NCBI RefSeq assembly: GCF_021261315.1
Contig: NZ_JAJSAX010000001.1
Coordinates: 558,001 to 622,000 of the forward strand
DNA length: 64,000 nt
Reading direction: 5' to 3'
Origin: Epilithonimonas sp. JDS
Lineage (GTDB): Bacteria > Bacteroidota > Bacteroidia > Flavobacteriales > Weeksellaceae
Shown: piece after piece, positions 1-64,000 of the stretch
How the letters are laid out: each line of letters begins with the position of its first letter
Numbering within the stretch: position 1 is the stretch's first letter
Translations under genes and position numbers: made by a program
The notes under the pieces: model-generated
Databases searched by the model: none
What the model was told of the DNA's origin: nothing
What the model saw: the letters and a program-made list of their open reading frames with translations, nothing else

Positions 1-802
1 TTACAAATCCGGCTCTGTTTCCTGCAGGATAAATTTGATTTTTATCTAGCAGCCCAACAGAATAGGATCCTAATAAACCAGCTGGCAATGCAATAATACC
101 ATAAGAGTTTTTATCCCCGTCACTGATTTTCTCTCTATCAGAAACGAATGAAAGCGGTGCTATAAAGCTGCTACTTCCCGAAACGTTACCATCTACACCG
201 CTTCCCGAAATAATATCATCACAGATATTATTATTGTCTACAGGCATAGCTGCAGGATCGAATGCAAATGCGTAATAGACATTCATCGCTCCGAATAATG
301 CCAAGGTATTGGTTTGGTACAATCTTACTTCGTCGAATTCTTTGGTTGTTTTAAAATGGAAAAAAACTCTCGTTTTAGTACCCCCAAATGCAGGTACAGA
401 CAATAATGTTGAACTAGTGGTAGATTCCTGAAGGACTCCGGCTTTGTAAGTACTTATTTTAATAGAACTCAAAAGCGTTGCAGTAATAAAACTTGTTCCC
501 AAGTCCACATTAAAACCCGTTATGTATCCTGCGGGATAAGTTGTATTTGTATTCTTAACCGAGATACCGTTGCCACTTGCCAAAGTAGCGAAATTACCCA
601 TACTGACACTGTTATTAAGATTTGCATCTACTACGGGAGTTAGACTTCCGTTGTAACATCCGAGACAGATACCACCTCCGTTTACAGCTTTCGCTTCTGT
701 ACCCATCCCACGGATAGGCGTGTAGCCTTGCGCAAATACTACGTATGGCATCAGTAAGAAGCCAAGAAGCATTGCATAAAATTTAAAAGTTTGTTTTTTC
801 AT
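1..802 (-). CDS. secreted protein of unknown function (partial, C-terminus beyond window)
   Basis: Reading the minus strand from the ATG at 802, the frame stays open for 267 codons to the window edge, so the gene is cut there and its end is not visible. The first 24 residues are a typical signal peptide (MKKQ start, hydrophobic core with LLGFLLMPYVV, then FAQ before the mature chain). A small motif, GGICLGCYNGS, contains a CxxC pair near residue 45. The rest is rich in Thr, Ser, Gly and Asn, as in surface or beta-sandwich proteins. The gene starts 30 bases after the stop of the preceding secreted protein, so the two are probably co-transcribed. No family was recognised; any type IX sorting domain would lie outside the window. 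Confidence 0.8.
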   Translation of the reverse strand, partial: MKKQTFKFYAMLLGFLLMPYVVFAQGYTPIRGMGTEAKAVNGGGICLGCYNGSLTPVVDANLNNSVSMGNFATLASGNGISVKNTNTTYPAGYITGFNVDLGTSFITATLLSSIKISTYKAGVLQESTTSSTLLSVPAFGGTKTRVFFHFKTTKEFDEVRLYQTNTLALFGAMNVYYAFAFDPAAMPVDNNNICDDIISGSGVDGNVSGSSSFIAPLSFVSDREKISDGDKNSYGIIALPAGLLGSYSVGLLDKNQIYPAGNRAGFV

Positions 803-832
803 ATGTATGTGTTATTAAAAATTATTTTTTAA

Positions 833-2155
833 TTAAAATGGTTGCCAAACAAATGTTGAAGCTCCATTTCTTCTACAGCCATAAAAATTCCCAACATTCG
901 TAGATGTGTTTAGCCAATAGATAATATTACCCTCGGTATTACTATTGCATTCGGATTTGAGAGTTGTATTTGTAGGGGAAATTGTAGTTCCAGTACTAGC
1001 ATTAATATTTAACCCTTTATTAAGATATAAGTCTGCTTCATTTCTCGGATTTCCTATACCACCACCATCTTTGTCTGTAGGTGGTGTAATATTAATACCT
1101 ACCACTGATGAACCTGCAAGCGCATTACCTGCAGCATCTGTATCACTGGAAAAGATATGACTTGCATTAGAATATAGAGAAAAACCACTTTTTGCCAGCC
1201 CCCCTGCTACACCAATATACATTGACCCGGTACCAAAAGCCTCTGGCGGAGTACTTGCAGGATTGTTAGTTCCTCCGAAAGCGAAGCCATTTGAGCTTAC
1301 TTTCAAACCAGATCCAATTGCCCAACCACCTGAAGTATTATTAGAGAAACCAAACGAAAATCCAGCATTACCATAATTATATCTACCAATAGCGTAAGAT
1401 CCTGTTCCGGATAACACTTGTGCAATATCTCCTGCACCACCGTCTACAAATGAGTAACCGTTTTTAAATCCAATTGCTGTAGCACCTCCACTAGGAATAT
1501 TACCGGTTCCTATGGCTGTAGATAAAAAGTTACCAGATCCTGTTGCTGTATTATCTTTACCTAAAGCAATATTAGAAGCTGTACCGTTCACTGCATTGTT
1601 GTTTCCCCAAGCAATAGAGGCATTGGCAGCTTTGTTACCACCTTTCAAATTACCTTTGGAATCAAGTACAGCGTGGGTCGCTCCGCCTGTCACTACCACC
1701 AGATCGTCACTAGGTGATTTTGTACCAAGGAAATTGGCTGATGCTGGAGCTGAGCCCAACACTTCCGTTGTTGTACTAATTTCATCTTCCGTATTCCCTG
1801 TTACATGCCAATCATTTGATTGAGATCCGCCGCCCATTTTTATCCATTTGTTGGCAGGAAAACTGAAATAGTAATAACCTTCTGATAATACATCAACAGT
1901 CTGTCCTGCAGGTGCGGAGTCCGCAGCTGTAACATAGACTATAGCGCCATTCTGATCGGTTCCGTAGGACGTTTTCGCTCTCAGCAAATCTCCTGTAATC
2001 CTCGGCGCAATGATGCCGTCCAGCTTCGCAGCGTTTGAAGCATCACCTATGACGTCCAGGGTAGCTTTCGGAGTTTGTGTATTGACACCTACTTGTGCAT
2101 TGTAGCAGTTGAAAAATACCACAGCAATTGCCGTGAGGGTAAAGTTTTTTTTCAT
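833..2155 (-). CDS. secreted surface protein with YadA-head-like repeats
   Basis: 440 residues with a clear signal peptide (MKKNFTLTAIAVVFFNCYNAQ, cleavage after residue 21). The N-terminus of the mature protein (VGVNTQTPKATLDVIG) is a motif common at the start of flavobacterial surface proteins. Residues about 170 to 310 contain irregular Gly/Ala/Asn-rich repeats such as SIAWGNNNAVNG, NIALGKDNTATG and TAIGTGN, which resemble the left-handed beta-roll repeats of trimeric autotransporter (YadA/Hep_Hag) heads. No membrane anchor or beta-barrel is seen. The role may be adhesion, but that is inferred only from the repeat pattern. It is followed at 30 bases by another secreted gene. A promoter-like sequence lies about 300 bases upstream, which would leave a long leader. 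Confidence 0.8.
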   Translation of the reverse strand: MKKNFTLTAIAVVFFNCYNAQVGVNTQTPKATLDVIGDASNAAKLDGIIAPRITGDLLRAKTSYGTDQNGAIVYVTAADSAPAGQTVDVLSEGYYYFSFPANKWIKMGGGSQSNDWHVTGNTEDEISTTTEVLGSAPASANFLGTKSPSDDLVVVTGGATHAVLDSKGNLKGGNKAANASIAWGNNNAVNGTASNIALGKDNTATGSGNFLSTAIGTGNIPSGGATAIGFKNGYSFVDGGAGDIAQVLSGTGSYAIGRYNYGNAGFSFGFSNNTSGGWAIGSGLKVSSNGFAFGGTNNPASTPPEAFGTGSMYIGVAGGLAKSGFSLYSNASHIFSSDTDAAGNALAGSSVVGINITPPTDKDGGGIGNPRNEADLYLNKGLNINASTGTTISPTNTTLKSECNSNTEGNIIYWLNTSTNVGNFYGCRRNGASTFVWQPF

Positions 2156-2459
2156 ATTGTCTGTTTTTAAATTAAAATCTATTAAGTCTATTTTTTAATA
2201 AGCAATCATCTTTTTAAATAGAATTACGCCGATCACAGCCTGCAGCAGTCATTAAAAAAATATTAACTGCAGTTCTGAAATCACATTGATCTTTGAAACA
2301 AAAACCAACTTGTGCATTTTTATAAAAACAATTTGAAAAACTAGGAAATTAACATCCTTCCTGAAGAAAATTTGATCTGGCCAAATCTGTGAAGGGAATG
2401 TAAGAAAATCTCAAAGAGGGAATTTTCTATTAGTAGTATCGTCAAATGTGTTTTCGTTG

Positions 2460-2488
2460 CAAATATAAAAATATTACTTAATAACAAA
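2460..2488 (-). promoter_or_regulatory. Bacteroidota-type promoter for the secreted-protein pair
   Basis: On the minus strand TATATTTG (2460-2467) matches the -7 consensus TAnnTTTG. A TTTG lies 17 bases upstream (2485-2488), within the range seen for -33 elements. The distance to the start codon is about 300 bases, so a second, closer promoter cannot be excluded. Confidence 0.45.
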
Positions 2489-2654
2489 CAAATAACAATA
2501 CAAAATACTTAATATAAAGCTTTCATATAAAAATAAATAACTATTACACCTAAATTTTCAATTATAATAATTTACCATTGAAAACATTATAACAAAAATT
2601 AAATATGATTACTTTAATTCCCAACATAACAGCAGATTGTCTGAAAATAAAGCA

Positions 2655-2690
2655 TAAAAAAACGCCCAAACCTAAGTTTGGGCGTTTATA
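2655..2690 (-). terminator. intrinsic terminator after rplL
   Basis: A perfect 11-bp hairpin (arms 2661-2671 and 2676-2686, loop CTAA) with an A-run on the plus strand that becomes the U-tract on the minus strand. It ends the rplKAJL transcript, so rpoB is not read from it here. Confidence 0.9.
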
Positions 2691-2708
2691 TTTGGATGTA
2701 AACCAGAA

Positions 2709-3074
2709 TTATTTCAATTCTACTTCAGCACCAGCTTCTTCTAGTTGTTTCTTAAGAGCTTCAGCTTCGTCTTTAGATACACCTTGCTTGATTGCAGCAG
2801 GAGCACCGTCTACCATATCTTTAGCTTCTTTAAGACCTGCACCAGTTAAATCTTTTACCAATTTAACAACTGCTAATTTAGAAGCACCAGCAGCTTTAAG
2901 GATTACGTCGAATTCTGTTTTCTCTTCAGCAGCTTCTCCACCACCTGCAGCAACTACTACTGCAGCAGCAGCTGGCTCAATTCCGTACTCATCCTTAAGG
3001 ATAGCAGCTAATTCGTTTACGTCTTTTACTGTTAAGTTTACTAGCGTTTCAGCTAAATTTTTTAAATCTGACAT
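2709..3074 (-). CDS. rplL: 50S ribosomal protein L7/L12
   Basis: 121 residues, the usual length. The N-terminal dimerisation domain ([19 protein letters not shown]) is followed by an Ala/Gly-rich hinge (about 36 to 50) and the conserved C-terminal factor-binding domain with [23 protein letters not shown] and [14 protein letters not shown]7/L12 forms the ribosomal stalk that recruits translation GTPases. It is the last gene of rplK-rplA-rplJ-rplL and is followed by a strong terminator. In most bacteria rpoB and rpoC come next; here they do not. Confidence 0.98.
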
Positions 3075-3122
3075 TGTTGTAATGTTTTTTGTTGATTATT
3101 GATTGATTTTTTTGAGTTCTAA

Positions 3123-3716
3123 TTATTCAGCAGCTGGAGTTTCCTCAGTGCTTTCTGCAGTTGGAGCTTCTGGAGCCTCAGCAGCAGGAGTTTCTTCTAC
3201 AGCAGGAGCAGCTTCTTCCGCTTTAGCTTCTGCAGTTTCAGATTTGTTTTGAAGAGCAGAAACAACTCTTTGGATTGGAGACTGAAGTAATCCGATGATT
3301 TCACCGATCATTTCTTCTCTAGACTTGATGCTTACTAGAGCGTCTAGGTTCTCATCACCAACATAGAAAGTTTCTTGTACGAAAGCAGATTTAAGAGCTG
3401 GTTTCTCTTCTTTCTTTCTGAAATCTTTGATCAATTTTGCTGGCGCGTTAGCCGTTTCAGCAATCATCAATGCAGAGTTTCCTTTGAAAGTTTCGAACAT
3501 CTCAGCGTAATCTACACCTTCGATCTGTTCCATTGCTTTTTGAAGCAATGTGTTCTTCACAACTTTTACTTTGATATTTTGTTTGAAAGCCTGTCTTCTG
3601 AAATCAGAAGATTTTGCAGCGTTCAAACCTTGTAGATCTGCTACATAAACTACTTTTGCATCCTGAAGCAAGTCTTTGATCTCTTGTATTGCTACAACTT
3701 TTTGGTCTTTTGTCAT
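3123..3716 (-). CDS. rplJ: 50S ribosomal protein L10
   Basis: 197 residues, longer than the roughly 165 of E. coli. The first 155 residues carry the L10 fold (TKDQKVVAIQEIKDLL, RRQAFKQNIKVKVVKNTLL, FKGNSALMIAE). The extra C-terminus is a low-complexity tail of Ala, Glu, Pro and Thr. L10 anchors L7/L12 dimers to 23S rRNA and in many bacteria represses its own operon. It sits 48 bases before rplL. The acidic tail is likely a lineage extension. Confidence 0.97.
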   Translation of the reverse strand: MTKDQKVVAIQEIKDLLQDAKVVYVADLQGLNAAKSSDFRRQAFKQNIKVKVVKNTLLQKAMEQIEGVDYAEMFETFKGNSALMIAETANAPAKLIKDFRKKEEKPALKSAFVQETFYVGDENLDALVSIKSREEMIGEIIGLLQSPIQRVVSALQNKSETAEAKAEEAAPAVEETPAAEAPEAPTAESTEETPAAE

Positions 3717-3733
3717 TGTCTTAAGGATTATAA

Positions 3734-4426
3734 TTAGTTAACAGATTTAGTATCAATTGCAATTCCAGGACTCATTGTAGAAGACAAATAGATGCTTTTT
3801 ACATAAGTTCCTTTTGCAGCAGTTGGTTTCAACTTAATTAATGTTGAGATTAATTCAGCAGCATTTTCTTTAAGTTTAGCAGCATCGAAAGATACTTTAC
3901 CAATACCTGCGTGGATAATACCATATTTATCTACTTTGAAGTCGATCTTACCAGCTTTCACCTCAGCTACAGCTTTTCCGATGTCCATAGTTACAGTACC
4001 AGACTTAGGGTTTGGCATAAGACCTCTTGGTCCTAAAACTCTACCCAATGGTCCTAGTTTACCCATAACTGCAGGCATAGTCACGATAACGTCAACATCT
4101 GTCCAACCGTTTTTGATCTTAGTCAAATACTCGTCAAGACCTACATAGTCTGCACCAGCTTCTTTCGCTTCTGCTTCTTTGTCTGGAGTTACCAAAGCCA
4201 AAACTTTGATATCTTTACCAGTACCGTGAGGAAGAGATACAACACCTCTTACCATTTGGTTTGCTTTTCTTGGATCTACACCCAATCTAACAGCGATATC
4301 TACAGATGCGTCAAATTTTGCAAAATTTACTTCTTTTACCAAAGCAGATGCTTCGTCAAGATTGTAAATTTTATTTTTTTCCACTTTGCTTAAAGCTTCT
4401 TTTTGCTTTTTTGTCAATTTTGCCAT
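3734..4426 (-). CDS. rplA: 50S ribosomal protein L1
   Basis: 230 residues, the normal length. Family motifs are visible: [20 protein letters not shown], the [10 protein letters not shown] segment, and [10 protein letters not shown] near residue 155. L1 binds 23S rRNA near the E site and in several bacteria also regulates its own mRNA. It lies 17 bases upstream of rplJ and 11 bases downstream of rplK, consistent with one operon. Confidence 0.98.
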
Positions 4427-4437
4427 TTCTTTAAGTT

Positions 4438-4881
4438 TTAAGCGTTAGTTGGTTTAGTTCCTGTTACTCTCAATCCCATAGATCTAGCAGTACCAGCTAC
4501 CATAGAAATTGCAGGATCTACAGAGAAACAGTTAAGATCTCCCATTTTGTCCTCTGCAATCTTCTGAACCTGAGCCCAAGATACAGCACCTACTTTGTTT
4601 CTGTTAGGTTCTCCAGAACCACCTTTCAATTTTGCAGCTTCCAATAATTGGATTGCAACTGGAGGTGTTTTGATGATGAATTCAAAAGACTTGTCTTCAT
4701 ACACCGTGATAACTACCGGAAGAACTTGACCAGGTTTATCCTGAGTTCTACCGTTGAATTGTTTACAAAACTCCATGATGTTCACACCTGCAGAACCCAA
4801 TGCTGGACCTACTGGTGGAGAAGGGTTGGCAGCGCCACCTTTCACCTGAAGTTTTACCATTTTAAAGACTTTTTTAGCCAT
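4438..4881 (-). CDS. rplK: 50S ribosomal protein L11
   Basis: 147 residues. The N-terminal domain has [20 protein letters not shown] and the C-terminal rRNA-binding domain has MGDLNC and [12 protein letters not shown]11 forms the GTPase-associated centre with 23S rRNA and is needed for RelA activation in other bacteria. It is the first gene of a four-gene operon here. A near-perfect promoter lies about 100 bases upstream. Its usual upstream neighbour nusG is 6.5 kb away, behind the trehalose cluster. Confidence 0.98.
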
Positions 4882-4979
4882 TTTAATGTTTTGATTTGAT
4901 TAATAAATAATTGAATGTGGAAGCATTAATTATTCGATATAAGCCACTTCGCATAAAAGTAGACCTATATTTCGGATTG

Positions 4980-5010
4980 CAAAAGTATAAATAATTTTTG
5001 AAATAGCAAA
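4980..5010 (-). promoter_or_regulatory. rplKAJL promoter (TTTG-N19-TACTTTTG)
   Basis: On the minus strand TACTTTTG (4980-4987) is a perfect -7 element and TTTG (5007-5010) lies exactly 19 bases upstream, the textbook Bacteroidota housekeeping arrangement. It explains how the ribosomal genes can be expressed although separated from tuf-secE-nusG. Confidence 0.8.
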
Positions 5011-5077
5011 CGGAATGTGTTGATTTTTAGAAATTTCTATAAATAATATTTAAATTAAAATCTTACTTAATATTTTA

Positions 5078-5188
5078 ACCAAATAGGCACATAAGTTTTA
5101 TAGAGAAAAAATTAAGGACAAATAGATTTTCACTAACATTTTGTTGCGTTTTCTAATTAATTTCTATGTTTCTATGTGCCTATGTGGT
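5078..5188. repeat. short element with terminal inverted repeats (MITE-like or hairpin)
   Basis: ACCAAATAGGCACATAA at 5078-5094 is nearly the reverse complement of CTATGTGCCTATGTGGT at 5172-5188 (15 of 17 positions). The 77-base interior is AT-rich with no open frame. No target-site duplication was clear. It may be a small non-autonomous element or a foldback repeat. Confidence 0.5.
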
Positions 5189-5208
5189 TTTATAGATTCC
5201 AATTGCAA

Positions 5209-5240
5209 CAAAAAAAACATCCCAGAACAAGCCCGGGATG
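5209..5240 (-). terminator. intrinsic terminator after the TonB receptor
   Basis: CATCCC (5218-5223) pairs with GGGATG (5235-5240), and an A-run at 5209-5217 gives a U-tract on the minus strand. It closes the trehalose cluster transcript. Confidence 0.8.
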
Positions 5241-5270
5241 AATCCTAATAAAAGTATGAAAAAATCTAAT

Positions 5271-7721
5271 CTAAAATTCTAGTGTAATAGAACCTCTTAC
5301 CGCAGCACCCATAATTGGTCTTGCCATAATGGTTGTAGTTCCTGCCTGCTGTGTTGCTGGCGATCTTGGATCTCCTTCCGTAAGTCCGATCGTATTGAAA
5401 ACATTGGTTGCATCAACAGCAAATCTTATTTTTCCTAATTGGTAAGATGTCCCCGCTCCCACTTCTCCGAACGATGGCAAAGTATCAAGATTGTTTTGAT
5501 CCTGGAAACGCTTTCCATAATAATTATAGCTCACGTAAGTTCTCCATTCTTTGGTAATATTAATCGCCGGAGTGATATTGAAATATAATTTCGGCATTCT
5601 TCGAACGGTGTTTCCTTCAAGAACACTGCTGCCTGCCAATCCAGTATATTTTGGATTCTGAAAGGTTCCGTTGAATGTCAAATCCAAAATATTATTGAAA
5701 AGTCTTGCATTTCCTTCAATCTCCAAACCATAGTTTTTGGTATCAGCAAAGGTATTTTCGGAGCTTCCGTCTGAGAATACATCCGTGAAGGAAAGATCTT
5801 TCAGTGTTGAATAGAAAGGAATGGCTCCGATGCTGAAATTACTTGTGTAATATTTGTAACCAACTTCAATTTGATTTGTTGTTACAGATTTTAAAGGCTG
5901 ATCAGGATTAGTCGTGGAGAAATAATTGTAGTAAGCCTCTTCGTTAGGCGATCTGAATCCGTGAGAGAATCTACCATAAACCGCATTGTTGGCATTAATC
6001 TTATAATTCGCCGCGGCCGTGTAAGACGATTTATCAATATCATATCTCCAATAAGTGTATTGATTTCCCAAAACGCTCATTCCATCATCTGCAGTTGTAG
6101 TTGAAAAACCGTGAACGCCATCTGTTGTCAAACCGGAATTGTTAAGATTTGATGACGTTGTATTTGCAAAAAAACCTCTGTAGAAATCTCTGCTGTAACG
6201 TGCACCAACATTAATGTTTAAGTTATCAGTTACGTTATAATCGAAGTTTGCATAGATGTCATTAAGACTTCCCTGCGTCTGTGTATTTCTTTGCAGGAAT
6301 GACATTTGGGTAACACCATTATAAGTCTTGGAATAGCCAACATCATTTGGATTAAGTGAAGTATCTACCAAATTTAGAAGCTGTGGTTTATCTGTTGCTG
6401 TAGTCAGAATGTTGCTCCAGTTCCAGTATTGGTTGGACTTCCAGTTTGATTTATAAAAACCAGCGGTCAAATTTCCTTTGTCCAATTTGTAGCTGAACTG
6501 CAAATCATTCACATAATTATTCATTTGTTTGTCAATTGCCCAGAATCCTAATTTTTGCACATAAGCAGGATTTACAACTTGACCGTTGCTTACCAATGAA
6601 TATTGGTAATTATTTCCCACAATTCCTGCTCCTCCATCTTTTACTGCTTTATTGGCATATTCTGCCATTGTTTGAGGTCCGCCAGCCGGGAAAATCCCCG
6701 TGTAATTCATATCGATATTGGTGTATCTGGTCTTATTCAAAACAGAGAAATTATTGCCCAAATCATATTTGAATTCTGCACCAATTGCATCTACTTTCGG
6801 ATGAATTCCGTCTTGTAAATTTCTCTTAAAATAACCGCCGCCAGCTTGTGGAATATTTAATTGACTAATTGAACTATAGCTATAAGTTCCATAATTAGGA
6901 TCAAATCCCGGGAATTCTTTGATGTCATTTCCATCACGGTTCAAAGGAATTGGCAGGAAGAAAGTATTTCTGTCGTCCAGCTTTTTGTAATACACTTTCG
7001 CATAACCTTTATCGAAAACATATTTCAAGTTCATTCTGATTTGTCCGCCGTTGTTTGCTTTGAAACCGGTTTTTCTAAGTCCGTCGTCTGTTCTGTAAAA
7101 ACCACCAACATTGAAGAATAGTTTATCCTCAATCAATGCACCACCAAGATTAATATCAGTTCTCATCAATCCATATGTACTGGTTTCCAATTTTGCAATT
7201 CCTTTGAAAGTGTTACTCCCTTCTTTCGAAATAAAGTTGATAAGTCCACCCGGAGAATTGGTAGCAAAGATAGAACCTGAACCTCCTCTCAAAGCTTCCA
7301 GTCTTCCTGTCGTATTATCAACGCGGAAAAAATTATCAGCGTTTGCAAACTGTAGTGCACCATCTTCGAAAACAGGCAATCCGTCTTCCTGAACCTGCAC
7401 AAATTCATAGCCTCCAGCAGAAGGAATACCTCTGGAGAATAGGTTGTTTCCGACTTCTCCACCGGAAGATTCTACAGCAAAACCAGGAACTCTCTGCAAC
7501 AAAGCAGCTGCGCTGATTGGGTTTACCTTCATAATTTCCTTGGCACTGAAAGTAGAAATTGCCGTACTGGATTCTATTTTCTGTTTCGGGCGGGAGTTTC
7601 CTGTAATAACCACCTGATCAATATCATTGGTTTTTACGGAGTCTTTAACTTCCTGCGCATAGGCATTCTGGAAGTACATCGTTGCAATTCCTGCAACCAA
7701 GATGAGCGATTTTCTTGTCAT
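5271..7721 (-). CDS. TonB-dependent outer-membrane receptor, probably for a trehalose-type sugar
   Basis: 816 residues from the ATG at 7721. That start is preferred because the next residues form a signal peptide (MTRKSLILVAGIATMYFQNAYAQ) and because it avoids overlap with the trehalase gene; an upstream ATG at 7778 adds 19 residues with no signal character. A plug domain follows (SAAALLQRVPGFAVES, RGIPSAGGYE, LEALRGGSGSIFATNSPGG), then a long beta-barrel ending in an aromatic residue (SITLEF). It lacks the N-terminal carboxypeptidase-like domain of SusC proteins and there is no SusD partner. It follows trehalase by 14 bases in a putative operon with an MFS transporter, so trehalose or a related sugar is the likely ligand; that is inference from context. 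Confidence 0.88.
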   Translation of the reverse strand: MTRKSLILVAGIATMYFQNAYAQEVKDSVKTNDIDQVVITGNSRPKQKIESSTAISTFSAKEIMKVNPISAAALLQRVPGFAVESSGGEVGNNLFSRGIPSAGGYEFVQVQEDGLPVFEDGALQFANADNFFRVDNTTGRLEALRGGSGSIFATNSPGGLINFISKEGSNTFKGIAKLETSTYGLMRTDINLGGALIEDKLFFNVGGFYRTDDGLRKTGFKANNGGQIRMNLKYVFDKGYAKVYYKKLDDRNTFFLPIPLNRDGNDIKEFPGFDPNYGTYSYSSISQLNIPQAGGGYFKRNLQDGIHPKVDAIGAEFKYDLGNNFSVLNKTRYTNIDMNYTGIFPAGGPQTMAEYANKAVKDGGAGIVGNNYQYSLVSNGQVVNPAYVQKLGFWAIDKQMNNYVNDLQFSYKLDKGNLTAGFYKSNWKSNQYWNWSNILTTATDKPQLLNLVDTSLNPNDVGYSKTYNGVTQMSFLQRNTQTQGSLNDIYANFDYNVTDNLNINVGARYSRDFYRGFFANTTSSNLNNSGLTTDGVHGFSTTTADDGMSVLGNQYTYWRYDIDKSSYTAAANYKINANNAVYGRFSHGFRSPNEEAYYNYFSTTNPDQPLKSVTTNQIEVGYKYYTSNFSIGAIPFYSTLKDLSFTDVFSDGSSENTFADTKNYGLEIEGNARLFNNILDLTFNGTFQNPKYTGLAGSSVLEGNTVRRMPKLYFNITPAINITKEWRTYVSYNYYGKRFQDQNNLDTLPSFGEVGAGTSYQLGKIRFAVDATNVFNTIGLTEGDPRSPATQQAGTTTIMARPIMGAAVRGSITLEF

Positions 7722-7735
7722 GTTTTTAAGTTTAT

Positions 7736-9220
7736 TTAATAGTTGTGTTTTAATTTTATATAAACTCCATTGGTCCATCCAAATCCGTCCTGGTTTGGAT
7801 ATTCTCCACCTCCTGCAATACTTGTGGTGTCAATCGCATTGTACTTCTCCATCAGTTTTCCCGTATTATTGTAAATCCTGTCTACGTTGGAACACCAGTT
7901 ATTCTTAATATTTTCTGCCAGATCATCAAAACCATAATTTTTCATCGCCAAAAATCCCAACCATTGGTAAGGTGCCCAAGCATTTGGAGCATCCCATTGC
8001 TGTCCGGAATCTTTGGTTGTTGTAATCAAACCTCCTTTTTTCAGGAATTTTTCATTGATAGTTTCTGAAACTGCTTTTGCCTGATCTTGATTTGATAAAT
8101 TCAAAAACAAGGGATAAAGCGTTGCAATGTGTTCTGACGAAGTTTGAGATTGTGATTTGATGTTGTAGTCTTTATAGATTCTCTCCTCTTCGTTCCAGAA
8201 ATATTTATCGATAGCAATTTTCCTGGCTTCAGCTTTTTTGCTGTAATCATTTTTCTTGTCCTCAAATTTTTGAAGTTCTGATGCCTTTGCTAAAGTTTTT
8301 TCTAAATGCCAAAGAAGACAGTTAAGATCAACCTGAGCAAGATTTAAAGTTTCAATACTCTGAATTGAATTTTCGTCTGCAAACCATCTGCTGGAAAAAT
8401 CCCAACCCGATTCGCACGCTGCCCTTACATTTCTGTAAAATTCTTGATTTGAAGAAGTTTCCGCATCTTCCACATCGATCATATAACTTTCCGGACGTGG
8501 TGCATTTTCATCATCAAAATATCGGTTTAGAATATCGCCATCCTGAGTTTTTACAATTCTTCTGTACTGATTTCCATTCTCCAGATCTTCTGCTCCATCC
8601 ATCCAAAACCGATATTCCTTTTCTAATGTTTCAAAATATTGAGAATAGATTTTTTCATCATTTGTGCTTTCAAAAACTAAATCTAGCATCAAAGAAAAAT
8701 AGGGCGGCTGAGAGCGGCTCAGGAAATAAGTTCTGCTGGCATTGGGAACAAATCCAAATGCATTAATAAGATATGCACAATTGTCAACGATATTTTTCAT
8801 CATCTCAATTCTGCCGGAAACCTGCAATCCCAACATTACAAAGTAACTGTCCCAGTAGAAAAATTCATTAAATCGTCCGCCAGGAACGATGTAAGGTTTC
8901 GGAAGTTTCAGCAAAGTTCCCTTTTCCTCGTAAGCTGTTCTGGTCAATTCATCCCAAAGTTTTTCGATATGATTTTCTATCGGTAATTTTTCTTCTCGTT
9001 GAATGGATGATTCCGGCTGATCAAATTTGAAATGTTTTAATACAAATTCTTTTAGATCAAATCCTTCGTTATCTTTTTGCGATTCATAATTTTCATTAAT
9101 TACAGAAATTGAGAACAACGGAATTGCATCTGCCATAGCCTTCTGATCTTCGAAAATCTCATACTTCTGAACGGCATCAAACAAATCAAAAATTTCTTCT
9201 ATGTATAAATTAGGCTGCAT
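7736..9220 (-). CDS. treF: trehalase, glycoside hydrolase family 37
   Basis: 494 residues. Both trehalase signatures are present: PGGRFNEFFYWDSY at about 113-126 and QWDAPNAWAP at about 408-417. The expected catalytic acid is Asp274 in SGWDFSSRW and the catalytic base Glu473 in GGGEYPNQDG, followed by the family's QDGFGWTNG. It hydrolyses alpha,alpha-trehalose to two glucose molecules. No signal peptide is seen, so the enzyme should act in the cytoplasm, which fits the MFS sugar transporter whose 3' end overlaps it by 11 bases. The symbol treF is used for a cytoplasmic trehalase and is not a claim of orthology to the E. coli gene. Confidence 0.93.
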   Translation of the reverse strand: MQPNLYIEEIFDLFDAVQKYEIFEDQKAMADAIPLFSISVINENYESQKDNEGFDLKEFVLKHFKFDQPESSIQREEKLPIENHIEKLWDELTRTAYEEKGTLLKLPKPYIVPGGRFNEFFYWDSYFVMLGLQVSGRIEMMKNIVDNCAYLINAFGFVPNASRTYFLSRSQPPYFSLMLDLVFESTNDEKIYSQYFETLEKEYRFWMDGAEDLENGNQYRRIVKTQDGDILNRYFDDENAPRPESYMIDVEDAETSSNQEFYRNVRAACESGWDFSSRWFADENSIQSIETLNLAQVDLNCLLWHLEKTLAKASELQKFEDKKNDYSKKAEARKIAIDKYFWNEEERIYKDYNIKSQSQTSSEHIATLYPLFLNLSNQDQAKAVSETINEKFLKKGGLITTTKDSGQQWDAPNAWAPYQWLGFLAMKNYGFDDLAENIKNNWCSNVDRIYNNTGKLMEKYNAIDTTSIAGGGEYPNQDGFGWTNGVYIKLKHNY

Positions 9221-10439
9221 TTAATTTTGATTTTTTATTGATTTTATTAATGAAACAGATGACGATAATGAGCACTGTCATTGGGATTAATGAAAAGTAA
9301 AACGCTTTGTGACCACCAACATTCTGAAAAAGATAACCGATGATGACAGATCCGCAAGTCCCGCCGAACGCTGAGAAAAATGTCAAAATTCCCGCAACCG
9401 AACTATGCGATTGCTTCTCAGTTGCACTCAGAATTGTAGAATTAATGAGTGGATAAATCGGTGCTAAAAACAATCCGATCAATGGAAAGACGAATCCGAT
9501 CAATGGAACATCGCTTAGTTTTTTAATTTCTGTAACTGCTAGATTTGAAGCCATTGGCAGAACGAAAATCACAAGACAGGCCGCCGCAATTAGACAAACA
9601 GTCAAATAAACATACCAATGAATCTTCTTAACTATAATCCCGGAAACGAATCTTCCAAAAGCTATTGAAAGCATTAATATAACTGCCATTTGACCGGCTA
9701 ATTTTTCACTCAGATGCAAAACTTTCTGATTGAAAGTCGGTAACCAAGACATAATTCCCTGCTCCGTCATCACGTACATAAAAGCAAATACGGCGAATAA
9801 AATCAGCAATGGTCTTCTCATCAGCTGGATCATATCTTTGAAATCTTCAGCTACAGATTTTGTAGTTTCTGCCTTTGGCAAATCAAAATTGGAAAACAAG
9901 ATGAATAGAAAAACAATAGCAATCAAACCAGCTAAAATGAGGTAAACAGTCAGCCAAGCATTCGGGTCTGTCTCGCTGTAAAACATTGGGAAAATCACAT
10001 AAGCAAAAACAATCCCTAGCATAAAGACACTTTCTATATAGCTCATAAATGATTTGTGATCACTTTCGTTATCTGCTACGACGCCTATTAATGCTAAAAC
10101 CGAAACTTTGATAATCGCAAATGAAAATCCAGTGCAAGCGAAGAGTAAAATCACACTCCAAAACGAGTTGCCGAAATACATAATGAAGCAACCTAGAAAA
10201 ACCAAAGCATAACTTATCAACATCCCTTTTTTATAACCCAGTTTTGGTAAAAAAGAACCGATTAAAAATGCGACTAAAGCTATCGTCAAATCTTTGGCAG
10301 GTTCCAGTACACTGGCCTTAGACTCAGTAATGCCATAGACATTCTGAGATTTTTGAATCAACAATCCTACGCTGTTCAGCAATGCTGCAAAAACAAAGTA
10401 ATTGATGAATAAAGCTAATTTGATCCCCAGGTTTTTCAT
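9210..10439 (-). CDS. MFS sugar transporter
   Basis: 409 residues from the ATG at 10439 (MKNLGIK); an ATG seven codons upstream is also possible. There are about 12 hydrophobic segments with a charged central loop (KAETTKSVAEDFKDM), as in the major facilitator superfamily, and the overall look is of the fucose/glucose permease group. It overlaps the trehalase start by 11 bases, which implies translational coupling, and is divergent from an AraC-type regulator. The likely role is uptake of trehalose across the inner membrane to feed the cytoplasmic trehalase. The substrate is inferred from context only. Confidence 0.87.
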   Translation of the reverse strand: MKNLGIKLALFINYFVFAALLNSVGLLIQKSQNVYGITESKASVLEPAKDLTIALVAFLIGSFLPKLGYKKGMLISYALVFLGCFIMYFGNSFWSVILLFACTGFSFAIIKVSVLALIGVVADNESDHKSFMSYIESVFMLGIVFAYVIFPMFYSETDPNAWLTVYLILAGLIAIVFLFILFSNFDLPKAETTKSVAEDFKDMIQLMRRPLLILFAVFAFMYVMTEQGIMSWLPTFNQKVLHLSEKLAGQMAVILMLSIAFGRFVSGIIVKKIHWYVYLTVCLIAAACLVIFVLPMASNLAVTEIKKLSDVPLIGFVFPLIGLFLAPIYPLINSTILSATEKQSHSSVAGILTFFSAFGGTCGSVIIGYLFQNVGGHKAFYFSLIPMTVLIIVICFINKINKKSKLNAA

Positions 10440-10464
10440 TGGTTGTATTGATTGATGCAAATCT

Positions 10465-10487
10465 ATTAATGTTTTGTTTACATTAAT
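10465..10487. promoter_or_regulatory. palindromic operator candidate between MFS and AraC genes
   Basis: ATTAATGT (10465-10472) and ACATTAAT (10480-10487) form a perfect 8-bp inverted repeat with a 7-base spacer, in the 121-bp region between the divergent starts. A TAnnTTTG match (TAGATTTG, minus strand, 10458-10465) abuts it. A good guess is the binding site of the adjacent AraC-family protein, but such proteins often prefer direct repeats. Confidence 0.4.
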
Positions 10488-10560
10488 TTAACATAGTAAA
10501 CCACTATTTTCACTGTATTAATATAAATTGTTATATTTATCAGATATTTAGATTAAATTA

Positions 10561-11409
10561 ATGAGAGTCAGTTACGAAAACATTACGCCGGACAAGAATT
10601 CGTCATTTTGTACTTTACATTTCAGAGTTCCCGTGAAAGAGCATAAATGGGAATATCACTACCATCAGGAAATGGAACTCGTTTGCGTCATAGCTGGCAA
10701 TGGAACTCGGCAAGTTGGTTATCATAAAAGTAATTATACGAATGGCGATCTGGTATTAATAGGATCGAACATTCCGCATTCCGGATTTGGATTGAATTCC
10801 CTGGATCCGCACGAAGAAATTGTCCTTCAGTTCAAAGAAGAGATCATTCGCTTTCCGAAAGAGGTGGAAGAAATGTCCTCACTTGACCGATTGATCTCGA
10901 AAGCTCAATATGGCATTTTGTTTAGTCCAAAAGTGAAGCGAAAAATATTGCCGAAGCTTTACGAGATGCTGGAAACTGAAAATTCAAAGCGGTATTTTAT
11001 TCTACTTAATATTCTTATTGAATTAGCAGAAACCAAAGATTATATTCTATTAAATAAAGAAGTAATGCCTCATACCGTCATTTCGAAAAATAAAGAAAGA
11101 CTTCAAACCATCTTTACTTTTGTTGAAAAAAATTATGATAAGGAAATTGACATTAACGACATAGCAAATCTGGTCAACCTGACTTTACCCGCTTTCTGTA
11201 ACTTCTTCAAGAAGACAACAAAGATTACTTTTACGGATTTTATTAATCAGTATAGAATTGACAAAGCCTGTACGGATATTTTGAAAGGAAAAAGCATTTC
11301 TGAATCCTGCTACAATAGTGGTTACAACAGCATTTCCTACTTCAGCAGGACATTTAAAAAGTACATGGGAAAAACGCCAACCGAATTTAATAATGAATTA
11401 GTCAAATAA
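10561..11409 (+). CDS. AraC-family transcriptional regulator of the trehalose cluster
   Basis: 282 residues. The N-terminal half is a cupin ligand-sensing domain (KEHKWEYHYHQEMELVCVIAGNG, then GDLVLIGSNIPHSG). The C-terminal 100 residues hold two helix-turn-helix motifs of the AraC type (DINDIANLVNLTLPAFCNFFKKTT and SISESCYNSGYNSISYFSRTFKKYMGKTP). It is transcribed away from the MFS-trehalase-receptor genes, the usual arrangement for a local regulator. A cupin of this kind usually senses a sugar. A terminator shared with nusG follows. Confidence 0.92.
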   Translation: MRVSYENITPDKNSSFCTLHFRVPVKEHKWEYHYHQEMELVCVIAGNGTRQVGYHKSNYTNGDLVLIGSNIPHSGFGLNSLDPHEEIVLQFKEEIIRFPKEVEEMSSLDRLISKAQYGILFSPKVKRKILPKLYEMLETENSKRYFILLNILIELAETKDYILLNKEVMPHTVISKNKERLQTIFTFVEKNYDKEIDINDIANLVNLTLPAFCNFFKKTTKITFTDFINQYRIDKACTDILKGKSISESCYNSGYNSISYFSRTFKKYMGKTPTEFNNELVK

Positions 11410-11410
11410 A

Positions 11411-11440
11411 AAAACCATCCCGAAGTTTCGAGATGGTTTT
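11411..11440. terminator. bidirectional terminator between AraC gene and nusG
   Basis: AAAACCATC (11411-11419) pairs with GATGGTTTT (11432-11440), with a small inner CGAA/TTCG stem. A-runs and T-runs on both sides allow it to act for the convergent AraC gene and nusG. Confidence 0.8.
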
Positions 11441-11460
11441 AAATTTTATATAAAAGTAGA

Positions 11461-12006
11461 TTAAACTACCTTTTCTACTTGCATAAAGCTAAGTTCCATT
11501 GGTGTTTTTCTTCCGAAGATCAAAACAGAAACTTCAACTTTTTTCTTGTCTTCCAAGATTTTTTCAATCGTTCCGTTGAATCCGTTGAAAGGACCTTCGA
11601 TCACTTTTACGTTTTCTCCCACGATGAAAGGAATTTCTACATCTGTAGCAAACTCAGAAAGTTCATCCATTCTTCCGAGCATTCTGTTTACTTCAGATTT
11701 TCTCATTGGAACTGGCTCACCTCCTTTAGTTAAACTTAAGAATGAAATTACACCAGGAATATTTTTGATAACGTGAGGAACTTCCCCAACAAGATCAGCT
11801 TCTACCATCAGATATCCAGGATAGTAAGGCTTCTCTTTCGGAACTTTCTTACCGTTTCTGATTTGGATTACTTTTTCCATAGGAATTACTACCTGAGTGA
11901 CGTAAGCTTCCATATTCATTCTCTGGATTTCGCTCTCAATATAGTTCTTCACCTTATTTTCCTGTCCGCTAATAGCTTTCAGCACATACCATTTCGATTC
12001 GCTCAT
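11461..12006 (-). CDS. nusG: transcription termination/antitermination factor NusG
   Basis: 181 residues, the normal length. The NGN domain (KWYVLKAISGQENKVKNYIE, KPYYPGYLMVEADL) precedes a C-terminal KOW domain (GENVKVIEGPFNGFNGTIEKI, about 128-148). NusG binds RNA polymerase and links transcription to Rho and to ribosomes. It follows secE by 17 bases. Usually rplK comes next; here a terminator and the trehalose cluster intervene. Confidence 0.98.
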   Translation of the reverse strand: MSESKWYVLKAISGQENKVKNYIESEIQRMNMEAYVTQVVIPMEKVIQIRNGKKVPKEKPYYPGYLMVEADLVGEVPHVIKNIPGVISFLSLTKGGEPVPMRKSEVNRMLGRMDELSEFATDVEIPFIVGENVKVIEGPFNGFNGTIEKILEDKKKVEVSVLIFGRKTPMELSFMQVEKVV

Positions 12007-12023
12007 GAGGAAAGTAATTAGGA

Positions 12024-12227
12024 TTAGTTAAACATATTAATAAACGTCGCAATAAAATTCTTTATCGTTACACTGAAAAGTGAATCCACTCCGAATGTAA
12101 ATAAAGCAAGAATAACAGTAGTGATAGAAACCACAATCGTAGAAGATTGCAAGTCTGCCCATTTTGGCCACTCTACTTTATCTTTGAATTCTGTGTAAGA
12201 ACCTTTTAAAAATTCTACTAAGCTCAT
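12024..12227 (-). CDS. secE: preprotein translocase subunit SecE
   Basis: 67 residues with the short SecE architecture: an amphipathic N-terminal segment (VEFLKGSYTEFKDKVEWPKW) and one transmembrane helix (about 30 to 52). SecE is an essential part of the SecYEG channel in the inner membrane. It lies just after tRNA-Trp and 17 bases before nusG, the conserved order. Confidence 0.96.
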   Translation of the reverse strand: MSLVEFLKGSYTEFKDKVEWPKWADLQSSTIVVSITTVILALFTFGVDSLFSVTIKNFIATFINMFN

Positions 12228-12240
12228 TATTTTCTTTTTG

Positions 12241-12311
12241 CACGGGCACTAGGATTCGAACCCAGATCAACGGTTTTGGAGACCGGTATCCTACCATTGG
12301 ACGATGCCCGT
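12241..12311 (-). tRNA. tRNA-Trp (CCA)
   Basis: 71-nt cloverleaf with a 7-bp acceptor stem (ACGGGCA with TGCCCGT), anticodon CCA in the loop CTCCAAA and a GGTTCGAATCC T-arm. The 3' CCA tail is not encoded. It lies between tuf and secE, as in many bacteria. Confidence 0.97.
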
Positions 12312-12315
12312 AGAT

Positions 12316-12352
12316 TAAAAAAGTCCCGTAAGTTTCCTTACGGAACTTTTTA
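12316..12352 (-). terminator. intrinsic terminator after tuf
   Basis: A hairpin with CCGTAAG/CTTACGG arms and AAGT/ACTT extensions, flanked by A- and T-runs. It sits between the tuf stop and tRNA-Trp and would limit read-through into tRNA-Trp-secE-nusG. Confidence 0.8.
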
Positions 12353-12366
12353 TATTATTTAGATAA

Positions 12367-13554
12367 TTAGTCTGTGATTTCAGTAACCTGACCAGCACCT
12401 ACTGTTCTACCTCCTTCTCTGATCGCAAATCTAAGACCTACGTTAAGAGCAATTGGTTGCAACAATTCTACAGTGATAGTTAAGTTATCTCCAGGCATTA
12501 CCATTTCTACACCTTCTGGCAAGAAGATCTCACCTGTAACGTCAGTTGTTCTAACGTAGAACTGAGGTCTGTATTTGTTGTGGAATGGAGTGTGACGTCC
12601 ACCTTCTTCTTTAGAAAGGATATAAACCTCAGCTTTGAAGCTTTTGTGTGGTTTAACAGAATCTTTCTTAGCGATAACCATACCTCTCTTGATGTCAGTT
12701 TTTTCAATACCTCTCAACAATAGACCTACGTTATCTCCAGCTTCACCTCTATCAAGGATTTTTCTGAACATCTCAACTCCAGTAATAGTAGAAGTCAATT
12801 TCTCATCACCCATACCTACGATATCAACAGGATCTCCTGTATTGATAACTCCAGACTCGATTCTACCAGTTGCAACAGTACCTCTACCTGTAATAGAGAA
12901 TACGTCTTCGATTGGCATCAAGAATGGTTTATCCTGATCTCTAACTGGAAGTTCGATCCAAGTATCAACAGCATCCATCAATTCTTCAATTTTTCCTACC
13001 CATTTAGCATCTCCGTTCAATCCTCCTAAAGCAGAACCTTGGATGATTGGAGCGTTGTCACCGTCATATTCGTAAGAAGATAGAAGATCTCTGATCTCTA
13101 ATTCTACTAATTCTAATAATTCTTCATCATCTACCATATCTACTTTGTTCATGAAAACAAGTACGTTAGGTACGTTTACCTGACGGCAAAGCAAGATGTG
13201 CTCTCTAGTTTGAGGCATTGGTCCGTCTGTAGCAGCTACTACTAGGATAGCTCCATCCATTTGAGCAGCACCTGTAACCATGTTCTTTACGTAATCCGCG
13301 TGACCTGGACAGTCAACGTGAGCGTAGTGTCTGTTTGCAGTTTCGTACTCGATGTGAGCAGTATTGATAGTGATACCTCTTTCTTTTTCTTCTGGTGCAG
13401 AATCGATAGAAGAGAAATCTCTTGCAGTTCCGAATCCTTTATCAGATAACACTTTACTGATTGCAGCTGTAAGTGTAGTTTTACCATGGTCAACGTGACC
13501 AATAGTACCAATGTTCAAGTGGGGTTTGTTACGATTAAACGTTTCCTTTGCCAT
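12367..13554 (-). CDS. tuf: elongation factor Tu
   Basis: 395 residues. GTPase motifs are intact: GHVDHGKT (19-26), DCPGH and NKVD; the effector region RGITINTAH is present, and domains 2 and 3 follow with [24 protein letters not shown]-Tu carries aminoacyl-tRNA to the ribosome. The codon use is strongly biased, as expected for a very highly expressed gene. Downstream on the same strand are a terminator, tRNA-Trp, secE and nusG. Confidence 0.99.
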
Positions 13555-13596
13555 GATTTAATATTTATTAATTAATTATTTATTTTTTTCGGTTTG

Positions 13597-13624
13597 CAAA
13601 TATAACGATTTTTTGAATATCAAA
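13597..13624 (-). promoter_or_regulatory. candidate tuf promoter
   Basis: TATATTTG (13597-13604, minus strand) matches the -7 consensus. A TTTG lies 16 bases upstream, slightly short of the usual spacing. A perfect 9-bp inverted repeat (13613-13621 with 13646-13654) overlaps the upstream element; its role is unknown. Confidence 0.5.
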
Positions 13625-13792
13625 AATATTTTTATTAAAAATTTCGATATTCAAATTCAAAAACCACAAACCAAAGAATTTTTGTCTTTTGACGTTGCAA
13701 ATTTACATAAAATAATCAATTAAAAAAAGCCCATCACATCCAAGATTATTTTTATCTCGTATATGATATTGAAACTCTAAAAAATAATCTTT

Positions 13793-15307
13793 ATGAAAAA
13801 ATTATTCAACTTTTGTCTGGCAACCTTTGCCATAGTCTCGGTAATCTCTTGTGACAATGACGATGACATTGTAGGAATGCCGGAAGAACCAGCTGCAACT
13901 GTAGGCCCAAACCTGATGGCTTACGGACTGACAGAGAACAATGAACTTGTAGCTTTCAATGCCAACAACCCAGCAATGTTCAGTTCAAAAACTGCTATTT
14001 CGGGAATTGCAGCAGGAGAAAAATTATTAAGTATTGATTTCCGGCCAGCAACCGGAGAATTGTACGCATTATCGAATGCGAGCAAACTTTACATCATCAA
14101 CACTGCGAATGCGACAAGCAGAACAGTAAGTACAACAGCTTTTACACCTGCAATCTCCGGTGCCATTGCGTCTATTGATTTCAACCCGACTGTTGACCGT
14201 ATCAGATTGGTTACAAACACCGGCCAAAATCTGCGTCTGAATCCTGAAAATGGTGCTGTTGCCGCAACGGACGGTAGCATTGCAACCTCTTCTTCAATCG
14301 CAGGTATTGCTTACACTAACAGCAAATCCGGTGCAACAGCAACAACTTTGTACGATCTTGATATGACTTCAGGAAAATTATTTAAACAGGATCCGCCGAA
14401 TAACGGAACCTTAGTAGAAGTTGGAAGTCTGGGAATCACTTTTACCGGCCAGGCAGCATTTGATATTAATCCAGATAATTCTGTAGCATTAATTGCAGCT
14501 ACCAAGGATTCCAAAAACAATCTTTATACGCTGGATCTTACCAATGGGAAAACAACCAACATTGGAACTTTGTCTCAGAAAGTAATCGACCTTGCGATTC
14601 CAACTGATGCAGTGGCTTACGCTATTGACGCTTCGAATACACTTCAAATCTTTAACCCGAACAAACCGGAACCAGTTTCAAAAGCGATCACTGGATTGCA
14701 GAATGGAGAAGGTATTTTGGGAATCGACTTTAGACCATTGAACGGACAGCTTTACGCTTTGGGAAGCTCTAGCAGAATCTACACGATCAATCTAGGAACT
14801 GGCGCTGCTACTCAAGTTGGCTCTGGAACACTTTCTACGCCTCTCATCGGAACCGAATTTGGATTTGACTTCAATCCAACGGTTGACAGAATTAGAGTCG
14901 TAAGTGATGCTGGACAAAATCTTAGATTAAATCCAATTGATGGCGCTGTGGCTGCAGTAGATGGTATTATAAACCCAGGAACACCGACGTTAAGCTCTGC
15001 CGCATACACAGACAATTTCGTTGGAGCAACAACGACTTCACTGTTTGTAATCGACCACAACTCTGATAAGTTATATCTACAAAATCCACCGAACGCAGGA
15101 ACATTAGTTGAACGAGGTGCTTTGGGAATTAATATTACTTCAAACAATGGATTTGATATTGGAAGTACAAGCCAAAAAGCTTACTTGGTAGCGACTGTTG
15201 GAACCGAAACTAAAATCTATACGGTAAACACTACGACTGGAGCCGCCACAGCTGTTTCAAACTACCCGAATATGGTAAAAGGTTTTACAGTAGGATTAGG
15301 ATTCTAA
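13793..15307 (+). CDS. lipoprotein with two DUF4394-type repeats
   Basis: 504 residues. The lipoprotein signal ends at Cys20 (IVSVISC), followed by an acidic DNDDD stretch that fits surface or outer-membrane lipoprotein export in this phylum. Two copies of a repeat of about 230 residues follow (about 40-265 and 275-500), each with LLSIDFRPATGELYAL or a close variant, FNPTVDRIRLVTNTGQNLRLNP and an Asn/Ala-rich strand pattern, as in DUF4394 proteins. The fold is probably a beta-propeller. No function is known to me. It is on the opposite strand and interrupts the tRNA-tuf order. Confidence 0.88.
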   Translation: MKKLFNFCLATFAIVSVISCDNDDDIVGMPEEPAATVGPNLMAYGLTENNELVAFNANNPAMFSSKTAISGIAAGEKLLSIDFRPATGELYALSNASKLYIINTANATSRTVSTTAFTPAISGAIASIDFNPTVDRIRLVTNTGQNLRLNPENGAVAATDGSIATSSSIAGIAYTNSKSGATATTLYDLDMTSGKLFKQDPPNNGTLVEVGSLGITFTGQAAFDINPDNSVALIAATKDSKNNLYTLDLTNGKTTNIGTLSQKVIDLAIPTDAVAYAIDASNTLQIFNPNKPEPVSKAITGLQNGEGILGIDFRPLNGQLYALGSSSRIYTINLGTGAATQVGSGTLSTPLIGTEFGFDFNPTVDRIRVVSDAGQNLRLNPIDGAVAAVDGIINPGTPTLSSAAYTDNFVGATTTSLFVIDHNSDKLYLQNPPNAGTLVERGALGINITSNNGFDIGSTSQKAYLVATVGTETKIYTVNTTTGAATAVSNYPNMVKGFTVGLGF

Positions 15308-15331
15308 AAACACAATCCTTAAATTTTCATA

Positions 15332-15367
15332 AAGAAGCCCGGAATAGAAATCTATTCCGGGCTTCTT
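15332..15367 (+). terminator. strong terminator after the DUF4394-type gene
   Basis: A perfect 16-bp hairpin (15332-15347 with 15352-15367, loop AAAT) followed by a short T-rich stretch. Confidence 0.9.
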
Positions 15368-15395
15368 ATTTTAACAACAGTTTTAATTTAAACAT

Positions 15396-15420
15396 AAAAA
15401 ATCCCGAACGGATTCGGGAC
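15396..15420 (-). terminator. terminator of the tRNA cluster
   Basis: TCCCGAA (15402-15408) pairs with TTCGGGA (15413-15419). The A-run at 15396-15401 is a U-tract on the minus strand, just past tRNA-Thr(GGT). Confidence 0.8.
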
Positions 15421-15426
15421 CTTCTG

Positions 15427-15498
15427 AGCCAACTACGGGATTTGAACCCGTGACCTCTTCCTTACCAAGGAAGCACTCTACCCCTGAGCTAAGTCGGC
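15427..15498 (-). tRNA. tRNA-Thr (GGT)
   Basis: 72-nt cloverleaf. Acceptor GCCGACT pairs with AGTTGGC, the anticodon stem is CTTCC/GGAAG, and the loop TTGGTAA gives anticodon GGT. Last member of a four-tRNA cluster. Confidence 0.97.
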
Positions 15499-15536
15499 CT
15501 AAAAAAAAATCACATTCCGTAAGGTTTGTGATTTTG

Positions 15537-15609
15537 AGCGAAAGACGGGGGTCGAACCCGCGACATTCAGCTTGGAAGGCTGACGCTCTACCAACTGAGC
15601 TACTTTCGC
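15537..15609 (-). tRNA. tRNA-Gly (TCC)
   Basis: 73-nt cloverleaf with acceptor GCGAAAG/CTTTCGC, anticodon stem TCAGC/GCTGA and loop CTTCCAA, giving TCC. Confidence 0.97.
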
Positions 15610-15695
15610 ATTTTGTTTCCAAAAAGGTTGGTTAATGGTGTGCAAATCTAAAAATAAATCTTATAACCTGCAAATAATTTTTTTTATAAAAAAAG

Positions 15696-15776
15696 TGGGG
15701 AGAGCAGGATTCGAACCTACGTAGCCGAAGCAGCTGAGTTACAGTCAGCCCCATTTGACCGCTCTGGTATCTCCCC
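15696..15776 (-). tRNA. tRNA-Tyr (GTA)
   Basis: 81-nt class II tRNA with acceptor GGGGAGA/TCTCCCC, loop CTGTAAC giving GTA, and a long variable arm (GCTTCGGC). Confidence 0.96.
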
Positions 15777-15794
15777 AAAATTTTTCTATAAATG

Positions 15795-15868
15795 AGCCTC
15801 CAGAGGGACTCGAACCCACGACCTGCTGATTACAAATCAGCTGCTCTAGCCAACTGAGCTATGGAGGC
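15795..15868 (-). tRNA. tRNA-Thr (TGT)
   Basis: 74-nt cloverleaf with acceptor GCCTCCA/TGGAGGC, anticodon stem GCTGA/TCAGC and loop TTTGTAA, giving TGT. First tRNA of the cluster, about 60 bases behind a promoter. Confidence 0.97.
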
Positions 15869-15929
15869 ATTTATTTTTTTTGATAAAGATCGTCAATCTT
15901 GCGCTAAGGTTACTTCCTTTTTGCGAGTG

Positions 15930-15962
15930 CAAATATGAGACTTTTTTCTCCAAACCTGCAAA
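15930..15962 (-). promoter_or_regulatory. proximal promoter of the tRNA cluster (copy 1)
   Basis: On the minus strand CATATTTG (15930-15937; one mismatch to TAnnTTTG) lies 21 bases after TTTG (15959-15962). The sequence around it is repeated 152 bases further upstream. Confidence 0.6.
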
Positions 15963-16081
15963 TATTTTTTAAAAAAAATTTGATTTTTTTTATTTAATCT
16001 AAACACTCAGTTTAAACAAAAAAGTAGGTTTCAAATTAAAGATCATATTTCTGCAATCCGGTTGCTTCCGTTTTGCGAGTG

Positions 16082-16113
16082 CAAATATGAGACTCTTTTT
16101 TGAAACCTACAAA
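16082..16113 (-). promoter_or_regulatory. distal promoter of the tRNA cluster (copy 2)
   Basis: The same CATATTTG (16082-16089) with TTTG 20 bases upstream (16110-16113). About 20 bases around the -7 element are identical to copy 1, with similar flanks (GGTTACTTCC versus GGTTGCTTCC). Confidence 0.6.
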
Positions 16114-16143
16114 TGTTTTTTTACAAAAAAAACGTATTTTTTT

Positions 16144-16434
16144 TTAAGCTAATTCTTTTTTCTTGATTAACAGTTTCTTAGCGGTATCAACAGATTCGTC
16201 TAAACTTTCCTCAAAAGTAGCACAAGTCTTTTTTACGACGATATCATCACCAGGAACTTTGATAACGAGCTCGGTCGTTTTATTTAACTTCTCGGTAGTA
16301 TTTTCAACTTTAAGGTAAACCGTAGCTTCAACAATTTTGTCATAAAAGGTCTCAAGCTTGGCTAATTTTTTTTCAATTCTTTCTTTTAATGGTTCGTGCG
16401 GTGTAACACCTGCAGTCTGAATTGTAATCTTCAT
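16144..16434 (-). CDS. hpf: ribosome hibernation promoting factor, short form
   Basis: 96 residues in the HPF/YfiA (RaiA) family: KITIQTAGVTPHEPLKERIEKKL, a central beta region (EATVYLKVE) and a C-terminal helix with ESLDESVDTAKKLL. Such proteins bind the 30S subunit and idle ribosomes in stationary phase. It lacks the long-form C-terminal dimerisation domain. It follows xerC by 68 bases, and its 3' end leads into the tandem tRNA promoters. Confidence 0.93.
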   Translation of the reverse strand: MKITIQTAGVTPHEPLKERIEKKLAKLETFYDKIVEATVYLKVENTTEKLNKTTELVIKVPGDDIVVKKTCATFEESLDESVDTAKKLLIKKKELA

Positions 16435-16502
16435 AACGTCTGTTTTAAATGGTTAAACAATAAAAAAGTAAAAATCATTCCATCTTCTCTATTTTATCAA
16501 AT

Positions 16503-17381
16503 TTATTTTTTTTCTCTTGGATGTGCGTTCTTGTAAACTTCTTTCAGCTTCTCAATATTCGCACTGGTATAAACTTGCGTACTTGCCAAACTGGAATGTC
16601 CCATCAATTTTTGAACCTTTGATATCTCTGCACCTTCGTTTAGAATGTGTGTAGCAAAAGTATGTCTTAAAATATGTGGACTTCTTTTCTGCTTGGAAGT
16701 AACATTACTAAAGTACCTATTAACGACTACATAAACAAATTTTTCGCCCAGTTTTTTTCCTTTTTTATTAATGAAAAAGTATTGCTGGTTCTCAGAATCC
16801 GGAAGTCTTGTAGCAAGATAGGTCTGATAATCGGAAAGCAATTCGTCTGCAATAGGGATGATCCTTGCCTTGTTTCCTTTTCCGATGACCAAGATCTCCT
16901 TTTTTGAGAAATCGACGTTATTTAACATGAGATTGCAAAGTTCGGCCTTTCTGATTCCGGTTTGGTAAAGCGTTTCTATGATGAGTTTTTCGAGAAGTGT
17001 CATTTGTCCCTTCTCCTCCACTTCCGTTTTCATTGTGTCCATCTCTTCCACAGAGAACGGAATGCGCTTTTCTGCGTAGAATTTGAGCGAATCTATGGTT
17101 TCCATTGGCGAGACTTTTATCTCCTCCAAACGGAGCAAAAATAGATAGAAACTGCGGAGTGATGAAAGTTTTCGGTTGATGCTTCTTTTACTGAGTCCGG
17201 AATTGCTGAGTTCTACGATAAAGTTTCTAATTACTTTTTTGTGAACGTGGACCACATCTTCCGTTGCTTCTGTTTTCAAGACGAAAGCTGAAAAGTCCGA
17301 AAGGTCTTTTGTGTAATTGGTAAGCGTGTGTGGAGAATATCTTTTTTCCACTTCGATGTACTCCAGGAATCTTTCTATCAT
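16503..17381 (-). CDS. xerC: tyrosine recombinase XerC-like
   Basis: 292 residues, the length of XerC/XerD. The SAM-like N-terminal domain (IERFLEYIEVEKRYSPHTL) is followed by the catalytic domain with all expected residues: Arg in TGIRKAELCNL, Lys in GKGNKARIIP, HxxR in HILRHTFATHI, His in MGHSSLASTQ and the Tyr nucleophile in QVYTS. It resolves chromosome dimers at dif with a partner Xer protein. It lies between rpsU and hpf. XerC versus XerD cannot be settled from one paralog. Confidence 0.92.
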   Translation of the reverse strand: MIERFLEYIEVEKRYSPHTLTNYTKDLSDFSAFVLKTEATEDVVHVHKKVIRNFIVELSNSGLSKRSINRKLSSLRSFYLFLLRLEEIKVSPMETIDSLKFYAEKRIPFSVEEMDTMKTEVEEKGQMTLLEKLIIETLYQTGIRKAELCNLMLNNVDFSKKEILVIGKGNKARIIPIADELLSDYQTYLATRLPDSENQQYFFINKKGKKLGEKFVYVVVNRYFSNVTSKQKRSPHILRHTFATHILNEGAEISKVQKLMGHSSLASTQVYTSANIEKLKEVYKNAHPREKK

Positions 17382-17457
17382 AGGTCTATAAATGCAAAAT
17401 CACTTCCAAATATAGAAATTTGAAAGTGATTTATCTTATGTTTTGCAAAAAAAGAAC

Positions 17458-17655
17458 TTAAGCTTGTTCTTCGATGCTTGCGTTTCTCTGTTTGTGAGCT
17501 GCTTTAAGTTTTGATTGTCTCAAAGTTACAGAAGGCTTGATAAATTGTTGTCTTGATCTAAGTTCTCTTACAACTCTTGTTTTATCAAATTTTCTCTTAT
17601 ACTTTTTTAAAGCTCTGTCGATAGACTCTCCGTCTTTTACTGGAATTATTAACAT
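17458..17655 (-). CDS. rpsU: 30S ribosomal protein S21
   Basis: 65 residues. The sequence MLIIPVKDGESIDRALKKYKR and the following Arg/Lys-rich helices are characteristic of bS21, including RELRSRQQFIKPSV. bS21 binds the 30S platform near the anti-Shine-Dalgarno region of 16S rRNA; in Bacteroidota it is tied to the weak use of Shine-Dalgarno pairing. A perfect promoter lies upstream. Confidence 0.96.
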   Translation of the reverse strand: MLIIPVKDGESIDRALKKYKRKFDKTRVVRELRSRQQFIKPSVTLRQSKLKAAHKQRNASIEEQA

Positions 17656-17678
17656 ATATTACATCTCATTTTGGATTG

Positions 17679-17709
17679 CAAAAATATGAATTATTTATTA
17701 ATTCGCAAA
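17679..17709 (-). promoter_or_regulatory. rpsU promoter (TTTG-N19-TATTTTTG)
   Basis: TATTTTTG (17679-17686) and TTTG (17706-17709) on the minus strand with a 19-base spacer, an exact match to the Bacteroidota consensus, 24 bases before the rpsU ATG. Confidence 0.8.
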
Positions 17710-17762
17710 TTTCTGGAGAGTTATTTTTAAAATTATCAAGAACTTTTTTCATCTAAATAATT

Positions 17763-17830
17763 TTAACGCAAAGTCCGCAGAGATTTTTTGACATTATTGA
17801 AAATATTTTTAAGGTTCGCAAAGGCGTAAA
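17763..17830. repeat. decayed ACGCAAAG-type intergenic repeat
   Basis: AACGCAAAGTCCGCAGAG at the left and TTCGCAAAGGCGTAAA at the right, around an AT-rich middle. I believe similar sequences are common between genes in flavobacteria, but only one copy is visible here. Confidence 0.35.
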
Positions 17831-17913
17831 ACTCATCAAAGAAATAAATCAAACGTTAGGTTCCCTATGGAATGGCAAGATTGTATTTTATACTAAATGT
17901 TGATTGGATGACA

Positions 17914-18024
17914 AACCCCTAGCCCCGATTGCAGTGGAAATCCTTTTTTGCATTTGCTCAACGTTCTAAGTAGAGGGAAATCGTCGGGCAAAAAAGATTG
18001 CAACGGAAAGCGGGAAACAGCTCC
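17914..18024. repeat. structured intergenic element, family A, copy 1
   Basis: It starts with CTAGCCCCGATTGCAGTGG and ends with GATTGCAACGGAAAGCGGG and CAGCTCC. Inside, CTTTTTTGC (17943-17951) pairs perfectly with GCAAAAAAG (17988-17996). The same layout with a different inner stem recurs at 38601-38712, which supports a conserved folded element. Confidence 0.65.
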
Positions 18025-18115
18025 AAAAATAAAATCAATAAAAACTGTTCGATGTAATCAAATAGCTCCAAATAAAAAATCTAAAAAAGCTATTCGACTT
18101 GCGTCAAACAGCTCC
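18016..18115. repeat. three tandem copies of an AAC/TAGCTCC tail, about 46 bp apart
   Basis: AACAGCTCC, AATAGCTCC and AACAGCTCC end at 18024, 18069 and 18115. The second and third are each preceded by an imperfect hairpin (CTGTTCGAT with ATCAAATAG; AGCTATTCGAC with GTCAAACAGCT). Confidence 0.5.
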
Positions 18116-18134
18116 TGAAATATTCTACAAAATA

Positions 18135-18162
18135 AAAACTCCCGAATGAATCCGAGAGTTTT
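18135..18162 (-). terminator. intrinsic terminator after pdhB
   Basis: AAAACTC (18135-18141) pairs with GAGTTTT (18156-18162), just past the pdhB stop. Confidence 0.7.
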
Positions 18163-18165
18163 GTA

Positions 18166-19149
18166 TTATGCTTTGATGTAAAGAGCATTTTTGATCTCTT
18201 CTTTCACTTTTTCCACTTTCGGGAACCACTCTGCGAACAATGGCGCAGAATATGGCGCTGATGCGTCTGGCGTGGTGATTCTTTTGATCGGCGCATCCAA
18301 ATAGTCGAATGCTTTTTGCTGAACCATATAAGTGATCTCGGTAGAGATGCTTGCAAATGGCCAGGATTCTTCCAGAACTACCAATCTGTTTGTTTTCTTT
18401 ACGGACTCCAGAATCGTATCGTAATCCAAAGGACGGATTGTTCTAAGGTCGATCACTTCTACAGAGATTCCTTCTTTTTCCAAGTCTTCTGCAGCTTGCA
18501 AAGCTACTTTCATAATCTTACCCCAAGAAACCAAAGTCACATCTTTTCCTTCTTTCTTGATGTCTGCTTTTCCGATCGGGATGTAATATTCTTCTTCCGG
18601 GATTTCCATTTTGTCACCATACATCTGCTCAGATTCCATAAAGATCACTGGATCATTGTCTTGGATCGCAGATTTCAAAAGTCCTTTTGCATCGTAAGGA
18701 TTGGAAGGAATGATCACTTTGAGACCTGGACAGTTGGCGTACCAGCTTTCGAAAGCCTGAGAGTGTGTTGCTCCCAACTGACCTGCTGAACCTGTAGGAC
18801 CACGGAAAACGATTGGAATATTCCATTGTCCACCTGTCATTTGGTACATTTTCGCAGCGTTGTTGATGATCTGATCGATCGCAACCAAAGAGAAGTTGAA
18901 AGTCATATATTCTACGATCGGACGATTCCCGTTCATTGCCGCGCCTACAGCGATCCCTGTAAAACCAAGTTCCGCAATTGGTGCATCTATGATTCTTTTT
19001 TCTCCGAATTCAGCCAGCATACCTTTGGACGCTTTGTAGGCACCGTTGTATTCTGCAACTTCTTCTCCTACTAGAAAAATGGATTCGTCTTTACGCATTT
19101 CTTCGCTCATAGCCTGAGCAATTACTTCACGAAATGTATATTCCTTCAT
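18166..19149 (-). CDS. pdhB: pyruvate dehydrogenase E1 component, beta subunit
   Basis: 327 residues, full length for E1-beta of the alpha2beta2 type. Family segments include FLVGEEVAEYNGAYK, IIDAPIAELGFTGIAVGAA, EYMTFNFSLVAIDQI, GATHSQAFESWYA and VEVIDLRTIRPLD. With E1-alpha it decarboxylates pyruvate using thiamine diphosphate and hands the acetyl group to E2. The alpha subunit is not adjacent. A single-gene transcript is likely: a terminator follows, and a TACTTTTG -7 element lies 50 bases upstream (19199-19206, minus strand). Confidence 0.94.
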   Translation of the reverse strand: MKEYTFREVIAQAMSEEMRKDESIFLVGEEVAEYNGAYKASKGMLAEFGEKRIIDAPIAELGFTGIAVGAAMNGNRPIVEYMTFNFSLVAIDQIINNAAKMYQMTGGQWNIPIVFRGPTGSAGQLGATHSQAFESWYANCPGLKVIIPSNPYDAKGLLKSAIQDNDPVIFMESEQMYGDKMEIPEEEYYIPIGKADIKKEGKDVTLVSWGKIMKVALQAAEDLEKEGISVEVIDLRTIRPLDYDTILESVKKTNRLVVLEESWPFASISTEITYMVQQKAFDYLDAPIKRITTPDASAPYSAPLFAEWFPKVEKVKEEIKNALYIKA

Positions 19150-19236
19150 TATAATGTAATATTGATTATGAAAATGTTCTTTGTTAAATTTCGAAATACA
19201 AAAGTATTAATTTTTTTATTATCTGCATAACAAAAA

Positions 19237-19256
19237 AGGCTTCCAATTGGAAGCCT
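19237..19256 (-). terminator. terminator after the DUF2147-type gene
   Basis: AGGCTTCC (19237-19244) pairs with GGAAGCCT (19249-19256), loop AATT, with an A-run upstream that is a U-tract on the minus strand. Confidence 0.8.
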
Positions 19257-19276
19257 GTCAATTATCATAAAGATCG

Positions 19277-19693
19277 TTAGTTCACTTTGTGCCAAGTTTG
19301 CGTTTTAACAGCAATTCCCAATACAATGGCTTTTACTTTCAGGACATCACCTTCACGTACGAGCTCTGTTTTGTAAGATTTTCCGTCTTTTGGATTGGTA
19401 ATGGTTCCGCCAGAGAATTCATTCCCATCTTTTGAAAGACCACGGATGATCTCTAATCCGATCAATGGTTTGTTTTTGCGGTCATCTTTGCATTTTACGC
19501 AGTTCGCATTTTCTGGTTTGATCAATAGTTGTACGATCTTCCCGTTGTATTTCCCTTTGGAATCTTTGGAAATCTCTACGATGGATTTTGGTTTTCCGGT
19601 TTCGTCATCGATGGTTTTCCATTTTCCTTCGATCTGAGCGAATGAAAGAACGCCGATGAATGATAAGGCAAATGTTAAAAGTAATTTTTTCAT
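19277..19693 (-). CDS. secreted DUF2147-type protein
   Basis: 138 residues. A signal peptide (MKKLLLTFALSFIGVLSFAQ) precedes a single domain with IEGKWKTIDDETGKPKSIVEI, a CVKC pair, GLEIIRGL and DPKDGKSY-like text (NPKDGKSYKTEL), the pattern of DUF2147. The fold is probably a small lipocalin-like beta-barrel. The function is unknown; it should be periplasmic or outer-membrane associated. It stands alone between pdhB and an LtaS-like gene and has its own terminator. Confidence 0.88.
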   Translation of the reverse strand: MKKLLLTFALSFIGVLSFAQIEGKWKTIDDETGKPKSIVEISKDSKGKYNGKIVQLLIKPENANCVKCKDDRKNKPLIGLEIIRGLSKDGNEFSGGTITNPKDGKSYKTELVREGDVLKVKAIVLGIAVKTQTWHKVN

Positions 19694-19857
19694 TGTCTTT
19701 ATTTTAAGTTTGTTTGTTGTTTGATGTGATTAACTTGTTAACGTTAAATTAATATTGATAAAAATATAAATTAATTTTAAACAAACAAGAATTATTTGCT
19801 ATCCAAAGCATAAATAAAGCCAATTGACAGAATTTTTAAATCTTAAACACCTTTATT

Positions 19858-21777
19858 TTAATACAATTTCCTGTTGATGACGCGATCCATATAATCCTGA
19901 TACCACGCTTTTGTTTTTAGGATTCCGAGTTTTTGTTCTGGATTAAGGTTTTTGCTGAAGAGATTTTTGGATAAGGCCAAATCTGTTTTGTCATAGATTC
20001 CCGTCACATCTTTTCCATCAAAAATGTAAACGTAGTTTCCTATCACAATTTGCTCATTGATGGAATCGGAATGAATGATCATATGACCTTCATTCTTGTC
20101 CGAAACCAAACTTCTGCCCCAACTTCTGATTTTTTTGTTGTAACCAAGCAAGTCAGCCAAAGTTGGATAGATGTCGATTTGTTGGGCGAAACGGTCATCG
20201 ATTCCTTTCAAATTGTATTTTGGATTTGGCGAGAAAAACAAAAGTGGAATCGCAAATCTGTTCATCGCTTTTTGATATTCCTCATAATGGATCTGATTGG
20301 TGTGGTCGGCCGTTATGACAAAAATTGTGTTCTGATACCAAGATTGTCTGCTCGCTGTTTCGAAGAATTTCTTCAAAGCATAATCTGTGTATTGGATTGG
20401 AACGTGGATTTGCAAGGGTCCAGATTTGAATTTATTCTGATATTTCTCCGGAACTTTAAAAGGATCGTGTGATGAAGCCGAAAACATTGTTGACATAAAT
20501 GGTTGCTTTTTCCCAATATTCTTAGCAAAATATTGAAAAAATGGTTCATCCCAAATCGCCCACATTCCGTCGAAGTCCTTGTCATTATTATATTCGTTTT
20601 TTCCAAAATAATTTTTGAAACCCAAAATATTCCCAAAACCTTGAAAACCCATCGAGCCATTTGGCGCGCCGTGGTAGAAACTCGTGTCGTAACCCAAATC
20701 ATTACAAACCGAAACAATCGACTGGATTTTCTGATTGGAATAAGGCGAACTCGTGAAAGCGTCCGTCAAACTGGGAATTCCGGCGAGAACCGAACTCATT
20801 CCGTGGATAGATTGTCTTCCGTTCGCAAACGCATTGGTAAAAATCAGACTTTCTTTTGCCAAACTGTCGAGAAATGGTGTGTAGGAAACAAAATCTCTGA
20901 TGTTCGAATTTCTATTAAAAGCACCAGAATATTCTTTCCCGAAACTTTCCATAATGAAAATGATAACATTTGGTTTCTTCTCAACTTCTCTTTCGTATAA
21001 TTTATAAGGTTTAATTTCTTGGTTAATGAATTTCTCATCAACATAACTAACGAGCTTGAAATTATTTGTATTAATGGTTCTGAAAAAAGAGAAAACGCTG
21101 TTCAAAACAAGATTTCCCTGCAAAGGATTGCTGACGTGTTTGTTGGCATCAACCAGATTAATTGGTCTTGTTGAATGTTTGAAATCGCCACGGATTCCGC
21201 CAACCACCAAAAGTGCGGTCACACACAAAATCACGACAGACGATGCAAAATATTTGATTAAATTCTTTGGTTTCTCTTCTTCAACTTTTACTTTTTTGTA
21301 AAGGAAAACCCAAAAGAGCATCATTAAAATGAAAGAAACAATCACAAACGGATTCTGCACAACCGCATTGAAAAAGACTTTTCCGATATTACTTTCGTTC
21401 TTCGCTACAGAAAAAACCGCGGAAGTCAATCTCGCTTGGCTAAATCGATAATAAATCATATCGCCAAAGTTGAAAGCGTAGGTAATTCCATTCGTGATGA
21501 AGTACCAGAAAAACAGAAATTTCTGATAATTCTTTTTTGTATTAATGACAATCGGAATGATGCTTAACAAAATAAAAACCGAATTCACATAAAGAATCGC
21601 AGTTGTGTCAAACGCAGTTCCGTAATAAGAAAGCTTGAAATATTCGGAAATCCCATCAAACTTCACCAATTCACGATTGAAAAACCAAAACAGGAATCTC
21701 GCGATTTGATAAAAGAAAAACACCAAAAAAAGTCTGTAAACCAAGGCCAAAACTTCCTGCCCTCTCAAATTCTTCAT
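19858..21777 (-). CDS. LtaS-type membrane sulfatase-fold phosphotransferase
   Basis: 639 residues. Five hydrophobic segments in the first 200 residues are followed by an alkaline-phosphatase/sulfatase domain: PNVIIFIMESFGKEYSGAF (metal-binding Glu), NGRQSIHGMSSVLAG (position of the nucleophile, Ser here where Thr is common), FYHGAPNGSMGFQGF and ITADHTNQIH (metal-binding Asp and His). Gram-negative members transfer phosphoglycerol or phosphoethanolamine head groups in the periplasm. The real substrate is unknown. It is divergent from pssA, which makes phospholipid head groups; this may or may not be functional. Confidence 0.85.
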   Translation of the reverse strand: MKNLRGQEVLALVYRLFLVFFFYQIARFLFWFFNRELVKFDGISEYFKLSYYGTAFDTTAILYVNSVFILLSIIPIVINTKKNYQKFLFFWYFITNGITYAFNFGDMIYYRFSQARLTSAVFSVAKNESNIGKVFFNAVVQNPFVIVSFILMMLFWVFLYKKVKVEEEKPKNLIKYFASSVVILCVTALLVVGGIRGDFKHSTRPINLVDANKHVSNPLQGNLVLNSVFSFFRTINTNNFKLVSYVDEKFINQEIKPYKLYEREVEKKPNVIIFIMESFGKEYSGAFNRNSNIRDFVSYTPFLDSLAKESLIFTNAFANGRQSIHGMSSVLAGIPSLTDAFTSSPYSNQKIQSIVSVCNDLGYDTSFYHGAPNGSMGFQGFGNILGFKNYFGKNEYNNDKDFDGMWAIWDEPFFQYFAKNIGKKQPFMSTMFSASSHDPFKVPEKYQNKFKSGPLQIHVPIQYTDYALKKFFETASRQSWYQNTIFVITADHTNQIHYEEYQKAMNRFAIPLLFFSPNPKYNLKGIDDRFAQQIDIYPTLADLLGYNKKIRSWGRSLVSDKNEGHMIIHSDSINEQIVIGNYVYIFDGKDVTGIYDKTDLALSKNLFSKNLNPEQKLGILKTKAWYQDYMDRVINRKLY

Positions 21778-21798
21778 TTTGCAAAATTACGAAAAGTG

Positions 21799-21872
21799 GG
21801 AAGTCAGATGATGGAAGATGGAAGTTTTTCCACACACCTGAAAAACTTCCACCTTCCAACCTCCATCCTCCA
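21799..21872. repeat. paired heptad tracts forming a foldback
   Basis: Seven-base steps GGAAGTC, AGATGAT, GGAAGAT, GGAAGTT (21799-21826) are followed by the complementary type ACTTCCA, CCTTCCA, ACCTCCA, TCCTCCA (21845-21872). The perfect core GGAAGTTTTTC/GAAAAACTTCC makes a hairpin. It lies between the divergent LtaS-like and pssA genes. Confidence 0.6.
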
Positions 21873-21894
21873 ACTATTTTCCTATTTTTGTGAT

Positions 21895-22638
21895 ATGAAT
21901 TTCATCAAAAACAACCTTGCCAACGCATTTACTTTAGGGAATCTTTTCTCGGGTTGCGTTGGGATTGTTCATCTCATTTCGGGCGATTACCAAACCACAG
22001 CGATTTGCATTATTATCTCATTGGTTCTCGATTTTTTCGACGGTTTTATTGCAAGAGCTATGAATTCCAGCAGTAATCTGGGCGGACAATTGGATTCCCT
22101 GGCAGATATGGTAAGTTTTGGATTTCTGCCTGGCGTTGCGATGATGAAAATGCTTGAACCTTTTGGCAATCAATTATTCGGACTCGAATTACCTTTTGAA
22201 ATTAAATATTTTGGATTCTTGATTACACTTTTTTCTTGTCTTAGATTAGCAATTTTCAATTTGGACGATGACCAAAAATATTATTTTAAAGGTTTGAATA
22301 CACCAAGTAATACAGTTTTGGTTTTCGGATTGTACTATCTATATGAGATTTATGGATCAAAAAACTCAGAATCCTCCTCTCAATTTTTTGATTTTCTTTT
22401 TGAAAACAGCCATTTATTTTTACTTATTATTACAATCATTTCTTCGGGGCTTTTGATTAGCCCAATCAAGATGATTGCGATGAAATTCAAATCAAAACAA
22501 TTAAAAGATAATTACCCAAAACTGGCTTTGCTGATTGGCGGAATTTTGATTTTATTAATATTCAAAACAGTCGGAATTCCTTTAATCATCATCTATTACA
22601 TTTTGATTTCATTGGTATTTCAAAAGCAATTGAAGTAG
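21895..22638 (+). CDS. pssA: CDP-diacylglycerol--serine O-phosphatidyltransferase
   Basis: 247 residues from the ATG at 21895; a longer frame upstream runs through the heptad repeats and is not credible. The CDP-alcohol phosphotransferase motif is complete: D46, D49-G50, A53-R54, G63, D67, D71. About seven hydrophobic segments make it an inner-membrane protein. It joins CDP-diacylglycerol and serine to phosphatidylserine, the precursor of phosphatidylethanolamine. The size and the NxxTLGNLFSG start fit the PssA group (type II) rather than PgsA. Confidence 0.92.
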   Translation: MNFIKNNLANAFTLGNLFSGCVGIVHLISGDYQTTAICIIISLVLDFFDGFIARAMNSSSNLGGQLDSLADMVSFGFLPGVAMMKMLEPFGNQLFGLELPFEIKYFGFLITLFSCLRLAIFNLDDDQKYYFKGLNTPSNTVLVFGLYYLYEIYGSKNSESSSQFFDFLFENSHLFLLIITIISSGLLISPIKMIAMKFKSKQLKDNYPKLALLIGGILILLIFKTVGIPLIIIYYILISLVFQKQLK

Positions 22639-22640
22639 TC

Positions 22641-22717
22641 GGAAGATGGATGCTGGAAGATTTTCAATTCGGAAACAATTAAAATATAACATTAAAACTT
22701 CGGACATCAGACTTCCG
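22641..22717. repeat. heptad-periodic intergenic tract
   Basis: GGAAGAT, GGATGCT, GGAAGAT (22641-22661), then after 35 bases ACTTCGG, ACATCAG, ACTTCCG (22697-22717). It occupies most of the gap between pssA and the exonuclease gene. Confidence 0.55.
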
Positions 22718-22730
22718 ACAAAGAAAAATT

Positions 22731-23495
22731 ATGAATCTCAAACTATATAAACCACTTTGCGTTTTCGATTTGGAAACGACTGGAACCAACGTTGGCAAAG
22801 ACAGAATCGTGGAAATCTGCATCCTGAAAGTCAATCCGGACGCATCACGAGAAAGCAAAACCTGGAAAGTAAATCCAGAAATGCCCATCCCTAAAGAATC
22901 GTCCGCCATCCACGGAATCTACGATGAAGACGTTGTCAACGCACCAACTTTCAAAGAAATCGCACCAAAAATTATGGAGATGATTTCGGGAACAGATTTG
23001 GGTGGTTTCAATTCCAACCGTTTTGATGTGCCACTTTTAGCAGAAGAACTTTTGCGCGCTGGTTTGGATTTCGATTTGAGCAAATTCAAATTGGTGGATG
23101 CACAAACCATCTATCACAAAATGGAACCGAGAAATCTTTCTGCCGCGTACAATTTCTATTGTCAAAAAACTTTGGAGAACGCGCATTCTGCGGAAGCTGA
23201 TGTTTTGGCGACTTTCGAAGTTTTGGATGCACAAGTTGGACAATACCAAGATTTGCCCAATGACGTTGCCGGATTGAGCGATTTCTCTTTTCACAGCAAG
23301 TTTGCAGATTTGGCTGGAATGATTCATTTCAATGATAAAGACCAGGAGATTTTTGCTTTTGGAAAATATAAAGGACAAGTTGTTAAAGAAGTTTTCCAGA
23401 AAGATATTGGCTATTACGGTTGGCTTCAAAGTGCTGATTTTCCTCTTTATACGAAGAAGATATTTACGAAAATCCAATTGAAATCTAGGTTTTAA
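22731..23495 (+). CDS. DEDDh 3'-5' exonuclease (DnaQ-like)
   Basis: 254 residues. The exonuclease domain shows motif I with Asp13 and Glu15 (VFDLETTG), HGIYDEDV and FNSNRFDVPLLAEEL (Exo II), and AHSAEADVLATFEVLD (Exo III with its His). The C-terminal 55 residues (FAFGKYKGQVVKEVFQKDIGYYGW) match a small domain often found on such proteins (DUF3820-like). It probably trims DNA or RNA 3' ends. It is much shorter than full Pol III polymerases and is a stand-alone epsilon-like protein. Confidence 0.9.
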   Translation: MNLKLYKPLCVFDLETTGTNVGKDRIVEICILKVNPDASRESKTWKVNPEMPIPKESSAIHGIYDEDVVNAPTFKEIAPKIMEMISGTDLGGFNSNRFDVPLLAEELLRAGLDFDLSKFKLVDAQTIYHKMEPRNLSAAYNFYCQKTLENAHSAEADVLATFEVLDAQVGQYQDLPNDVAGLSDFSFHSKFADLAGMIHFNDKDQEIFAFGKYKGQVVKEVFQKDIGYYGWLQSADFPLYTKKIFTKIQLKSRF

Positions 23496-23584
23496 TTAAA
23501 TTACCAATGTAAAAATCTAACAACGTAAGAATTTGAAATTATGATTGTTACTTTGTTCTACTGATAAATTGTTACATTAATATT

Positions 23585-24193
23585 ATGAAAATAATCTGCG
23601 TAGGAAGAAATTACGGCGAGCACGCCAAAGAATTGGGAAATGACATTCCGGAAGATCCAGTGATCTTTATAAAACCTGATACCGCCATCTTGAAAAAAGG
23701 TTCAGATTTCTACATTCCCGAATTTTCTGATGACATCCATTACGAACTGGAAGTGGTTTTGAAAATCTCAAAAGGTGGAAAATATATTCAAAAAGAAAAT
23801 GCAGGAAATCATTATGACGAAATTGGTTTGGGATTGGATTTCACGGCGAGAGATTTGCAAACCAAGCTGAAAAATAAAGGTTTGCCTTGGGAATTGGCGA
23901 AAGGTTTTGATGGTTCGGCGGTGGTTTCAGATTTTGTTTCGAAAGACAATTTTGATTTGAAGAACCTCGGTTTTTCATTGATCAAGAACAATGAGAAAGT
24001 TCAGGATGGAAACACAAGCGAAATGATTTTCAGTCCCGAGGATATCATTGCTTTTGCATCTCAATATTTCACATTGCGCGTTGGCGATTTGATCTTCACA
24101 GGAACGCCAAAAGGTGTTGGAAAAGTTTCTGAGAATGATCTGCTGGAAGCTTATTTGGAAGATAAAAAATTATTCTCCTTAAAAATTCAATAG
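23585..24193 (+). CDS. fumarylacetoacetate hydrolase-family protein
   Basis: 202 residues, a single FAH domain. GRNYGEHAKELGN, the metal ligands Glu54 and Glu56 (HYELEVVL) and Asp85 (GLDFTARD), the Lys in LAKGFDGSAV and FTGTPKGVG near the end are visible. Small members act as acylpyruvate hydrolases or oxaloacetate decarboxylases. The substrate cannot be told from sequence; no catabolic neighbours are present. Confidence 0.9.
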   Translation: MKIICVGRNYGEHAKELGNDIPEDPVIFIKPDTAILKKGSDFYIPEFSDDIHYELEVVLKISKGGKYIQKENAGNHYDEIGLGLDFTARDLQTKLKNKGLPWELAKGFDGSAVVSDFVSKDNFDLKNLGFSLIKNNEKVQDGNTSEMIFSPEDIIAFASQYFTLRVGDLIFTGTPKGVGKVSENDLLEAYLEDKKLFSLKIQ

Positions 24194-24261
24194 ATATTTA
24201 TCAGCTGCAACATTGTAATAATGGCTAAATTTTTGTACTTTGTAGACTATAAACTTAGATT

Positions 24262-24705
24262 ATGAAAAAAATTATTTTACCCGTAGATTTTTCCGATAGT
24301 TCAAATAAATTAGTTGATTATGCCATCAATTTTGCGAAAGATGTGAATGCCGAAATCCATTTGATTCACGTCGCGGCTACAGATATTGGTTTTGTGATCG
24401 GCGATATGGGTTTCCAATACTTCCCGGAAGTTGAGGAAAATGAAATTAAATATGAATTGAAGGAACTTAATAAACTTCAAGAAAAGATTGTTGCAAACGG
24501 CGTTACCTGCAATCATATTCTGAAACAAGGGATTGCAGGCGACACAATTTTGGAATTCGCTGATTCACAAAATGCAGATTACATTGTGGTTGGATCTCAC
24601 GGAAGAAGCGGTGTTTACGACGTTTTCATCGGAAGTTTGACTAAAGAAATTACTAAAAAGTCTAAGATTCCGGTTTTGGTTGTTCCTTGCCATGATGAAG
24701 AATAG
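24262..24705 (+). CDS. universal stress protein, UspA family
   Basis: 147 residues, one Usp domain. It opens with KKIILPVDFSDSSNKLVDYA and ends with the ATP-binding loop VGSHGRSGVYDVFIGSLTKE, matching G-x2-G-x9-G-S/T, so it should bind ATP. Cytoplasmic. Such proteins respond to starvation and redox stress, though targets differ. A heptad tract and a strong terminator follow. Confidence 0.93.
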   Translation: MKKIILPVDFSDSSNKLVDYAINFAKDVNAEIHLIHVAATDIGFVIGDMGFQYFPEVEENEIKYELKELNKLQEKIVANGVTCNHILKQGIAGDTILEFADSQNADYIVVGSHGRSGVYDVFIGSLTKEITKKSKIPVLVVPCHDEE

Positions 24706-24717
24706 TTCAGAAAAAAA

Positions 24718-24745
24718 TTAGATGTCCGTATTTAGAAATTAGATT
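24718..24745. repeat. heptad-periodic tract (TTAGATG type)
   Basis: Four consecutive 7-mers: TTAGATG, TCCGTAT, TTAGAAA, TTAGATT, between the usp stop and its terminator. Confidence 0.55.
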
Positions 24746-24762
24746 CCGACTCAAAATAAAAG

Positions 24763-24797
24763 AACCCGCAATTAAAAGCTAATTGCGGGTTTTTTAT
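24763..24797. terminator. bidirectional terminator after usp
   Basis: A perfect 12-bp hairpin (24763-24774 with 24780-24791) followed by T6. Confidence 0.9.
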
Positions 24798-24813
24798 TAT
24801 ATAATCAATTTAT

Positions 24814-25047
24814 TTAACCTTCGTTTTTATAAATCTTTGGATCGTAATATGGATTCTTACCTTCTGTTGGTGAGAAGTAATCTTTGTCTTTTTGAGCTCC
24901 AAGAGTTACAACCAAAATATAACACCAGTAGCAGAAAAACCCCATTGCTACAAGAAATAACACCCAATTCAGAACATTGCCGAAGAGTCTGTAAAATCCG
25001 AAAGACCATTTGAAAGCTGCACTTAATGCTAACCAGAAAGATGTCAT
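24814..25047 (-). CDS. small membrane protein of unknown function
   Basis: 77 residues from the ATG at 25047 (MTSFWLALSAAFKWS). The longer reading from 25107 would enter the divergent neighbour's start region and is rejected. One strong transmembrane segment (NWVLFLVAMGFFCYWCYILVVT, about 26-47) is followed by a polar tail with several Tyr and Lys. I think it matches a small Bacteroidota family (possibly DUF6341) that neighbours DUF6427-type proteins. Divergent from the next gene. Confidence 0.75.
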   Translation of the reverse strand: MTSFWLALSAAFKWSFGFYRLFGNVLNWVLFLVAMGFFCYWCYILVVTLGAQKDKDYFSPTEGKNPYYDPKIYKNEG

Positions 25048-25088
25048 ATTTTCTTTTTTTAAATTAACTTTGCACAAATTTATAAAAA

Positions 25089-25994
25089 ATGTTTCGATTA
25101 CTTTCAAAAGAAAGCAATATTTTTTCTGTTCCGGCGTACATTGGATTTTTGTTTTTGATTTTCCTTTCCCTTAACTTATTAGATTTCAAAAACATAACCT
25201 TATTTTCGACGATTATTACATTCACCGGAATCAGTCTGGGATATTTTTTATTCAATGCGATTGCATTAAACCAATTTTCTCACCTTCCGTTACTGCTTTA
25301 TACGCTTTTTGTAGTTGCATTCTACGATGGCACGATAGATTTGGGATTGGCAATCACATTCCTTACAAGCTCCATTTTATTGTTGATTTTGACCAGTCAG
25401 AATGATCAGCTAAGGAAAAGTTCGTTTATGCTAGTTGGTGCTATTTTGGCATTTACATTTCTTGTTTTCCCACCCAGCTGGCCGATGGCAGTTTTTGTAA
25501 TTTTCCATATTATCGGGACTTCAGGTAGAATTGGACTTAACATGTTCCGGCTTTTGTTTGGCGCTATTTTGATTGTGCTGAGTTATTTCGGCGTGATGCA
25601 TCTGATTCATTTCACGACTTGGGACAGTTCGTACTTTCCATTTTCAAGTTCATTTGAAATGTTGAAAAGTTATTACCCGCTCTATATTTTAGTTCCAATC
25701 GCGTTGATGATCATCTACTCCTTCTCAGATCATTTCAAACATTATAATGAGAAAAGCCCGATCAGCAGGTACAAATACACTTTTGTTCTGGTTTTCTCTC
25801 TGGCACAATTGATTACGATCATTTTCTACATGGGAAACAATTATGAATATCTTCTACTTTTAGCTTTGCCTGTAAGCATCATTATCAGTAGAATGCTTCG
25901 TTTCTTACCTAAATACTGGATGCAGGAATTGGGACTTTGGATCGTTGTTTTTTGCTTGGCAGCATTTAAAATCGCTAATTTTGCACAATATTAA
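25089..25994 (+). CDS. polytopic membrane protein, DUF6427-like
   Basis: 301 residues with about nine hydrophobic helices and few charged loops. The start MFRLLSKESNIFSVPAYIGF and the pairing with a small single-helix membrane protein and a DUF3109-type gene suggest the family I know as DUF6427 in Flavobacteriia. No catalytic motif is visible. Function unknown. It is followed 12 bases later by the DUF3109-type gene, so the two are likely co-transcribed. Confidence 0.8.
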   Translation: MFRLLSKESNIFSVPAYIGFLFLIFLSLNLLDFKNITLFSTIITFTGISLGYFLFNAIALNQFSHLPLLLYTLFVVAFYDGTIDLGLAITFLTSSILLLILTSQNDQLRKSSFMLVGAILAFTFLVFPPSWPMAVFVIFHIIGTSGRIGLNMFRLLFGAILIVLSYFGVMHLIHFTTWDSSYFPFSSSFEMLKSYYPLYILVPIALMIIYSFSDHFKHYNEKSPISRYKYTFVLVFSLAQLITIIFYMGNNYEYLLLLALPVSIIISRMLRFLPKYWMQELGLWIVVFCLAAFKIANFAQY

Positions 25995-26006
25995 AATTGA
26001 TGAAGA

Positions 26007-26591
26007 ATGATTCAGATAGATGACAAACTGATTTCCGAAGATATTTTTGCAGAAAGCTTTGTCTGCAACCTTACCAAATGCAAAGGCGTTTGCTGCGTAG
26101 ATGGTGATACCGGTGCGCCTCTTGACAAAGATGAATTGCCAATTTTGGACGAGATTTTCCCCAAAATAAAATCCTACCTACGACCGGAAGGTGTGAAAGC
26201 CATCGAGGAACAGGGAACTTGGGTTGTAGATCCTTACGACGGCGGTTATGTGACAACATTGGTTAACGGAAGTGAGTGCGCGTATGTTATCTTTGATGAA
26301 AAAGGGACAACCAAATGCGGCATCGAAAAAGCCTACGAAGATGGCATGATCGATTGGAAAAAACCGATTTCCTGCCATCTCTATCCAATCCGCGTCAATG
26401 ATTATAAGACTTTCATTGCGCTCAACTATCACGAATGGGAAATCTGTAACGATGCGTGTACATTGGGAAAAGAATTGGAAGTTCGGATTTATAAATTCCT
26501 AAAAGAACCGCTGATTCGAAAGTACGGTGAAGAATTCTACAAAACCCTTTGCGATGCAGCGGAAGAGTGGGAAAAAGAATATAATTCTTAA
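26007..26591 (+). CDS. cysteine-rich DUF3109-type protein
   Basis: 194 residues, soluble. Cysteines are grouped as CNLTKCKGVCC near residue 20, then single Cys in SECAY and TKCGI, SCHLYPIR, and CNDACTLG near 150, which resembles the metal- or iron-sulphur-binding pattern of DUF3109/YkgJ-like proteins. The function is unknown. It follows a membrane protein gene closely. Confidence 0.88.
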   Translation: MIQIDDKLISEDIFAESFVCNLTKCKGVCCVDGDTGAPLDKDELPILDEIFPKIKSYLRPEGVKAIEEQGTWVVDPYDGGYVTTLVNGSECAYVIFDEKGTTKCGIEKAYEDGMIDWKKPISCHLYPIRVNDYKTFIALNYHEWEICNDACTLGKELEVRIYKFLKEPLIRKYGEEFYKTLCDAAEEWEKEYNS

Positions 26592-26600
26592 AAATAGAAG

Positions 26601-26628
26601 TTAGATATTAGAGTTTAGATGTTAGATT
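26601..26628. repeat. heptad-periodic tract (TTAGATA type)
   Basis: TTAGATA, TTAGAGT, TTAGATG, TTAGATT in direct succession, 10 bases after a stop codon. Nearly identical to the tract at 58934-58961. Confidence 0.6.
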
Positions 26629-26656
26629 AAAACTTCTAACTTAGAAATATTTTCAT

Positions 26657-26688
26657 AAAAAAGGAATCCAAAAGTGGATTCCTTTTTT
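26657..26688. terminator. bidirectional terminator
   Basis: A 14-bp perfect hairpin (AAAAAAGGAATCCA, loop AAAG) between the convergent DUF3109-type gene and the next minus-strand gene. Confidence 0.9.
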
Positions 26689-26712
26689 TTATTTGAATTG
26701 TTATTTTAAAGT

Positions 26713-27366
26713 TTAATTAATTTTAAACTCGTCATCAGAAATTGGCTGATTGATTTTGATGTCAGAATTTTTCATTTCGATATGTTGTCCGCCAGCATCG
26801 ATAGCCATTTCTTCAACAAATTTGATTCCGTCGATATCCGCATATTTGTTGATGGTCATACTGCCTTTGTCACTTTCTGTTTTGAAAAGTAAATTTGTTT
26901 TCGCATCAAAATAAGATTTGGAATCATCAGAAGAAAGCAGGAAATAATCTTTCCCTTCCAATTGTTTTTTCTCAACCGTTTTGATTTTTGCAGGATCCAA
27001 TCCAAGCGCATCCATTACTTTTGAAGTTTTCAGTTTCGCTACCTGATCTGCCGGGAATTCTATTTTTTGTCCCATTTGGTTAGCATAACCTTTCTCGCCA
27101 TCAAAAATCTGAACCATCTCCTGACCCATCATCGATTGTGTGGATTTATACTTGTTATCCTTTTTGATCGTTGTCCCCTGCATTTCCATTCCCATCACGC
27201 TGATGGTATTTTTCATAGAAAGCGTTTTTACAGCTTCCAATTTTTGTTTTCCACCAAGTGCGGTAACGTAGTTGTCAATGATTTGCTTTGCCGTTGGTAC
27301 TGCCTGAGCCGCCATATTTGCGACCATCAAAGTAGACAATGCAAATGTTAAAATAATTTTTTTCAT
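26713..27366 (-). CDS. secreted protein, LolA-like fold suspected
   Basis: 217 residues with a signal peptide (MKKIILTFALSTLMVANMAAQA). The mature part has the layout of lipoprotein-carrier-like (LolA/LolB fold) proteins: TAKQIIDNYVTALGGKQKLEAVKTL, then alternating strands with MGQEMVQIFDGEKGY, YFDAKTNLLFK and a final DDEFKIN. Many Bacteroidota have such paralogs with no assigned role. It is a single gene with a terminator on its 3' side. Confidence 0.82.
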   Translation of the reverse strand: MKKIILTFALSTLMVANMAAQAVPTAKQIIDNYVTALGGKQKLEAVKTLSMKNTISVMGMEMQGTTIKKDNKYKSTQSMMGQEMVQIFDGEKGYANQMGQKIEFPADQVAKLKTSKVMDALGLDPAKIKTVEKKQLEGKDYFLLSSDDSKSYFDAKTNLLFKTESDKGSMTINKYADIDGIKFVEEMAIDAGGQHIEMKNSDIKINQPISDDEFKIN

Positions 27367-27456
27367 AATTTTTAAATTTTCCCTGAACTAAAATAGTTAT
27401 TTTTCTTAAATATCTTCTGTTAATTGGTTACGATCAACAGAAAAATGTTACAAAAA

Positions 27457-27481
27457 AAAGACTCCAAATATTGAAGTCTTT
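27457..27481 (-). terminator. terminator after the 11-mer repeat protein
   Basis: AAAGACT (27457-27463) pairs with AGTCTTT (27475-27481), with an A-run upstream that is a U-tract on the minus strand. Confidence 0.65.
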
Positions 27482-27492
27482 CATTGTCAATG

Positions 27493-27834
27493 TTATTTTT
27501 TAAGATCTGCTTTCACGTCTTTGTAACCGTCAGAAACAGCATCAGCGCCTTTCACTGCGGTCTTTTCTACAGCTTTCGCACCTTTCTTAGCAGTCTTTCC
27601 GGTCCATTTTGCACCCTTCTTCACGCCGGTTTTGGTAGCTTTCGCGCCTTTAGTCGCTTTATCGCCGACCCATTCAGCGCCATCTTTCACGCCTTCGCCG
27701 GTTGCTTTCGCGTCTTTTTCAACGGCCGTTCCTACAGCTTTTGCATCTTTTTTCACTTCCTGTTTTGCTGTCTGGGCATTCATTGCAACTGCTACAAATA
27801 GAAATGCTGCTGCTGATAAGATTCTCTTTTTCAT
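27493..27834 (-). CDS. secreted Lys/Ala-rich protein with 11-residue repeats
   Basis: 113 residues from the ATG at 27834; a longer frame upstream has no signal and enters the divergent promoter region. A signal peptide (MKKRILSAAAFLFVAVAMNAQ) is followed by seven consecutive 11-residue units with consensus K-x-A-K-A-x-x-x-x-V-x (for example KDAKAVGTAVE, KGAKATKTGVK, KGAKWTGKTAK). Eleven-residue amphipathic repeats are typical of LEA group 3 proteins, apolipoproteins and synuclein, which bind membranes or protect on drying. No function is assigned; a periplasmic membrane- or DNA-binding helix is possible. Confidence 0.8.
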   Translation of the reverse strand: MKKRILSAAAFLFVAVAMNAQTAKQEVKKDAKAVGTAVEKDAKATGEGVKDGAEWVGDKATKGAKATKTGVKKGAKWTGKTAKKGAKAVEKTAVKGADAVSDGYKDVKADLKK

Positions 27835-27967
27835 CTTTTTATATTTTAAAATTAATGTTTCAATATTAGCACAAAGTAAGCCAAAAATATTAATTGATAT
27901 TTTAATTCTAAAAAATAAATTTTTCCATTTCGTTTCAAATAAGAAAAACAATATTTTTGCAAAACCG

Positions 27968-28828
27968 ATGTCAAAATCCACCCAGACTACCAAACGAAAA
28001 ATTCATAAAAAAAGAAAAAGCGTTTTCATAAAGAAACGTTGGATTCTTCTGATCATTCTTCTAATGTCTTTGTTTGGAACAGGATTTTATCTGAGACAAA
28101 AAATCAATTATTACTTCTCTTATTACTTAGGAAAACATTTCGAACACAAAAATCTCACGAACTCGGAAAAGGAATCAGCTAGAATTGATAAAATCGTCGG
28201 TCTCTATTCCAATCAAACTTTTGGATTCGACATTTCCCATTATCAAAGAAAAGAAGACATCCAGTGGGACAGTCTGAGTATTGGCAACCGAACGATTCCT
28301 CTGAAATTCGTAGTTCTGAGAGCAAGTATGGGCAATCGAAAATTGGATAAGAACTTTGATCATTTTTGGGAAACTGCAAAACACCACGGTCTCATCCGAG
28401 GTGCTTACCACTTTTATCGTCCGGATGAAGACCCGATAATGCAGGCAAATTCTTTTCTTTCTGTTGCAAAATTGGAATCTGGCGACCTGCCTCCAATTCT
28501 TGACATCGAAAAAAATCCAAGAAAAAAATCAAAAGAACAATTGGTTTCTGACCTCAAGGTCTGGATTAAAATAATGGAAGAAACCTACGGCGAGAAACCA
28601 ATCATCTACACGTACTACCATTATTACAAAGATTATCTGAAAGGCGAATTTGATGATTATCCTCTTTGGCTGGCGAATTACAATGATGTTCCCACGCCGT
28701 CACCAGATGATGAGTTTCAGTTCTGGCAATTCTCTGAAAACGGGATTGTTTACGGTATTAATTCCAAAGTCGATTTGGATATTTACAACGGAAATCTTTG
28801 GAGCTTGAAAATGATGACGATTGATTAG
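27968..28828 (+). CDS. membrane-anchored lysozyme, glycoside hydrolase family 25
   Basis: 286 residues from the ATG at 27968. A very basic N-terminus and a single transmembrane segment (about 25-44) anchor the protein. The GH25 domain shows GFDISHYQ (Asp88), RGAYHFYRP (146-152), PPILDIE (Asp179, Glu181), PIIYTYYHYY, PLWLANY and VDLDIYNG. It cleaves the N-acetylmuramic acid to N-acetylglucosamine bond of peptidoglycan. The upstream open frame antisense to the 11-mer gene is not used. It ends two bases from the convergent hydrolase gene. Confidence 0.93.
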   Translation: MSKSTQTTKRKIHKKRKSVFIKKRWILLIILLMSLFGTGFYLRQKINYYFSYYLGKHFEHKNLTNSEKESARIDKIVGLYSNQTFGFDISHYQRKEDIQWDSLSIGNRTIPLKFVVLRASMGNRKLDKNFDHFWETAKHHGLIRGAYHFYRPDEDPIMQANSFLSVAKLESGDLPPILDIEKNPRKKSKEQLVSDLKVWIKIMEETYGEKPIIYTYYHYYKDYLKGEFDDYPLWLANYNDVPTPSPDDEFQFWQFSENGIVYGINSKVDLDIYNGNLWSLKMMTID

Positions 28829-28829
28829 T

Positions 28830-29609
28830 TTATTTTTTTATAAACTCAATCACATCTTTGTTCAGCTCTTCCGCTCTTTCTATCGGAACGCCGTGAGAAG
28901 CACCTTTGTAGATTTTCAATTTCGAATTAGGAATTTCTTTGGCGATGTATTCTGTATGCGAACGTAGGATTAAATCATTTTCACCTGCTAAAACAAAGAC
29001 TTTCGCTTTGATATGGTTGAGTTGTGCCGTGGTGATTTTTGGTTCGTCAATCATCAATTGAAGCAGGCGAATCTCACGTTCTGGTTTGTTTTCAGCTTTC
29101 ATTTTCTCGGCGTCCTTTTTCATATTTTCGACTTCACTTTCTCCTACGCCATTTGGGAAAACGTTGGCGCCGCTTGTAATGACTTTGTTGATGTTGTTTG
29201 GATATTTAATAGCAAACTCAAGTCCTGTATTTCCGCCATCACTCCAGCCGAGAATATTGATTTTCTTTAATTTCAATTCATCCGCCAAAGCTTTTACATC
29301 ATCCGCAAACTTAATGTAAGTCAAAGGTTCAGTCGAAGTGTCCGTACTTTTACCTTGAGCGCGCGTGTCCATCGCAATGATTTTGAAATGCTTGGAAAGC
29401 TCCGGAATTTCTTTCGTAAAAGCGTCGATACTTCCGCCATTTCCGTGCAACAAAAATAATGGTTCGCCTTTTCCGTACACTTCGTAGTAGATATCGGCAT
29501 CTTTCAAATGAAGTATTTTTCCCACTTTTTCATTTGTTCCAAAATCTGAAACTTGGGCTAAGCCAATAGTATAACTACATAACAAAACTAAGAACAGTAT
29601 CTTTTTCAT
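28830..29609 (-). CDS. secreted alpha/beta hydrolase
   Basis: 259 residues with a signal peptide (MKKILFLVLLCSYTIGLAQ). The hydrolase fold shows LFLLHGNGG (oxyanion region), nucleophile Ser in LGWSDGGNTG, Asp in AGENDLI and His in KGASHGVP. It should be a periplasmic or secreted serine hydrolase such as an esterase; the substrate is unknown. It converges with the lysozyme gene, with only one base between them. Confidence 0.9.
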   Translation of the reverse strand: MKKILFLVLLCSYTIGLAQVSDFGTNEKVGKILHLKDADIYYEVYGKGEPLFLLHGNGGSIDAFTKEIPELSKHFKIIAMDTRAQGKSTDTSTEPLTYIKFADDVKALADELKLKKINILGWSDGGNTGLEFAIKYPNNINKVITSGANVFPNGVGESEVENMKKDAEKMKAENKPEREIRLLQLMIDEPKITTAQLNHIKAKVFVLAGENDLILRSHTEYIAKEIPNSKLKIYKGASHGVPIERAEELNKDVIEFIKK

Positions 29610-29647
29610 TGGATTTGATTAATGGTCAAATGTAGAAATAAATCAAA

Positions 29648-30472
29648 CTACTTTTTCACTTTCACATCAATGTTGATAGCTGGCGCTGCCATTCCGATTT
29701 TTTCCCAATTGCCATAGAACGAACGGTAATATCCCGACCTGAAAAGCGCACCGCTCAAAGCCACTTTCCCATCCGATTGTCCAATAAACTGAATCCCAAC
29801 AAAGAATTTTCCTTGAAGCCAAATTTTTTCATTGCTCACATCCACAGAAAAAGTCGACTCTTGCAATTTGTTTTTATCAATATTGGCGATGATGTCTTTA
29901 TTCAAAATCAGATTGTTCGGTTTGCCATCTTTCTCATCATAAATCGTGTAACGAACTTTGATTGGCGTTGTCGCTTCGAATCTGGAAAAATTAATATTGA
30001 TTTTGGTGATTTTCAGTTTTTTGCTGGAACTGAATTCCACCGCAGTTTCTTCTACGACCGAATTTCCTTTTTCCATATTCGGCGTAAACATTACTGATTT
30101 CGATTTGCTGTTCACGCCCAGATTTTTGTCTTTGTAATTATTGGGAACGAGGACAACTTCCTGTATATTGGTGACTTTTTCGTACAAATAAATAGTGTGA
30201 GGATTCTGTTTTGCAAAATCTTCCACAGAGCTTCGGAACTGTTTGTAGCCGGGAACATCGACCATTAATTCTTTGTCTTTCGAAACATTGTCCAAGTTAA
30301 TTTGGAATTTCCCATTTTCGTCCGCCTGAATTCCGGAACCTTCATTCATAATTCCAATTTTAGCGTAAGGAATTGGTGTGTTATCTCCTTTCGAAAGGAC
30401 AGTTCCAGAAATAGTTTGCGCCTGAAGAGCTACGAATGCGAAGATGGCAAACAGAAAGTTGAGTTTTTTCAT
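29648..30472 (-). CDS. secreted protein with carboxypeptidase-regulatory-like domain
   Basis: 274 residues. The signal peptide (MKKLNFLFAIFAFVALQAQ) is followed by a beta-sandwich domain typical of CarboxypepD_reg-like (ISGTVLSKGDNTPIPYAKIGI, ENGKFQINL, about 20-95). The C-terminal 160 residues form a second beta-rich domain (ITKININFSRFEATTPIKVR) of unknown type. Family members are found in Bacteroidota near TonB receptors, but none is adjacent. The role is unknown. Confidence 0.83.
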   Translation of the reverse strand: MKKLNFLFAIFAFVALQAQTISGTVLSKGDNTPIPYAKIGIMNEGSGIQADENGKFQINLDNVSKDKELMVDVPGYKQFRSSVEDFAKQNPHTIYLYEKVTNIQEVVLVPNNYKDKNLGVNSKSKSVMFTPNMEKGNSVVEETAVEFSSSKKLKITKININFSRFEATTPIKVRYTIYDEKDGKPNNLILNKDIIANIDKNKLQESTFSVDVSNEKIWLQGKFFVGIQFIGQSDGKVALSGALFRSGYYRSFYGNWEKIGMAAPAINIDVKVKK

Positions 30473-30584
30473 AGAGTTTAATTTGATTGCAAACTTCTGA
30501 AATTTCCCATTCCAATTATCTCAAGGAAAGGTTAAATACGTTTTAGTTTTCGTTAAATTTTTCTAAAGATGTCAATGAAACGTA

Positions 30585-30670
30585 GAATCTCCGCAGCCCG
30601 GCTTGAACGGACTCTTCGAGAACCTCAGAGTGACATTACAGAAGACGGATAAAGCTGCCCAAATAATTAT
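30585..30670. repeat. structured intergenic element, family B, copy 1
   Basis: Outer stem GCAGC (30593-30597) with GCTGC (30654-30658), inner stem ACTCT (30611-30615) with AGAGT (30627-30631). Conserved text includes CTTGAACG and CGGATAA followed by GCCCAAATAATTAT. The second copy is at 60560-60642. Confidence 0.65.
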
Positions 30671-30719
30671 GATTATCTGAATTTTAAAATTTCATTTTCG
30701 TACTTTCGCAGCTGGAAAA

Positions 30720-30747
30720 ACTTCCAGCATCTAACCTCCATCATCCA
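30720..30747. repeat. heptad-periodic tract (ACTTCCA type)
   Basis: ACTTCCA, GCATCTA, ACCTCCA, TCATCCA immediately before the uup start codon. Together with GCTGGAA just upstream it can fold back. Confidence 0.55.
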
Positions 30748-30754
30748 ACCAAAA

Positions 30755-32662
30755 ATGAATTACGTTTCTGCAGAAAATCTTAGCAAATCTTACGGCGTCA
30801 AAGTTCTGTTCAAAAATATTACCTTCCACGTGAACGAAGGCGACAAAATTGCCATCGTTGCCAAAAATGGAAGCGGAAAATCCACACTTCTGAAAATCCT
30901 GATGGGAAAAGAAATCGCGGATGGCGGTGAAGTGGTGATTAACAAAGACATCCAAGTGGTTTTGTTTGACCAGGAAATTGATTTTGACCCGAAACTTTCT
31001 GTGGAAGAATTTATGATGACTTTGGATTCTGCACCAATTCTCGCTTTGAAGAAATATCACCACGCTCTGACCTCGGAAAATCCGGATGATATGGAAACGG
31101 CTTTGGCAGAGATGGAAATCCATAAAGCCTGGGATTTGGAAAATGAGATGGAACAGATTCTTTCCCAATTGAAAATCACAGATTTATCGGCAAAAATGGG
31201 AACACTTTCCGGTGGACAAATCAAAAGAATTGCGCTGGCAAAACTTTTGACAGAAACCAGAGCGGAACATCGTCACACCTTGTTGATTATGGATGAGCCG
31301 ACCAACCACTTGGACGTGGAAATGGTAGAATGGCTGGAAAATTATTTGAGTAAGGCGAAAATTACCTTGCTTCTTGTGACGCACGATCGTTATTTCCTAG
31401 ATGCAGTTTGCGACAATATTTGGGAAATGGAAGACGGGAATCTCTATCTCCACAACGGAAGTTATGCGACTTACCTTGAAAATAAAATGATTCGCGAAGA
31501 CAACTTGAATTCGACGATTGATAAAGCCAACAACCTTTACAGAAAGGAATTGGAATGGATGAGAAGACAGCCGAAAGCGAGAACCACGAAGTCAAAATCG
31601 CGTCAAGATGATTTCTATGAAACTGAAAAGATAGCGAAAACCGACACGAGAAAAGAAACTTTGGCGTTGGATTTCGAGATGAAAAGATTGGGGAATAAAA
31701 TCCTTGAACTTCGAGACATCAATAAAAGTTATGGTGAGAAAGTGTTGTTCAAAGATTTTTCTTATCAATTTCAACGAGGTGAAAAAGTGGGAATTGTTGG
31801 GAAAAATGGTGCAGGAAAATCAACTTTGCTGAATATCATTCAAGGTTTTGAGCCAAAAGATTCTGGTGAGATTGAAACTGGAGAAACGATTAAATTCGGA
31901 TATTTTGCGCAGAAAGGTTTGACCTACAAAGAAGATGAACGCGTAATTGATTTCATCAAGGAAATTGGAGAGAATTTTCCTTTGGCTAATGGAAAGACCA
32001 TCTCTGCTTCTCAGTTCTTGAGATTATTTTTATTTGATGACCAGACGCAATACTCGCCGATTTCGAAACTTTCGGGAGGAGAAAAACGCCGATTGCACTT
32101 GATGTACATTCTTTATCAAAATCCGAATTTCCTGATTTTTGATGAGCCTACAAATGATTTGGATTTACCGACTTTGACGGTTCTTGAGAACTTTCTTCAG
32201 AATTTCCAAGGGAGTTTGATTATCGTTTCTCACGACCGATATTTTATGGACAGAATTGTGGACCACGTTCTGGCTTTTGAAGGTGACGGAAAAATCAAAG
32301 AGTTTGTCGGGAATTTCTCAGAATATCGTGAGAACCTTAAAAACGAAGAAAAAAATCCGAAGGTAGAAAAGACGGAAGCCGGAAGTCAGAAGTCGGAAGA
32401 AAAATCGACTGTGCAAGCTGTGCAAAATCCTCAACCAACAAACAACCAACAACCTAAGAAGAAATTATCTTTCAAAGAGCAACACGAGTTGGAAACAATC
32501 GAAAAGGAAATGCCTAAATTGGAAGAGCAACGAAGCAAAATCCTCGACGAACTGAACAACGAAACCGATTACGAAAAGATAGCCAAATTCTCAGCGGAGT
32601 TGGAAAGCATCTCTGAAAAATTAGAGAATTTAGAATTGCGTTGGTTGGAACTTCAAGAATAA
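30755..32662 (+). CDS. uup: ABC-F family ATPase, Uup-like
   Basis: 635 residues with two ATP-binding domains and no membrane segment. Domain 1: AKNGSGKSTLLKIL, LSGGQIKRIALAKLL, LLIMDEPTNHLD. Domain 2: GKNGAGKSTLLNII, LSGGEKRRLHLMYIL, LIFDEPTNDLDL. A linker rich in Lys and Glu (about 535-565) contains a 28-base heptad repeat (32373-32400). A C-terminal coiled coil (about 570-635) matches the DNA-binding tail of Uup. ABC-F proteins act on ribosomes, and Uup affects transposon excision and ribosome stalling in E. coli. Confidence 0.93.
   Translation: MNYVSAENLSKSYGVKVLFKNITFHVNEGDKIAIVAKNGSGKSTLLKILMGKEIADGGEVVINKDIQVVLFDQEIDFDPKLSVEEFMMTLDSAPILALKKYHHALTSENPDDMETALAEMEIHKAWDLENEMEQILSQLKITDLSAKMGTLSGGQIKRIALAKLLTETRAEHRHTLLIMDEPTNHLDVEMVEWLENYLSKAKITLLLVTHDRYFLDAVCDNIWEMEDGNLYLHNGSYATYLENKMIREDNLNSTIDKANNLYRKELEWMRRQPKARTTKSKSRQDDFYETEKIAKTDTRKETLALDFEMKRLGNKILELRDINKSYGEKVLFKDFSYQFQRGEKVGIVGKNGAGKSTLLNIIQGFEPKDSGEIETGETIKFGYFAQKGLTYKEDERVIDFIKEIGENFPLANGKTISASQFLRLFLFDDQTQYSPISKLSGGEKRRLHLMYILYQNPNFLIFDEPTNDLDLPTLTVLENFLQNFQGSLIIVSHDRYFMDRIVDHVLAFEGDGKIKEFVGNFSEYRENLKNEEKNPKVEKTEAGSQKSEEKSTVQAVQNPQPTNNQQPKKKLSFKEQHELETIEKEMPKLEEQRSKILDELNNETDYEKIAKFSAELESISEKLENLELRWLELQE
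32373..32400. repeat. heptad tract inside uup
   Basis: CGGAAGC, CGGAAGT, CAGAAGT, CGGAAGA in direct succession within the linker codons. Confidence 0.55.
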
Positions 32663-32718
32663 ATTATCAAATACAAAAAAGTGTAGTTAACAAAACACTG
32701 ACTAACAACGCTTTAAAA

Positions 32719-32804
32719 AGTTTATTTAGAATTATTTAAAATAATTTTGCAAACATTAACATTTCTTATACTTTTGCACTGTTTTTAACAATTCTAAATA
32801 AACT
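32719..32804 (+). promoter_or_regulatory. promoter with two opposed boxes (Fur-type operator suspected)
   Basis: TTG (32747-32749), 19 bases, TACTTTTG (32769-32776) is a textbook promoter. AGTTTATTTAGAATTATT (32719-32736) and AACAATTCTAAATAAACT (32787-32804) are inverted copies with 17 of 18 matches, one on each side of it. A 17-bp palindrome (32730-32746) touches the -33 element. The layout suits repression by an iron-responsive regulator. Confidence 0.6.
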
Positions 32805-32807
32805 ATC

Positions 32808-35063
32808 ATGAAAAAGCAACTTTTTGCTTTAGGACTACTTACCGTCTCCACATTATATCTTGCACAGGAAAAAAAGGTCGATTCTCTGGATATCAGAACA
32901 ATTGAAGATGTAAAGCTTCATAAAACCGGCAATCCCAACAAAGCGAAAACCTTCACAACAAAATCCAATCTGGATGTGATGGAAAATCCGCAGGCTGTGT
33001 CTATCGTGACTCACGAGATCATAGAACAGCAGCAGGCTCAGCAGCTTTCTGACGTTTTGAAAAATGTGAATGGTGTTTATATTACTTCTTCCAGAGGTTC
33101 TTCACAAGATAGTTTTGGAGCCAGAGGATATGTTTTCGGAAGTGAAAATATATACAAAAACGGAGCAAGGGTCAATAGTGGTGTTTTCCCGGAAGTATCA
33201 GGAATGGAGCGTGTAGAGGTTCTGAAAGGAAGTACTGCTATTCTCTACGGAAATGTAGCGCCCGGCGGTATTATCAATATGATTACGAAAAAACCACTTT
33301 TCAAAGAAGGTGGATCTGCAACTGTAAGCGCCGGAAGCTGGAACAATTATAAAATCGGCATTGATTATTATAACGCTCTGACAAAAAAAGCAGCTTTCCG
33401 TGTAAATGGTGCGTATGAAAACAAGGAAAGTTTCCGTAATGGCGTGACTGGTGAAAAATATTATTTCAACCCAAGTTTTCTTTTTAATCTGTCTGACAAA
33501 ACCCAATTGATTGTAGAAGGCGATTATTTGAAACAGGAATTCACCCCGGATTTTGGAATCGGAACGTTGGTATTGAATGCTACCACTTCCAAATCTATTA
33601 TTAATGATCTTCTTGACATCAAAGATAATCCTGGAATCTCTTGGCAGAATCAGATCAACCAAATGGCAACTTCTACTGTGACATTGAATCACACAATCAA
33701 TTCCAAATGGGGATTGAACGCTGTAGCTTCTTATCAAAATTACACCAGAGATTTTTTTGGAAGTGAAAGGATGCAATGGATGTACGAATCTGCGAAAAAC
33801 GATTACTATTGGGATAGAACGGCTGCAAAAAATTATCAGGAACAGAATTACGTTTCCCTGCAGGTCAACCTTAATGGTGAATTCAATACAGGAAAAATCA
33901 AACATAAATTATTATTTGGCGGCGATGCGGATTATCTGCAGGCCGATACTTACACATTTTCTTATTTGAAAAATGATGGATCGTGGACAGCAAATGGTGA
34001 TACTACGGTAAAATACGGCACTAATGGAGACACCAACAACGGAAAAATATATCTAAGCGATCAATCGACCTGGGCGAGCGGAGATGTTTTGGAAACGAAG
34101 AAGAGAGATCTACTGAGAACTCCTACGAGAAGAGTTGGTTTCTACATTCAGGATTTGATTTCGGTCACTGAAAAATTCAAAATCCTTGCGGGGGTTAGAT
34201 GGTCTTATCTTGAGAATAAACCGGTTCTCAGATCAACTTATTTTGACAATAAAAAATTTGATAACGCCCCGCTATTTTCTCAGAATGCCTTCTCACCAAG
34301 ATTTGGATTGGTTTACCAATGGACAGAGAACTTCACGACATTTGCAAGCTATTCCAATTCCTTTACACCCAATACAGGAAATGACATCAATGGTGCGGCA
34401 ATTCCTGCGTCTGTCATAGACCAATGGGAAGCTGGAATCAAGAAGAATCTTTGGAACAATGCACTGGCTTTCAACGTAACTGCCTATCAGATCACCAACA
34501 GCAATCTTGCTCAGACAGCTCCTTTCGGTGCCGATGGACTTGTAAATACCAACACGAATATTAAAGAATTAACAGGCAAAACCCGAAGCCGTGGCGTGGA
34601 AGTAGATATTACCGGTAATCCGCTGACGAACCTTTCGATTATTGCCGGATACTCTTACAATCATATGGTTTATCTGGAAACAGCTAGTTCCCTCAACAGT
34701 TCTATTGAAGGAGAAAGAGTTGTGCGTACGCCGCTCAATACTGCAAATGCATCAGTTTTCTATACGTTCGAAAGTTTTGCGAAAGGGCTTAAAATTGGAG
34801 CTACCGCCTTTTATACCGGAAACCGTTTTGGTGGCTGGAATAATCAGAAAGATAAAGATGGTAATCAAAAGACCGACCGTATGATTCCTATCGAAGGATT
34901 CACTACTGTAGATTTTAATGTTGGCTATCAATTCAAAAAATTCCTGATACAGGGTAAAGTGGCCAATGTGTTTGATGTACTGAGTTATAATGTTCACGAG
35001 AACTATTCCGTAAATCCAATTATGCCAAGAAACTTTTATGTAACGCTTACATATAAACTTTAG
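32808..35063 (+). CDS. TonB-dependent siderophore receptor
   Basis: 751 residues. Signal peptide MKKQLFALGLLTVSTLYLAQ, then a plug domain (ENPQAVSIVTHEIIEQQQAQQLSD; RVEVLKGSTAILYGNVAPGG; MITKKP) and a beta-barrel ending in the aromatic-rich YVTLTYKL. The plug text matches the FhuA/FpvA siderophore group. It imports ferric siderophores with TonB energy. The promoter carries two opposed AT-rich boxes, consistent with iron control. The next gene is a PepSY-type membrane protein, a common partner for iron reduction or release. Confidence 0.93.
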   Translation: MKKQLFALGLLTVSTLYLAQEKKVDSLDIRTIEDVKLHKTGNPNKAKTFTTKSNLDVMENPQAVSIVTHEIIEQQQAQQLSDVLKNVNGVYITSSRGSSQDSFGARGYVFGSENIYKNGARVNSGVFPEVSGMERVEVLKGSTAILYGNVAPGGIINMITKKPLFKEGGSATVSAGSWNNYKIGIDYYNALTKKAAFRVNGAYENKESFRNGVTGEKYYFNPSFLFNLSDKTQLIVEGDYLKQEFTPDFGIGTLVLNATTSKSIINDLLDIKDNPGISWQNQINQMATSTVTLNHTINSKWGLNAVASYQNYTRDFFGSERMQWMYESAKNDYYWDRTAAKNYQEQNYVSLQVNLNGEFNTGKIKHKLLFGGDADYLQADTYTFSYLKNDGSWTANGDTTVKYGTNGDTNNGKIYLSDQSTWASGDVLETKKRDLLRTPTRRVGFYIQDLISVTEKFKILAGVRWSYLENKPVLRSTYFDNKKFDNAPLFSQNAFSPRFGLVYQWTENFTTFASYSNSFTPNTGNDINGAAIPASVIDQWEAGIKKNLWNNALAFNVTAYQITNSNLAQTAPFGADGLVNTNTNIKELTGKTRSRGVEVDITGNPLTNLSIIAGYSYNHMVYLETASSLNSSIEGERVVRTPLNTANASVFYTFESFAKGLKIGATAFYTGNRFGGWNNQKDKDGNQKTDRMIPIEGFTTVDFNVGYQFKKFLIQGKVANVFDVLSYNVHENYSVNPIMPRNFYVTLTYKL

Positions 35064-35153
35064 AATTAAATACTATTAAATAATTTTTTCAATTGAAGCG
35101 GAAGTTGCAAATTTGCAGTTTTCGCTTTTAAAATTTATAAAAGACTGACTGAC

Positions 35154-35669
35154 ATGGACAAAATAAAAGATACCAGAAGTTTTATGAGAATCGTTCACCG
35201 CTATCTGGGCTATTTCCTGGCGGGAATAATGGTGGTTTACTCCGTAAGCGGCGTTTTGCTGGTCTATAGAGATACCGATTTTCTGAAAAAGGAAAACAAA
35301 TATGAGAAGAAATTCGAGGCCAATCTGGATGAGAAAAAACTCGGGAAAGAGATCAAAATCAAAGGCTTCGAAGTGGATAAAACGGAAGGTGATGTGATGT
35401 ACTTCAAACAAGGGACGTACAATATCAAAACCGGAGAAGCAAAATACACCAAAAAGGAATTGCCATTTGTCTGGGACAAAATGACAAAACTGCACAAGTC
35501 GCAGTCCAAAGACTCTTTGTCTCTGCTCAACGTGTTTTTTGGGATCTCGTTATTCTTTTTTGTACTGTCAAGTTTTTGGATGTTTCCTCCGAAGTCTAAA
35601 GTTTTCAAACGCGGGATGATCTTTGCGACCATTGGTTTTGTGCTTGCTTTGCTGCTGACGTTTTTATAA
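35154..35669 (+). CDS. PepSY-associated membrane protein
   Basis: 171 residues. An N-terminal helix (RIVHRYLGYFLAGIMVVYSVSGVLLVYRD, the typical PepSY-TM start) is followed by a periplasmic region of about 85 residues and two further helices (NVFFGISLFFFVLSSFW and the C-terminal one). Small PepSY-TM proteins often sit next to siderophore receptors and may help reduce imported iron. It follows the receptor by 90 bases. The stop is 20 to 30 bases before the 21-bp array. Confidence 0.85.
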   Translation: MDKIKDTRSFMRIVHRYLGYFLAGIMVVYSVSGVLLVYRDTDFLKKENKYEKKFEANLDEKKLGKEIKIKGFEVDKTEGDVMYFKQGTYNIKTGEAKYTKKELPFVWDKMTKLHKSQSKDSLSLLNVFFGISLFFFVLSSFWMFPPKSKVFKRGMIFATIGFVLALLLTFL

Positions 35670-35979
35670 ATTATTTGGATGACACCAAGCTATCTTATCA
35701 TTGCGGTGAAAGAATTATCAAATCAGGTCGCTGTTATGTGAAGTGAGGTAGTAGTTTTATAAAGTGCGGTCGTGGTTTTAACAAACGCGGTGCGAGTTTT
35801 AAAAAAAACAGTATCAGTTTTATAAAAATCGGCGACAACTTTATAAAATACCGAGGTTGTGTTATGAAAGACCACAAGAGTTTTATAAAAGCCAGTGCTA
35901 ATTTTATAAAGACATAGGGCGTTTTATGAAAACAGAAAGCACATTTGAATAAATAGGTGCTGTGTCTGTTTTTCTTTCT
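35670..35979. other. intergenic region filled by a 21-bp array
   Basis: 310 bases between convergent genes. Nearly all of it is the degenerate 21-bp tandem array described separately (35690-35935). No open frame or clear terminator was found. Confidence 0.7.
35690..35935. repeat. degenerate tandem array, 21-bp period, GTTTTATAAA core
   Basis: Cores at 35754, 35775, 35796, 35817, 35838, 35859, 35880, 35901 and 35921 are 21 bases apart (20 for the last), with weaker ones at 35733 and 35712. The core consensus is GTTTTATAAA; the 11 bases between cores vary but tend to have CGGT in the middle. Confidence 0.85.
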
Positions 35980-37278
35980 TTAAAACAAATGGAAAGTCTT
36001 TAATAAAACATTCAAGCTCCAGATGATGACGATGGCGCCGACTCCGATGAACATTGCTTTCAAAGGTAATTTTCCTGCTAATCTCGCAGCAATAGGCGCA
36101 GCTAGAACACCACCCAAAATCAGTCCTGCAATGAGTTGCCAATGGCTGATCCCGATGACGGAAAAGAAAGTCAAAGCACTGGCGAAAGTGACGAAAAACT
36201 CAGTCAGACTCACAGTTCCAATGACATAACGCGGGGTTTTTCCTTTTGAGATCAAGGTTGATGTTACTAATGGTCCCCAGCCGCCACCGCCGAAGGAATC
36301 CAGGAATCCGCCAGCTCCGGCTAACCAACCTACTCTTTTGGTTTTCTTTCTGATTTTATTCTTCTTAAAAGCATTAAGCAAAATTCTGATTCCGAGGATG
36401 AAAGTGTAAAGAGCGAGAATTGGTTTGATGATTCCGGCATATTTCTCTCCCAAATAAGACAGCATCAAAGCGCCTAAAATTGCGCCCAGCACGCCCGGAA
36501 TCAGGATGTTTTTAAATAATTTTTTATTGATATTCCCAAACTTATAATGGCTGAAACCCGATGCACCACTGGAAAACATCTCAGCCGTGTGAATACTGCT
36601 GCTGATTGCCGGCAATGGAATCCCGATGTACAACAATGCGGCGGTACAAGTCACGCCATAACCCATTCCTAGAGCGCCGTCGATCAATTGAGCCAAAAAG
36701 CCTACAAGAAATAACCAAAAAAAACGTTCGTCTGTATTGGCATTCAAATATTGATACGCAATTTCAAGATCTTTGAAACCAATGTAAAATGAGACGATAT
36801 TCCCAATTAACAACAGAACGAAGGCTAGGAAAAAGACAGTTGCAATTCGACGCCACTTCTTTTCGCCGTTGATGAGTGGCAGATAATTGTTTTCCGGCGT
36901 TTCATTATTGGCAACATTGGTCAGAAAAAAAGTACTTTCCGAGGGTTGATTTGGAAGGAAATAGAGTTTTTTGCTCGCTTTGAGAACGCTTACAATTTCC
37001 TGATCGGAAATTTGATTTTCCGTAGCCACAATGACCAAATCCTGATCGGAAAAATCCTCTACATTGTAATCTCTTTTTAAAATTTTTACAGAATTGTTTT
37101 CATTCAGTAACAGCTGAAGATCCTCAGAAATGCTGGGAGAAATCAAAGTAATATTTGAATCTGTAATGTTCTGAAGAATGTCATTCAGATTTTCTGCTGC
37201 TGTTTTTCCGCCACCTACAATCAGAATTCTGTTGTTGGAAGCATTGATGAAAATCGGTAAAGAGATTTTTGATTTCAA
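35980..37278 (-). CDS. TauE/SafE sulfite permease fused to a siroheme-synthase-like domain
   Basis: 432 residues. The first 130 or so form a Rossmann domain of the precorrin-2 dehydrogenase (CysG N-terminal/Met8p) kind: LPIFINASNNRILIVGGGKTAAENL, ILKRDYNVEDFSDQDLVIVATEN. A linker leads to an integral membrane domain (about 143-432) with TauE/SafE features (LIDGALGMGYGV, the GGGWGPLVTS loop). The gene lies 16 bases after cysN, so the permease probably moves sulphite or sulphate. The fused domain could take part in siroheme synthesis for sulphite reductase; whether it is active is unknown, as the downstream ferrochelatase part is absent. Confidence 0.88.
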   Translation of the reverse strand: MKSKISLPIFINASNNRILIVGGGKTAAENLNDILQNITDSNITLISPSISEDLQLLLNENNSVKILKRDYNVEDFSDQDLVIVATENQISDQEIVSVLKASKKLYFLPNQPSESTFFLTNVANNETPENNYLPLINGEKKWRRIATVFFLAFVLLLIGNIVSFYIGFKDLEIAYQYLNANTDERFFWLFLVGFLAQLIDGALGMGYGVTCTAALLYIGIPLPAISSSIHTAEMFSSGASGFSHYKFGNINKKLFKNILIPGVLGAILGALMLSYLGEKYAGIIKPILALYTFILGIRILLNAFKKNKIRKKTKRVGWLAGAGGFLDSFGGGGWGPLVTSTLISKGKTPRYVIGTVSLTEFFVTFASALTFFSVIGISHWQLIAGLILGGVLAAPIAARLAGKLPLKAMFIGVGAIVIIWSLNVLLKTFHLF

Positions 37279-37294
37279 ATTTTTCAGCTTTAAA

Positions 37295-38533
37295 TTATTG
37301 AATCAAACCTGCACCAACCGTTACAAAACTCGTTTCATCGATGAAGATGATTCCACCGTTTGACGCCAGATCTTTGTAGGAATCATAGGCAAAAGGTTTT
37401 GCGGTTTTAAGTTTAAGCTTGACAATTTCATTAAGAGAAACCTGCTCCACATCGTGTTTTTCCAAAGTGTTGACGTCCAATTTATATTCGATGTCTTTGA
37501 TCACTGCTTTGGCTTGTGTGGTGTTGTTTTGAATCAGATATTTGGAACCGATTTTCAAAGGTTTGTCGCCCATCCAGCAGACCAAAATCTCCAATTCCTG
37601 CTCGAGTTTCGGAAGGTCATCAGATTTGACGATCAAATCGCCACGGCTGATATCGATATCATTTTCCAAATGCAGTATTACACTTTGCGGCGCAAAAGCC
37701 TCTTCCACTTCTTTCTGATTTATTTCTATAGCAGAAATTTTACTTTCTGTTCCCGAAGGTAAAATGGTAACTGCATCTCCAACTTTGTAAATTCCGCTGG
37801 TGATCTTCCCGGCATAGCCTCGGTAATCGTGAAATTCTTCTGACTGCGGACGGATCACGTACTGAACCGGGAATCTAGCTTTATCAAGATTGATGGTGTT
37901 CTCCAGCTCCACCGTTTCTAGATGATCCAACAACGTTTTGCCTTCATACCAGTTCAAATTTTCGGATCTGTCTACGATATTGTCACCATCCAATGCACTG
38001 ATCGGAATGTAAACCACATTGTTGAGAGACAGCTGATCTGCCATTTTGGAATATTCACCTTTGATATTATTGAAGATTTCTTCGGAATAATTGACCAAAT
38101 CCAACTTGTTAATTGCTACAACAACATTTGGTATATTAAGCAACGATGCGATGATTGAGTGTCGTCTGGTCTGTTCTATGATTCCGTTTCTGGCATCAAC
38201 GAGGATGATGATCAAAGCGGCGTTGCTTGCGCCGGTAATCATATTTCTGGTGTACTGAACGTGGCCCGGTGCGTCTGCGATGATGAATTTGCGTTTCGGT
38301 GTTGAAAAATATTTGTAGGCAACATCAATAGTAATTCCCTGTTCACGTTCTGCGCGCAAACCATCCGTCAGCAAAGCTAGATCCAGCTCGCCATCATTTT
38401 TGAATTTGCTCGCGCGTTCTACTGCTTCCAGTTGATCGATAAGGATATTTTTGCTGTCGTATAATAATCTGCCAATCAGTGTACTTTTTCCGTCGTCTAC
38501 ACTTCCGGCTGTTATAAATCTTAATATGTCCAT
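37295..38533 (-). CDS. cysN: sulfate adenylyltransferase subunit 1 (GTPase)
   Basis: 412 residues. GTPase motifs are GSVDDGKST (P-loop), DAPGHVQYTRNM and NKLDL, followed by EF-Tu-like domains 2 and 3. CysN uses GTP hydrolysis to drive formation of adenosine 5'-phosphosulfate by CysD. It is shorter than E. coli CysN (475), and no APS kinase domain is attached. It follows cysD after a gap of 263 bases that contains repeats, and is 16 bases before the TauE/SafE fusion gene. Confidence 0.94.
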   Translation of the reverse strand: MDILRFITAGSVDDGKSTLIGRLLYDSKNILIDQLEAVERASKFKNDGELDLALLTDGLRAEREQGITIDVAYKYFSTPKRKFIIADAPGHVQYTRNMITGASNAALIIILVDARNGIIEQTRRHSIIASLLNIPNVVVAINKLDLVNYSEEIFNNIKGEYSKMADQLSLNNVVYIPISALDGDNIVDRSENLNWYEGKTLLDHLETVELENTINLDKARFPVQYVIRPQSEEFHDYRGYAGKITSGIYKVGDAVTILPSGTESKISAIEINQKEVEEAFAPQSVILHLENDIDISRGDLIVKSDDLPKLEQELEILVCWMGDKPLKIGSKYLIQNNTTQAKAVIKDIEYKLDVNTLEKHDVEQVSLNEIVKLKLKTAKPFAYDSYKDLASNGGIIFIDETSFVTVGAGLIQ

Positions 38534-38537
38534 TTTC

Positions 38538-38579
38538 GTTGTCAGTTGTTGGTTGATAGTTGATCGTTTTCGGTAACTA
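38538..38579. repeat. heptad-periodic tract (GTTGATA type)
   Basis: GTTGTCA, GTTGTTG, GTTGATA, GTTGATC, GTTTTCG, GTAACTA: six 7-base steps, beginning four bases outside the cysN start codon. Confidence 0.6.
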
Positions 38580-38600
38580 GATTATTTTTGAATTGCTCCA

Positions 38601-38712
38601 TAGCCCTGATGGAAACGGCATCCTTTTTTGTTTTTTTATTCCTAATGTCAATCAGAGATACAAGTCTTCTGAAAAACAAAAAAGATATAGTGGACAGCAG
38701 GTTCCCGGCTCC
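38601..38712. repeat. structured intergenic element, family A, copy 2
   Basis: TAGCCCTGATGGAAACGG at the left and GATATAGTGGACAGCAGG with GGCTCC at the right. Inner stem CTTTTTTGTTTTT (38623-38635) pairs perfectly with AAAAACAAAAAAG (38672-38684). Same plan as 17914-18024 with a different stem. Confidence 0.65.
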
Positions 38713-38796
38713 AAATTATAATTGATGATGGATCAGTGATAAATGATTTTGAGAATTGCTTGTGATTTAATCATTCATCACTTTTATCATTAATAA

Positions 38797-39705
38797 TTAG
38801 AAATAACCTGCTTTTTTGCGGTCTTCCATTGCGGCTTCGGAGGTTCTGTCGTCGATTCGGGTTTCGCCTCTTTCGCTGGTTTTGGTGGTGATGATCTCGG
38901 CAATCACTTCTTCAAGATTGGCTGCGTTTGAAAGGACTGCGGCGGTACAAGTCATATCGCCAACGGTTCTGTAACGTACTTTTTCCGTGGTTACGACATC
39001 ATTTTCTTCAAGATTTACGAACTCATTCATCGCGATGAACTGGCTGTCGAAATTGAGAACTTCTCTGTCGTGTGCAAAATAGATGGATGGCAGCTGGATA
39101 TTTTCTTTCAGGATGTAATTCCAAACGTCGAGTTCTGTCCAGTTGCTGATCGGGAACACTCTTACCTGCTCGCCTTTGTGGATTTTTCCGTTATAAGTGT
39201 TCCAAAGTTCCGGGCGCTGAAGTTTCGGATCCCATTGTCCGAAATCATCACGAACGGAGAAAATTCTCTCCTTAGCTCTGGCTTTTTCTTCGTCCCGTCT
39301 ACCGCCGCCGATGCAGCAGTCGAATTCGAATTCTTCGACGGTGTCGAGAAGTGTGAAAGTCTGAAGCGCATTTCTGCTTGGCAATTTGCCTTTTGGCTCG
39401 GTGAGTCCTTTTTCTTTGATGGTATCTTCAACTTTTCTTACGATGAGTTTTTCGCCAATCTTTTGTACTAACTGATCACGGTAATCCAGCACTTCCGGGA
39501 AGTTGTGACCTGTGTCGATGTGGACCAATGGAAATGGAAACTTGCCCGGGCGGAAAGCTTTGAGAGCCAGATGAACCAGCACAATGCTGTCCTTTCCGCC
39601 GCTGAAAAGCAGAGCCGGACGTTCAAACTGACCCGCAACTTCGCGAAAAATATGAATGGCTTCGGACTCTAACTGTTCCAGATAATCCAGATGATATTTT
39701 GACAT
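38797..39705 (-). CDS. cysD: sulfate adenylyltransferase subunit 2
   Basis: 302 residues, the usual length. ATP-pyrophosphatase signature LFSGGKDSIVLVHLA near residue 35, FPFPLVHIDTGHNFPE, CCIGGGRRDEEKARAKERIFS and the C-terminal ERGETRIDD. CysD makes adenosine 5'-phosphosulfate from ATP and sulphate together with CysN. It follows cysH by 18 bases. Confidence 0.96.
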   Translation of the reverse strand: MSKYHLDYLEQLESEAIHIFREVAGQFERPALLFSGGKDSIVLVHLALKAFRPGKFPFPLVHIDTGHNFPEVLDYRDQLVQKIGEKLIVRKVEDTIKEKGLTEPKGKLPSRNALQTFTLLDTVEEFEFDCCIGGGRRDEEKARAKERIFSVRDDFGQWDPKLQRPELWNTYNGKIHKGEQVRVFPISNWTELDVWNYILKENIQLPSIYFAHDREVLNFDSQFIAMNEFVNLEENDVVTTEKVRYRTVGDMTCTAAVLSNAANLEEVIAEIITTKTSERGETRIDDRTSEAAMEDRKKAGYF

Positions 39706-39723
39706 TTAATTTTATTAAAATTG

Positions 39724-40437
39724 TTATTTATGAACGTGGAGCCCACATTCTTTTTTACTTGCATCTTCCCACCACCAGCGTCCAGCGCGGAAATCTTCGC
39801 CCGGCTGAATCGCTCTTGTACAAGGTGCGCAACCAATACTTACGAAACCTTTGTCGTGTAAAATGTTGTATGGAATCTGCTTTTCTTTGATGTAATTTTT
39901 GACGTCGTCTGTTGACCAGAATAATAAAGGATGGTACTTGATAATCTGGTTGGATTCGTCCCATTCCAATTGCTGCAGATCTTTTCTATCAGGCGAATGC
40001 TCTGCTCGCAGACCCGTGATCCATATTTTGTTACCTTTTAAAGCTCGTTTTAGAGGCTGAACTTTTCGGATGTTGCAGCAAGCTTTTCTATTGTCAACTG
40101 ATGTGTAAAAAGAATCCGGGCCTTTTTCCTGAATGAAGGGTTCCAATTCATTTTGATCCGGATAATAGGCTTTGACATTCACTTTATATTTTGATCTTGT
40201 CAAATTCCAGGTATTGTACGTGTCTTCGAAAAGGCGACCTGTATCCAGTGTGAAAATTTTGATGTCAGAGTTCTTTACAAAATTGGTGATCACCTGATCT
40301 TCCATACTGAAACTTGTGGAAAAACATATTTCGTCTGGGAAAAGTCTTATCAAATACTGCAAAACATCATCAATCGATTCATTCTGAATATTATTATTAA
40401 TAAGGTTTTGAAAGATTGATTTTAAATCTTCGCTCAT
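39724..40437 (-). CDS. cysH: adenylylsulfate/phosphoadenylylsulfate reductase
   Basis: 237 residues from the ATG at 40437 (MSEDLKSIF); an ATG eight codons earlier is less likely because it enters the promoter. CysH motifs include FSTSFSMEDQVI, FTLDTGRLFEDTY, GLRAEHS and the C-terminal ECGLHVHK with its catalytic Cys. A CC pair (KACCNIRK) and a CxxC (GCAPCT) point to a [4Fe-4S] cluster, which is typical for enzymes that use APS directly; this agrees with the lack of cysC. It produces sulphite for cysteine synthesis. Confidence 0.94.
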   Translation of the reverse strand: MSEDLKSIFQNLINNNIQNESIDDVLQYLIRLFPDEICFSTSFSMEDQVITNFVKNSDIKIFTLDTGRLFEDTYNTWNLTRSKYKVNVKAYYPDQNELEPFIQEKGPDSFYTSVDNRKACCNIRKVQPLKRALKGNKIWITGLRAEHSPDRKDLQQLEWDESNQIIKYHPLLFWSTDDVKNYIKEKQIPYNILHDKGFVSIGCAPCTRAIQPGEDFRAGRWWWEDASKKECGLHVHK

Positions 40438-40458
40438 TTTGTAAATCTTTACGCAGTG

Positions 40459-40490
40459 CAAAGTTAACGATTCAGATATATCTTACCAAA
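40459..40490 (-). promoter_or_regulatory. promoter of the cysH-cysD-cysN operon
   Basis: TAACTTTG (40459-40466) with TTTG 20 bases upstream (40487-40490) on the minus strand, 22 bases before the cysH start. Confidence 0.7.
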
Positions 40491-40522
40491 TTAGTATAAT
40501 ATGATTAATTAGAAAAATTAGA

Positions 40523-41554
40523 TTAATAAAATCTTTTCACATCTATTTCTGGATCCAATTCCATTTTATTTTCCAGATAATCAAACATCACTTTGGAAAA
40601 ATAAGTTCCGTTGAGAACACCTCTCGCCCCAAGCCCGTTGAAAATATGTAAATTTTCAAACTCGTGATGTGTTCCTAAAATCGGTCTTCTGTCATCTACA
40701 GTTGCACGAAAAGCCGTTTTTATCTTTGTAACCGAAAAATCATTTTTATAAAAAGCTTTCAGTCCGTCTTCAAGTTCCTTCACAAATTCGGGATCGATGT
40801 TTTCTGACTGATCGAACCGGTCGTAGGTTCCTCCGTAATAATATCTTTTGTCAGAAAGTGAAAAGAGGAAATGTTTTTTCTTGATAATATAAGGATCAAT
40901 TTCTCCATCAATGTTGACTTCCAAACAATGTCCTTTATTTGGCAGAACAGGAATTTCATTAAAGTAAGGATTGTCTTTGGTATGAATTCCCTCGCAGAAA
41001 ACGATATTTTTAAATTGAAAATCTTTGTAAGCTGAAGCCTTAAAATCTATGGCGTTGTGATCAAAGGATTCATTGACCAAATTTTGATTAGCGTCAAAAT
41101 GACGGAACATATCTTTGAAAAAATTCTCTACATCCAGTCTGCAGGAATTTTTGACAATTCCGGATTCGAGAGGATTCTCGACATTTTTCAGCCTGATAAA
41201 GTCAGTATCTAAAAATGGTTTTAATTCTTCTTTGTTAGAATTTTTGAGCCATTGTTTCTTTTCAGCTTCGTCGTGGAAAATTCTGGCGACGGGTTCCTGT
41301 ATAATGTAATTTCTGTTGGTGTAAGATTCAATCTCCGAAAAAATGGTTTCGAGATAATCCATTTGGTCTTTTGACTTCCAAAATGTACTGAATCTCTTTA
41401 AAATAACCGGATTACAAACGCCAGCAGAAATGTGCGAACCAGAGATCTGATGACCATTAAAAATCACAAAAGATCTGTTGTTCTTCTGCAACTGGTGGGC
41501 AAGAAAAAAACCTGCAAATCCGCCTCCGACAATGATGTAATCTACTTGAGTCAT
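40523..41554 (-). CDS. FAD-dependent oxidoreductase (DAO family)
   Basis: 343 residues. FAD-binding Rossmann motif YIIVGGGFAGFFLAHQL (about 6-22) and a C-terminal FAD motif (FNGLGARGVLNG). Overall it is like D-amino-acid oxidase and MnmC C-terminal domains, and the text GSHISAGVCNPVILKRF supports the DAO group. The substrate is unknown. It lies beyond the gldN terminator and upstream of the cys operon. Confidence 0.86.
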   Translation of the reverse strand: MTQVDYIIVGGGFAGFFLAHQLQKNNRSFVIFNGHQISGSHISAGVCNPVILKRFSTFWKSKDQMDYLETIFSEIESYTNRNYIIQEPVARIFHDEAEKKQWLKNSNKEELKPFLDTDFIRLKNVENPLESGIVKNSCRLDVENFFKDMFRHFDANQNLVNESFDHNAIDFKASAYKDFQFKNIVFCEGIHTKDNPYFNEIPVLPNKGHCLEVNIDGEIDPYIIKKKHFLFSLSDKRYYYGGTYDRFDQSENIDPEFVKELEDGLKAFYKNDFSVTKIKTAFRATVDDRRPILGTHHEFENLHIFNGLGARGVLNGTYFSKVMFDYLENKMELDPEIDVKRFY

Positions 41555-41564
41555 AAAAATAAAA

Positions 41565-41592
41565 AACCTGAGTAAAGATACTCAGGTTTTTC
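41565..41592 (-). terminator. terminator after gldN
   Basis: AACCTGAGTA (41565-41574) pairs with TACTCAGGTT (41579-41588), loop AAGA, with A- and T-runs on both sides. Confidence 0.85.
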
Positions 41593-41612
41593 TATTTGGT
41601 ATATGAGAAATA

Positions 41613-42845
41613 TTAGTAATTCCACAAATCATTTTCCATTTGAAGGATCTGCGCTTTGATTCTGTCGCTTTCGTCCAATTGTCCGTCTGCATCATCCGGG
41701 ATATATTCATCGATGATACCACTTCCGCCTCTACCAAGACCATTGTCTGATTTGTAGATTACAGAAGAGAATCTTCTTTGGTTAAGAACGTCATCATAAC
41801 TAATGTTAGAAGATGAATTCTTAGCATTGAATATATAGTTGGTTGTTAGAACCTGTCTAGCATCCGGATAATAGATCCAGAAAAGATCGATTAAATCTTC
41901 AGCGGCACCAGTTGCAGCCTCTACCGGCTGGCCAGCTTCTGCCAAAGCAGCAGCCTGAGAAGCTCTTAATTTAGCAGCATTAGGATCTTCTCCCATTGCA
42001 GCGATACCAAGCAATCTGTATCTAAGCTGAGTATCTCTCTTATCGACATACCACATTCCCATCAACTTAAGCGCTTTCACCTTTTCTGTTCCGGTCACAA
42101 TTTTATCAACATTTGAAGAAATATCATTTCTGTTGATTTTGTACCAGCTACCGTCCAATTTTACAAGAACAGTTCCAGGAGCTATATTTACAGCTTTTGG
42201 TGCAGCTTTCTTAGTTGTTTTTTTCTTTTTGCCTTTTTTAGTAGTCGTTGTTTCTTCTACTGGAGCTTCTTCCGTTACTGGAGAAGAACCGTCATTGTAC
42301 AAAAGAACATCTTCTAATCTGCTACCATAAAATGCTTTGATAGAGCTAATGTCTGTATCTGTAGAATTGATAGCAGAAGTGAAATACTTTTTAAGGCTAT
42401 TTGCTGTTCCTTCTTCAATTTTATTTTCGTTCAGAGTCTGGGAAAAATAATCCGCCACCTGAACTGCAGATGTTGCAGAAACAATTTGCTCCGGTGTAAG
42501 TCTGGCAGTAAAATCATCACCTTGGTAAACTTCTTTAATTTTGCCGTTGTTCACAGCATCCAATAGAACCTGGTAAAGTGATTTGTTCTGAGAGACCAAT
42601 CCGTCTGCATTATGGTAATAAGGCTGATTGATTTTGTCATTCATATCAATAATTTCCCATACAACCATACTTCTCAATATGTCTTTATCTTCGATAAAGC
42701 TGTATTTCAGCGGTGTTCCTATACTGTCTTTTTTAGCTTCTCTCTCTTCTCTGAATGTTTGGGGAGAGCTAGCATTAAGAATGCTGTTCTGACCAAAAAC
42801 CATTGTTGAGGAAAGACAAATTAAACTATATATAATCTTTTTCAT
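41613..42845 (-). CDS. gldN: type IX secretion protein GldN
   Basis: 410 residues with a signal peptide ending in FGQ. The N-terminal part (PLKYSFIEDKDILRSMVVWEIIDMNDKINQPYY) is the GldN core, and GldN-type motifs LDGSWYKINRND and LFWIYYPDARQVL follow. An insertion of about 30 residues rich in Thr, Lys and Ala sits around residues 190-220. GldN works in the periplasm with GldK at the outer membrane. It is the last gene of the operon, 48 bases after gldM. Confidence 0.93.
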   Translation of the reverse strand: MKKIIYSLICLSSTMVFGQNSILNASSPQTFREEREAKKDSIGTPLKYSFIEDKDILRSMVVWEIIDMNDKINQPYYHNADGLVSQNKSLYQVLLDAVNNGKIKEVYQGDDFTARLTPEQIVSATSAVQVADYFSQTLNENKIEEGTANSLKKYFTSAINSTDTDISSIKAFYGSRLEDVLLYNDGSSPVTEEAPVEETTTTKKGKKKKTTKKAAPKAVNIAPGTVLVKLDGSWYKINRNDISSNVDKIVTGTEKVKALKLMGMWYVDKRDTQLRYRLLGIAAMGEDPNAAKLRASQAAALAEAGQPVEAATGAAEDLIDLFWIYYPDARQVLTTNYIFNAKNSSSNISYDDVLNQRRFSSVIYKSDNGLGRGGSGIIDEYIPDDADGQLDESDRIKAQILQMENDLWNY

Positions 42846-42893
42846 AATAAATATTGAATAGTAAAAAAATCAATCAAACTTTTAAAGTTCTTT

Positions 42894-44462
42894 TTAAAGT
42901 ACGCTAATAATAACGTTACCGATATTTGGAAGAACTACTCCATTAAGTCCATTAGCTCTCGCCTGGATGTCAAAAATTGTAACTACATCTCCACTTCTAA
43001 GTCCTTTCGTAAGACTCTCAACTTGTCCCAAAGAACTTCCGTTGATTGGCATTACAGGTTTTCCGGAAACTTTAACTTTGAAACTTACAACATCAAATGT
43101 TACAGGGAAATCAAAGTCTGGCAAAGTAGCCGTAAGAGTTTGCTTAGAGATAGATGCAGCAGGCATTGGTACATAACTAGCACCTCTGATCTGACCTCTT
43201 GGCGGTGGGATATTTTTAATTCTGAAATCAAATCCTTGTGTAATCATTTTTCCACTTGGAGATTTTCCAGAGATTGTCAATTTTACAGTGCTTCCAGAGC
43301 CAGGAGTCACCATCCATTTTCCTTTGCCGCCGCTAACTGCTGCTCCTGCTGCAGATAGATTAGTAGCATTAAGATCTGCTCCTAAGATAGATCCGGAAAC
43401 CGGGTTAGCCAAACCTCTGTACAAAACGTTCATTTTATCAGCTGCTAAAATTGCACCACTTTGCTCTTTCAATGCTTCTGCACCCGAAACTACGTTCAGT
43501 GTGTGAGCATAAGGAAGTGTATGAACTTTACCGTTTTTATCTGTAAATGAAATTTGTCCTTTTAATTCTTGTGCTCCTACAGTTCCTGTACCAGGTGTAA
43601 TGATTCCTTGACCATTAACAACTTTAGCACCAGTAATGCTTAAGCCAGGAACAGAACTTGCAAAAGTACCGATTGCCACTTTGATCTCAGCCGGCTCACC
43701 CTTCATTACTGAACTAGGACCAGATACCAAAGCTTCGTAAGCATCAAACTTGATATCAGCATCCACTTTCTCCTGCAACATAGATGTCAATGCATCTGAC
43801 TGGAGGTTTCTAGCTTCTGACTGAATCACCTCAAGATTTGAAAGTGCTGCAACCAACGGTTGGTTGTAGAATTTATACTGAGCCCAGCCTTTGTTTGCTC
43901 TTTTGTCTCCCTTTGGAAATTCTGCAACTAAATGTTTTGTAGCTCTTGTAGCTACATCTTTCAATTGTGCATTAGATCCAAAAGTTGAAATAATGTAGTT
44001 TCTTAGATCATCTACTTTAGTTTTAAGATCGTTTGACTGCTGTGATAAAACTTTCTCATCACCATCTTTAAAGAAAGTAGTTGTAGAAGGTTCTGTATTA
44101 TTAAGCGCTGTAAAACTCTCTTCAACAGCAAGATCTGAATTATATTCAGCTTCTGAGCTCATTTTGTTTTTCAAGCCATCAATATATCCTACTAAATCAT
44201 TTGTTTTAGCTTTCAATCCTTGATATTGCTGTAACATTGGACCGTAAATCTCCGGAGATGATACTGCTTTTGCTTTTAAAGTTGCTTCAAAAATTTTGTC
44301 ATTCTTATTTTCAACCATCAATCTGGTATCTGTAAGTGACTGATTTGTATCTTTATATGATCTGATGATTTCCTGATCGATCTGCATCGCTAGCATCGCG
44401 ATGAAAACCAAGTACATCAGGTTGATCATCTTCTGACGTGGTGTCTGTTTGCCTCCTGCCAT
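42894..44462 (-). CDS. gldM: type IX secretion/gliding motor protein GldM
   Basis: 522 residues. One N-terminal membrane helix (TPRQKMINLMYLVFIAMLAMQID) is followed by a long periplasmic part of helical and then beta-domains. The ending GNVIISVL and the repeated SGKPV/GKGKW elements match GldM. With GldL it forms the proton-driven rotary motor of type IX secretion. It sits 47 bases after gldL. Confidence 0.95.
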   Translation of the reverse strand: MAGGKQTPRQKMINLMYLVFIAMLAMQIDQEIIRSYKDTNQSLTDTRLMVENKNDKIFEATLKAKAVSSPEIYGPMLQQYQGLKAKTNDLVGYIDGLKNKMSSEAEYNSDLAVEESFTALNNTEPSTTTFFKDGDEKVLSQQSNDLKTKVDDLRNYIISTFGSNAQLKDVATRATKHLVAEFPKGDKRANKGWAQYKFYNQPLVAALSNLEVIQSEARNLQSDALTSMLQEKVDADIKFDAYEALVSGPSSVMKGEPAEIKVAIGTFASSVPGLSITGAKVVNGQGIITPGTGTVGAQELKGQISFTDKNGKVHTLPYAHTLNVVSGAEALKEQSGAILAADKMNVLYRGLANPVSGSILGADLNATNLSAAGAAVSGGKGKWMVTPGSGSTVKLTISGKSPSGKMITQGFDFRIKNIPPPRGQIRGASYVPMPAASISKQTLTATLPDFDFPVTFDVVSFKVKVSGKPVMPINGSSLGQVESLTKGLRSGDVVTIFDIQARANGLNGVVLPNIGNVIISVL

Positions 44463-44509
44463 TTTAATAAATTAAATTAATTGTTAAACAAAAATTAAAA
44501 TGATAGTGA

Positions 44510-45187
44510 TTAAGACTTCATTGCACTAAGCATACCACCATAAACTCTATTAAGATTATTTAGATTACCTGTTAGTCCTTGTAATTCTTCGTTAAATTTC
44601 TCAGAATGTGCTGCAGATTTTTGAATATCCTCAACATATTTTTTGCTGAATTCTGATTGTTTTTGTCCTTGCTCTAATTGAAGTGCATATAAAGCATTCA
44701 TACTTTCCAAATGTGAAGCAGCCATATTAAGTTGCTCGTTGTATTTGTGAGTAGAAGCAGAAACGTCAACAGTTTGGTTAATTTGATCAACTGAAGATGA
44801 GAATTTATCAATTCCTCCTCTTAGTCTTTCGAACAAGTTAACATCAAGTTTTGCATCAGCCAACATTTTATCAAGTTTGTCAGACAATGAAACCTCTAAT
44901 TCTTTGTTTTCAACTTTGGCAACAACTTTTCTTGGTTGTCTCTCAGCAGTTTCATCTAACAATTCAGGGTAAACATTTTCCCAAGCATAGCTTTCTTCTG
45001 ACTTTGGTGGATCGAATGCGAAGAATAAGAAGATCAATGCTTCTGTAATCAAACCTGCTGCTAGAGCAACGTTACCTGTGATAGGACCTAAACTCCAGTG
45101 TGTCATTTTAAACAAAGCTCCCAAGATTACGATAGCTGCTCCGAACGAATACACAAAATTCGTGATTGAATCTTTAGTTTTAAACAT
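44510..45187 (-). CDS. gldL: type IX secretion/gliding motor protein GldL
   Basis: 225 residues with two membrane helices (FVYSFGAAIVILGALFKM and NVALAAGLITEALIFLFFAF) containing a Glu in the second, the residue implicated in proton flow in GldL. The rest is cytoplasmic, with helical coiled-coil segments (SHKYNEQL, HLESMNALYALQLEQG). GldL makes the motor ring around GldM. It lies 37 bases after gldK. Confidence 0.95.
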   Translation of the reverse strand: MFKTKDSITNFVYSFGAAIVILGALFKMTHWSLGPITGNVALAAGLITEALIFLFFAFDPPKSEESYAWENVYPELLDETAERQPRKVVAKVENKELEVSLSDKLDKMLADAKLDVNLFERLRGGIDKFSSSVDQINQTVDVSASTHKYNEQLNMAASHLESMNALYALQLEQGQKQSEFSKKYVEDIQKSAAHSEKFNEELQGLTGNLNNLNRVYGGMLSAMKS

Positions 45188-45224
45188 CTTTTAAAAAAAT
45201 TTTTAGTTAGTAATAGTTAGTTAA

Positions 45225-46652
45225 TTATTTAGTTGTTCTTTTAAATTTGCCGGCTCCTGAAGGAATATCCTGGATTGTTCTGAATCCAATGAAACTTCTT
45301 GCAGAATCTTTTCTTTCCCAATCTCTGTATCCAGTCATTAGTAAATATCCTGCGTCTTTCCAAGATCCGCCTCTTACAGTTTTCTTCACTTCTCTGTAAG
45401 CCTGATTAGAAAGATTTGGATTTAAAGATGAAGAGAATTCGGAACTTGAATTGTTGTACGGTGATTCTGTCCATTCTGACACGTTACCTGCCATATCGTA
45501 CAGACCATATCCGTTTTTAGTGAATTTCTTAACAGGACCTGTATAAGTATAGTTTCCTGTTTTTTCATCTTCTATATAGTTACCTCTTTTCGGTTTGAAG
45601 TTTGCAAGGTAGCAACCTCTGTCATCCTGCAAATATGGACCACCCCAAGGATAAGTAGCATTCTGAATACCACCTTTTGCAGCATATTCCCATTCTGCTT
45701 CTGTAGGAAGACGGAATCTCATTGATTTTTGTTTTTTCTTTTTAAGACTGCTATTGAAATCAGTTTTAAGTTTGGTTCTGAAATCACAAAATGCTCTGGC
45801 CTGATCCCAAGTCACTCCAACAACCGGATATTCCTTATAAGCCTGATGCCAGAAATACTGATCAAACAGTGGCTCATTGTACGCATAGCTGAAATCCTTA
45901 ACCCAAACAGTTGTATCCGGATAGATTGCAATGCTTTCTTTTTTCAAATAGTTTGCACCTCTGTCTTTATCTTTAACGGCAGACATTACATCTTCCCACT
46001 GATAATTATATTTGATTTTTGACCAGTCAATAATTCTTTCGTTATTGATTCTCTTATCTGCCGGCAAGTACATTGATTCCAAAACTTCAGCATACTTTTC
46101 GTCTGGATAAGCAGAAGTGTTATAATACAAAGGAACTTTTTTATCTAATTTTTTAGATTCATCGTAGCCATCTCTGCCACCCTGAGCTTCTAAAAACTTT
46201 TGATAAGGTGTACCACCGTCTTCTCCAGTTTTCTTGGATGCATAAGCGTAATCAGCGATTGTACCGCCTTCGCCTTCACCACCGCCGCCTTCCCCGGCAG
46301 CTTCGGCCAGCAATCCTCTAGCGATAGAATCTCTAACTGCATTGATGAATAATCTATATTCTGCGTTAGTGATTTCGGTTTCATCCATAAAAAAGGAAGA
46401 TACTGTTACGGTTTTAGGCATTGCTTTCTCGGGTGTGGCTGAGAAATCCTGATCTGCCAGACCCATTACAAATGAACCTCCTGGTATTGGAACCATTCCG
46501 TAAGGCCGTTCTGCAACGAATGATTTTGATGATCCTCTCGGAACTAGCTCTCCTTTCATACCTGGATTACCAGTGATACCTTTTGAAGATCCTCCTCCGG
46601 AACAAGAAATTATCACTGAAGCCGATAAAAATATAAGTAATGTCCTTTTCAT
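45225..46652 (-). CDS. gldK: type IX secretion lipoprotein GldK
   Basis: 475 residues. A lipoprotein signal ends at Cys17 (SVIISC). A formylglycine-generating-enzyme-like (sulfatase-modifying) fold follows: PIPGGSFVMGL, the DETEITNAEYRLFIN stretch, and RLPTEAEWEYAAKGG, NVSEWTESP, VRGGSWKDAGY and RSFIGFRTI. GldK sits on the periplasmic side of the outer membrane and forms a ring with GldN. It is the first gene of gldK-L-M-N, with glmS upstream on the same strand. Confidence 0.96.
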   Translation of the reverse strand: MKRTLLIFLSASVIISCSGGGSSKGITGNPGMKGELVPRGSSKSFVAERPYGMVPIPGGSFVMGLADQDFSATPEKAMPKTVTVSSFFMDETEITNAEYRLFINAVRDSIARGLLAEAAGEGGGGEGEGGTIADYAYASKKTGEDGGTPYQKFLEAQGGRDGYDESKKLDKKVPLYYNTSAYPDEKYAEVLESMYLPADKRINNERIIDWSKIKYNYQWEDVMSAVKDKDRGANYLKKESIAIYPDTTVWVKDFSYAYNEPLFDQYFWHQAYKEYPVVGVTWDQARAFCDFRTKLKTDFNSSLKKKKQKSMRFRLPTEAEWEYAAKGGIQNATYPWGGPYLQDDRGCYLANFKPKRGNYIEDEKTGNYTYTGPVKKFTKNGYGLYDMAGNVSEWTESPYNNSSSEFSSSLNPNLSNQAYREVKKTVRGGSWKDAGYLLMTGYRDWERKDSARSFIGFRTIQDIPSGAGKFKRTTK

Positions 46653-46757
46653 CTATTTTAAAGAAATTAAGCGGTAAATATATAATTTTTTTTATGAATA
46701 ATTATCAATTTTTATTCAAAACGTAATTTGTTAAAGAATATTTCACAAACGAGAAAA

Positions 46758-48611
46758 TTATTCTACAGTTACGGATTTTGCAAGGTTTCTTGGCTGGTCT
46801 ACATTAGCCCCTCTTTCAACTGCGATATAGTATGATAATAGCTGTAATGGTACTGATGCCAAGATTGGGGAGAAACACTCAGAAGTCTCAGGAATCTCAA
46901 TAATATAATCTGCCATAGCAGCCACCTGAGTATCGCCTTTGTTAATAATAGCGATTACTTTTCCTTTTCTAGCTTTGATTTCCTGAACGTTGCTTACAAT
47001 CTTATCATAATGTCCAATTTTTGGAGCAATGATTACGATCGGCATATTTTCATCGATCAATGCAATAGGTCCGTGTTTCATCTCAGCAGCCGGATAACCT
47101 TCTGCGTGGATATAAGAAATCTCTTTAAGCTTAAGAGCACCTTCCAATGCCGCAGGGAAGTTATAACCTCTACCTAAATACAGGAAGTTGGTAGCGTCTG
47201 CAAATTTCTTAGCAATGCCTTTCACGACATCATCTACAGAATTCAAAACATCTTCCACTTTTTTAGGAATGGCTTCTAATTCAGTAATCAATCTCATGAA
47301 ATCGGCTTTACCTAAATTACCATTATGATTCCCTAATTTAATAGCAATCAAAGATAAAATTGTAAGCTGAGCCGTGAATGCTTTTGTAGATGCCACACCA
47401 ATCTCTGGTCCAGCGTGTGTGTAAGCACCTGCATCGGTATATCTTGCGATCGAAGAATCTACAACATTACAGATTCCAAATACGAAAGCACCTTTTTCTT
47501 TAGCTAATTTGATAGCTGCCATTGTATCGGCCGTTTCTCCAGACTGGGAAATAGCGATGACGACATCTTTTGAACTGATGATTGGATTTCTGTATCTGAA
47601 TTCTGAAGCATATTCTACTTCTACCGGAACTCTTGCAAATTCCTCAATTAAATATTCTCCTATAAGTCCTGCATGCCAAGAAGTTCCGCAAGCAATGATG
47701 ATGATCCTTTCTGCATTCGTCAATCTTTCCAAATGATCCCAAATACCTGCCATCTTAATAATTCCTTCTTCAGCTAGCAATCTTCCTCTCATTGTGTCAA
47801 GGATAGATTTTGGCTGTTCGAAGATTTCTTTTAACATAAAATGCTCGTAACCGCCTTTTTCAATTTGCTCAAGATTTAGTCTTAATTCCTGAATTGCAGG
47901 TTCAATTTTGGTATTTTCTTTTATGGTTCTGATGTCGATACCATTTTCTAAAGAGATGCTTGCCATATGTCCTTCTTCAAGATACACTGCTTCCTTTGTA
48001 AATTCTACAAATGGAGAAGCATCAGAAGCTACGAAAAATTCGTTGTCTCCAATCCCTACAGCCAAAGGAGATCCCAGTCTTGCAACAACTAGTTCGCCAG
48101 GAAAATCCTCGTGCATTACAGAAACTGCGTAGGCTCCATATACTTCATTTAATGCATATCTTACTGCTTCAGGAAATTCCAAAGTTGGCTCTTTATCCAT
48201 AAAATACTGGATAAGATTAACTAATACCTCTGTATCAGTTTCAGATTTAAAATCAAAATCTTTATTGATCAACATGGTTTTGATCGTATCATAATTTTCA
48301 ATGATACCGTTATGAACCAATGCTATTTTTCCATTATTAGAAACATGGGGATGCGAATTATTATCGCTAGGAACACCATGTGTAGCCCATCTTGTGTGAC
48401 CCATCCCTATCTTGGATGTGCTTTTTAATGCTTTAGAAATAGCAACAAGATCATCAACTTTACCCTTTGTTTTTTTAACTTCAAATTCTCCTGCATCAGT
48501 TTCTAAAACAACGCCAGCACTGTCGTATCCACGATATTCCAAACGACGCAGTCCATTGATAACAATTTCATATGCATCTCTAAAACCTGTATAACCTACG
48601 ATTCCACACAT
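46758..48611 (-). CDS. glmS: glutamine--fructose-6-phosphate aminotransferase
   Basis: 617 residues, a full-length enzyme. The class II glutaminase domain starts with catalytic Cys2 (MCGIVGYTGF), with GHTRWATHG and HNGIIENY. Two SIS domains follow with ACGTSWHAGL, SQSGETADT and the ending NLAKSVTVE. It makes glucosamine-6-phosphate for peptidoglycan and lipopolysaccharide. It lies between a DUF4270-type gene and gldK. No glmS ribozyme-like leader was noticed. Confidence 0.97.
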   Translation of the reverse strand: MCGIVGYTGFRDAYEIVINGLRRLEYRGYDSAGVVLETDAGEFEVKKTKGKVDDLVAISKALKSTSKIGMGHTRWATHGVPSDNNSHPHVSNNGKIALVHNGIIENYDTIKTMLINKDFDFKSETDTEVLVNLIQYFMDKEPTLEFPEAVRYALNEVYGAYAVSVMHEDFPGELVVARLGSPLAVGIGDNEFFVASDASPFVEFTKEAVYLEEGHMASISLENGIDIRTIKENTKIEPAIQELRLNLEQIEKGGYEHFMLKEIFEQPKSILDTMRGRLLAEEGIIKMAGIWDHLERLTNAERIIIIACGTSWHAGLIGEYLIEEFARVPVEVEYASEFRYRNPIISSKDVVIAISQSGETADTMAAIKLAKEKGAFVFGICNVVDSSIARYTDAGAYTHAGPEIGVASTKAFTAQLTILSLIAIKLGNHNGNLGKADFMRLITELEAIPKKVEDVLNSVDDVVKGIAKKFADATNFLYLGRGYNFPAALEGALKLKEISYIHAEGYPAAEMKHGPIALIDENMPIVIIAPKIGHYDKIVSNVQEIKARKGKVIAIINKGDTQVAAMADYIIEIPETSECFSPILASVPLQLLSYYIAVERGANVDQPRNLAKSVTVE

Positions 48612-48630
48612 ATATTAGTAGCTTTATTTT

Positions 48631-50262
48631 TTATTTTTTTGTATATATTATTCTTAGTTGGGCTGCCTTAGAGCCTTTTACCACCTCATTTCCTACCGTA
48701 CTAAGATCAGTTCCTTTTAGAAGGATACGGTAAGGTGCATATGCTCTATTATTATATTGCTGTCCTAATAGAAGTCCGGTAGAAGTATCGCTTAAATAAC
48801 TTCCCACATTGATGATAAAATCTTCATTTTTAGCATATGGATCATAGCTTTCATTCTCAATAAGTGTCTTAAGTGAAGCTGTAATTCCAATATCATAATA
48901 GGCATCTTTGGTTGACAAATTTGCTATTCTCACTAACGAATATCCGGCACTTGACAAAGTTGTCATATCCGGCAGAAATCCTGCTGAAAATCTCTCTTTC
49001 ACAAGAAGACTCATTGGTTTCTGGTAAGCATTACTCCAACTAGCATCGCTATCATCATTATAAAGTCTGATTTTTGCCGAAACAATTCCGATTTTATTGT
49101 TTTTATACTCGGTTCTCAAGTCTTCTAATGTTTTAGCAGGAATTCTGATCCCGACGCTGGCACCGCCCATTCCTTGAAGATATAGCTTTTCAGCATAATT
49201 GGACGTTTGAACCGTTAAAGGATTAGTATTTTTTATATTATTAAAATCAGCAATTTTAACAGCACTGTTCATTGCGCTATTATACTGAGTGCCAGCTCTG
49301 GCATAATTAATTTGACTAAGATGAACATTTCCAGAACCTACATTCAATGTTGTTTCTGCTTTTGTACGGGTAACAGTTCCGTTGGTCTCCGTTACGTCAT
49401 TCTTATAGTAAATTGTAATCGCTGCATCATTAGGTGCCATTGAGAATAAGTAACCATCATTTTGCTCAACGGAAATACTGATTCCCTTGAAGTATCTGAT
49501 GAATGATGCTGCATCTTTAAGAACCTGATCTCCTTGTTTCGCTATGATTTTGTTTTGAAAAAAATTCTTATCCAAATCTATTCTTAAGCCAACCGCTCTG
49601 TTCAACAATTCCGTAGCATCAGAATCTTTAGTAATTACGACTGAGTTTACAGATCCGCTAAAAGGTTTCGATCCTATTTCTGCACCCAAAGCAACTGCCT
49701 TATTAGACAGCAGTGAATCTGAAGTTCCGCCTAAAAAGTCATTAACTTCATTAATTTTGATAGTAAGTGGTGTTTTCTGACCACCCATTTTTGCTTTACC
49801 ATATTTATTTACCGGATAGTTTGTTACAACTTTCTTTGCTGGAACGGCACCATCAGGATAGGTATAATCTTCTGTAGTCGTTGTCTTGACTGAATCTGAA
49901 GCAGTTTGATACTTTGGTTTCAAAGTTAAAACAACCGAGTCAATGACAGGATTTTTTCCAAAATCAGGATTGTAGGCATTCAGACGAACCTGTGTAATGT
50001 ACGAAACTTTCTGCCCTCCGAACACTTGCTCACTAAAAGCTCCTATTCTAACACTATCCAATTTTGAAGCATCAGCCCGGATTACATCATTATTGTCTAC
50101 ATTATAAGCAATAAGACCGTAAGCCTTGTCCACACCATCAGATGCATTTCCAGATACCAACTGAGATCCCAGATCATCAATTTCCCCTTCACAAGAATTC
50201 AAAACTACCATTCCCATTACCAAAAACGGGATCATCTTCATCAAAGTTTTTATTTTTATCAT
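48631..50262 (-). CDS. DUF4270-type lipoprotein
   Basis: 543 residues. The lipoprotein signal ends in VVLNSC at residue 24, followed by acidic EGEIDDLG, as in exported lipoproteins of this phylum. The body is mostly beta-strands with VRIGAFSEQVFGG, TQVRLNAYNPDFGKNPVIDSVV-like text, NDFLGGTSDSLLSN and a C-terminal repeat of receptor-like strands. This matches the conserved DUF4270 family of Bacteroidota. Function unknown. It is 15 bases after the glycogen-synthase-like gene and 19 bases before glmS. Confidence 0.85.
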   Translation of the reverse strand: MIKIKTLMKMIPFLVMGMVVLNSCEGEIDDLGSQLVSGNASDGVDKAYGLIAYNVDNNDVIRADASKLDSVRIGAFSEQVFGGQKVSYITQVRLNAYNPDFGKNPVIDSVVLTLKPKYQTASDSVKTTTTEDYTYPDGAVPAKKVVTNYPVNKYGKAKMGGQKTPLTIKINEVNDFLGGTSDSLLSNKAVALGAEIGSKPFSGSVNSVVITKDSDATELLNRAVGLRIDLDKNFFQNKIIAKQGDQVLKDAASFIRYFKGISISVEQNDGYLFSMAPNDAAITIYYKNDVTETNGTVTRTKAETTLNVGSGNVHLSQINYARAGTQYNSAMNSAVKIADFNNIKNTNPLTVQTSNYAEKLYLQGMGGASVGIRIPAKTLEDLRTEYKNNKIGIVSAKIRLYNDDSDASWSNAYQKPMSLLVKERFSAGFLPDMTTLSSAGYSLVRIANLSTKDAYYDIGITASLKTLIENESYDPYAKNEDFIINVGSYLSDTSTGLLLGQQYNNRAYAPYRILLKGTDLSTVGNEVVKGSKAAQLRIIYTKK

Positions 50263-50277
50263 CTTAAAAAATAGTAA

Positions 50278-51048
50278 TTAATAAACGGTTGCTATGGAAT
50301 CAGCATTCAAATATTCTGATTTCTCAGCTTCTGCTTTTCCATAAGCTTCCTCCAATTTTTCCTCCAGGAATTCATTTCCTTTTACAATGACATCTACATA
50401 CTGCATACTGTCATTCACAAAACCTAGAAAGCTTGGGTTATTTAACGATTCCAAATCCGAAATATTATCAAATGCCAATATTTCTTTCGTATTACCGTTC
50501 AACTCAATATCGTCTTCGTTGTAAACAGAAAGTACAATTTTGGTATCATTGAAATAGGTATCGTCTTTATAGTAAGTCTTCAGATAAATAGGTATTAATG
50601 AAGACATCCAGCCATTCAAGTGGATCACATCCGGTACCCAGTTTAGTTTTTTGATTGTCTCAATAACGCCTCGTGCAAAGAAAACGGCTCTTTCATTATT
50701 ATCTTCAAAAGCTTTTCCCTCGTCATCGTGGTAATATTGTTTTCTTTTGAAGTACTCTTCGTTGTCAATAAAATAAACCTGCAGACGCTCGCCTGGTAAA
50801 GAGGCAACCTTAATAATCAAAGGCTGGTCCAGATCATTAATAATAATATTCATCCCAGACAATCTGATAACTTCGTGAAGCTGGAATTTTCTCTCACTTA
50901 TTTGTCCGAATCTAGGCATAAAAACCCTGACATCGTTACCACTTCCGTGCATTTTCAGCGCCATTTTGTGTACCAAACTTCCCATATTAGTATCTTCTTG
51001 GTAAGGGAACATTTCTGTAGTAACGTATAAAATCTTTTGATTAGGCAT
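50278..51048 (-). CDS. glycogen synthase-like protein, catalytic N-domain only
   Basis: 256 residues from the ATG at 51048 (MPNQKILYVTTEMFPYQ); an ATG 14 codons upstream is also possible. The family GT5 N-terminal domain is recognisable (ILYVTTEMFPYQ, DVRVFMPRFGQI, DNNERAVFFARGVIE, PDVIHLNGWMSSL). The second domain of about 230 residues is absent, and the usual KTGGL-type loop is NMGSL here, lacking the Lys. Shortened forms like this seem to be conserved next to panC in Flavobacteriia. It may not be an active glycogen synthase. It is divergent from panC. Confidence 0.8.
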   Translation of the reverse strand: MPNQKILYVTTEMFPYQEDTNMGSLVHKMALKMHGSGNDVRVFMPRFGQISERKFQLHEVIRLSGMNIIINDLDQPLIIKVASLPGERLQVYFIDNEEYFKRKQYYHDDEGKAFEDNNERAVFFARGVIETIKKLNWVPDVIHLNGWMSSLIPIYLKTYYKDDTYFNDTKIVLSVYNEDDIELNGNTKEILAFDNISDLESLNNPSFLGFVNDSMQYVDVIVKGNEFLEEKLEEAYGKAEAEKSEYLNADSIATVY

Positions 51049-51357
51049 AAAATTTACTTTAGATGAAGGTATAAAATCTTCATTTTGCAAAATTACAAAA
51101 AATTAAATCAAATTATTTATTTTCATTAATATTAATATTTATAATCAATAATCATTAATTATCAACAAGTTACAGACTCGAAAATGTTAATTTTATATGA
51201 TAATAATGAGATAATTAATGATTCAATATCACAAACCAACATTATTAATATAAGTTTCAAAGAATTAAGCTTAAAATTCTAAATTAATAATTATAAATAC
51301 TGTATGATCTTAGAAATTGCAAAAACGATTATCTTTGATTCATAAAATATTGAACAA

Positions 51358-52203
51358 ATGCAGGTCTTCTACGACAAAAATTCTTTTACAGAATATATAA
51401 AATCACAAAAACATCAACACAAAACAATTGGATTTGCACCAACAATGGGCGCATTGCACGCTGGTCACATCTCATTATATCAGGAAGCTAAAAAAGATAA
51501 CGACATCGTTGTTTCCTCAATATTCGTGAATCCAACCCAATTCAATAATCCTGAGGATCTGGAAAAATATCCAAGGACTATGGAAGATGATATTAGGAAA
51601 TTGGAAGATTCAAATCTGGTAGATGCAGTTTACATTCCAAGCATTGAAGATATCTATCCAAACGGAATGGAAAGACAGCACTATGATTTTGGAGGAATTG
51701 AGAACGAAATGGAAGGCGCCGCAAGACCGGGACATTTTGACGGCGTTGGAACTGTAGTGGAAGAATTGTTTTTGCAAGTTCAGCCCGACAACGCTTATTT
51801 TGGAGAAAAAGATTTTCAACAGCTTAAAATCATCGAAAAACTGGTAGAAGTTTCGAATTTGAAAATCAAAATCCACGGTGTGAAAATCCATCGGGAAGAA
51901 AACGGACTTGCGATGAGTTCCCGAAATATGCGTCTTTCTGAAATAGAAAAAGAAACCTCAGCACTTATTTATAAAACTTTGAAAAAAGTAAATGATTGGT
52001 TCAAGGTCATCTCTGTTCCTGAAATTAAATCGAGAGTCGAAGAGATTTTTGACAGAGATGATATGGAACTTGAATATTTCCTTATTGCCGATGAAGAAAC
52101 TTTGAAAGAAGTAGATTTTTTTTCCGAGGATAAAGACTTCCGTACTTTCATCGTGGTGAATGTTGGCAATGTTAGATTAATTGACAATCTTCATTTGGAT
52201 TAA
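51358..52203 (+). CDS. panC: pantothenate synthetase
   Basis: 281 residues, the normal length. Motifs: GFAPTMGALHAGHISLY (HxGH nucleotidyl-transfer signature), VSSIFVNPTQFNNPEDL, GHFDGVGTVVEELF and FGEKDFQQL. It condenses pantoate with beta-alanine using ATP to make pantothenate for coenzyme A. It stands alone with its own terminator; a TATCTTTG -7 element lies 20 bases upstream (51330-51337). Confidence 0.96.
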   Translation: MQVFYDKNSFTEYIKSQKHQHKTIGFAPTMGALHAGHISLYQEAKKDNDIVVSSIFVNPTQFNNPEDLEKYPRTMEDDIRKLEDSNLVDAVYIPSIEDIYPNGMERQHYDFGGIENEMEGAARPGHFDGVGTVVEELFLQVQPDNAYFGEKDFQQLKIIEKLVEVSNLKIKIHGVKIHREENGLAMSSRNMRLSEIEKETSALIYKTLKKVNDWFKVISVPEIKSRVEEIFDRDDMELEYFLIADEETLKEVDFFSEDKDFRTFIVVNVGNVRLIDNLHLD

Positions 52204-52224
52204 ATAAATATTTGGACAAAAAAA

Positions 52225-52251
52225 AGGAACTTCTTTATACAAGAAGTTCCT
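52225..52251 (+). terminator. terminator after panC
   Basis: AGGAACTTCTT (52225-52235) pairs with AAGAAGTTCCT (52241-52251), loop TATAC. Confidence 0.85.
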
Positions 52252-52301
52252 ACACCAAATCACAAAATATTAATATGAAAAAAATTTACTTGCGTAAATT
52301 G

Positions 52302-52374
52302 TGACCCGGCTGGGATTCGAACCCAGGACCCATACATTAAAAGTGTATTGCTCTACCAGCTGAGCTACCGAGTC
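52302..52374 (-). tRNA. tRNA-Lys (TTT), copy 1
   Basis: 73-nt cloverleaf with acceptor GACTCGG/CCGGGTC, loop CTTTTAA and anticodon TTT. Identical to the copy at 52591. Confidence 0.97.
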
Positions 52375-52472
52375 GGCCACTTTAATTAATATTTCTACTA
52401 ATTAAAATTGTTTTTGATTTCGAAAAATATTAGAAAATGAATTCCTCAATTTTTCATCCTTAATTTTTGCAG

Positions 52473-52555
52473 TGCCTGCGACTGGACTCGAACCAGCACA
52501 TCCTTAGGAAACCACCCCCTCAAGATGGCGTGTCTACCAATTTCACCACGCAGGC
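52473..52555 (-). tRNA. tRNA-Leu (GAG)
   Basis: 83-nt class II tRNA with acceptor GCCTGCG/CGCAGGC, anticodon stem CCATC/GGTGG, loop TTGAGGG giving GAG, and a long variable arm. Confidence 0.96.
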
Positions 52556-52588
52556 AAAAAAAAACCGTATCGCTACGGATTTTTTGCT
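52556..52588 (-). terminator. terminator between tRNA-Lys and tRNA-Leu
   Basis: CCGTA pairs with TACGG around TCGC, with A-runs on the plus strand that make a U-tract on the minus strand. It separates the second tRNA-Lys from tRNA-Leu. Confidence 0.7.
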
Positions 52589-52590
52589 TG

Positions 52591-52663
52591 TGACCCGGCT
52601 GGGATTCGAACCCAGGACCCATACATTAAAAGTGTATTGCTCTACCAGCTGAGCTACCGAGTC
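52591..52663 (-). tRNA. tRNA-Lys (TTT), copy 2
   Basis: 73 nt, identical in sequence to the copy at 52302-52374, including a few flanking bases. Confidence 0.97.
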
Positions 52664-52770
52664 GGCCACATTTAAAATCTCAATATTACTATTTCGTTTT
52701 AAAGTGGTGCAAAGATAGGCGTTTTTTTAAAATCTCAAAATTTTTTTCGAACTTTGTTTAAAATAAAATT

Positions 52771-53286
52771 ATGATAATTTCGCTGTTGGGCTATATGGGT
52801 AGTGGTAAATCTCACATTTCCAAAAACTTGAGCCAGAAAATAAATTTCAAATTAATTGACCTCGATCATCAGATTTCTGAAGAACATCAGCTCTCTATTC
52901 CCGAAATCTTCGAAAAGAGAGGCGAAATCTATTTCCGGAAGGAAGAAAAAAGAATTTTGGAAGAACTTTTGAACAGTGAGGAAAATCTGGTTTTAAGTCT
53001 TGGCGGCGGAACGCCCGTTTACTATGAAAACATGAATATCATTAATGAAAAATCAAAAAGTTTTTTTCTGAGAGCCTCAGTCAATACACTTACCAATCGT
53101 ATTTTGCTGCAAAAGAACTCACGCCCTTTGATTTCAAAACTAGAAGATTCGGACATTCCCGAGTTCATTGCAAAACATCTTTTCGAGCGCAATCCTTACT
53201 ATTCAAAAGCCCATTTCACCATTGATACGGATTCCAAAAATGCTGTTGAAGTTTCTGACGAGATCACAACATTATTGCAAATCTAG
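52771..53286 (+). CDS. aroK: shikimate kinase
   Basis: 171 residues. P-loop GYMGSGKS (7-14), substrate loop LIDLDHQI, then FRKEEKRIL, LGGGTPVYY and RPLI with the LID region. It phosphorylates shikimate on the way to chorismate. It ends with a 4-base overlap with the convergent S4-domain gene. Confidence 0.95.
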   Translation: MIISLLGYMGSGKSHISKNLSQKINFKLIDLDHQISEEHQLSIPEIFEKRGEIYFRKEEKRILEELLNSEENLVLSLGGGTPVYYENMNIINEKSKSFFLRASVNTLTNRILLQKNSRPLISKLEDSDIPEFIAKHLFERNPYYSKAHFTIDTDSKNAVEVSDEITTLLQI

Positions 53287-53717
53287 TCTTCATCATCATT
53301 GATTTCCTTGAAAAATGTATCCCAATCATCGCTTTCCATATCAGTCGGCGTCTCATCATCAACATAATCATCCATATCTCGACGGTCCTTTTTGGTAGGT
53401 CTTCCGATACCTTTTTGGCGGTAATAATCCTGAGATTCTTTCCTCATTTTCAGAATTTCGTATTGATCTTTTTCCGTCATATCCACAACATACAAAGGAA
53501 CTAGCTTGGCGCCTACTCTGCTTTTCGGAATATCCAAAACTTTTATTTTGTATTCAATCTGATTTTTTCTGATCTTGATAACATCTCCGGCTTTGACCTC
53601 TTTGGAGGCTTTCACAGGATTTTCTCCAATGCTGACTCTATTCTTTTTTATATCTTCTGTAGCGATAGTTCTTGTCTTATAAAATCTTACACTCCACAAA
53701 TATTTATCTATTCTCAT
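53283..53717 (-). CDS. S4-domain RNA-binding protein (Hsp15-like)
   Basis: 144 residues. The S4 domain occupies the first 60 residues (RIDKYLWSVRFYKTRTIATEDIKKNRV, NPVKASKEVKAGDVIKI). The tail is acidic (Asp/Glu-rich from about residue 112). Hsp15 rescues 50S subunits carrying peptidyl-tRNA in E. coli; the family assignment is firmer than the role. Confidence 0.88.
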   Translation of the reverse strand: MRIDKYLWSVRFYKTRTIATEDIKKNRVSIGENPVKASKEVKAGDVIKIRKNQIEYKIKVLDIPKSRVGAKLVPLYVVDMTEKDQYEILKMRKESQDYYRQKGIGRPTKKDRRDMDDYVDDETPTDMESDDWDTFFKEINDDED

Positions 53718-53773
53718 AATTTTTTATACTTTTGTCACGTTAAATTAATCGCAATTTAAGATTAAATAAAAAA

Positions 53774-54517
53774 ATGAAGAAAATACTTTTAGGAATTGCT
53801 CTTTCCGTTGTTGTACTGCAAGGATGTAAGAAAGATGATGATGATGATGTTGTGGATGAAACCGTAGTACTCACCGTAGACGAACAAAATGCCTATGACG
53901 ATGCTGCTGCAATTGAATACATGGAAACACATTATTTTGACACAAAGGGAAATGTTGTGGCATTTGACAGCACAATCACCACTGATGACAACTTTCCAAA
54001 GCTATCATCATACAATCCGGTAAAACTTCCGTCTGGTGTCATATACATTTTACGCCCTGGAACAGCACAGCCGGATCCCGGAACTGCTGTAAACCCGACA
54101 GATGTGATCAACATTATGCAGGTGACAAAAATGTACGTTTCTGCCAAAGTTAATGACAAAATTGTTTTCGGCAGTGAAGGAACTTTTGCCAATACAGTTT
54201 CTGGAGATGGGATTCCGGTAAAGGATCCAGGCTATTTCTACGTAAAGAAATCTGTTTTGGATAAATTCAACAAAGACAACAATACGACATTCGATAGAAG
54301 CTTTTTCGAAATTGAAGGATTACAGGAAGGTTTAAAATATTTCAAAGCATTTAATCTGGATGATTCTGCGGATTACAATATGCAAGGTGTTATCATCGTA
54401 CCTTCCCGAGCTGGTTTTGCGAGAGATACCAATTATTACAGTCTTATAAACAGAAGTTTTGTTTTTAACTTTCAACTTTATAAAACAAAGACCAGAAACT
54501 TGGAGACAGAAAATTAA
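53774..54517 (+). CDS. lipoprotein of unknown function, FKBP-type fold possible
   Basis: 247 residues. The lipoprotein signal ends at Cys18 (VVVLQGC) followed by KKDDDDD. The body has no clear catalytic motif; the text SGVIYILRPGTAQPDPG and NDKIVFGSEGTF resembles the edge of FKBP-type prolyl isomerase domains in Bacteroidota lipoproteins, but the active-site pattern is not certain. It follows the S4 gene divergently and has a strong terminator. Confidence 0.75.
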   Translation: MKKILLGIALSVVVLQGCKKDDDDDVVDETVVLTVDEQNAYDDAAAIEYMETHYFDTKGNVVAFDSTITTDDNFPKLSSYNPVKLPSGVIYILRPGTAQPDPGTAVNPTDVINIMQVTKMYVSAKVNDKIVFGSEGTFANTVSGDGIPVKDPGYFYVKKSVLDKFNKDNNTTFDRSFFEIEGLQEGLKYFKAFNLDDSADYNMQGVIIVPSRAGFARDTNYYSLINRSFVFNFQLYKTKTRNLETEN

Positions 54518-54536
54518 TCACCATTTTCAACAAATA

Positions 54537-54571
54537 AAAAAGCGGAATATTGTAAAATATTCCGCTTTTTT
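54537..54571. terminator. bidirectional terminator
   Basis: A 15-bp perfect hairpin (AAAAAGCGGAATATT, loop GTAA) between convergent genes, with T-runs on both strands. Confidence 0.9.
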
Positions 54572-54591
54572 GTTTTTATAATTTTAAATAT

Positions 54592-55950
54592 CTAAATCTT
54601 CGCCAGGAAATCTTCAAACTGTTTTTCTTGAATGGAAACACTTCCATCTTCCAAAATTTTATCAAGAACAATAGTTTCTGTTTGATTGATGGAATTCTCG
54701 TCGAATGCTTTCGAAACTCTCACATAATTTTCCGTGAAGCCAAACATCAATCCATTTTTATTTTCGTGTTCCCAAAGAACGCTCAGCTTTCTTCCCAATT
54801 GGCTTCTGTAGAATTCCATTTTCTTTTTTTCGGAAAGTATTCTCAGCATTTTATTTCGGCGTTTTCTTTCAGGGATTGGAACTGCGCCAAGCATTTCTGC
54901 AGCTTCCGTATTTTCTCTCTCAGAATAAGTGAAAACGTGAAGATAACTGATTGGCAAATCATTCAGGAAGTTATACGTTTCCATAAATAATTCTTCTGTC
55001 TCACCAGGAAATCCAACGATGACATCCACGCCAATGGCAGCTTCCGGCATTACTTCACGGATTTTATTAACTCGATTGTAATATAAATTCGTCAAATAAC
55101 GACGTTTCATTTTTTTCAATAATTCATCGCTTCCAGATTGTAATGGAATGTGAAAATGCGGTACAAAACTTCTGCTTTTGGAAACCAATTCTATGCTTTC
55201 GTCTTTGAGAAGATTTGGTTCGATGGAAGAAATTCTGATTCTTTCGATGCCTTCCACTTTATCTAATTCCGAAATCAAATCAAGGAAAGTATGTTCGTGC
55301 TTTTTGTTTCCAAATTCTCCCTTTCCGTAATCGCCAATATTGACGCCGGTCAAAACGATTTCTTTAATATCTCTCGCCGCAATTTCTTTGGCATTTGCAA
55401 CGACGTTCTCAATAGTATCGGAACGTGAAATCCCTCTGGCTAAAGGAATCGTGCAATATGTACATTTATAATCACAACCGTCCTGAACCTTCAAAAAAGC
55501 TCTCGTTCTGTCACCAATTGAATAGGAACCCACAAAAAAATCAGCTTCATCAATCTCACAGGAATGAATCTCTGCACGACTTTCAGACTTCTCCAAATCA
55601 TCCAGATAACTGAGAATATTGAATTTCTCTTTCGCTCCCAAAACCAAATCTACACCGGTAATTGAAGAGATTTCTTCCGGCTTCAACTGTGCGTAACAAC
55701 CGATAATGGCAACCAATCCATCTGGATTCGCTTTCGCAGCACGCTTGACGTGAAGTTTACATTCCTTATCAGCATTTTCGGTAACTGAGCAAGTATTGAT
55801 GATATACACTTTCGCAGGCTCATCAAAATTGACTTTTTGATAACCTGCATCTGTTAAAGTTCGGGCAATGGTGGACGTTTCTGCAAAATTCAGTTTGCAG
55901 CCAAGTGTATGAAAAGCAACGGTTTTCGGTTGAGAAATGACATTCGACAT
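54592..55950 (-). CDS. mtaB: tRNA t6A37 methylthiotransferase MtaB
   Basis: 452 residues, a full methylthiotransferase. N-terminal cluster domain (FHTLGCKLNFAETSTIARTL, INTCSVTENADKEC, IIGCYAQLKPEEI), radical SAM CxxxCxxC in CDYKCTYCTIPLARG, and a C-terminal TRAM domain (RKLSVLWEHENKNG). The sequence GCKLNFAE and the length fit MtaB, which turns t6A37 of tRNA into ms2t6A; MiaB is the alternative. Single gene with a terminator. Confidence 0.92.
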   Translation of the reverse strand: MSNVISQPKTVAFHTLGCKLNFAETSTIARTLTDAGYQKVNFDEPAKVYIINTCSVTENADKECKLHVKRAAKANPDGLVAIIGCYAQLKPEEISSITGVDLVLGAKEKFNILSYLDDLEKSESRAEIHSCEIDEADFFVGSYSIGDRTRAFLKVQDGCDYKCTYCTIPLARGISRSDTIENVVANAKEIAARDIKEIVLTGVNIGDYGKGEFGNKKHEHTFLDLISELDKVEGIERIRISSIEPNLLKDESIELVSKSRSFVPHFHIPLQSGSDELLKKMKRRYLTNLYYNRVNKIREVMPEAAIGVDVIVGFPGETEELFMETYNFLNDLPISYLHVFTYSERENTEAAEMLGAVPIPERKRRNKMLRILSEKKKMEFYRSQLGRKLSVLWEHENKNGLMFGFTENYVRVSKAFDENSINQTETIVLDKILEDGSVSIQEKQFEDFLAKI

Positions 55951-56055
55951 AAGTCTGCAAAGTTATTAATAAAATCCAAATCATTCCAAATGAAGAATTT
56001 TTCAGAAATTTCATTTTAAAACATAAAAAAATCCGGCAATTAAACCGAATTCATA

Positions 56056-56247
56056 TTATTTGGATTTCTTTTCTTTCGGGACTTTCAATCCTTTTTCTCT
56101 GGCTTCGGAGATTCCTATTGCAACCGCTTGCTTTTTGCTGGTTACTTTCTCACCAGAACTGGATTTCAATTTCCCCTCTTTGAATTCTTGCATCACTTTA
56201 CCAACTTTCTCCTGAGCTTTCTCCGAATATTTTTTAGTAGTTGCCAT
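56056..56247 (-). CDS. small basic DUF6496-type protein
   Basis: 63 residues from the ATG at 56247 (MATTKKYSEKAQEKVGKV). An upstream ATG at 56307 adds 20 residues that overlap the previous gene and look unreal. About 19 Lys residues and the text GKLKSSSGEKVTSKKQAVAIGISEAREKG match a small Bacteroidota/proteobacterial family I recall as DUF6496. The role is unknown; histone-like binding is only a guess from its charge. Confidence 0.8.
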   Translation of the reverse strand: MATTKKYSEKAQEKVGKVMQEFKEGKLKSSSGEKVTSKKQAVAIGISEAREKGLKVPKEKKSK

Positions 56248-56272
56248 CTTTTCAAATTTTGATTTTAAATAT

Positions 56273-56749
56273 TTATTCTGACTTTGGAACGCTAACGGCC
56301 AATTCATATACTTTCGTATGCATCAGATATTTTGAACGTTCTCGTGAAGTAATATTTTCAATTTCTCCTTTGAACAAAACTATTACCGCATCCTCTTTGA
56401 TTTGCCAATCGGCATCTGAGAAGTATTTTTCATCGGGACTTTTGTCCGTGATTTCGGTTTGTCTCTCTTTTAATTTATCAGCAACTTCCTGAAAACCTTC
56501 ATCTGAAGAATGGATGATTTTGTAATCCGGGCCAGCAAACGCTTTGTAATATTTATTTTCAGCAATTAGGTTTTGAGAATCGTCCTCAACCGGATTGTCA
56601 TTTCCATCAAGGAAACCAACTTCTACCAATTTTCCATTTCGTTCTGTTGCAAACTGTCTCGCCTCGCCAACAGATTTGAAACCTGTGTAGACATTGCTAT
56701 TATCAAACTCGTATTTATTTAGTCTTTCGACGATATTTTCCGTTTCCAT
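56273..56749 (-). CDS. conserved hypothetical protein
   Basis: 158 residues, soluble, no signal peptide. It is rich in Glu, Asp and Lys with blocks such as TGFKSVGEARQFATER and YYKAFAGPDYKIIHSS. No catalytic motif is visible. Codon use is like the neighbours. It is 25 bases upstream of the DUF6496-type gene and 27 bases after a small membrane protein gene, so the three probably form an operon of small stress-type proteins. Function unknown. Confidence 0.75.
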   Translation of the reverse strand: METENIVERLNKYEFDNSNVYTGFKSVGEARQFATERNGKLVEVGFLDGNDNPVEDDSQNLIAENKYYKAFAGPDYKIIHSSDEGFQEVADKLKERQTEITDKSPDEKYFSDADWQIKEDAVIVLFKGEIENITSRERSKYLMHTKVYELAVSVPKSE

Positions 56750-56776
56750 AATTTATTCTTTTGTGATTAATTTTTA

Positions 56777-57100
56777 TTAATGATGCCTAACCCCGCGCTT
56801 GTGATAGGTCACATTTCTGTTGTTCGGATTTTGGTCATTGAACTGAACATTTCTGGCAATACGCGCATCGATTTTATTATTTGCATCATCTAAATGTTTC
56901 GGTGTTTCGAAATGCAATTTCTTTCCATTTTTGAAAATTTCGCCTTCCGCACTTCGGTACATTTCATTTTTCAGATATTTGTTGCCGTCCGGCGCCATAA
57001 ACTTGTTATTTTCCTTCTGCTTTCTCTTTCTCAATTGATTTAAAAGAATCAATGCGCCACCTGCAGCAAATCCCAACGCAACTTTTATCGTATTTTTCAT
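56777..57100 (-). CDS. small membrane-anchored protein of unknown function
   Basis: 107 residues from the ATG at 57100 (MKNTIKVALGFAAGGALILL). One N-terminal membrane segment (about 6-21) is followed by a basic, Asn-rich tail ending in HKRGVRHH. The longer frame from 57157 adds a segment without support. No family was recognised. Confidence 0.7.
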   Translation of the reverse strand: MKNTIKVALGFAAGGALILLNQLRKRKQKENNKFMAPDGNKYLKNEMYRSAEGEIFKNGKKLHFETPKHLDDANNKIDARIARNVQFNDQNPNNRNVTYHKRGVRHH

Positions 57101-57397
57101 ATAACTTATTTTAAAGTTTAAAAACAAAAGTTCTGCCAAAAGTGACAGCGACAACATTTTACATCGACATCATAATTTTGTTTTGATTAATTTCTCAACA
57201 AATTTTAACAATCGAGACAAAGAATCATCTAATTTCCAAATGAACCAATCGGTGAATACTGCCAATTTGACTTAAAATAAATCTAATTTTATTAAGGAAT
57301 TTTTAAAATTGGTTAAACTTCGTTAAAACTGTAACACTAAGTTTTTAGTTCATACTAATTTAGCATTAAATTTGTCTAACAATAATCTCAAAAAGAA

Positions 57398-58924
57398 ATG
57401 AATATTAAGATGAAGAATACTTTCAAAAAACTAATGCCTTACGCATTGACCGGGGTTATTTCCGGTGCAACGGTTTTCGGAGCGAGTCACTACATCAGCT
57501 CAGAAAAAAATGGAGAAGATTTCTCATATTTCACTACAGCTTCTAACAAGGCATCCTTCGCAGGCATTGGTTCTGCAGTAGGCGATGATTTTGTGAAAGC
57601 GTCCAAAACTACAGTTCCTGCTGTAGTAACGATTAAAAATTATCAAGACCGTGCGGCTTCTCAAAGAATGCCGGAGACGGATATGTTCGATTTTTTCTTT
57701 GGTCCACAAGGTGGCAATCAGCAGAGACAACAGCAACAGCCTCCTAAAAATATGCCTTCCGGATTGGGTTCTGGAGTGATTATTTCGCCAGACGGTTATA
57801 TTATTTCCAACAATCACGTGGTTGCAGGCGCCAATAAATTGGAAGTGGTATTGAGTAACAAAAAAACTTACATCGCAACATTGATTGGAACTGATCCGAA
57901 CACCGATATTTCACTTTTAAAGATTGAAGAGAAAGGTTTGCCTTATCTTAATTTCGCCAATTCTGATTTGACCGAAGTTGGACAATGGGTTCTGGCAGTC
58001 GGAAATCCACTTGGACTTAATTCCACTGTAACGGCGGGAATTATTTCTGCAAAAGGAAGAAGCATCGATATCTTAAGTCAACAATCCAGAACGCCAATTG
58101 AAAGTTTCATTCAAACCGATGCGGCGATTAACCCTGGAAACAGTGGTGGTGCTTTGGTAAACGTAAACGGAGATTTGATTGGAATTAATACAGCTATTCA
58201 ATCTAAAACCGGATATTACGAAGGTTATGGATTCGCTGTTCCTTCGAATCTTGCGAGAAAAATCGTAGAGGATATCAAGAAATTTGGATTGGTACAGAGA
58301 GGTTTCTTGGGTGTTGGTAGTTTAGATTTGTCTAATGAAATGCAAGTCGCAGCTTACAACCAAAGAGAAAAGAAAAATCTGAAAGCCGGCGACGGAATCT
58401 ACGTAACTGAAATCACGAAAAAAAGTGGTGCTGAAGATGCAGGAATCCAACCTGGCGACATCATTACAAAAATCGACAACACAGACATCTCCGGATTCTC
58501 TGACCTTTCTTTAGCGATTGGAAGCAGAAGGCCAGGTGATAAAGTTGCGGTAACTTACACCAGAAACGGTAAAGTCAACAACGTGAATGTGACCCTGAAA
58601 GATTTGAAAGGCGGAACCTCATCCAGAAGTAAAGATGACCTGACCGTGACTGAAAAAATCGGTTCTGAGTTTGAGCCATTAAGCGAAAGAGTGAAAACTG
58701 ATTACGGTCTGGAAAGCGGTGTTATCGCGAAAAATGTGACAGAAGGAAGTGAGATGGATAAAATTGGTGTCGTTGATAATTACATCGTAATGGAAATCAA
58801 CGGAAAACCTGTCAATTCTCAGAAAGACGTGGAGAAAATCCTAAATAATTACAAAGGAAACGTTCAGGTGAAATATGTGGATGCTTACGGAAGAATCACT
58901 ACGAGAGGATTTAAATTACAGTAA
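57398..58924 (+). CDS. degP: periplasmic serine protease, DegP/HtrA family
   Basis: 508 residues. The N-terminus is a signal peptide or anchor (about 11-31). A trypsin-like domain has catalytic His140 (SNNHVV), Asp170 (DPNTDISLL) and Ser249 (INPGNSGGAL). A Gln-rich insert around 106-116 lies in the LA loop, as in DegP. Two PDZ domains follow (about 300-400 and 415-505), with QPGDIITKIDNTDISGF and VMEINGKPVNS. It degrades or chaperones misfolded envelope proteins. Monocistronic. Confidence 0.95.
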   Translation: MNIKMKNTFKKLMPYALTGVISGATVFGASHYISSEKNGEDFSYFTTASNKASFAGIGSAVGDDFVKASKTTVPAVVTIKNYQDRAASQRMPETDMFDFFFGPQGGNQQRQQQQPPKNMPSGLGSGVIISPDGYIISNNHVVAGANKLEVVLSNKKTYIATLIGTDPNTDISLLKIEEKGLPYLNFANSDLTEVGQWVLAVGNPLGLNSTVTAGIISAKGRSIDILSQQSRTPIESFIQTDAAINPGNSGGALVNVNGDLIGINTAIQSKTGYYEGYGFAVPSNLARKIVEDIKKFGLVQRGFLGVGSLDLSNEMQVAAYNQREKKNLKAGDGIYVTEITKKSGAEDAGIQPGDIITKIDNTDISGFSDLSLAIGSRRPGDKVAVTYTRNGKVNNVNVTLKDLKGGTSSRSKDDLTVTEKIGSEFEPLSERVKTDYGLESGVIAKNVTEGSEMDKIGVVDNYIVMEINGKPVNSQKDVEKILNNYKGNVQVKYVDAYGRITTRGFKLQ

Positions 58925-58933
58925 GTCCAGAAA

Positions 58934-58961
58934 TTAGATATTAGAATTTAGATGTTAGATT
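58934..58961. repeat. heptad-periodic tract (TTAGATA type)
   Basis: TTAGATA, TTAGAAT, TTAGATG, TTAGATT, nine bases after the degP stop. Only two of 28 bases differ from the tract at 26601-26628. Confidence 0.6.
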
Positions 58962-58981
58962 CATTCTAAATGATAAATTTT

Positions 58982-59014
58982 GAAAGCCATTCTTTACGGA
59001 TGGCTTTCTTTTTT
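58982..59014 (+). terminator. terminator after degP
   Basis: GAAAGCCAT (58982-58990) pairs with ATGGCTTTC (59000-59008), then six T. Confidence 0.85.
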
Positions 59015-59041
59015 GGGTAAATTTGCGATTCGAAAATCTAA

Positions 59042-60259
59042 ATGAAACTTTTCAACTCTTACATCAAAACATTCAAAGGGCTTTCCCGGGAAGCTTGGAT
59101 GTTGTCTATCGTAATGCTCATCAACCGTTCTGGCTCGATGGTTTTGCCATTTTTGGGTGTTTATATGACAGACCATTTGAAGTTCAGTTTGGAGAATGCG
59201 GGAATCGTTTTGAGTTTTTACGGCATCGGTTCTGTGCTGGGTTCTTACTTGGGCGGATTGTTGACGGACAGATTTGGAGAATATTACGTGCAATGCTGGA
59301 GTTTGTTTTTGAGTGCGCCGATATTTCTCATCATTCCATTTTTTCCGAGTATTGAAATGATGGCGTTTCTGATTTTCCTTCAAAGCACAATCAGCGATAC
59401 ATTCCGACCTGCGAATTCTGTAGCGATTACCAAATATGCAAGACCAGAAAATCTGACGAAAGCTTTTTCATTGAACCGAATGGCCATCAATCTTGGATTC
59501 TCGATTGGGCCAGCCTTGGGCGGAATTCTATCTGGGATTTCTTATAATTTTTTGTTTGTGGTAAATGCAATCGGCGCTTTGGTTGCCGGAATTATTTATG
59601 TTGTGTTTTTCCGAAAGAGAAATCAAATTTTTCGTGAGAAAAAGAGACTAGAACCTGAAAAAAAGGTTGAGAACATCGCAACGAAATCACCTTACAAAGA
59701 TTTTCCGTTTTTGATTTACAGTATTTTGTGTGCTGTCTTTGCGGTTTGTTTTTTCCAATTTTTTAATACGATTCCATTGTTTTATAAAGACGTGGCGAAG
59801 TTGAGTCAAAGTACGATTGGGTTTGTTTTGGGCTATAGTGGATTTATCATTGTGTTATTGGAAATGCCTTTGGTAAGCATTGCAGAACGGACTTTGAAGA
59901 TTCCACAAATCTTATTCATTGGGATTGTGATGGCTGGAGTATCCTATCTGATTTTGCTTTTGGGAAGTAATGTTGCCTTGCTCTTACTTTCGATGACGAT
60001 ATTGTCTGTGGCTGAGATTTGGGTGCTTCCGTTTATGTCCACTGTGACGGCTTTGCGCGCTGAGCGGGGAAACAAAGGTGCATATATGGGACTGAATGGA
60101 ATTGCTTTTTCCTTCTCGTTTATCTTCACGCCGTTTTTGGGAACTTATGTGGTGAGTCAATTTGGGTTTGACAGTTTGTGGATTGGGTCGTTTGGTGTGT
60201 TGGCGTTGTCGGCGGTTTTGATTTATATTGTGGTGAAGAAAATGATTCCGACGCGGTAG
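59042..60259 (+). CDS. MFS transporter
   Basis: 405 residues with 12 hydrophobic segments. The start has MKLFNSYIKTFKGLSREAWML, then TDRFGEYYV (MFS A-motif area) and RPANSVAITKYARPENLTKAFSLNRMAINLGFSIGPALGG, typical of the drug-exporter (DHA1) group. The substrate is unknown. A 21-bp array begins at its stop codon. Confidence 0.88.
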   Translation: MKLFNSYIKTFKGLSREAWMLSIVMLINRSGSMVLPFLGVYMTDHLKFSLENAGIVLSFYGIGSVLGSYLGGLLTDRFGEYYVQCWSLFLSAPIFLIIPFFPSIEMMAFLIFLQSTISDTFRPANSVAITKYARPENLTKAFSLNRMAINLGFSIGPALGGILSGISYNFLFVVNAIGALVAGIIYVVFFRKRNQIFREKKRLEPEKKVENIATKSPYKDFPFLIYSILCAVFAVCFFQFFNTIPLFYKDVAKLSQSTIGFVLGYSGFIIVLLEMPLVSIAERTLKIPQILFIGIVMAGVSYLILLLGSNVALLLLSMTILSVAEIWVLPFMSTVTALRAERGNKGAYMGLNGIAFSFSFIFTPFLGTYVVSQFGFDSLWIGSFGVLALSAVLIYIVVKKMIPTR

Positions 60260-60530
60260 TTGAATATCGTTTCAGGTGCAAGAATATTCAATCACAATGC
60301 AAGAATATTCTACCACAACGAAAGAATATGAAGTTACATTGCAAGAATATTCTTTTACAAGACGAGAATATTCAGTTACATTGCAAGAATATTCTATCAC
60401 ATCGCAAGGATATTCAATCACATCGCAAGGATATGAAGTTACAATGCAAGAATATTAAATCACAACACAAGAATATTGTTTTACATCGTGAGAATATGAA
60501 ATCGTGATGTAAGAATATTTGTTGAGAGAT
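60255..60530. repeat. tandem array of 13 units, 21-bp period, GAATATTC-like core
   Basis: GAATAT cores start at 60262, 60282, 60303, 60324, 60345, 60366, 60387, 60408, 60429, 60450, 60471, 60492 and 60513: one 20-base step, then eleven 21-base steps. The left half of each unit (GCAAGAATATT) is conserved; the other half varies between types such as CAATCACA, GAAGTTACA and CTATCACA. Confidence 0.92.
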
Positions 60531-60693
60531 TCAATAATTGGACAAATCGTGTTTGGATGGGGAATCTGCAACCTGACTTGAACGTATCCCGATGTAAAAT
60601 CGGGAGGGAACGGAAGGCGGATAAGTTGCCCAAATAATTATTTTCGAACCAATGCGATAAAAAAACTATTTTTGTTCCACTCAAATTTGAACA
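60260..60693. other. intergenic region: 21-bp array and structured element
   Basis: 434 bases between two plus-strand transporter genes. The first 270 are the array of 13 units (60255-60530) and the next 80 the family B element (60560-60642). Two overlapping open frames across the array arise only because a 21-base unit keeps reading frames open. Confidence 0.75.
60560..60642. repeat. structured intergenic element, family B, copy 2
   Basis: Outer stem GCAAC (60568-60572) with GTTGC (60625-60629); inner stem TCCCGAT (60587-60593) with ATCGGGA (60599-60605). Flanking text CTTGAACG and GGCGGATAA with GCCCAAATAATTAT matches 30585-30670. Confidence 0.65.
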
Positions 60694-62238
60694 ATGAATC
60701 CGGGAACTGTTTTATTATTATTCGTATTCGCCTATTTTATTGGGCTTTTGGTAATTTCCTATTTTACAAGTCGCAACTCCGACAACCAGTCTTTTTTCAT
60801 CGGAAACAAGAAAAGTAAATGGTGGCTGGTGGCGTTTGGGATGATTGGGACGTCGCTTTCGGGCGTGACGTTTATCTCCGTTCCAGGCACGGTCGGGAAG
60901 ATGACGGCGGGCGATTATGTGTTTGGCGGTTTCGAATATTATATGATGGTGATTGGGTTTTTCATCGGTTATTTCATCGTGGCGGGCGTTCTTCTTCCGC
61001 TTTATTACCGGATGAATCTGACTTCGATTTACACTTATTTGGGTCGAAGGTTCAATGTGGAGGCGCATAAAATCGGGTCTTTGTTTTTCATTATTTCCAG
61101 AGCGATTGGGGCGACGGCGAGGTTGTATTTGGTGGTAAATATTCTTCAAATATTTTTGCTTGAGAATCTTGGCGTTCCGTTTTGGGTAACGGCTTTTGTG
61201 TTGCTTTTGATGATTCTGCTTTATACGTTTGAAGGTGGCGTGAAAACGATTGTGATTACGGATACCTTGCAGACGTCGTTTATGATTTTGAGTTTGATTG
61301 CGTGCATCGTTTATATTTTGTCAAATTTGAATTTATCATTTGGTGAAGCCTACTCGATTTTGGAGCAAAAGCAGTACACGCATTTCATTAATACTGACAT
61401 CAATTCCAAAACTTTTTTCCTGAAAACCATTCTGGGCGGGATGTTCATCACGATTGCGATGACGGGTCTTGACCAGGAAATGATGCAGAAAAACATCTCG
61501 GTGGACAACCTGAAAAACTCGAAAAAGAATATGCTGACATTTGCCGGAACTTTGCTTTTTGTGAATCTGGCGTTCCTATTTTTGGGTGGTTTGCTTTATC
61601 TTTTTGCGATACAAAATGGTGCAGTTTATGGCGATGGCATTTTCGGTTTCAAAGGTGCCGATGGACAAATCAGCAACATAATGGGCGACGACCTTTTCCC
61701 AGCATTGTCTCTCGGACATTTTCCGATGGCGCTTTCTGTTATTTTCATCATTGGATTGATTTCCGCCTTGTTTCCGTCTGCTGATGGGGCTTTGACGGCG
61801 GTGACGAGTTCTTACTGCGTTGACCTTTTGGGCTTGAACGAAGACCAGCAAAAAACCGAGAAACAAAAGAAAAGACTGAGAATGAAAGTTCATTTGACTT
61901 TCACGGTGATATTTTTTGCGTTGATTATGGTTTTCAAAGCTATCAATGAGAAATCGATTGTTTACCTGATAATGGAAATTGCGGGTTACACTTACGGGCC
62001 ACTTTTGGGATTATTTGCTTTTGGGATTCTGACGAAATTTACGATTGTAAAAAAGTATTCGATATTGGCTGTGACGCTACTTGCGCCGGTTTTGACTTAT
62101 TTGATTAATCTTTATGTGACGAATAATACGGATTACAGAATTGGGGTGGAACTGATTATTCTGAATGGGTTTTTGACGTTTGTGGGATTGTGGTTGGTAA
62201 GGTCTAAGAGGAAAATTGAAATTAAAGTTTCAGAGTAA
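60694..62238 (+). CDS. sodium:solute symporter (SSS family)
   Basis: 514 residues with about 13 membrane helices. Family text: SFFIGNKKSKWWLVAFGMIGTSLSG, FEGGVKTIVITDTLQT and the conserved TGLDQEMMQKNIS near residue 260, then FPSADGALTAVTSSY. Na+-driven uptake of a sugar, amino acid or similar compound; the substrate is unknown. A single gene. Confidence 0.9.
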   Translation: MNPGTVLLLFVFAYFIGLLVISYFTSRNSDNQSFFIGNKKSKWWLVAFGMIGTSLSGVTFISVPGTVGKMTAGDYVFGGFEYYMMVIGFFIGYFIVAGVLLPLYYRMNLTSIYTYLGRRFNVEAHKIGSLFFIISRAIGATARLYLVVNILQIFLLENLGVPFWVTAFVLLLMILLYTFEGGVKTIVITDTLQTSFMILSLIACIVYILSNLNLSFGEAYSILEQKQYTHFINTDINSKTFFLKTILGGMFITIAMTGLDQEMMQKNISVDNLKNSKKNMLTFAGTLLFVNLAFLFLGGLLYLFAIQNGAVYGDGIFGFKGADGQISNIMGDDLFPALSLGHFPMALSVIFIIGLISALFPSADGALTAVTSSYCVDLLGLNEDQQKTEKQKKRLRMKVHLTFTVIFFALIMVFKAINEKSIVYLIMEIAGYTYGPLLGLFAFGILTKFTIVKKYSILAVTLLAPVLTYLINLYVTNNTDYRIGVELIILNGFLTFVGLWLVRSKRKIEIKVSE

Positions 62239-62249
62239 TCTTTGATATT

Positions 62250-62767
62250 ATGCTAACTAATATTTCAATACACGAAGATAATTATTATCAAGTTCAACTC
62301 TTGCCATTTGAAAATATTGAATTTATCTTAAGTGAAACTGAAGAAATTATAGGATTTGAAAAAGAAAATTTTGACATTAATGGAAATGATAAAATCTTCG
62401 TTAGAAAAAGACCCAATTTCCCTCTCATCTCTAAAAAAATTAAGTTTTCAGACCTACAAAAATTAATTGAACAAAATAATTTTGAGAAGATAGCAAATAT
62501 CAATATTGGGTACGGAAACACCTTTAAAAAGTCTAGAACTTTTGGATACGGAACCAATATTGTGCAATCTTAATTGATTGTGATAATGAATTTGTAGAGA
62601 ATATTTGGTTTCAATATTATTGGAATTCTCCCGAAATTGAGAAAGAAAAACTGAGTCATCTGCTAGTTCAAATAAATAAGCTTTGGAATCAAATCCTAAT
62701 TGATTGGAATCAATGTATAATTGTTGAATTAACTAAAGACAATATCACCAAATACCTTTCAGATTAA
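62250..62767 (+). pseudogene. hypothetical protein gene broken by a frameshift
   Basis: The frame from 62250 ends at 62573 after 107 residues (NIGYGNTFKKSRTFGYGTNIVQS). If one base is restored near 62570, a second frame continues without a break: LIDCDNEFVENIWFQYYWNS and on to KYLSD, stop at 62765-62767. The second part has the look of a real protein (Trp, Tyr, acidic residues) and ends two bases before the next ATG. The combined protein would be about 171 residues of unknown function. It may be a pseudogene or a sequencing error. Confidence 0.7.
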
Positions 62768-62769
62768 AA

Positions 62770-63183
62770 ATGAAAACCCACACCACCAATTACACCAACA
62801 CCTTAATAGAAATCGCAGAAGATTCTCCGGTTTCCAAAGCGGTGATTCCGGTGGTGAAAAGTGAGAAGAAAACGATTGCCAATTATCAATTCGAAAAGCT
62901 TTCAAAACAACCTTTGAAATATACTTCCGACGAATTGTTATTTGAAATTTTTGCGGAACGAAATGATATTTCGCCTTCAGAAATTGAAGAGGAGAAACAG
63001 AAATTCTTTTCAAAAGGTCAAGCTTGTTTGCGGACTTCGCCTTTGGCAAAGAAAAATGGATTCGGGATTTTTCATAATGAAGATTCCAAAATCCAATTGA
63101 TTCCCGTTGAATCTGATGATTATCAAAAATTATTGGCGGATGATTCTGTGAAGAAAGTGAAGGCGATGAAATCTAAAAAGTGA
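62770..63183 (+). CDS. DUF6157-type protein
   Basis: 137 residues. The text TTNYTNTLIEIAEDSPVSKA, KTIANYQFEKLSKQPLKYTSDELLFEIFAERNDIS, FFSKGQACLRTSPL and VKKVKAMKSKK at the C-terminus matches the small family I know as DUF6157. Function unknown. It starts two bases after the stop of the broken gene. Confidence 0.85.
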   Translation: MKTHTTNYTNTLIEIAEDSPVSKAVIPVVKSEKKTIANYQFEKLSKQPLKYTSDELLFEIFAERNDISPSEIEEEKQKFFSKGQACLRTSPLAKKNGFGIFHNEDSKIQLIPVESDDYQKLLADDSVKKVKAMKSKK

Positions 63184-63196
63184 TTTCATCATTTAT

Positions 63197-64000
63197 CTAA
63201 GCTAAACTCCGACTCTTATTTTTGTACGAACCCAGCGTTTTACTTTTTTTATTTTTGAAGTAATGCGACAAGTGGCTTTCGTCCGTAAAACCAAACTCAT
63301 AAGCGATTTGTTTGATGGTATTTTGTCCGGATTCCATTCGTCTTTCTATCAAAGCCATCCGATAATCATTGACGTAATCGCGATAAGAAACTTCGAAATT
63401 TCGTTTGAAGTAAGCACTGAAATAAGTCGGTGAAATATTGAAATGATAGGCGATATTTTTGATTCGAATCGTCTCCGGCTGGTAGATATTCTGATGAATG
63501 TACGAAATCACATCTTCCTTATTTTGAAGTCCAACATCCAACCTGATGTCCATCTTTGAAGTCGCTTCTTTAATCAATCCGAAAATTGAAAGGATTTGAT
63601 AAAAAACAATCGGCGATGTGGAAACATCTTTTCTGCAGTTGTAGGACAAAATATTTTCAATCGTCTTTTTCAGAATCGTCTTGCAAGGTTCGGAAAAGAT
63701 GAGTTTTTTCTCTTTCAGGATTTGTTTCCGCATCACATTTTCCGGAGAATTCATCGCAAAAGAATCGGGAGAAAGATGCTTGTTTCCTTTAAAATAGTCA
63801 TCCGTGAACTTGATGAAAATCAACCTCGAATATTTATTGTACTCGAAATAATGCTGATCGTCTGGCGAAATCAGGAAAAGGTCGCCACATTTGTAAGGCA
63901 AAATAATGTTGTTGATGTGATGATTACCATTTCCTTTCATAACATAAATCATCTCATAATAAGTATGGCTGTGCGACGGATGACCAAACTCCTCACCTTC
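63197..64000 (-). CDS. AraC-family regulator with cupin domain (partial, start beyond window)
   Basis: At least 267 residues. The frame stays open through the window edge: codons upstream of the apparent ATG at 63952 encode HPSHSHTYYE, which continues a cupin sensor domain (EMIYVMKGNGNHHIN, GDLFLISPDDQHYF). The C-terminal HTH domain has NIAYHFNISPTYFSAYFKRNFEVSYRDYVNDYR and QIAYEFGFTDESHLSHYFKNKK. It is probably a regulator of sugar use, with its target genes outside the window. Confidence 0.9.
   Translation of the reverse strand, partial: EGEEFGHPSHSHTYYEMIYVMKGNGNHHINNIILPYKCGDLFLISPDDQHYFEYNKYSRLIFIKFTDDYFKGNKHLSPDSFAMNSPENVMRKQILKEKKLIFSEPCKTILKKTIENILSYNCRKDVSTSPIVFYQILSIFGLIKEATSKMDIRLDVGLQNKEDVISYIHQNIYQPETIRIKNIAYHFNISPTYFSAYFKRNFEVSYRDYVNDYRMALIERRMESGQNTIKQIAYEFGFTDESHLSHYFKNKKSKTLGSYKNKSRSLA

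Follow-up and report, generated by a model that had tools for sequence, protein, structure and literature searches.

A 21-bp direct-repeat array was found on the forward strand at 60257 to 60528 of the window (the whole stretch of 64,000 nucleotides analysed). It falls in a class of such arrays that is best exemplified by those immediately 5′ of HTH_26 genes in Bacteroidota. The array is a real direct-repeat array of two helical turns per unit, its phase apparently selected, and we consider it with moderate confidence to be a putative DNA platform on which a sequence-specific protein would occupy one asymmetric 21-bp site per two helical turns. On such a platform, successive protein copies would lie on one face of the helix and could bind cooperatively. 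The HTH_26 protein probably binds the array upstream of its own gene and controls that gene, and arrays without a linked gene, that of the window included, would probably be bound in trans by a regulator of this kind or else be kept or decaying relics of HTH-array cassettes.

Structure and setting of the window array

The array comprises 13 units (pooled family consensus tGcaAGAATATaatTTncaGa) and stands between an MFS transporter gene (PF07690; 59042 to 60259, forward strand), which ends at the array, and a sodium:solute symporter (SSF) gene (PF00474; 60694 to 62238, forward strand). Its first unit, of 20 bp, spans the MFS stop codon. An earlier note on this DNA had described 13 cores, the last 12 of them exactly 21 bp apart, and this description was borne out: (i) the core list over 60257 to 60528 gave one 20-bp interval followed by eleven of exactly 21 bp; (ii) Tandem Repeats Finder returned period 21 at 60277 to 60477, with the 42- and 63-bp multiples reaching 60503; and (iii) a scan over all periods from 9 to 45 scored the array at z = 16.1. 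Since the best noncoding array of any period other than 21 reached z 8.1 in the window and 800 kb of sampled DNA (two genomes), the window array is far beyond chance. Noncoding arrays with z ≥ 6 in the same sample numbered six of period 21 and one each of periods 15, 33, and 44; outside the sampled DNA, a simple ACTA repeat in locus L078 scored z 16.4. The pooled GAATAT unit keeps AATAT, with a TT about half a turn further on.

A palindromic core, also proposed from the window sequence, was not recovered. Five of the 13 units carry an exact GAATATTC (by-eye count), and two-fold symmetry across the array was no better than in column shuffles (p = 0.34). Cro/C1 dimers usually bind palindromes, and the non-palindromic units thus count against the platform reading; palindromic dimer sites were considered for a larger set of arrays and set aside, 18 of 19 being not significant. 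The further proposal that the array begins at the MFS stop codon holds for the window and for three related genomes (G021, G003, and G015), but at the orthologous position of G019, G001, G022, G020, G007, and G008 the array begins farther downstream, behind other sequence. The window's genome (G000) and G021 share 78% identity over 271 and 272 bases spanning the array.

On the forward strand at 60667 to 60674 lies TATTTTTG, similar to the flavobacterial -7 promoter box (consensus TAnnTTTG). Because this box is kept in 18 of 19 orthologous sequences whether the array is present or not, the array is not the core promoter. Nor does the array have the makeup of a CRISPR array, as its 21-mers are contiguous, with conserved positions in both halves and no unrelated unique spacers, or that of an iteron origin, as it is flanked by the MFS and SSF transporter genes with no replication initiator gene. 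PADLOC returned no match for two HTH proteins or two array-neighbour proteins. A second array of the window (35712 to 35942, forward strand) has the same 21-bp period with an unrelated unit (about GTTTTATAAAAnnC.Gtg..a; TTTTATAAAA core) and lies between convergent genes, one PepSY-like and one of TauE/SafE type.

Orthologous sites and exchange of units

A sequence-only model, R1, was built from four units and used for the genus and family searches. It identified two GAATAT-type arrays in the window's genome and, at E 0.001, one or more matches (some of them weak) in 18 of the 23 genus genomes; across the family, at E 1e-6, 53 of 296 genomes, belonging to 8 of 33 genera, had matches. The genus matches map to three orthologous intergenic sites: site A, between the MFS and symporter genes; site B, flanked by a lipoprotein-like gene and by pepE, which encodes a dipeptidase; and site C, 3′ of the polynucleotide phosphorylase gene pnp. 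The exceptions were two G007 contigs, a G021 contig end, and four weak matches (two in G004, one on G018 C1, and one on G020 C31). GAATAT-type arrays occupy 10 of the 21 A sites and, at both B and C, 8 of the 22, with absence uncertain at site C of G018 and G007 (readable for only 484 and 215 bases, respectively, owing to contig ends) and with weak R1 matches (E 6e-9 to 2e-4) at four B sites scored as array-free (G005, G012, G018, and G006). Two units were found at site A of G011. The arrays run sense to MFS at site A and to pnp at site C, and antisense to pepE at site B.

The MFS orthologue is present in 21 of 23 genus genomes. In one of these (G013:C6, locus L087) the MFS protein is 99% identical to that of the window, yet the spacer holds other sequence and no array, so the gain or loss of the site A array between these two genomes was probably recent. 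The site C array extends to a second genus, g39, in which pnp adjoins the array in four loci (L251, L252, L255, and L256). Arrays in L071 and L082, missed by the first array finder, were detected by the all-period scan; neither finder detected an array in L074 or L075, two loci chosen for their weak matches. Short palindromic repeat pairs (GCTCCTACGGAGC type, about 60 bp apart) were seen by eye beside many arrays at sites A, B, and C, including site A loci L091, L090, L093, and L097.

Some of these sites hold arrays of other units. At site B, arrays with other units and a period of 21 or 42 were detected in 7 of 22 genomes (G002, G007, G009, G010, G011, G016, and G017; z 6.1 to 18.5), and site C of the window's genome holds an HTH gene with an array of another unit type (z 17.1). 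Thus, the array sites and the period persist while the unit gets exchanged. The unit of a genus HTH-linked array (the L225 group) is matched by the arrays that G007 and G017 have at site B (z 4.6 to 7.1), and gene-less arrays can therefore carry an HTH-linked unit; G007 also carries an L225-group HTH gene, apparently frame-shifted.

HTH_26 genes with upstream arrays

An array of 21- or 42-bp period was found directly upstream of a small Cro/C1-type HTH gene (Pfam HTH_26) in 20 of 22 distinct loci, which consist of 9 genus homologues and 16 named-genome loci with three common to both sets. This pairing lay outside the view of the window sequence alone and was for that reason absent from the earlier note. 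In the window's genome, the second array family is found immediately 5′ of a gene encoding a 124-aa HTH protein; when this protein was searched against 148 family genomes, seven homologues were identified in four genomes, and all seven have an upstream array of 21-bp period, with several unit types represented. Nine strong homologues were found by an alignment search of the genus, each of them with an array, and among 18 weak matches none had an array at z 7 (three weak signals of z 5.0 to 5.6 were noted, one of period 21). The 16 named-genome loci came from Flavobacteriaceae, Chitinophagaceae, Sphingobacteriaceae, Saprospirales, Marinoscillum, other Bacteroidetes, one Pyrinomonadaceae, and one Gastranaerophilales MAG, placing the gene mostly in Bacteroidota. 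Fourteen of them have an array of z ≥ 7 within the 420 bases upstream (12 of period 21 and 2 of period 42), with no array of z ≥ 7 elsewhere in the full fetched loci. Control genes in sampled stretches gave an upstream signal in 5 of 574 cases, four of which are accounted for by three arrays of the same class; the fifth (L187:18054) is in apparent coding sequence.

The two loci with an HTH match and no adjoining array were L232 and L240. An upstream signal in L240 (z 6.7, -664 to -518) was left uncounted because it does not adjoin the gene, and the HTH match there spans 44 residues. In L232, a Saprospirales MAG, a small gene (89 aa) and one resembling pnp were seen by eye to follow the array-less HTH gene; in the genus, pnp immediately precedes site C.

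The HTH-linked arrays consist of 7 to 20 tandem non-palindromic units. All 18 aligned HTH proteins match PF13443 (HTH_26) at E 0.001, and those of L225, L190, L193, and L197 pass the gathering score. The L226 protein, of Epilithonimonas arachidiradicis, is 115 aa long. An AlphaFold model of the HTH protein (mean pLDDT 78.8) predicts a Cro/C1-like HTH with extra C-terminal helices, and the closest solved folds are SaPI2 Stl (Z 8.1, 64 residues, 1.9 Å) and CylR2 (Z about 8), the fold being a common one. When the proteins were paired with their units, protein pairs below 60% identity had for the most part unrelated units (114 pairs; z 0.28 on average, at most 5.0). Similarity of HTH protein and unit gave Mantel p-values of 0.025 (identity) and 0.052 (recognition helix) with orthologues included, and of 0.14 and 0.32, respectively, without them; co-evolution of recognition helix and unit was accordingly set aside, there being no signal beyond orthologues. 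Neighbour genes, compared by eye, are not common across the HTH loci save among the close relatives L225 to L227. Viral data gave the HTH protein one partial match among viral contigs and, in three phage records, HTH matches that were short and weak. A gene for a WYL/WCX-domain regulator was observed 3′ of the HTH gene in G022 (L193 1954 to 2883; L194 406 to 1335), with a similar arrangement in G005, L225, and L227. Among the literature matches listed, from a search with subscription journals largely outside its scope, none described HTH genes paired with 21-bp arrays in Bacteroidota.

How far this link reaches to the window array was examined at the gene and unit levels. The window array shares with the HTH-linked class an exact 21-bp period, at least seven units, and an intergenic position, and it does not lie directly upstream of an HTH_26 gene. 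An HTH gene was detected neither beside it nor in the retrieved sequence around sites A, B, and C, except at site C of the window's genome with its other unit type, nor within 1.5 kb of the array in 18 newly found GAATAT-type loci. The window array was filed as an array without a linked gene because neither it nor its site A orthologues adjoin an HTH gene. Between the GAATAT unit and the genus HTH-linked unit of the L225 group, a weak and at most suggestive similarity was measured (z 3.1, p 0.002, pooled, the best of 19 comparisons); an initial z of 8.4 between the window array and one HTH-linked array was discarded, as a stricter comparison gave 2.5 and the pooled one 3.1. The L225-group HTH subtype was absent from the window's genome among the strong matches of the genus alignment search. 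These results weigh against the platform reading, as do the array-free A sites, the array-less loci L232 and L240, and a protein-unit correlation confined to orthologues.

Phase, alternative readings, and known systems

Unit spacing was measured by a flexible-spacing search, in which intervals of exactly 21 bp made up 484 of 494 in 44 GAATAT-type arrays, 191 of 195 in 20 HTH-linked arrays, and 26 of 30 in three other arrays; these counts are biased toward 21, as the arrays were detected by phase and other spacings were penalised, so the pairwise comparisons weigh more. At site C, the 228-bp array has 13 substitutions and no gaps between G017 and G022, compared with 25 substitutions and 7 gaps in the 163-bp flank; G017 and G005 likewise differ by 13 substitutions and no gaps in the 228-bp array and by 21 substitutions and 9 gaps in the 161-bp flank. 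The difference between array and flank has a Fisher p of 0.002 (G022) and 0.017 (G005), the two pairs sharing G017 and not being independent. Among the HTH-linked arrays, L200 is set apart from L226 by 23 substitutions over 272 bp and from L225 by 39 over 276 bp, in both cases without a gap, and L225 and L226 differ by 38 substitutions and one 3-bp gap; the alignment of L227 with L226 was poor, with 11 gaps. The two paralogous HTH-linked arrays of the window's genome have 33 substitutions between them, with gaps only ahead of the array. Between G015 and G003, the site A alignment has gaps of 42 and 84 bp, both in whole units, and one 1-bp gap near the array end. Gaps that are not multiples of 21 occurred in two global alignments (G000 against G021 and G019 against G001), and these two were counted neither for nor against the phase claim.

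The interval counts, the whole-unit length changes, and the slower, indel-free site C arrays agree with the suggestion of the earlier note that the 21-bp spacing is selected, as would suit a two-turn platform, and the comparison of unit number between related genomes that it had recommended yielded the whole-unit differences of G015 and G003. Replication slippage, which it had offered as another origin, can explain unit number but not the retention of phase. It had also held that homologous loci with neither the array nor a trace of selection would speak for neutral slippage: 11 of 21 A sites are indeed array-free, but in the sequence comparisons a trace of selection is present at site C, where arrays are kept.

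The alternative that survives best, though we regard it as rather unlikely, is that the gene-less arrays are neutral relics, left from HTH-array cassettes or from slippage, which recombine between units and decay without function. Such an origin would fit the patchy occupancy of the sites, the whole-unit differences of G015 and G003, array L180 of the window's genome (which has an HTH-linked unit with no HTH gene detected there), and the stop codon contained in both G021 homologues of the HTH protein. It is harder to square with site C arrays that change more slowly than their flanks and without indels, with a phase held in nearly all intervals despite diverged units, and with a post-pnp site that keeps its array in a second genus.

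A transcribed RNA element, in the form of hairpins or RNA-binding-protein sites in the MFS 3′ untranslated region, is improbable. The window array does lie 3′ of the MFS stop codon, and its predicted folding exceeds that of shuffles on either strand (z -4.3 and -4.8), as does that of some other GAATAT-type arrays (down to z -4.5). The RNA hairpins proposed in the earlier note are nonetheless not general to the class: in the 19 HTH-linked arrays the mean fold z was -0.75 and -0.43; the conserved site C array of G022 gave +0.4 and +0.2. Rfam at gathering score returned 0 matches in 59000 to 62000, orientation to the adjoining genes varies between the sites, and an exact 21-base period is not obviously needed by RNA. 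Least of all do we expect the array to encode heptapeptide repeats (21 bases being 7 codons): although frames through the window array are partly open, the best frames lack a stop in 9 and 11 arrays out of 26 of the GAATAT type, and synonymous-looking substitutions were noted by eye in the other array family of the window's genome, no frame is stop-free across all 26 (38 to 147 stops per frame), each of the six frames of the HTH-linked array L229 contains stops, and AATAT is kept at every position, and hence at all codon positions.

Returning to the putative protein-bound platform, its period is constant over largely unrelated units and distant families of the phylum while the units turn over, which is unusual among bacterial repeats and points to one geometric rule of two helical turns per site. 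If binding holds, an arrayed regulator or scaffold system would be added to Bacteroidota chromosomes, and unannotated intergenic repeats would be explained; the paired HTH gene makes the class testable with one protein, one array, and a spacing series. More tentatively, it is possible that Bacteroidota chromosomes carry a widespread unnamed system of distinct HTH protein-array pairs, in which each small HTH protein would assemble in helical register on the 21-bp array of its pair. Fixed intergenic sites would be reloaded over evolution with the units of different pairs and the system would serve as a chromosomal landmark, silencing or partition-like scaffold, its unit specificities diverging so as to prevent cross-binding between pairs within a cell.

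Links to the origin and to dif were tried and dropped. Clustering near the origin was suggested by GAATAT-type arrays about 420 kb or less from dnaA in G015, G022, and G000, but it is contradicted by G017 (C1:798k versus dnaA at 2430k) and by G019 (C1, +480 and +883 kb); a scan for a dif-like pattern gave about as many matches as its reversed control. A 24-bp sequence near GTCCTATAATTTATATTATGTTAA was observed in 10 of 10 genomes searched (G000, G003, G004, G005, G007, G010, G015, G017, G019, and G022), and it is probably not dif because it is not opposite dnaA in three one-contig genomes.

Several known systems resemble the 21-bp arrays in part. The partition or centromere arrays of plasmids that work with only one small DNA-binding protein, as in pSK1 Par and R388 StbA, have a spacing of about 11 bp; they share with the HTH-linked arrays one small DNA-binding protein gene, upstream direct repeats, and helical phasing, whereas the arrays here are chromosomal, have 21-bp units, and in some cases lack a gene. 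The L225 HTH protein had no match in 72,556 plasmid records, and the window lies on a 1.44-Mb contig, which does not suggest a plasmid centromere. The iterons of plasmid replication are protein-bound direct repeats of about two helical turns; unlike them, the arrays here are chromosomal and intergenic, adjoin no replication initiator gene, and belong to several unit families per genome. Phage-type Cro/C1 repressors (SaPI2 Stl, CylR2, and SinR) are similar in their HTH fold and in having repeats directly upstream of the gene, but they use few palindromic operators in place of many tandem non-palindromic units in a 21-bp register. In the accessible part of its description, the TAACTGA heptamer of Beggiatoaceae, Cyanobacteria, and Bacteroidetes likewise forms short intergenic direct-repeat arrays proposed to be binding sites; it differs in its 7-bp unit, its position close to start codons, and the post-transcriptional role proposed for it (PMC4679880). 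RbpB-bound multicopy sRNAs, as far as the accessible text describes them, did not resemble the 21-bp arrays (PMC11697453). REP/BIME elements with their RAYT transposases are similar in placing repeats near genes, and at about 1 kb from array L180 there is a gene for a REP-associated transposase; these elements are palindromic, unlike the tandem non-palindromic 21-bp units.
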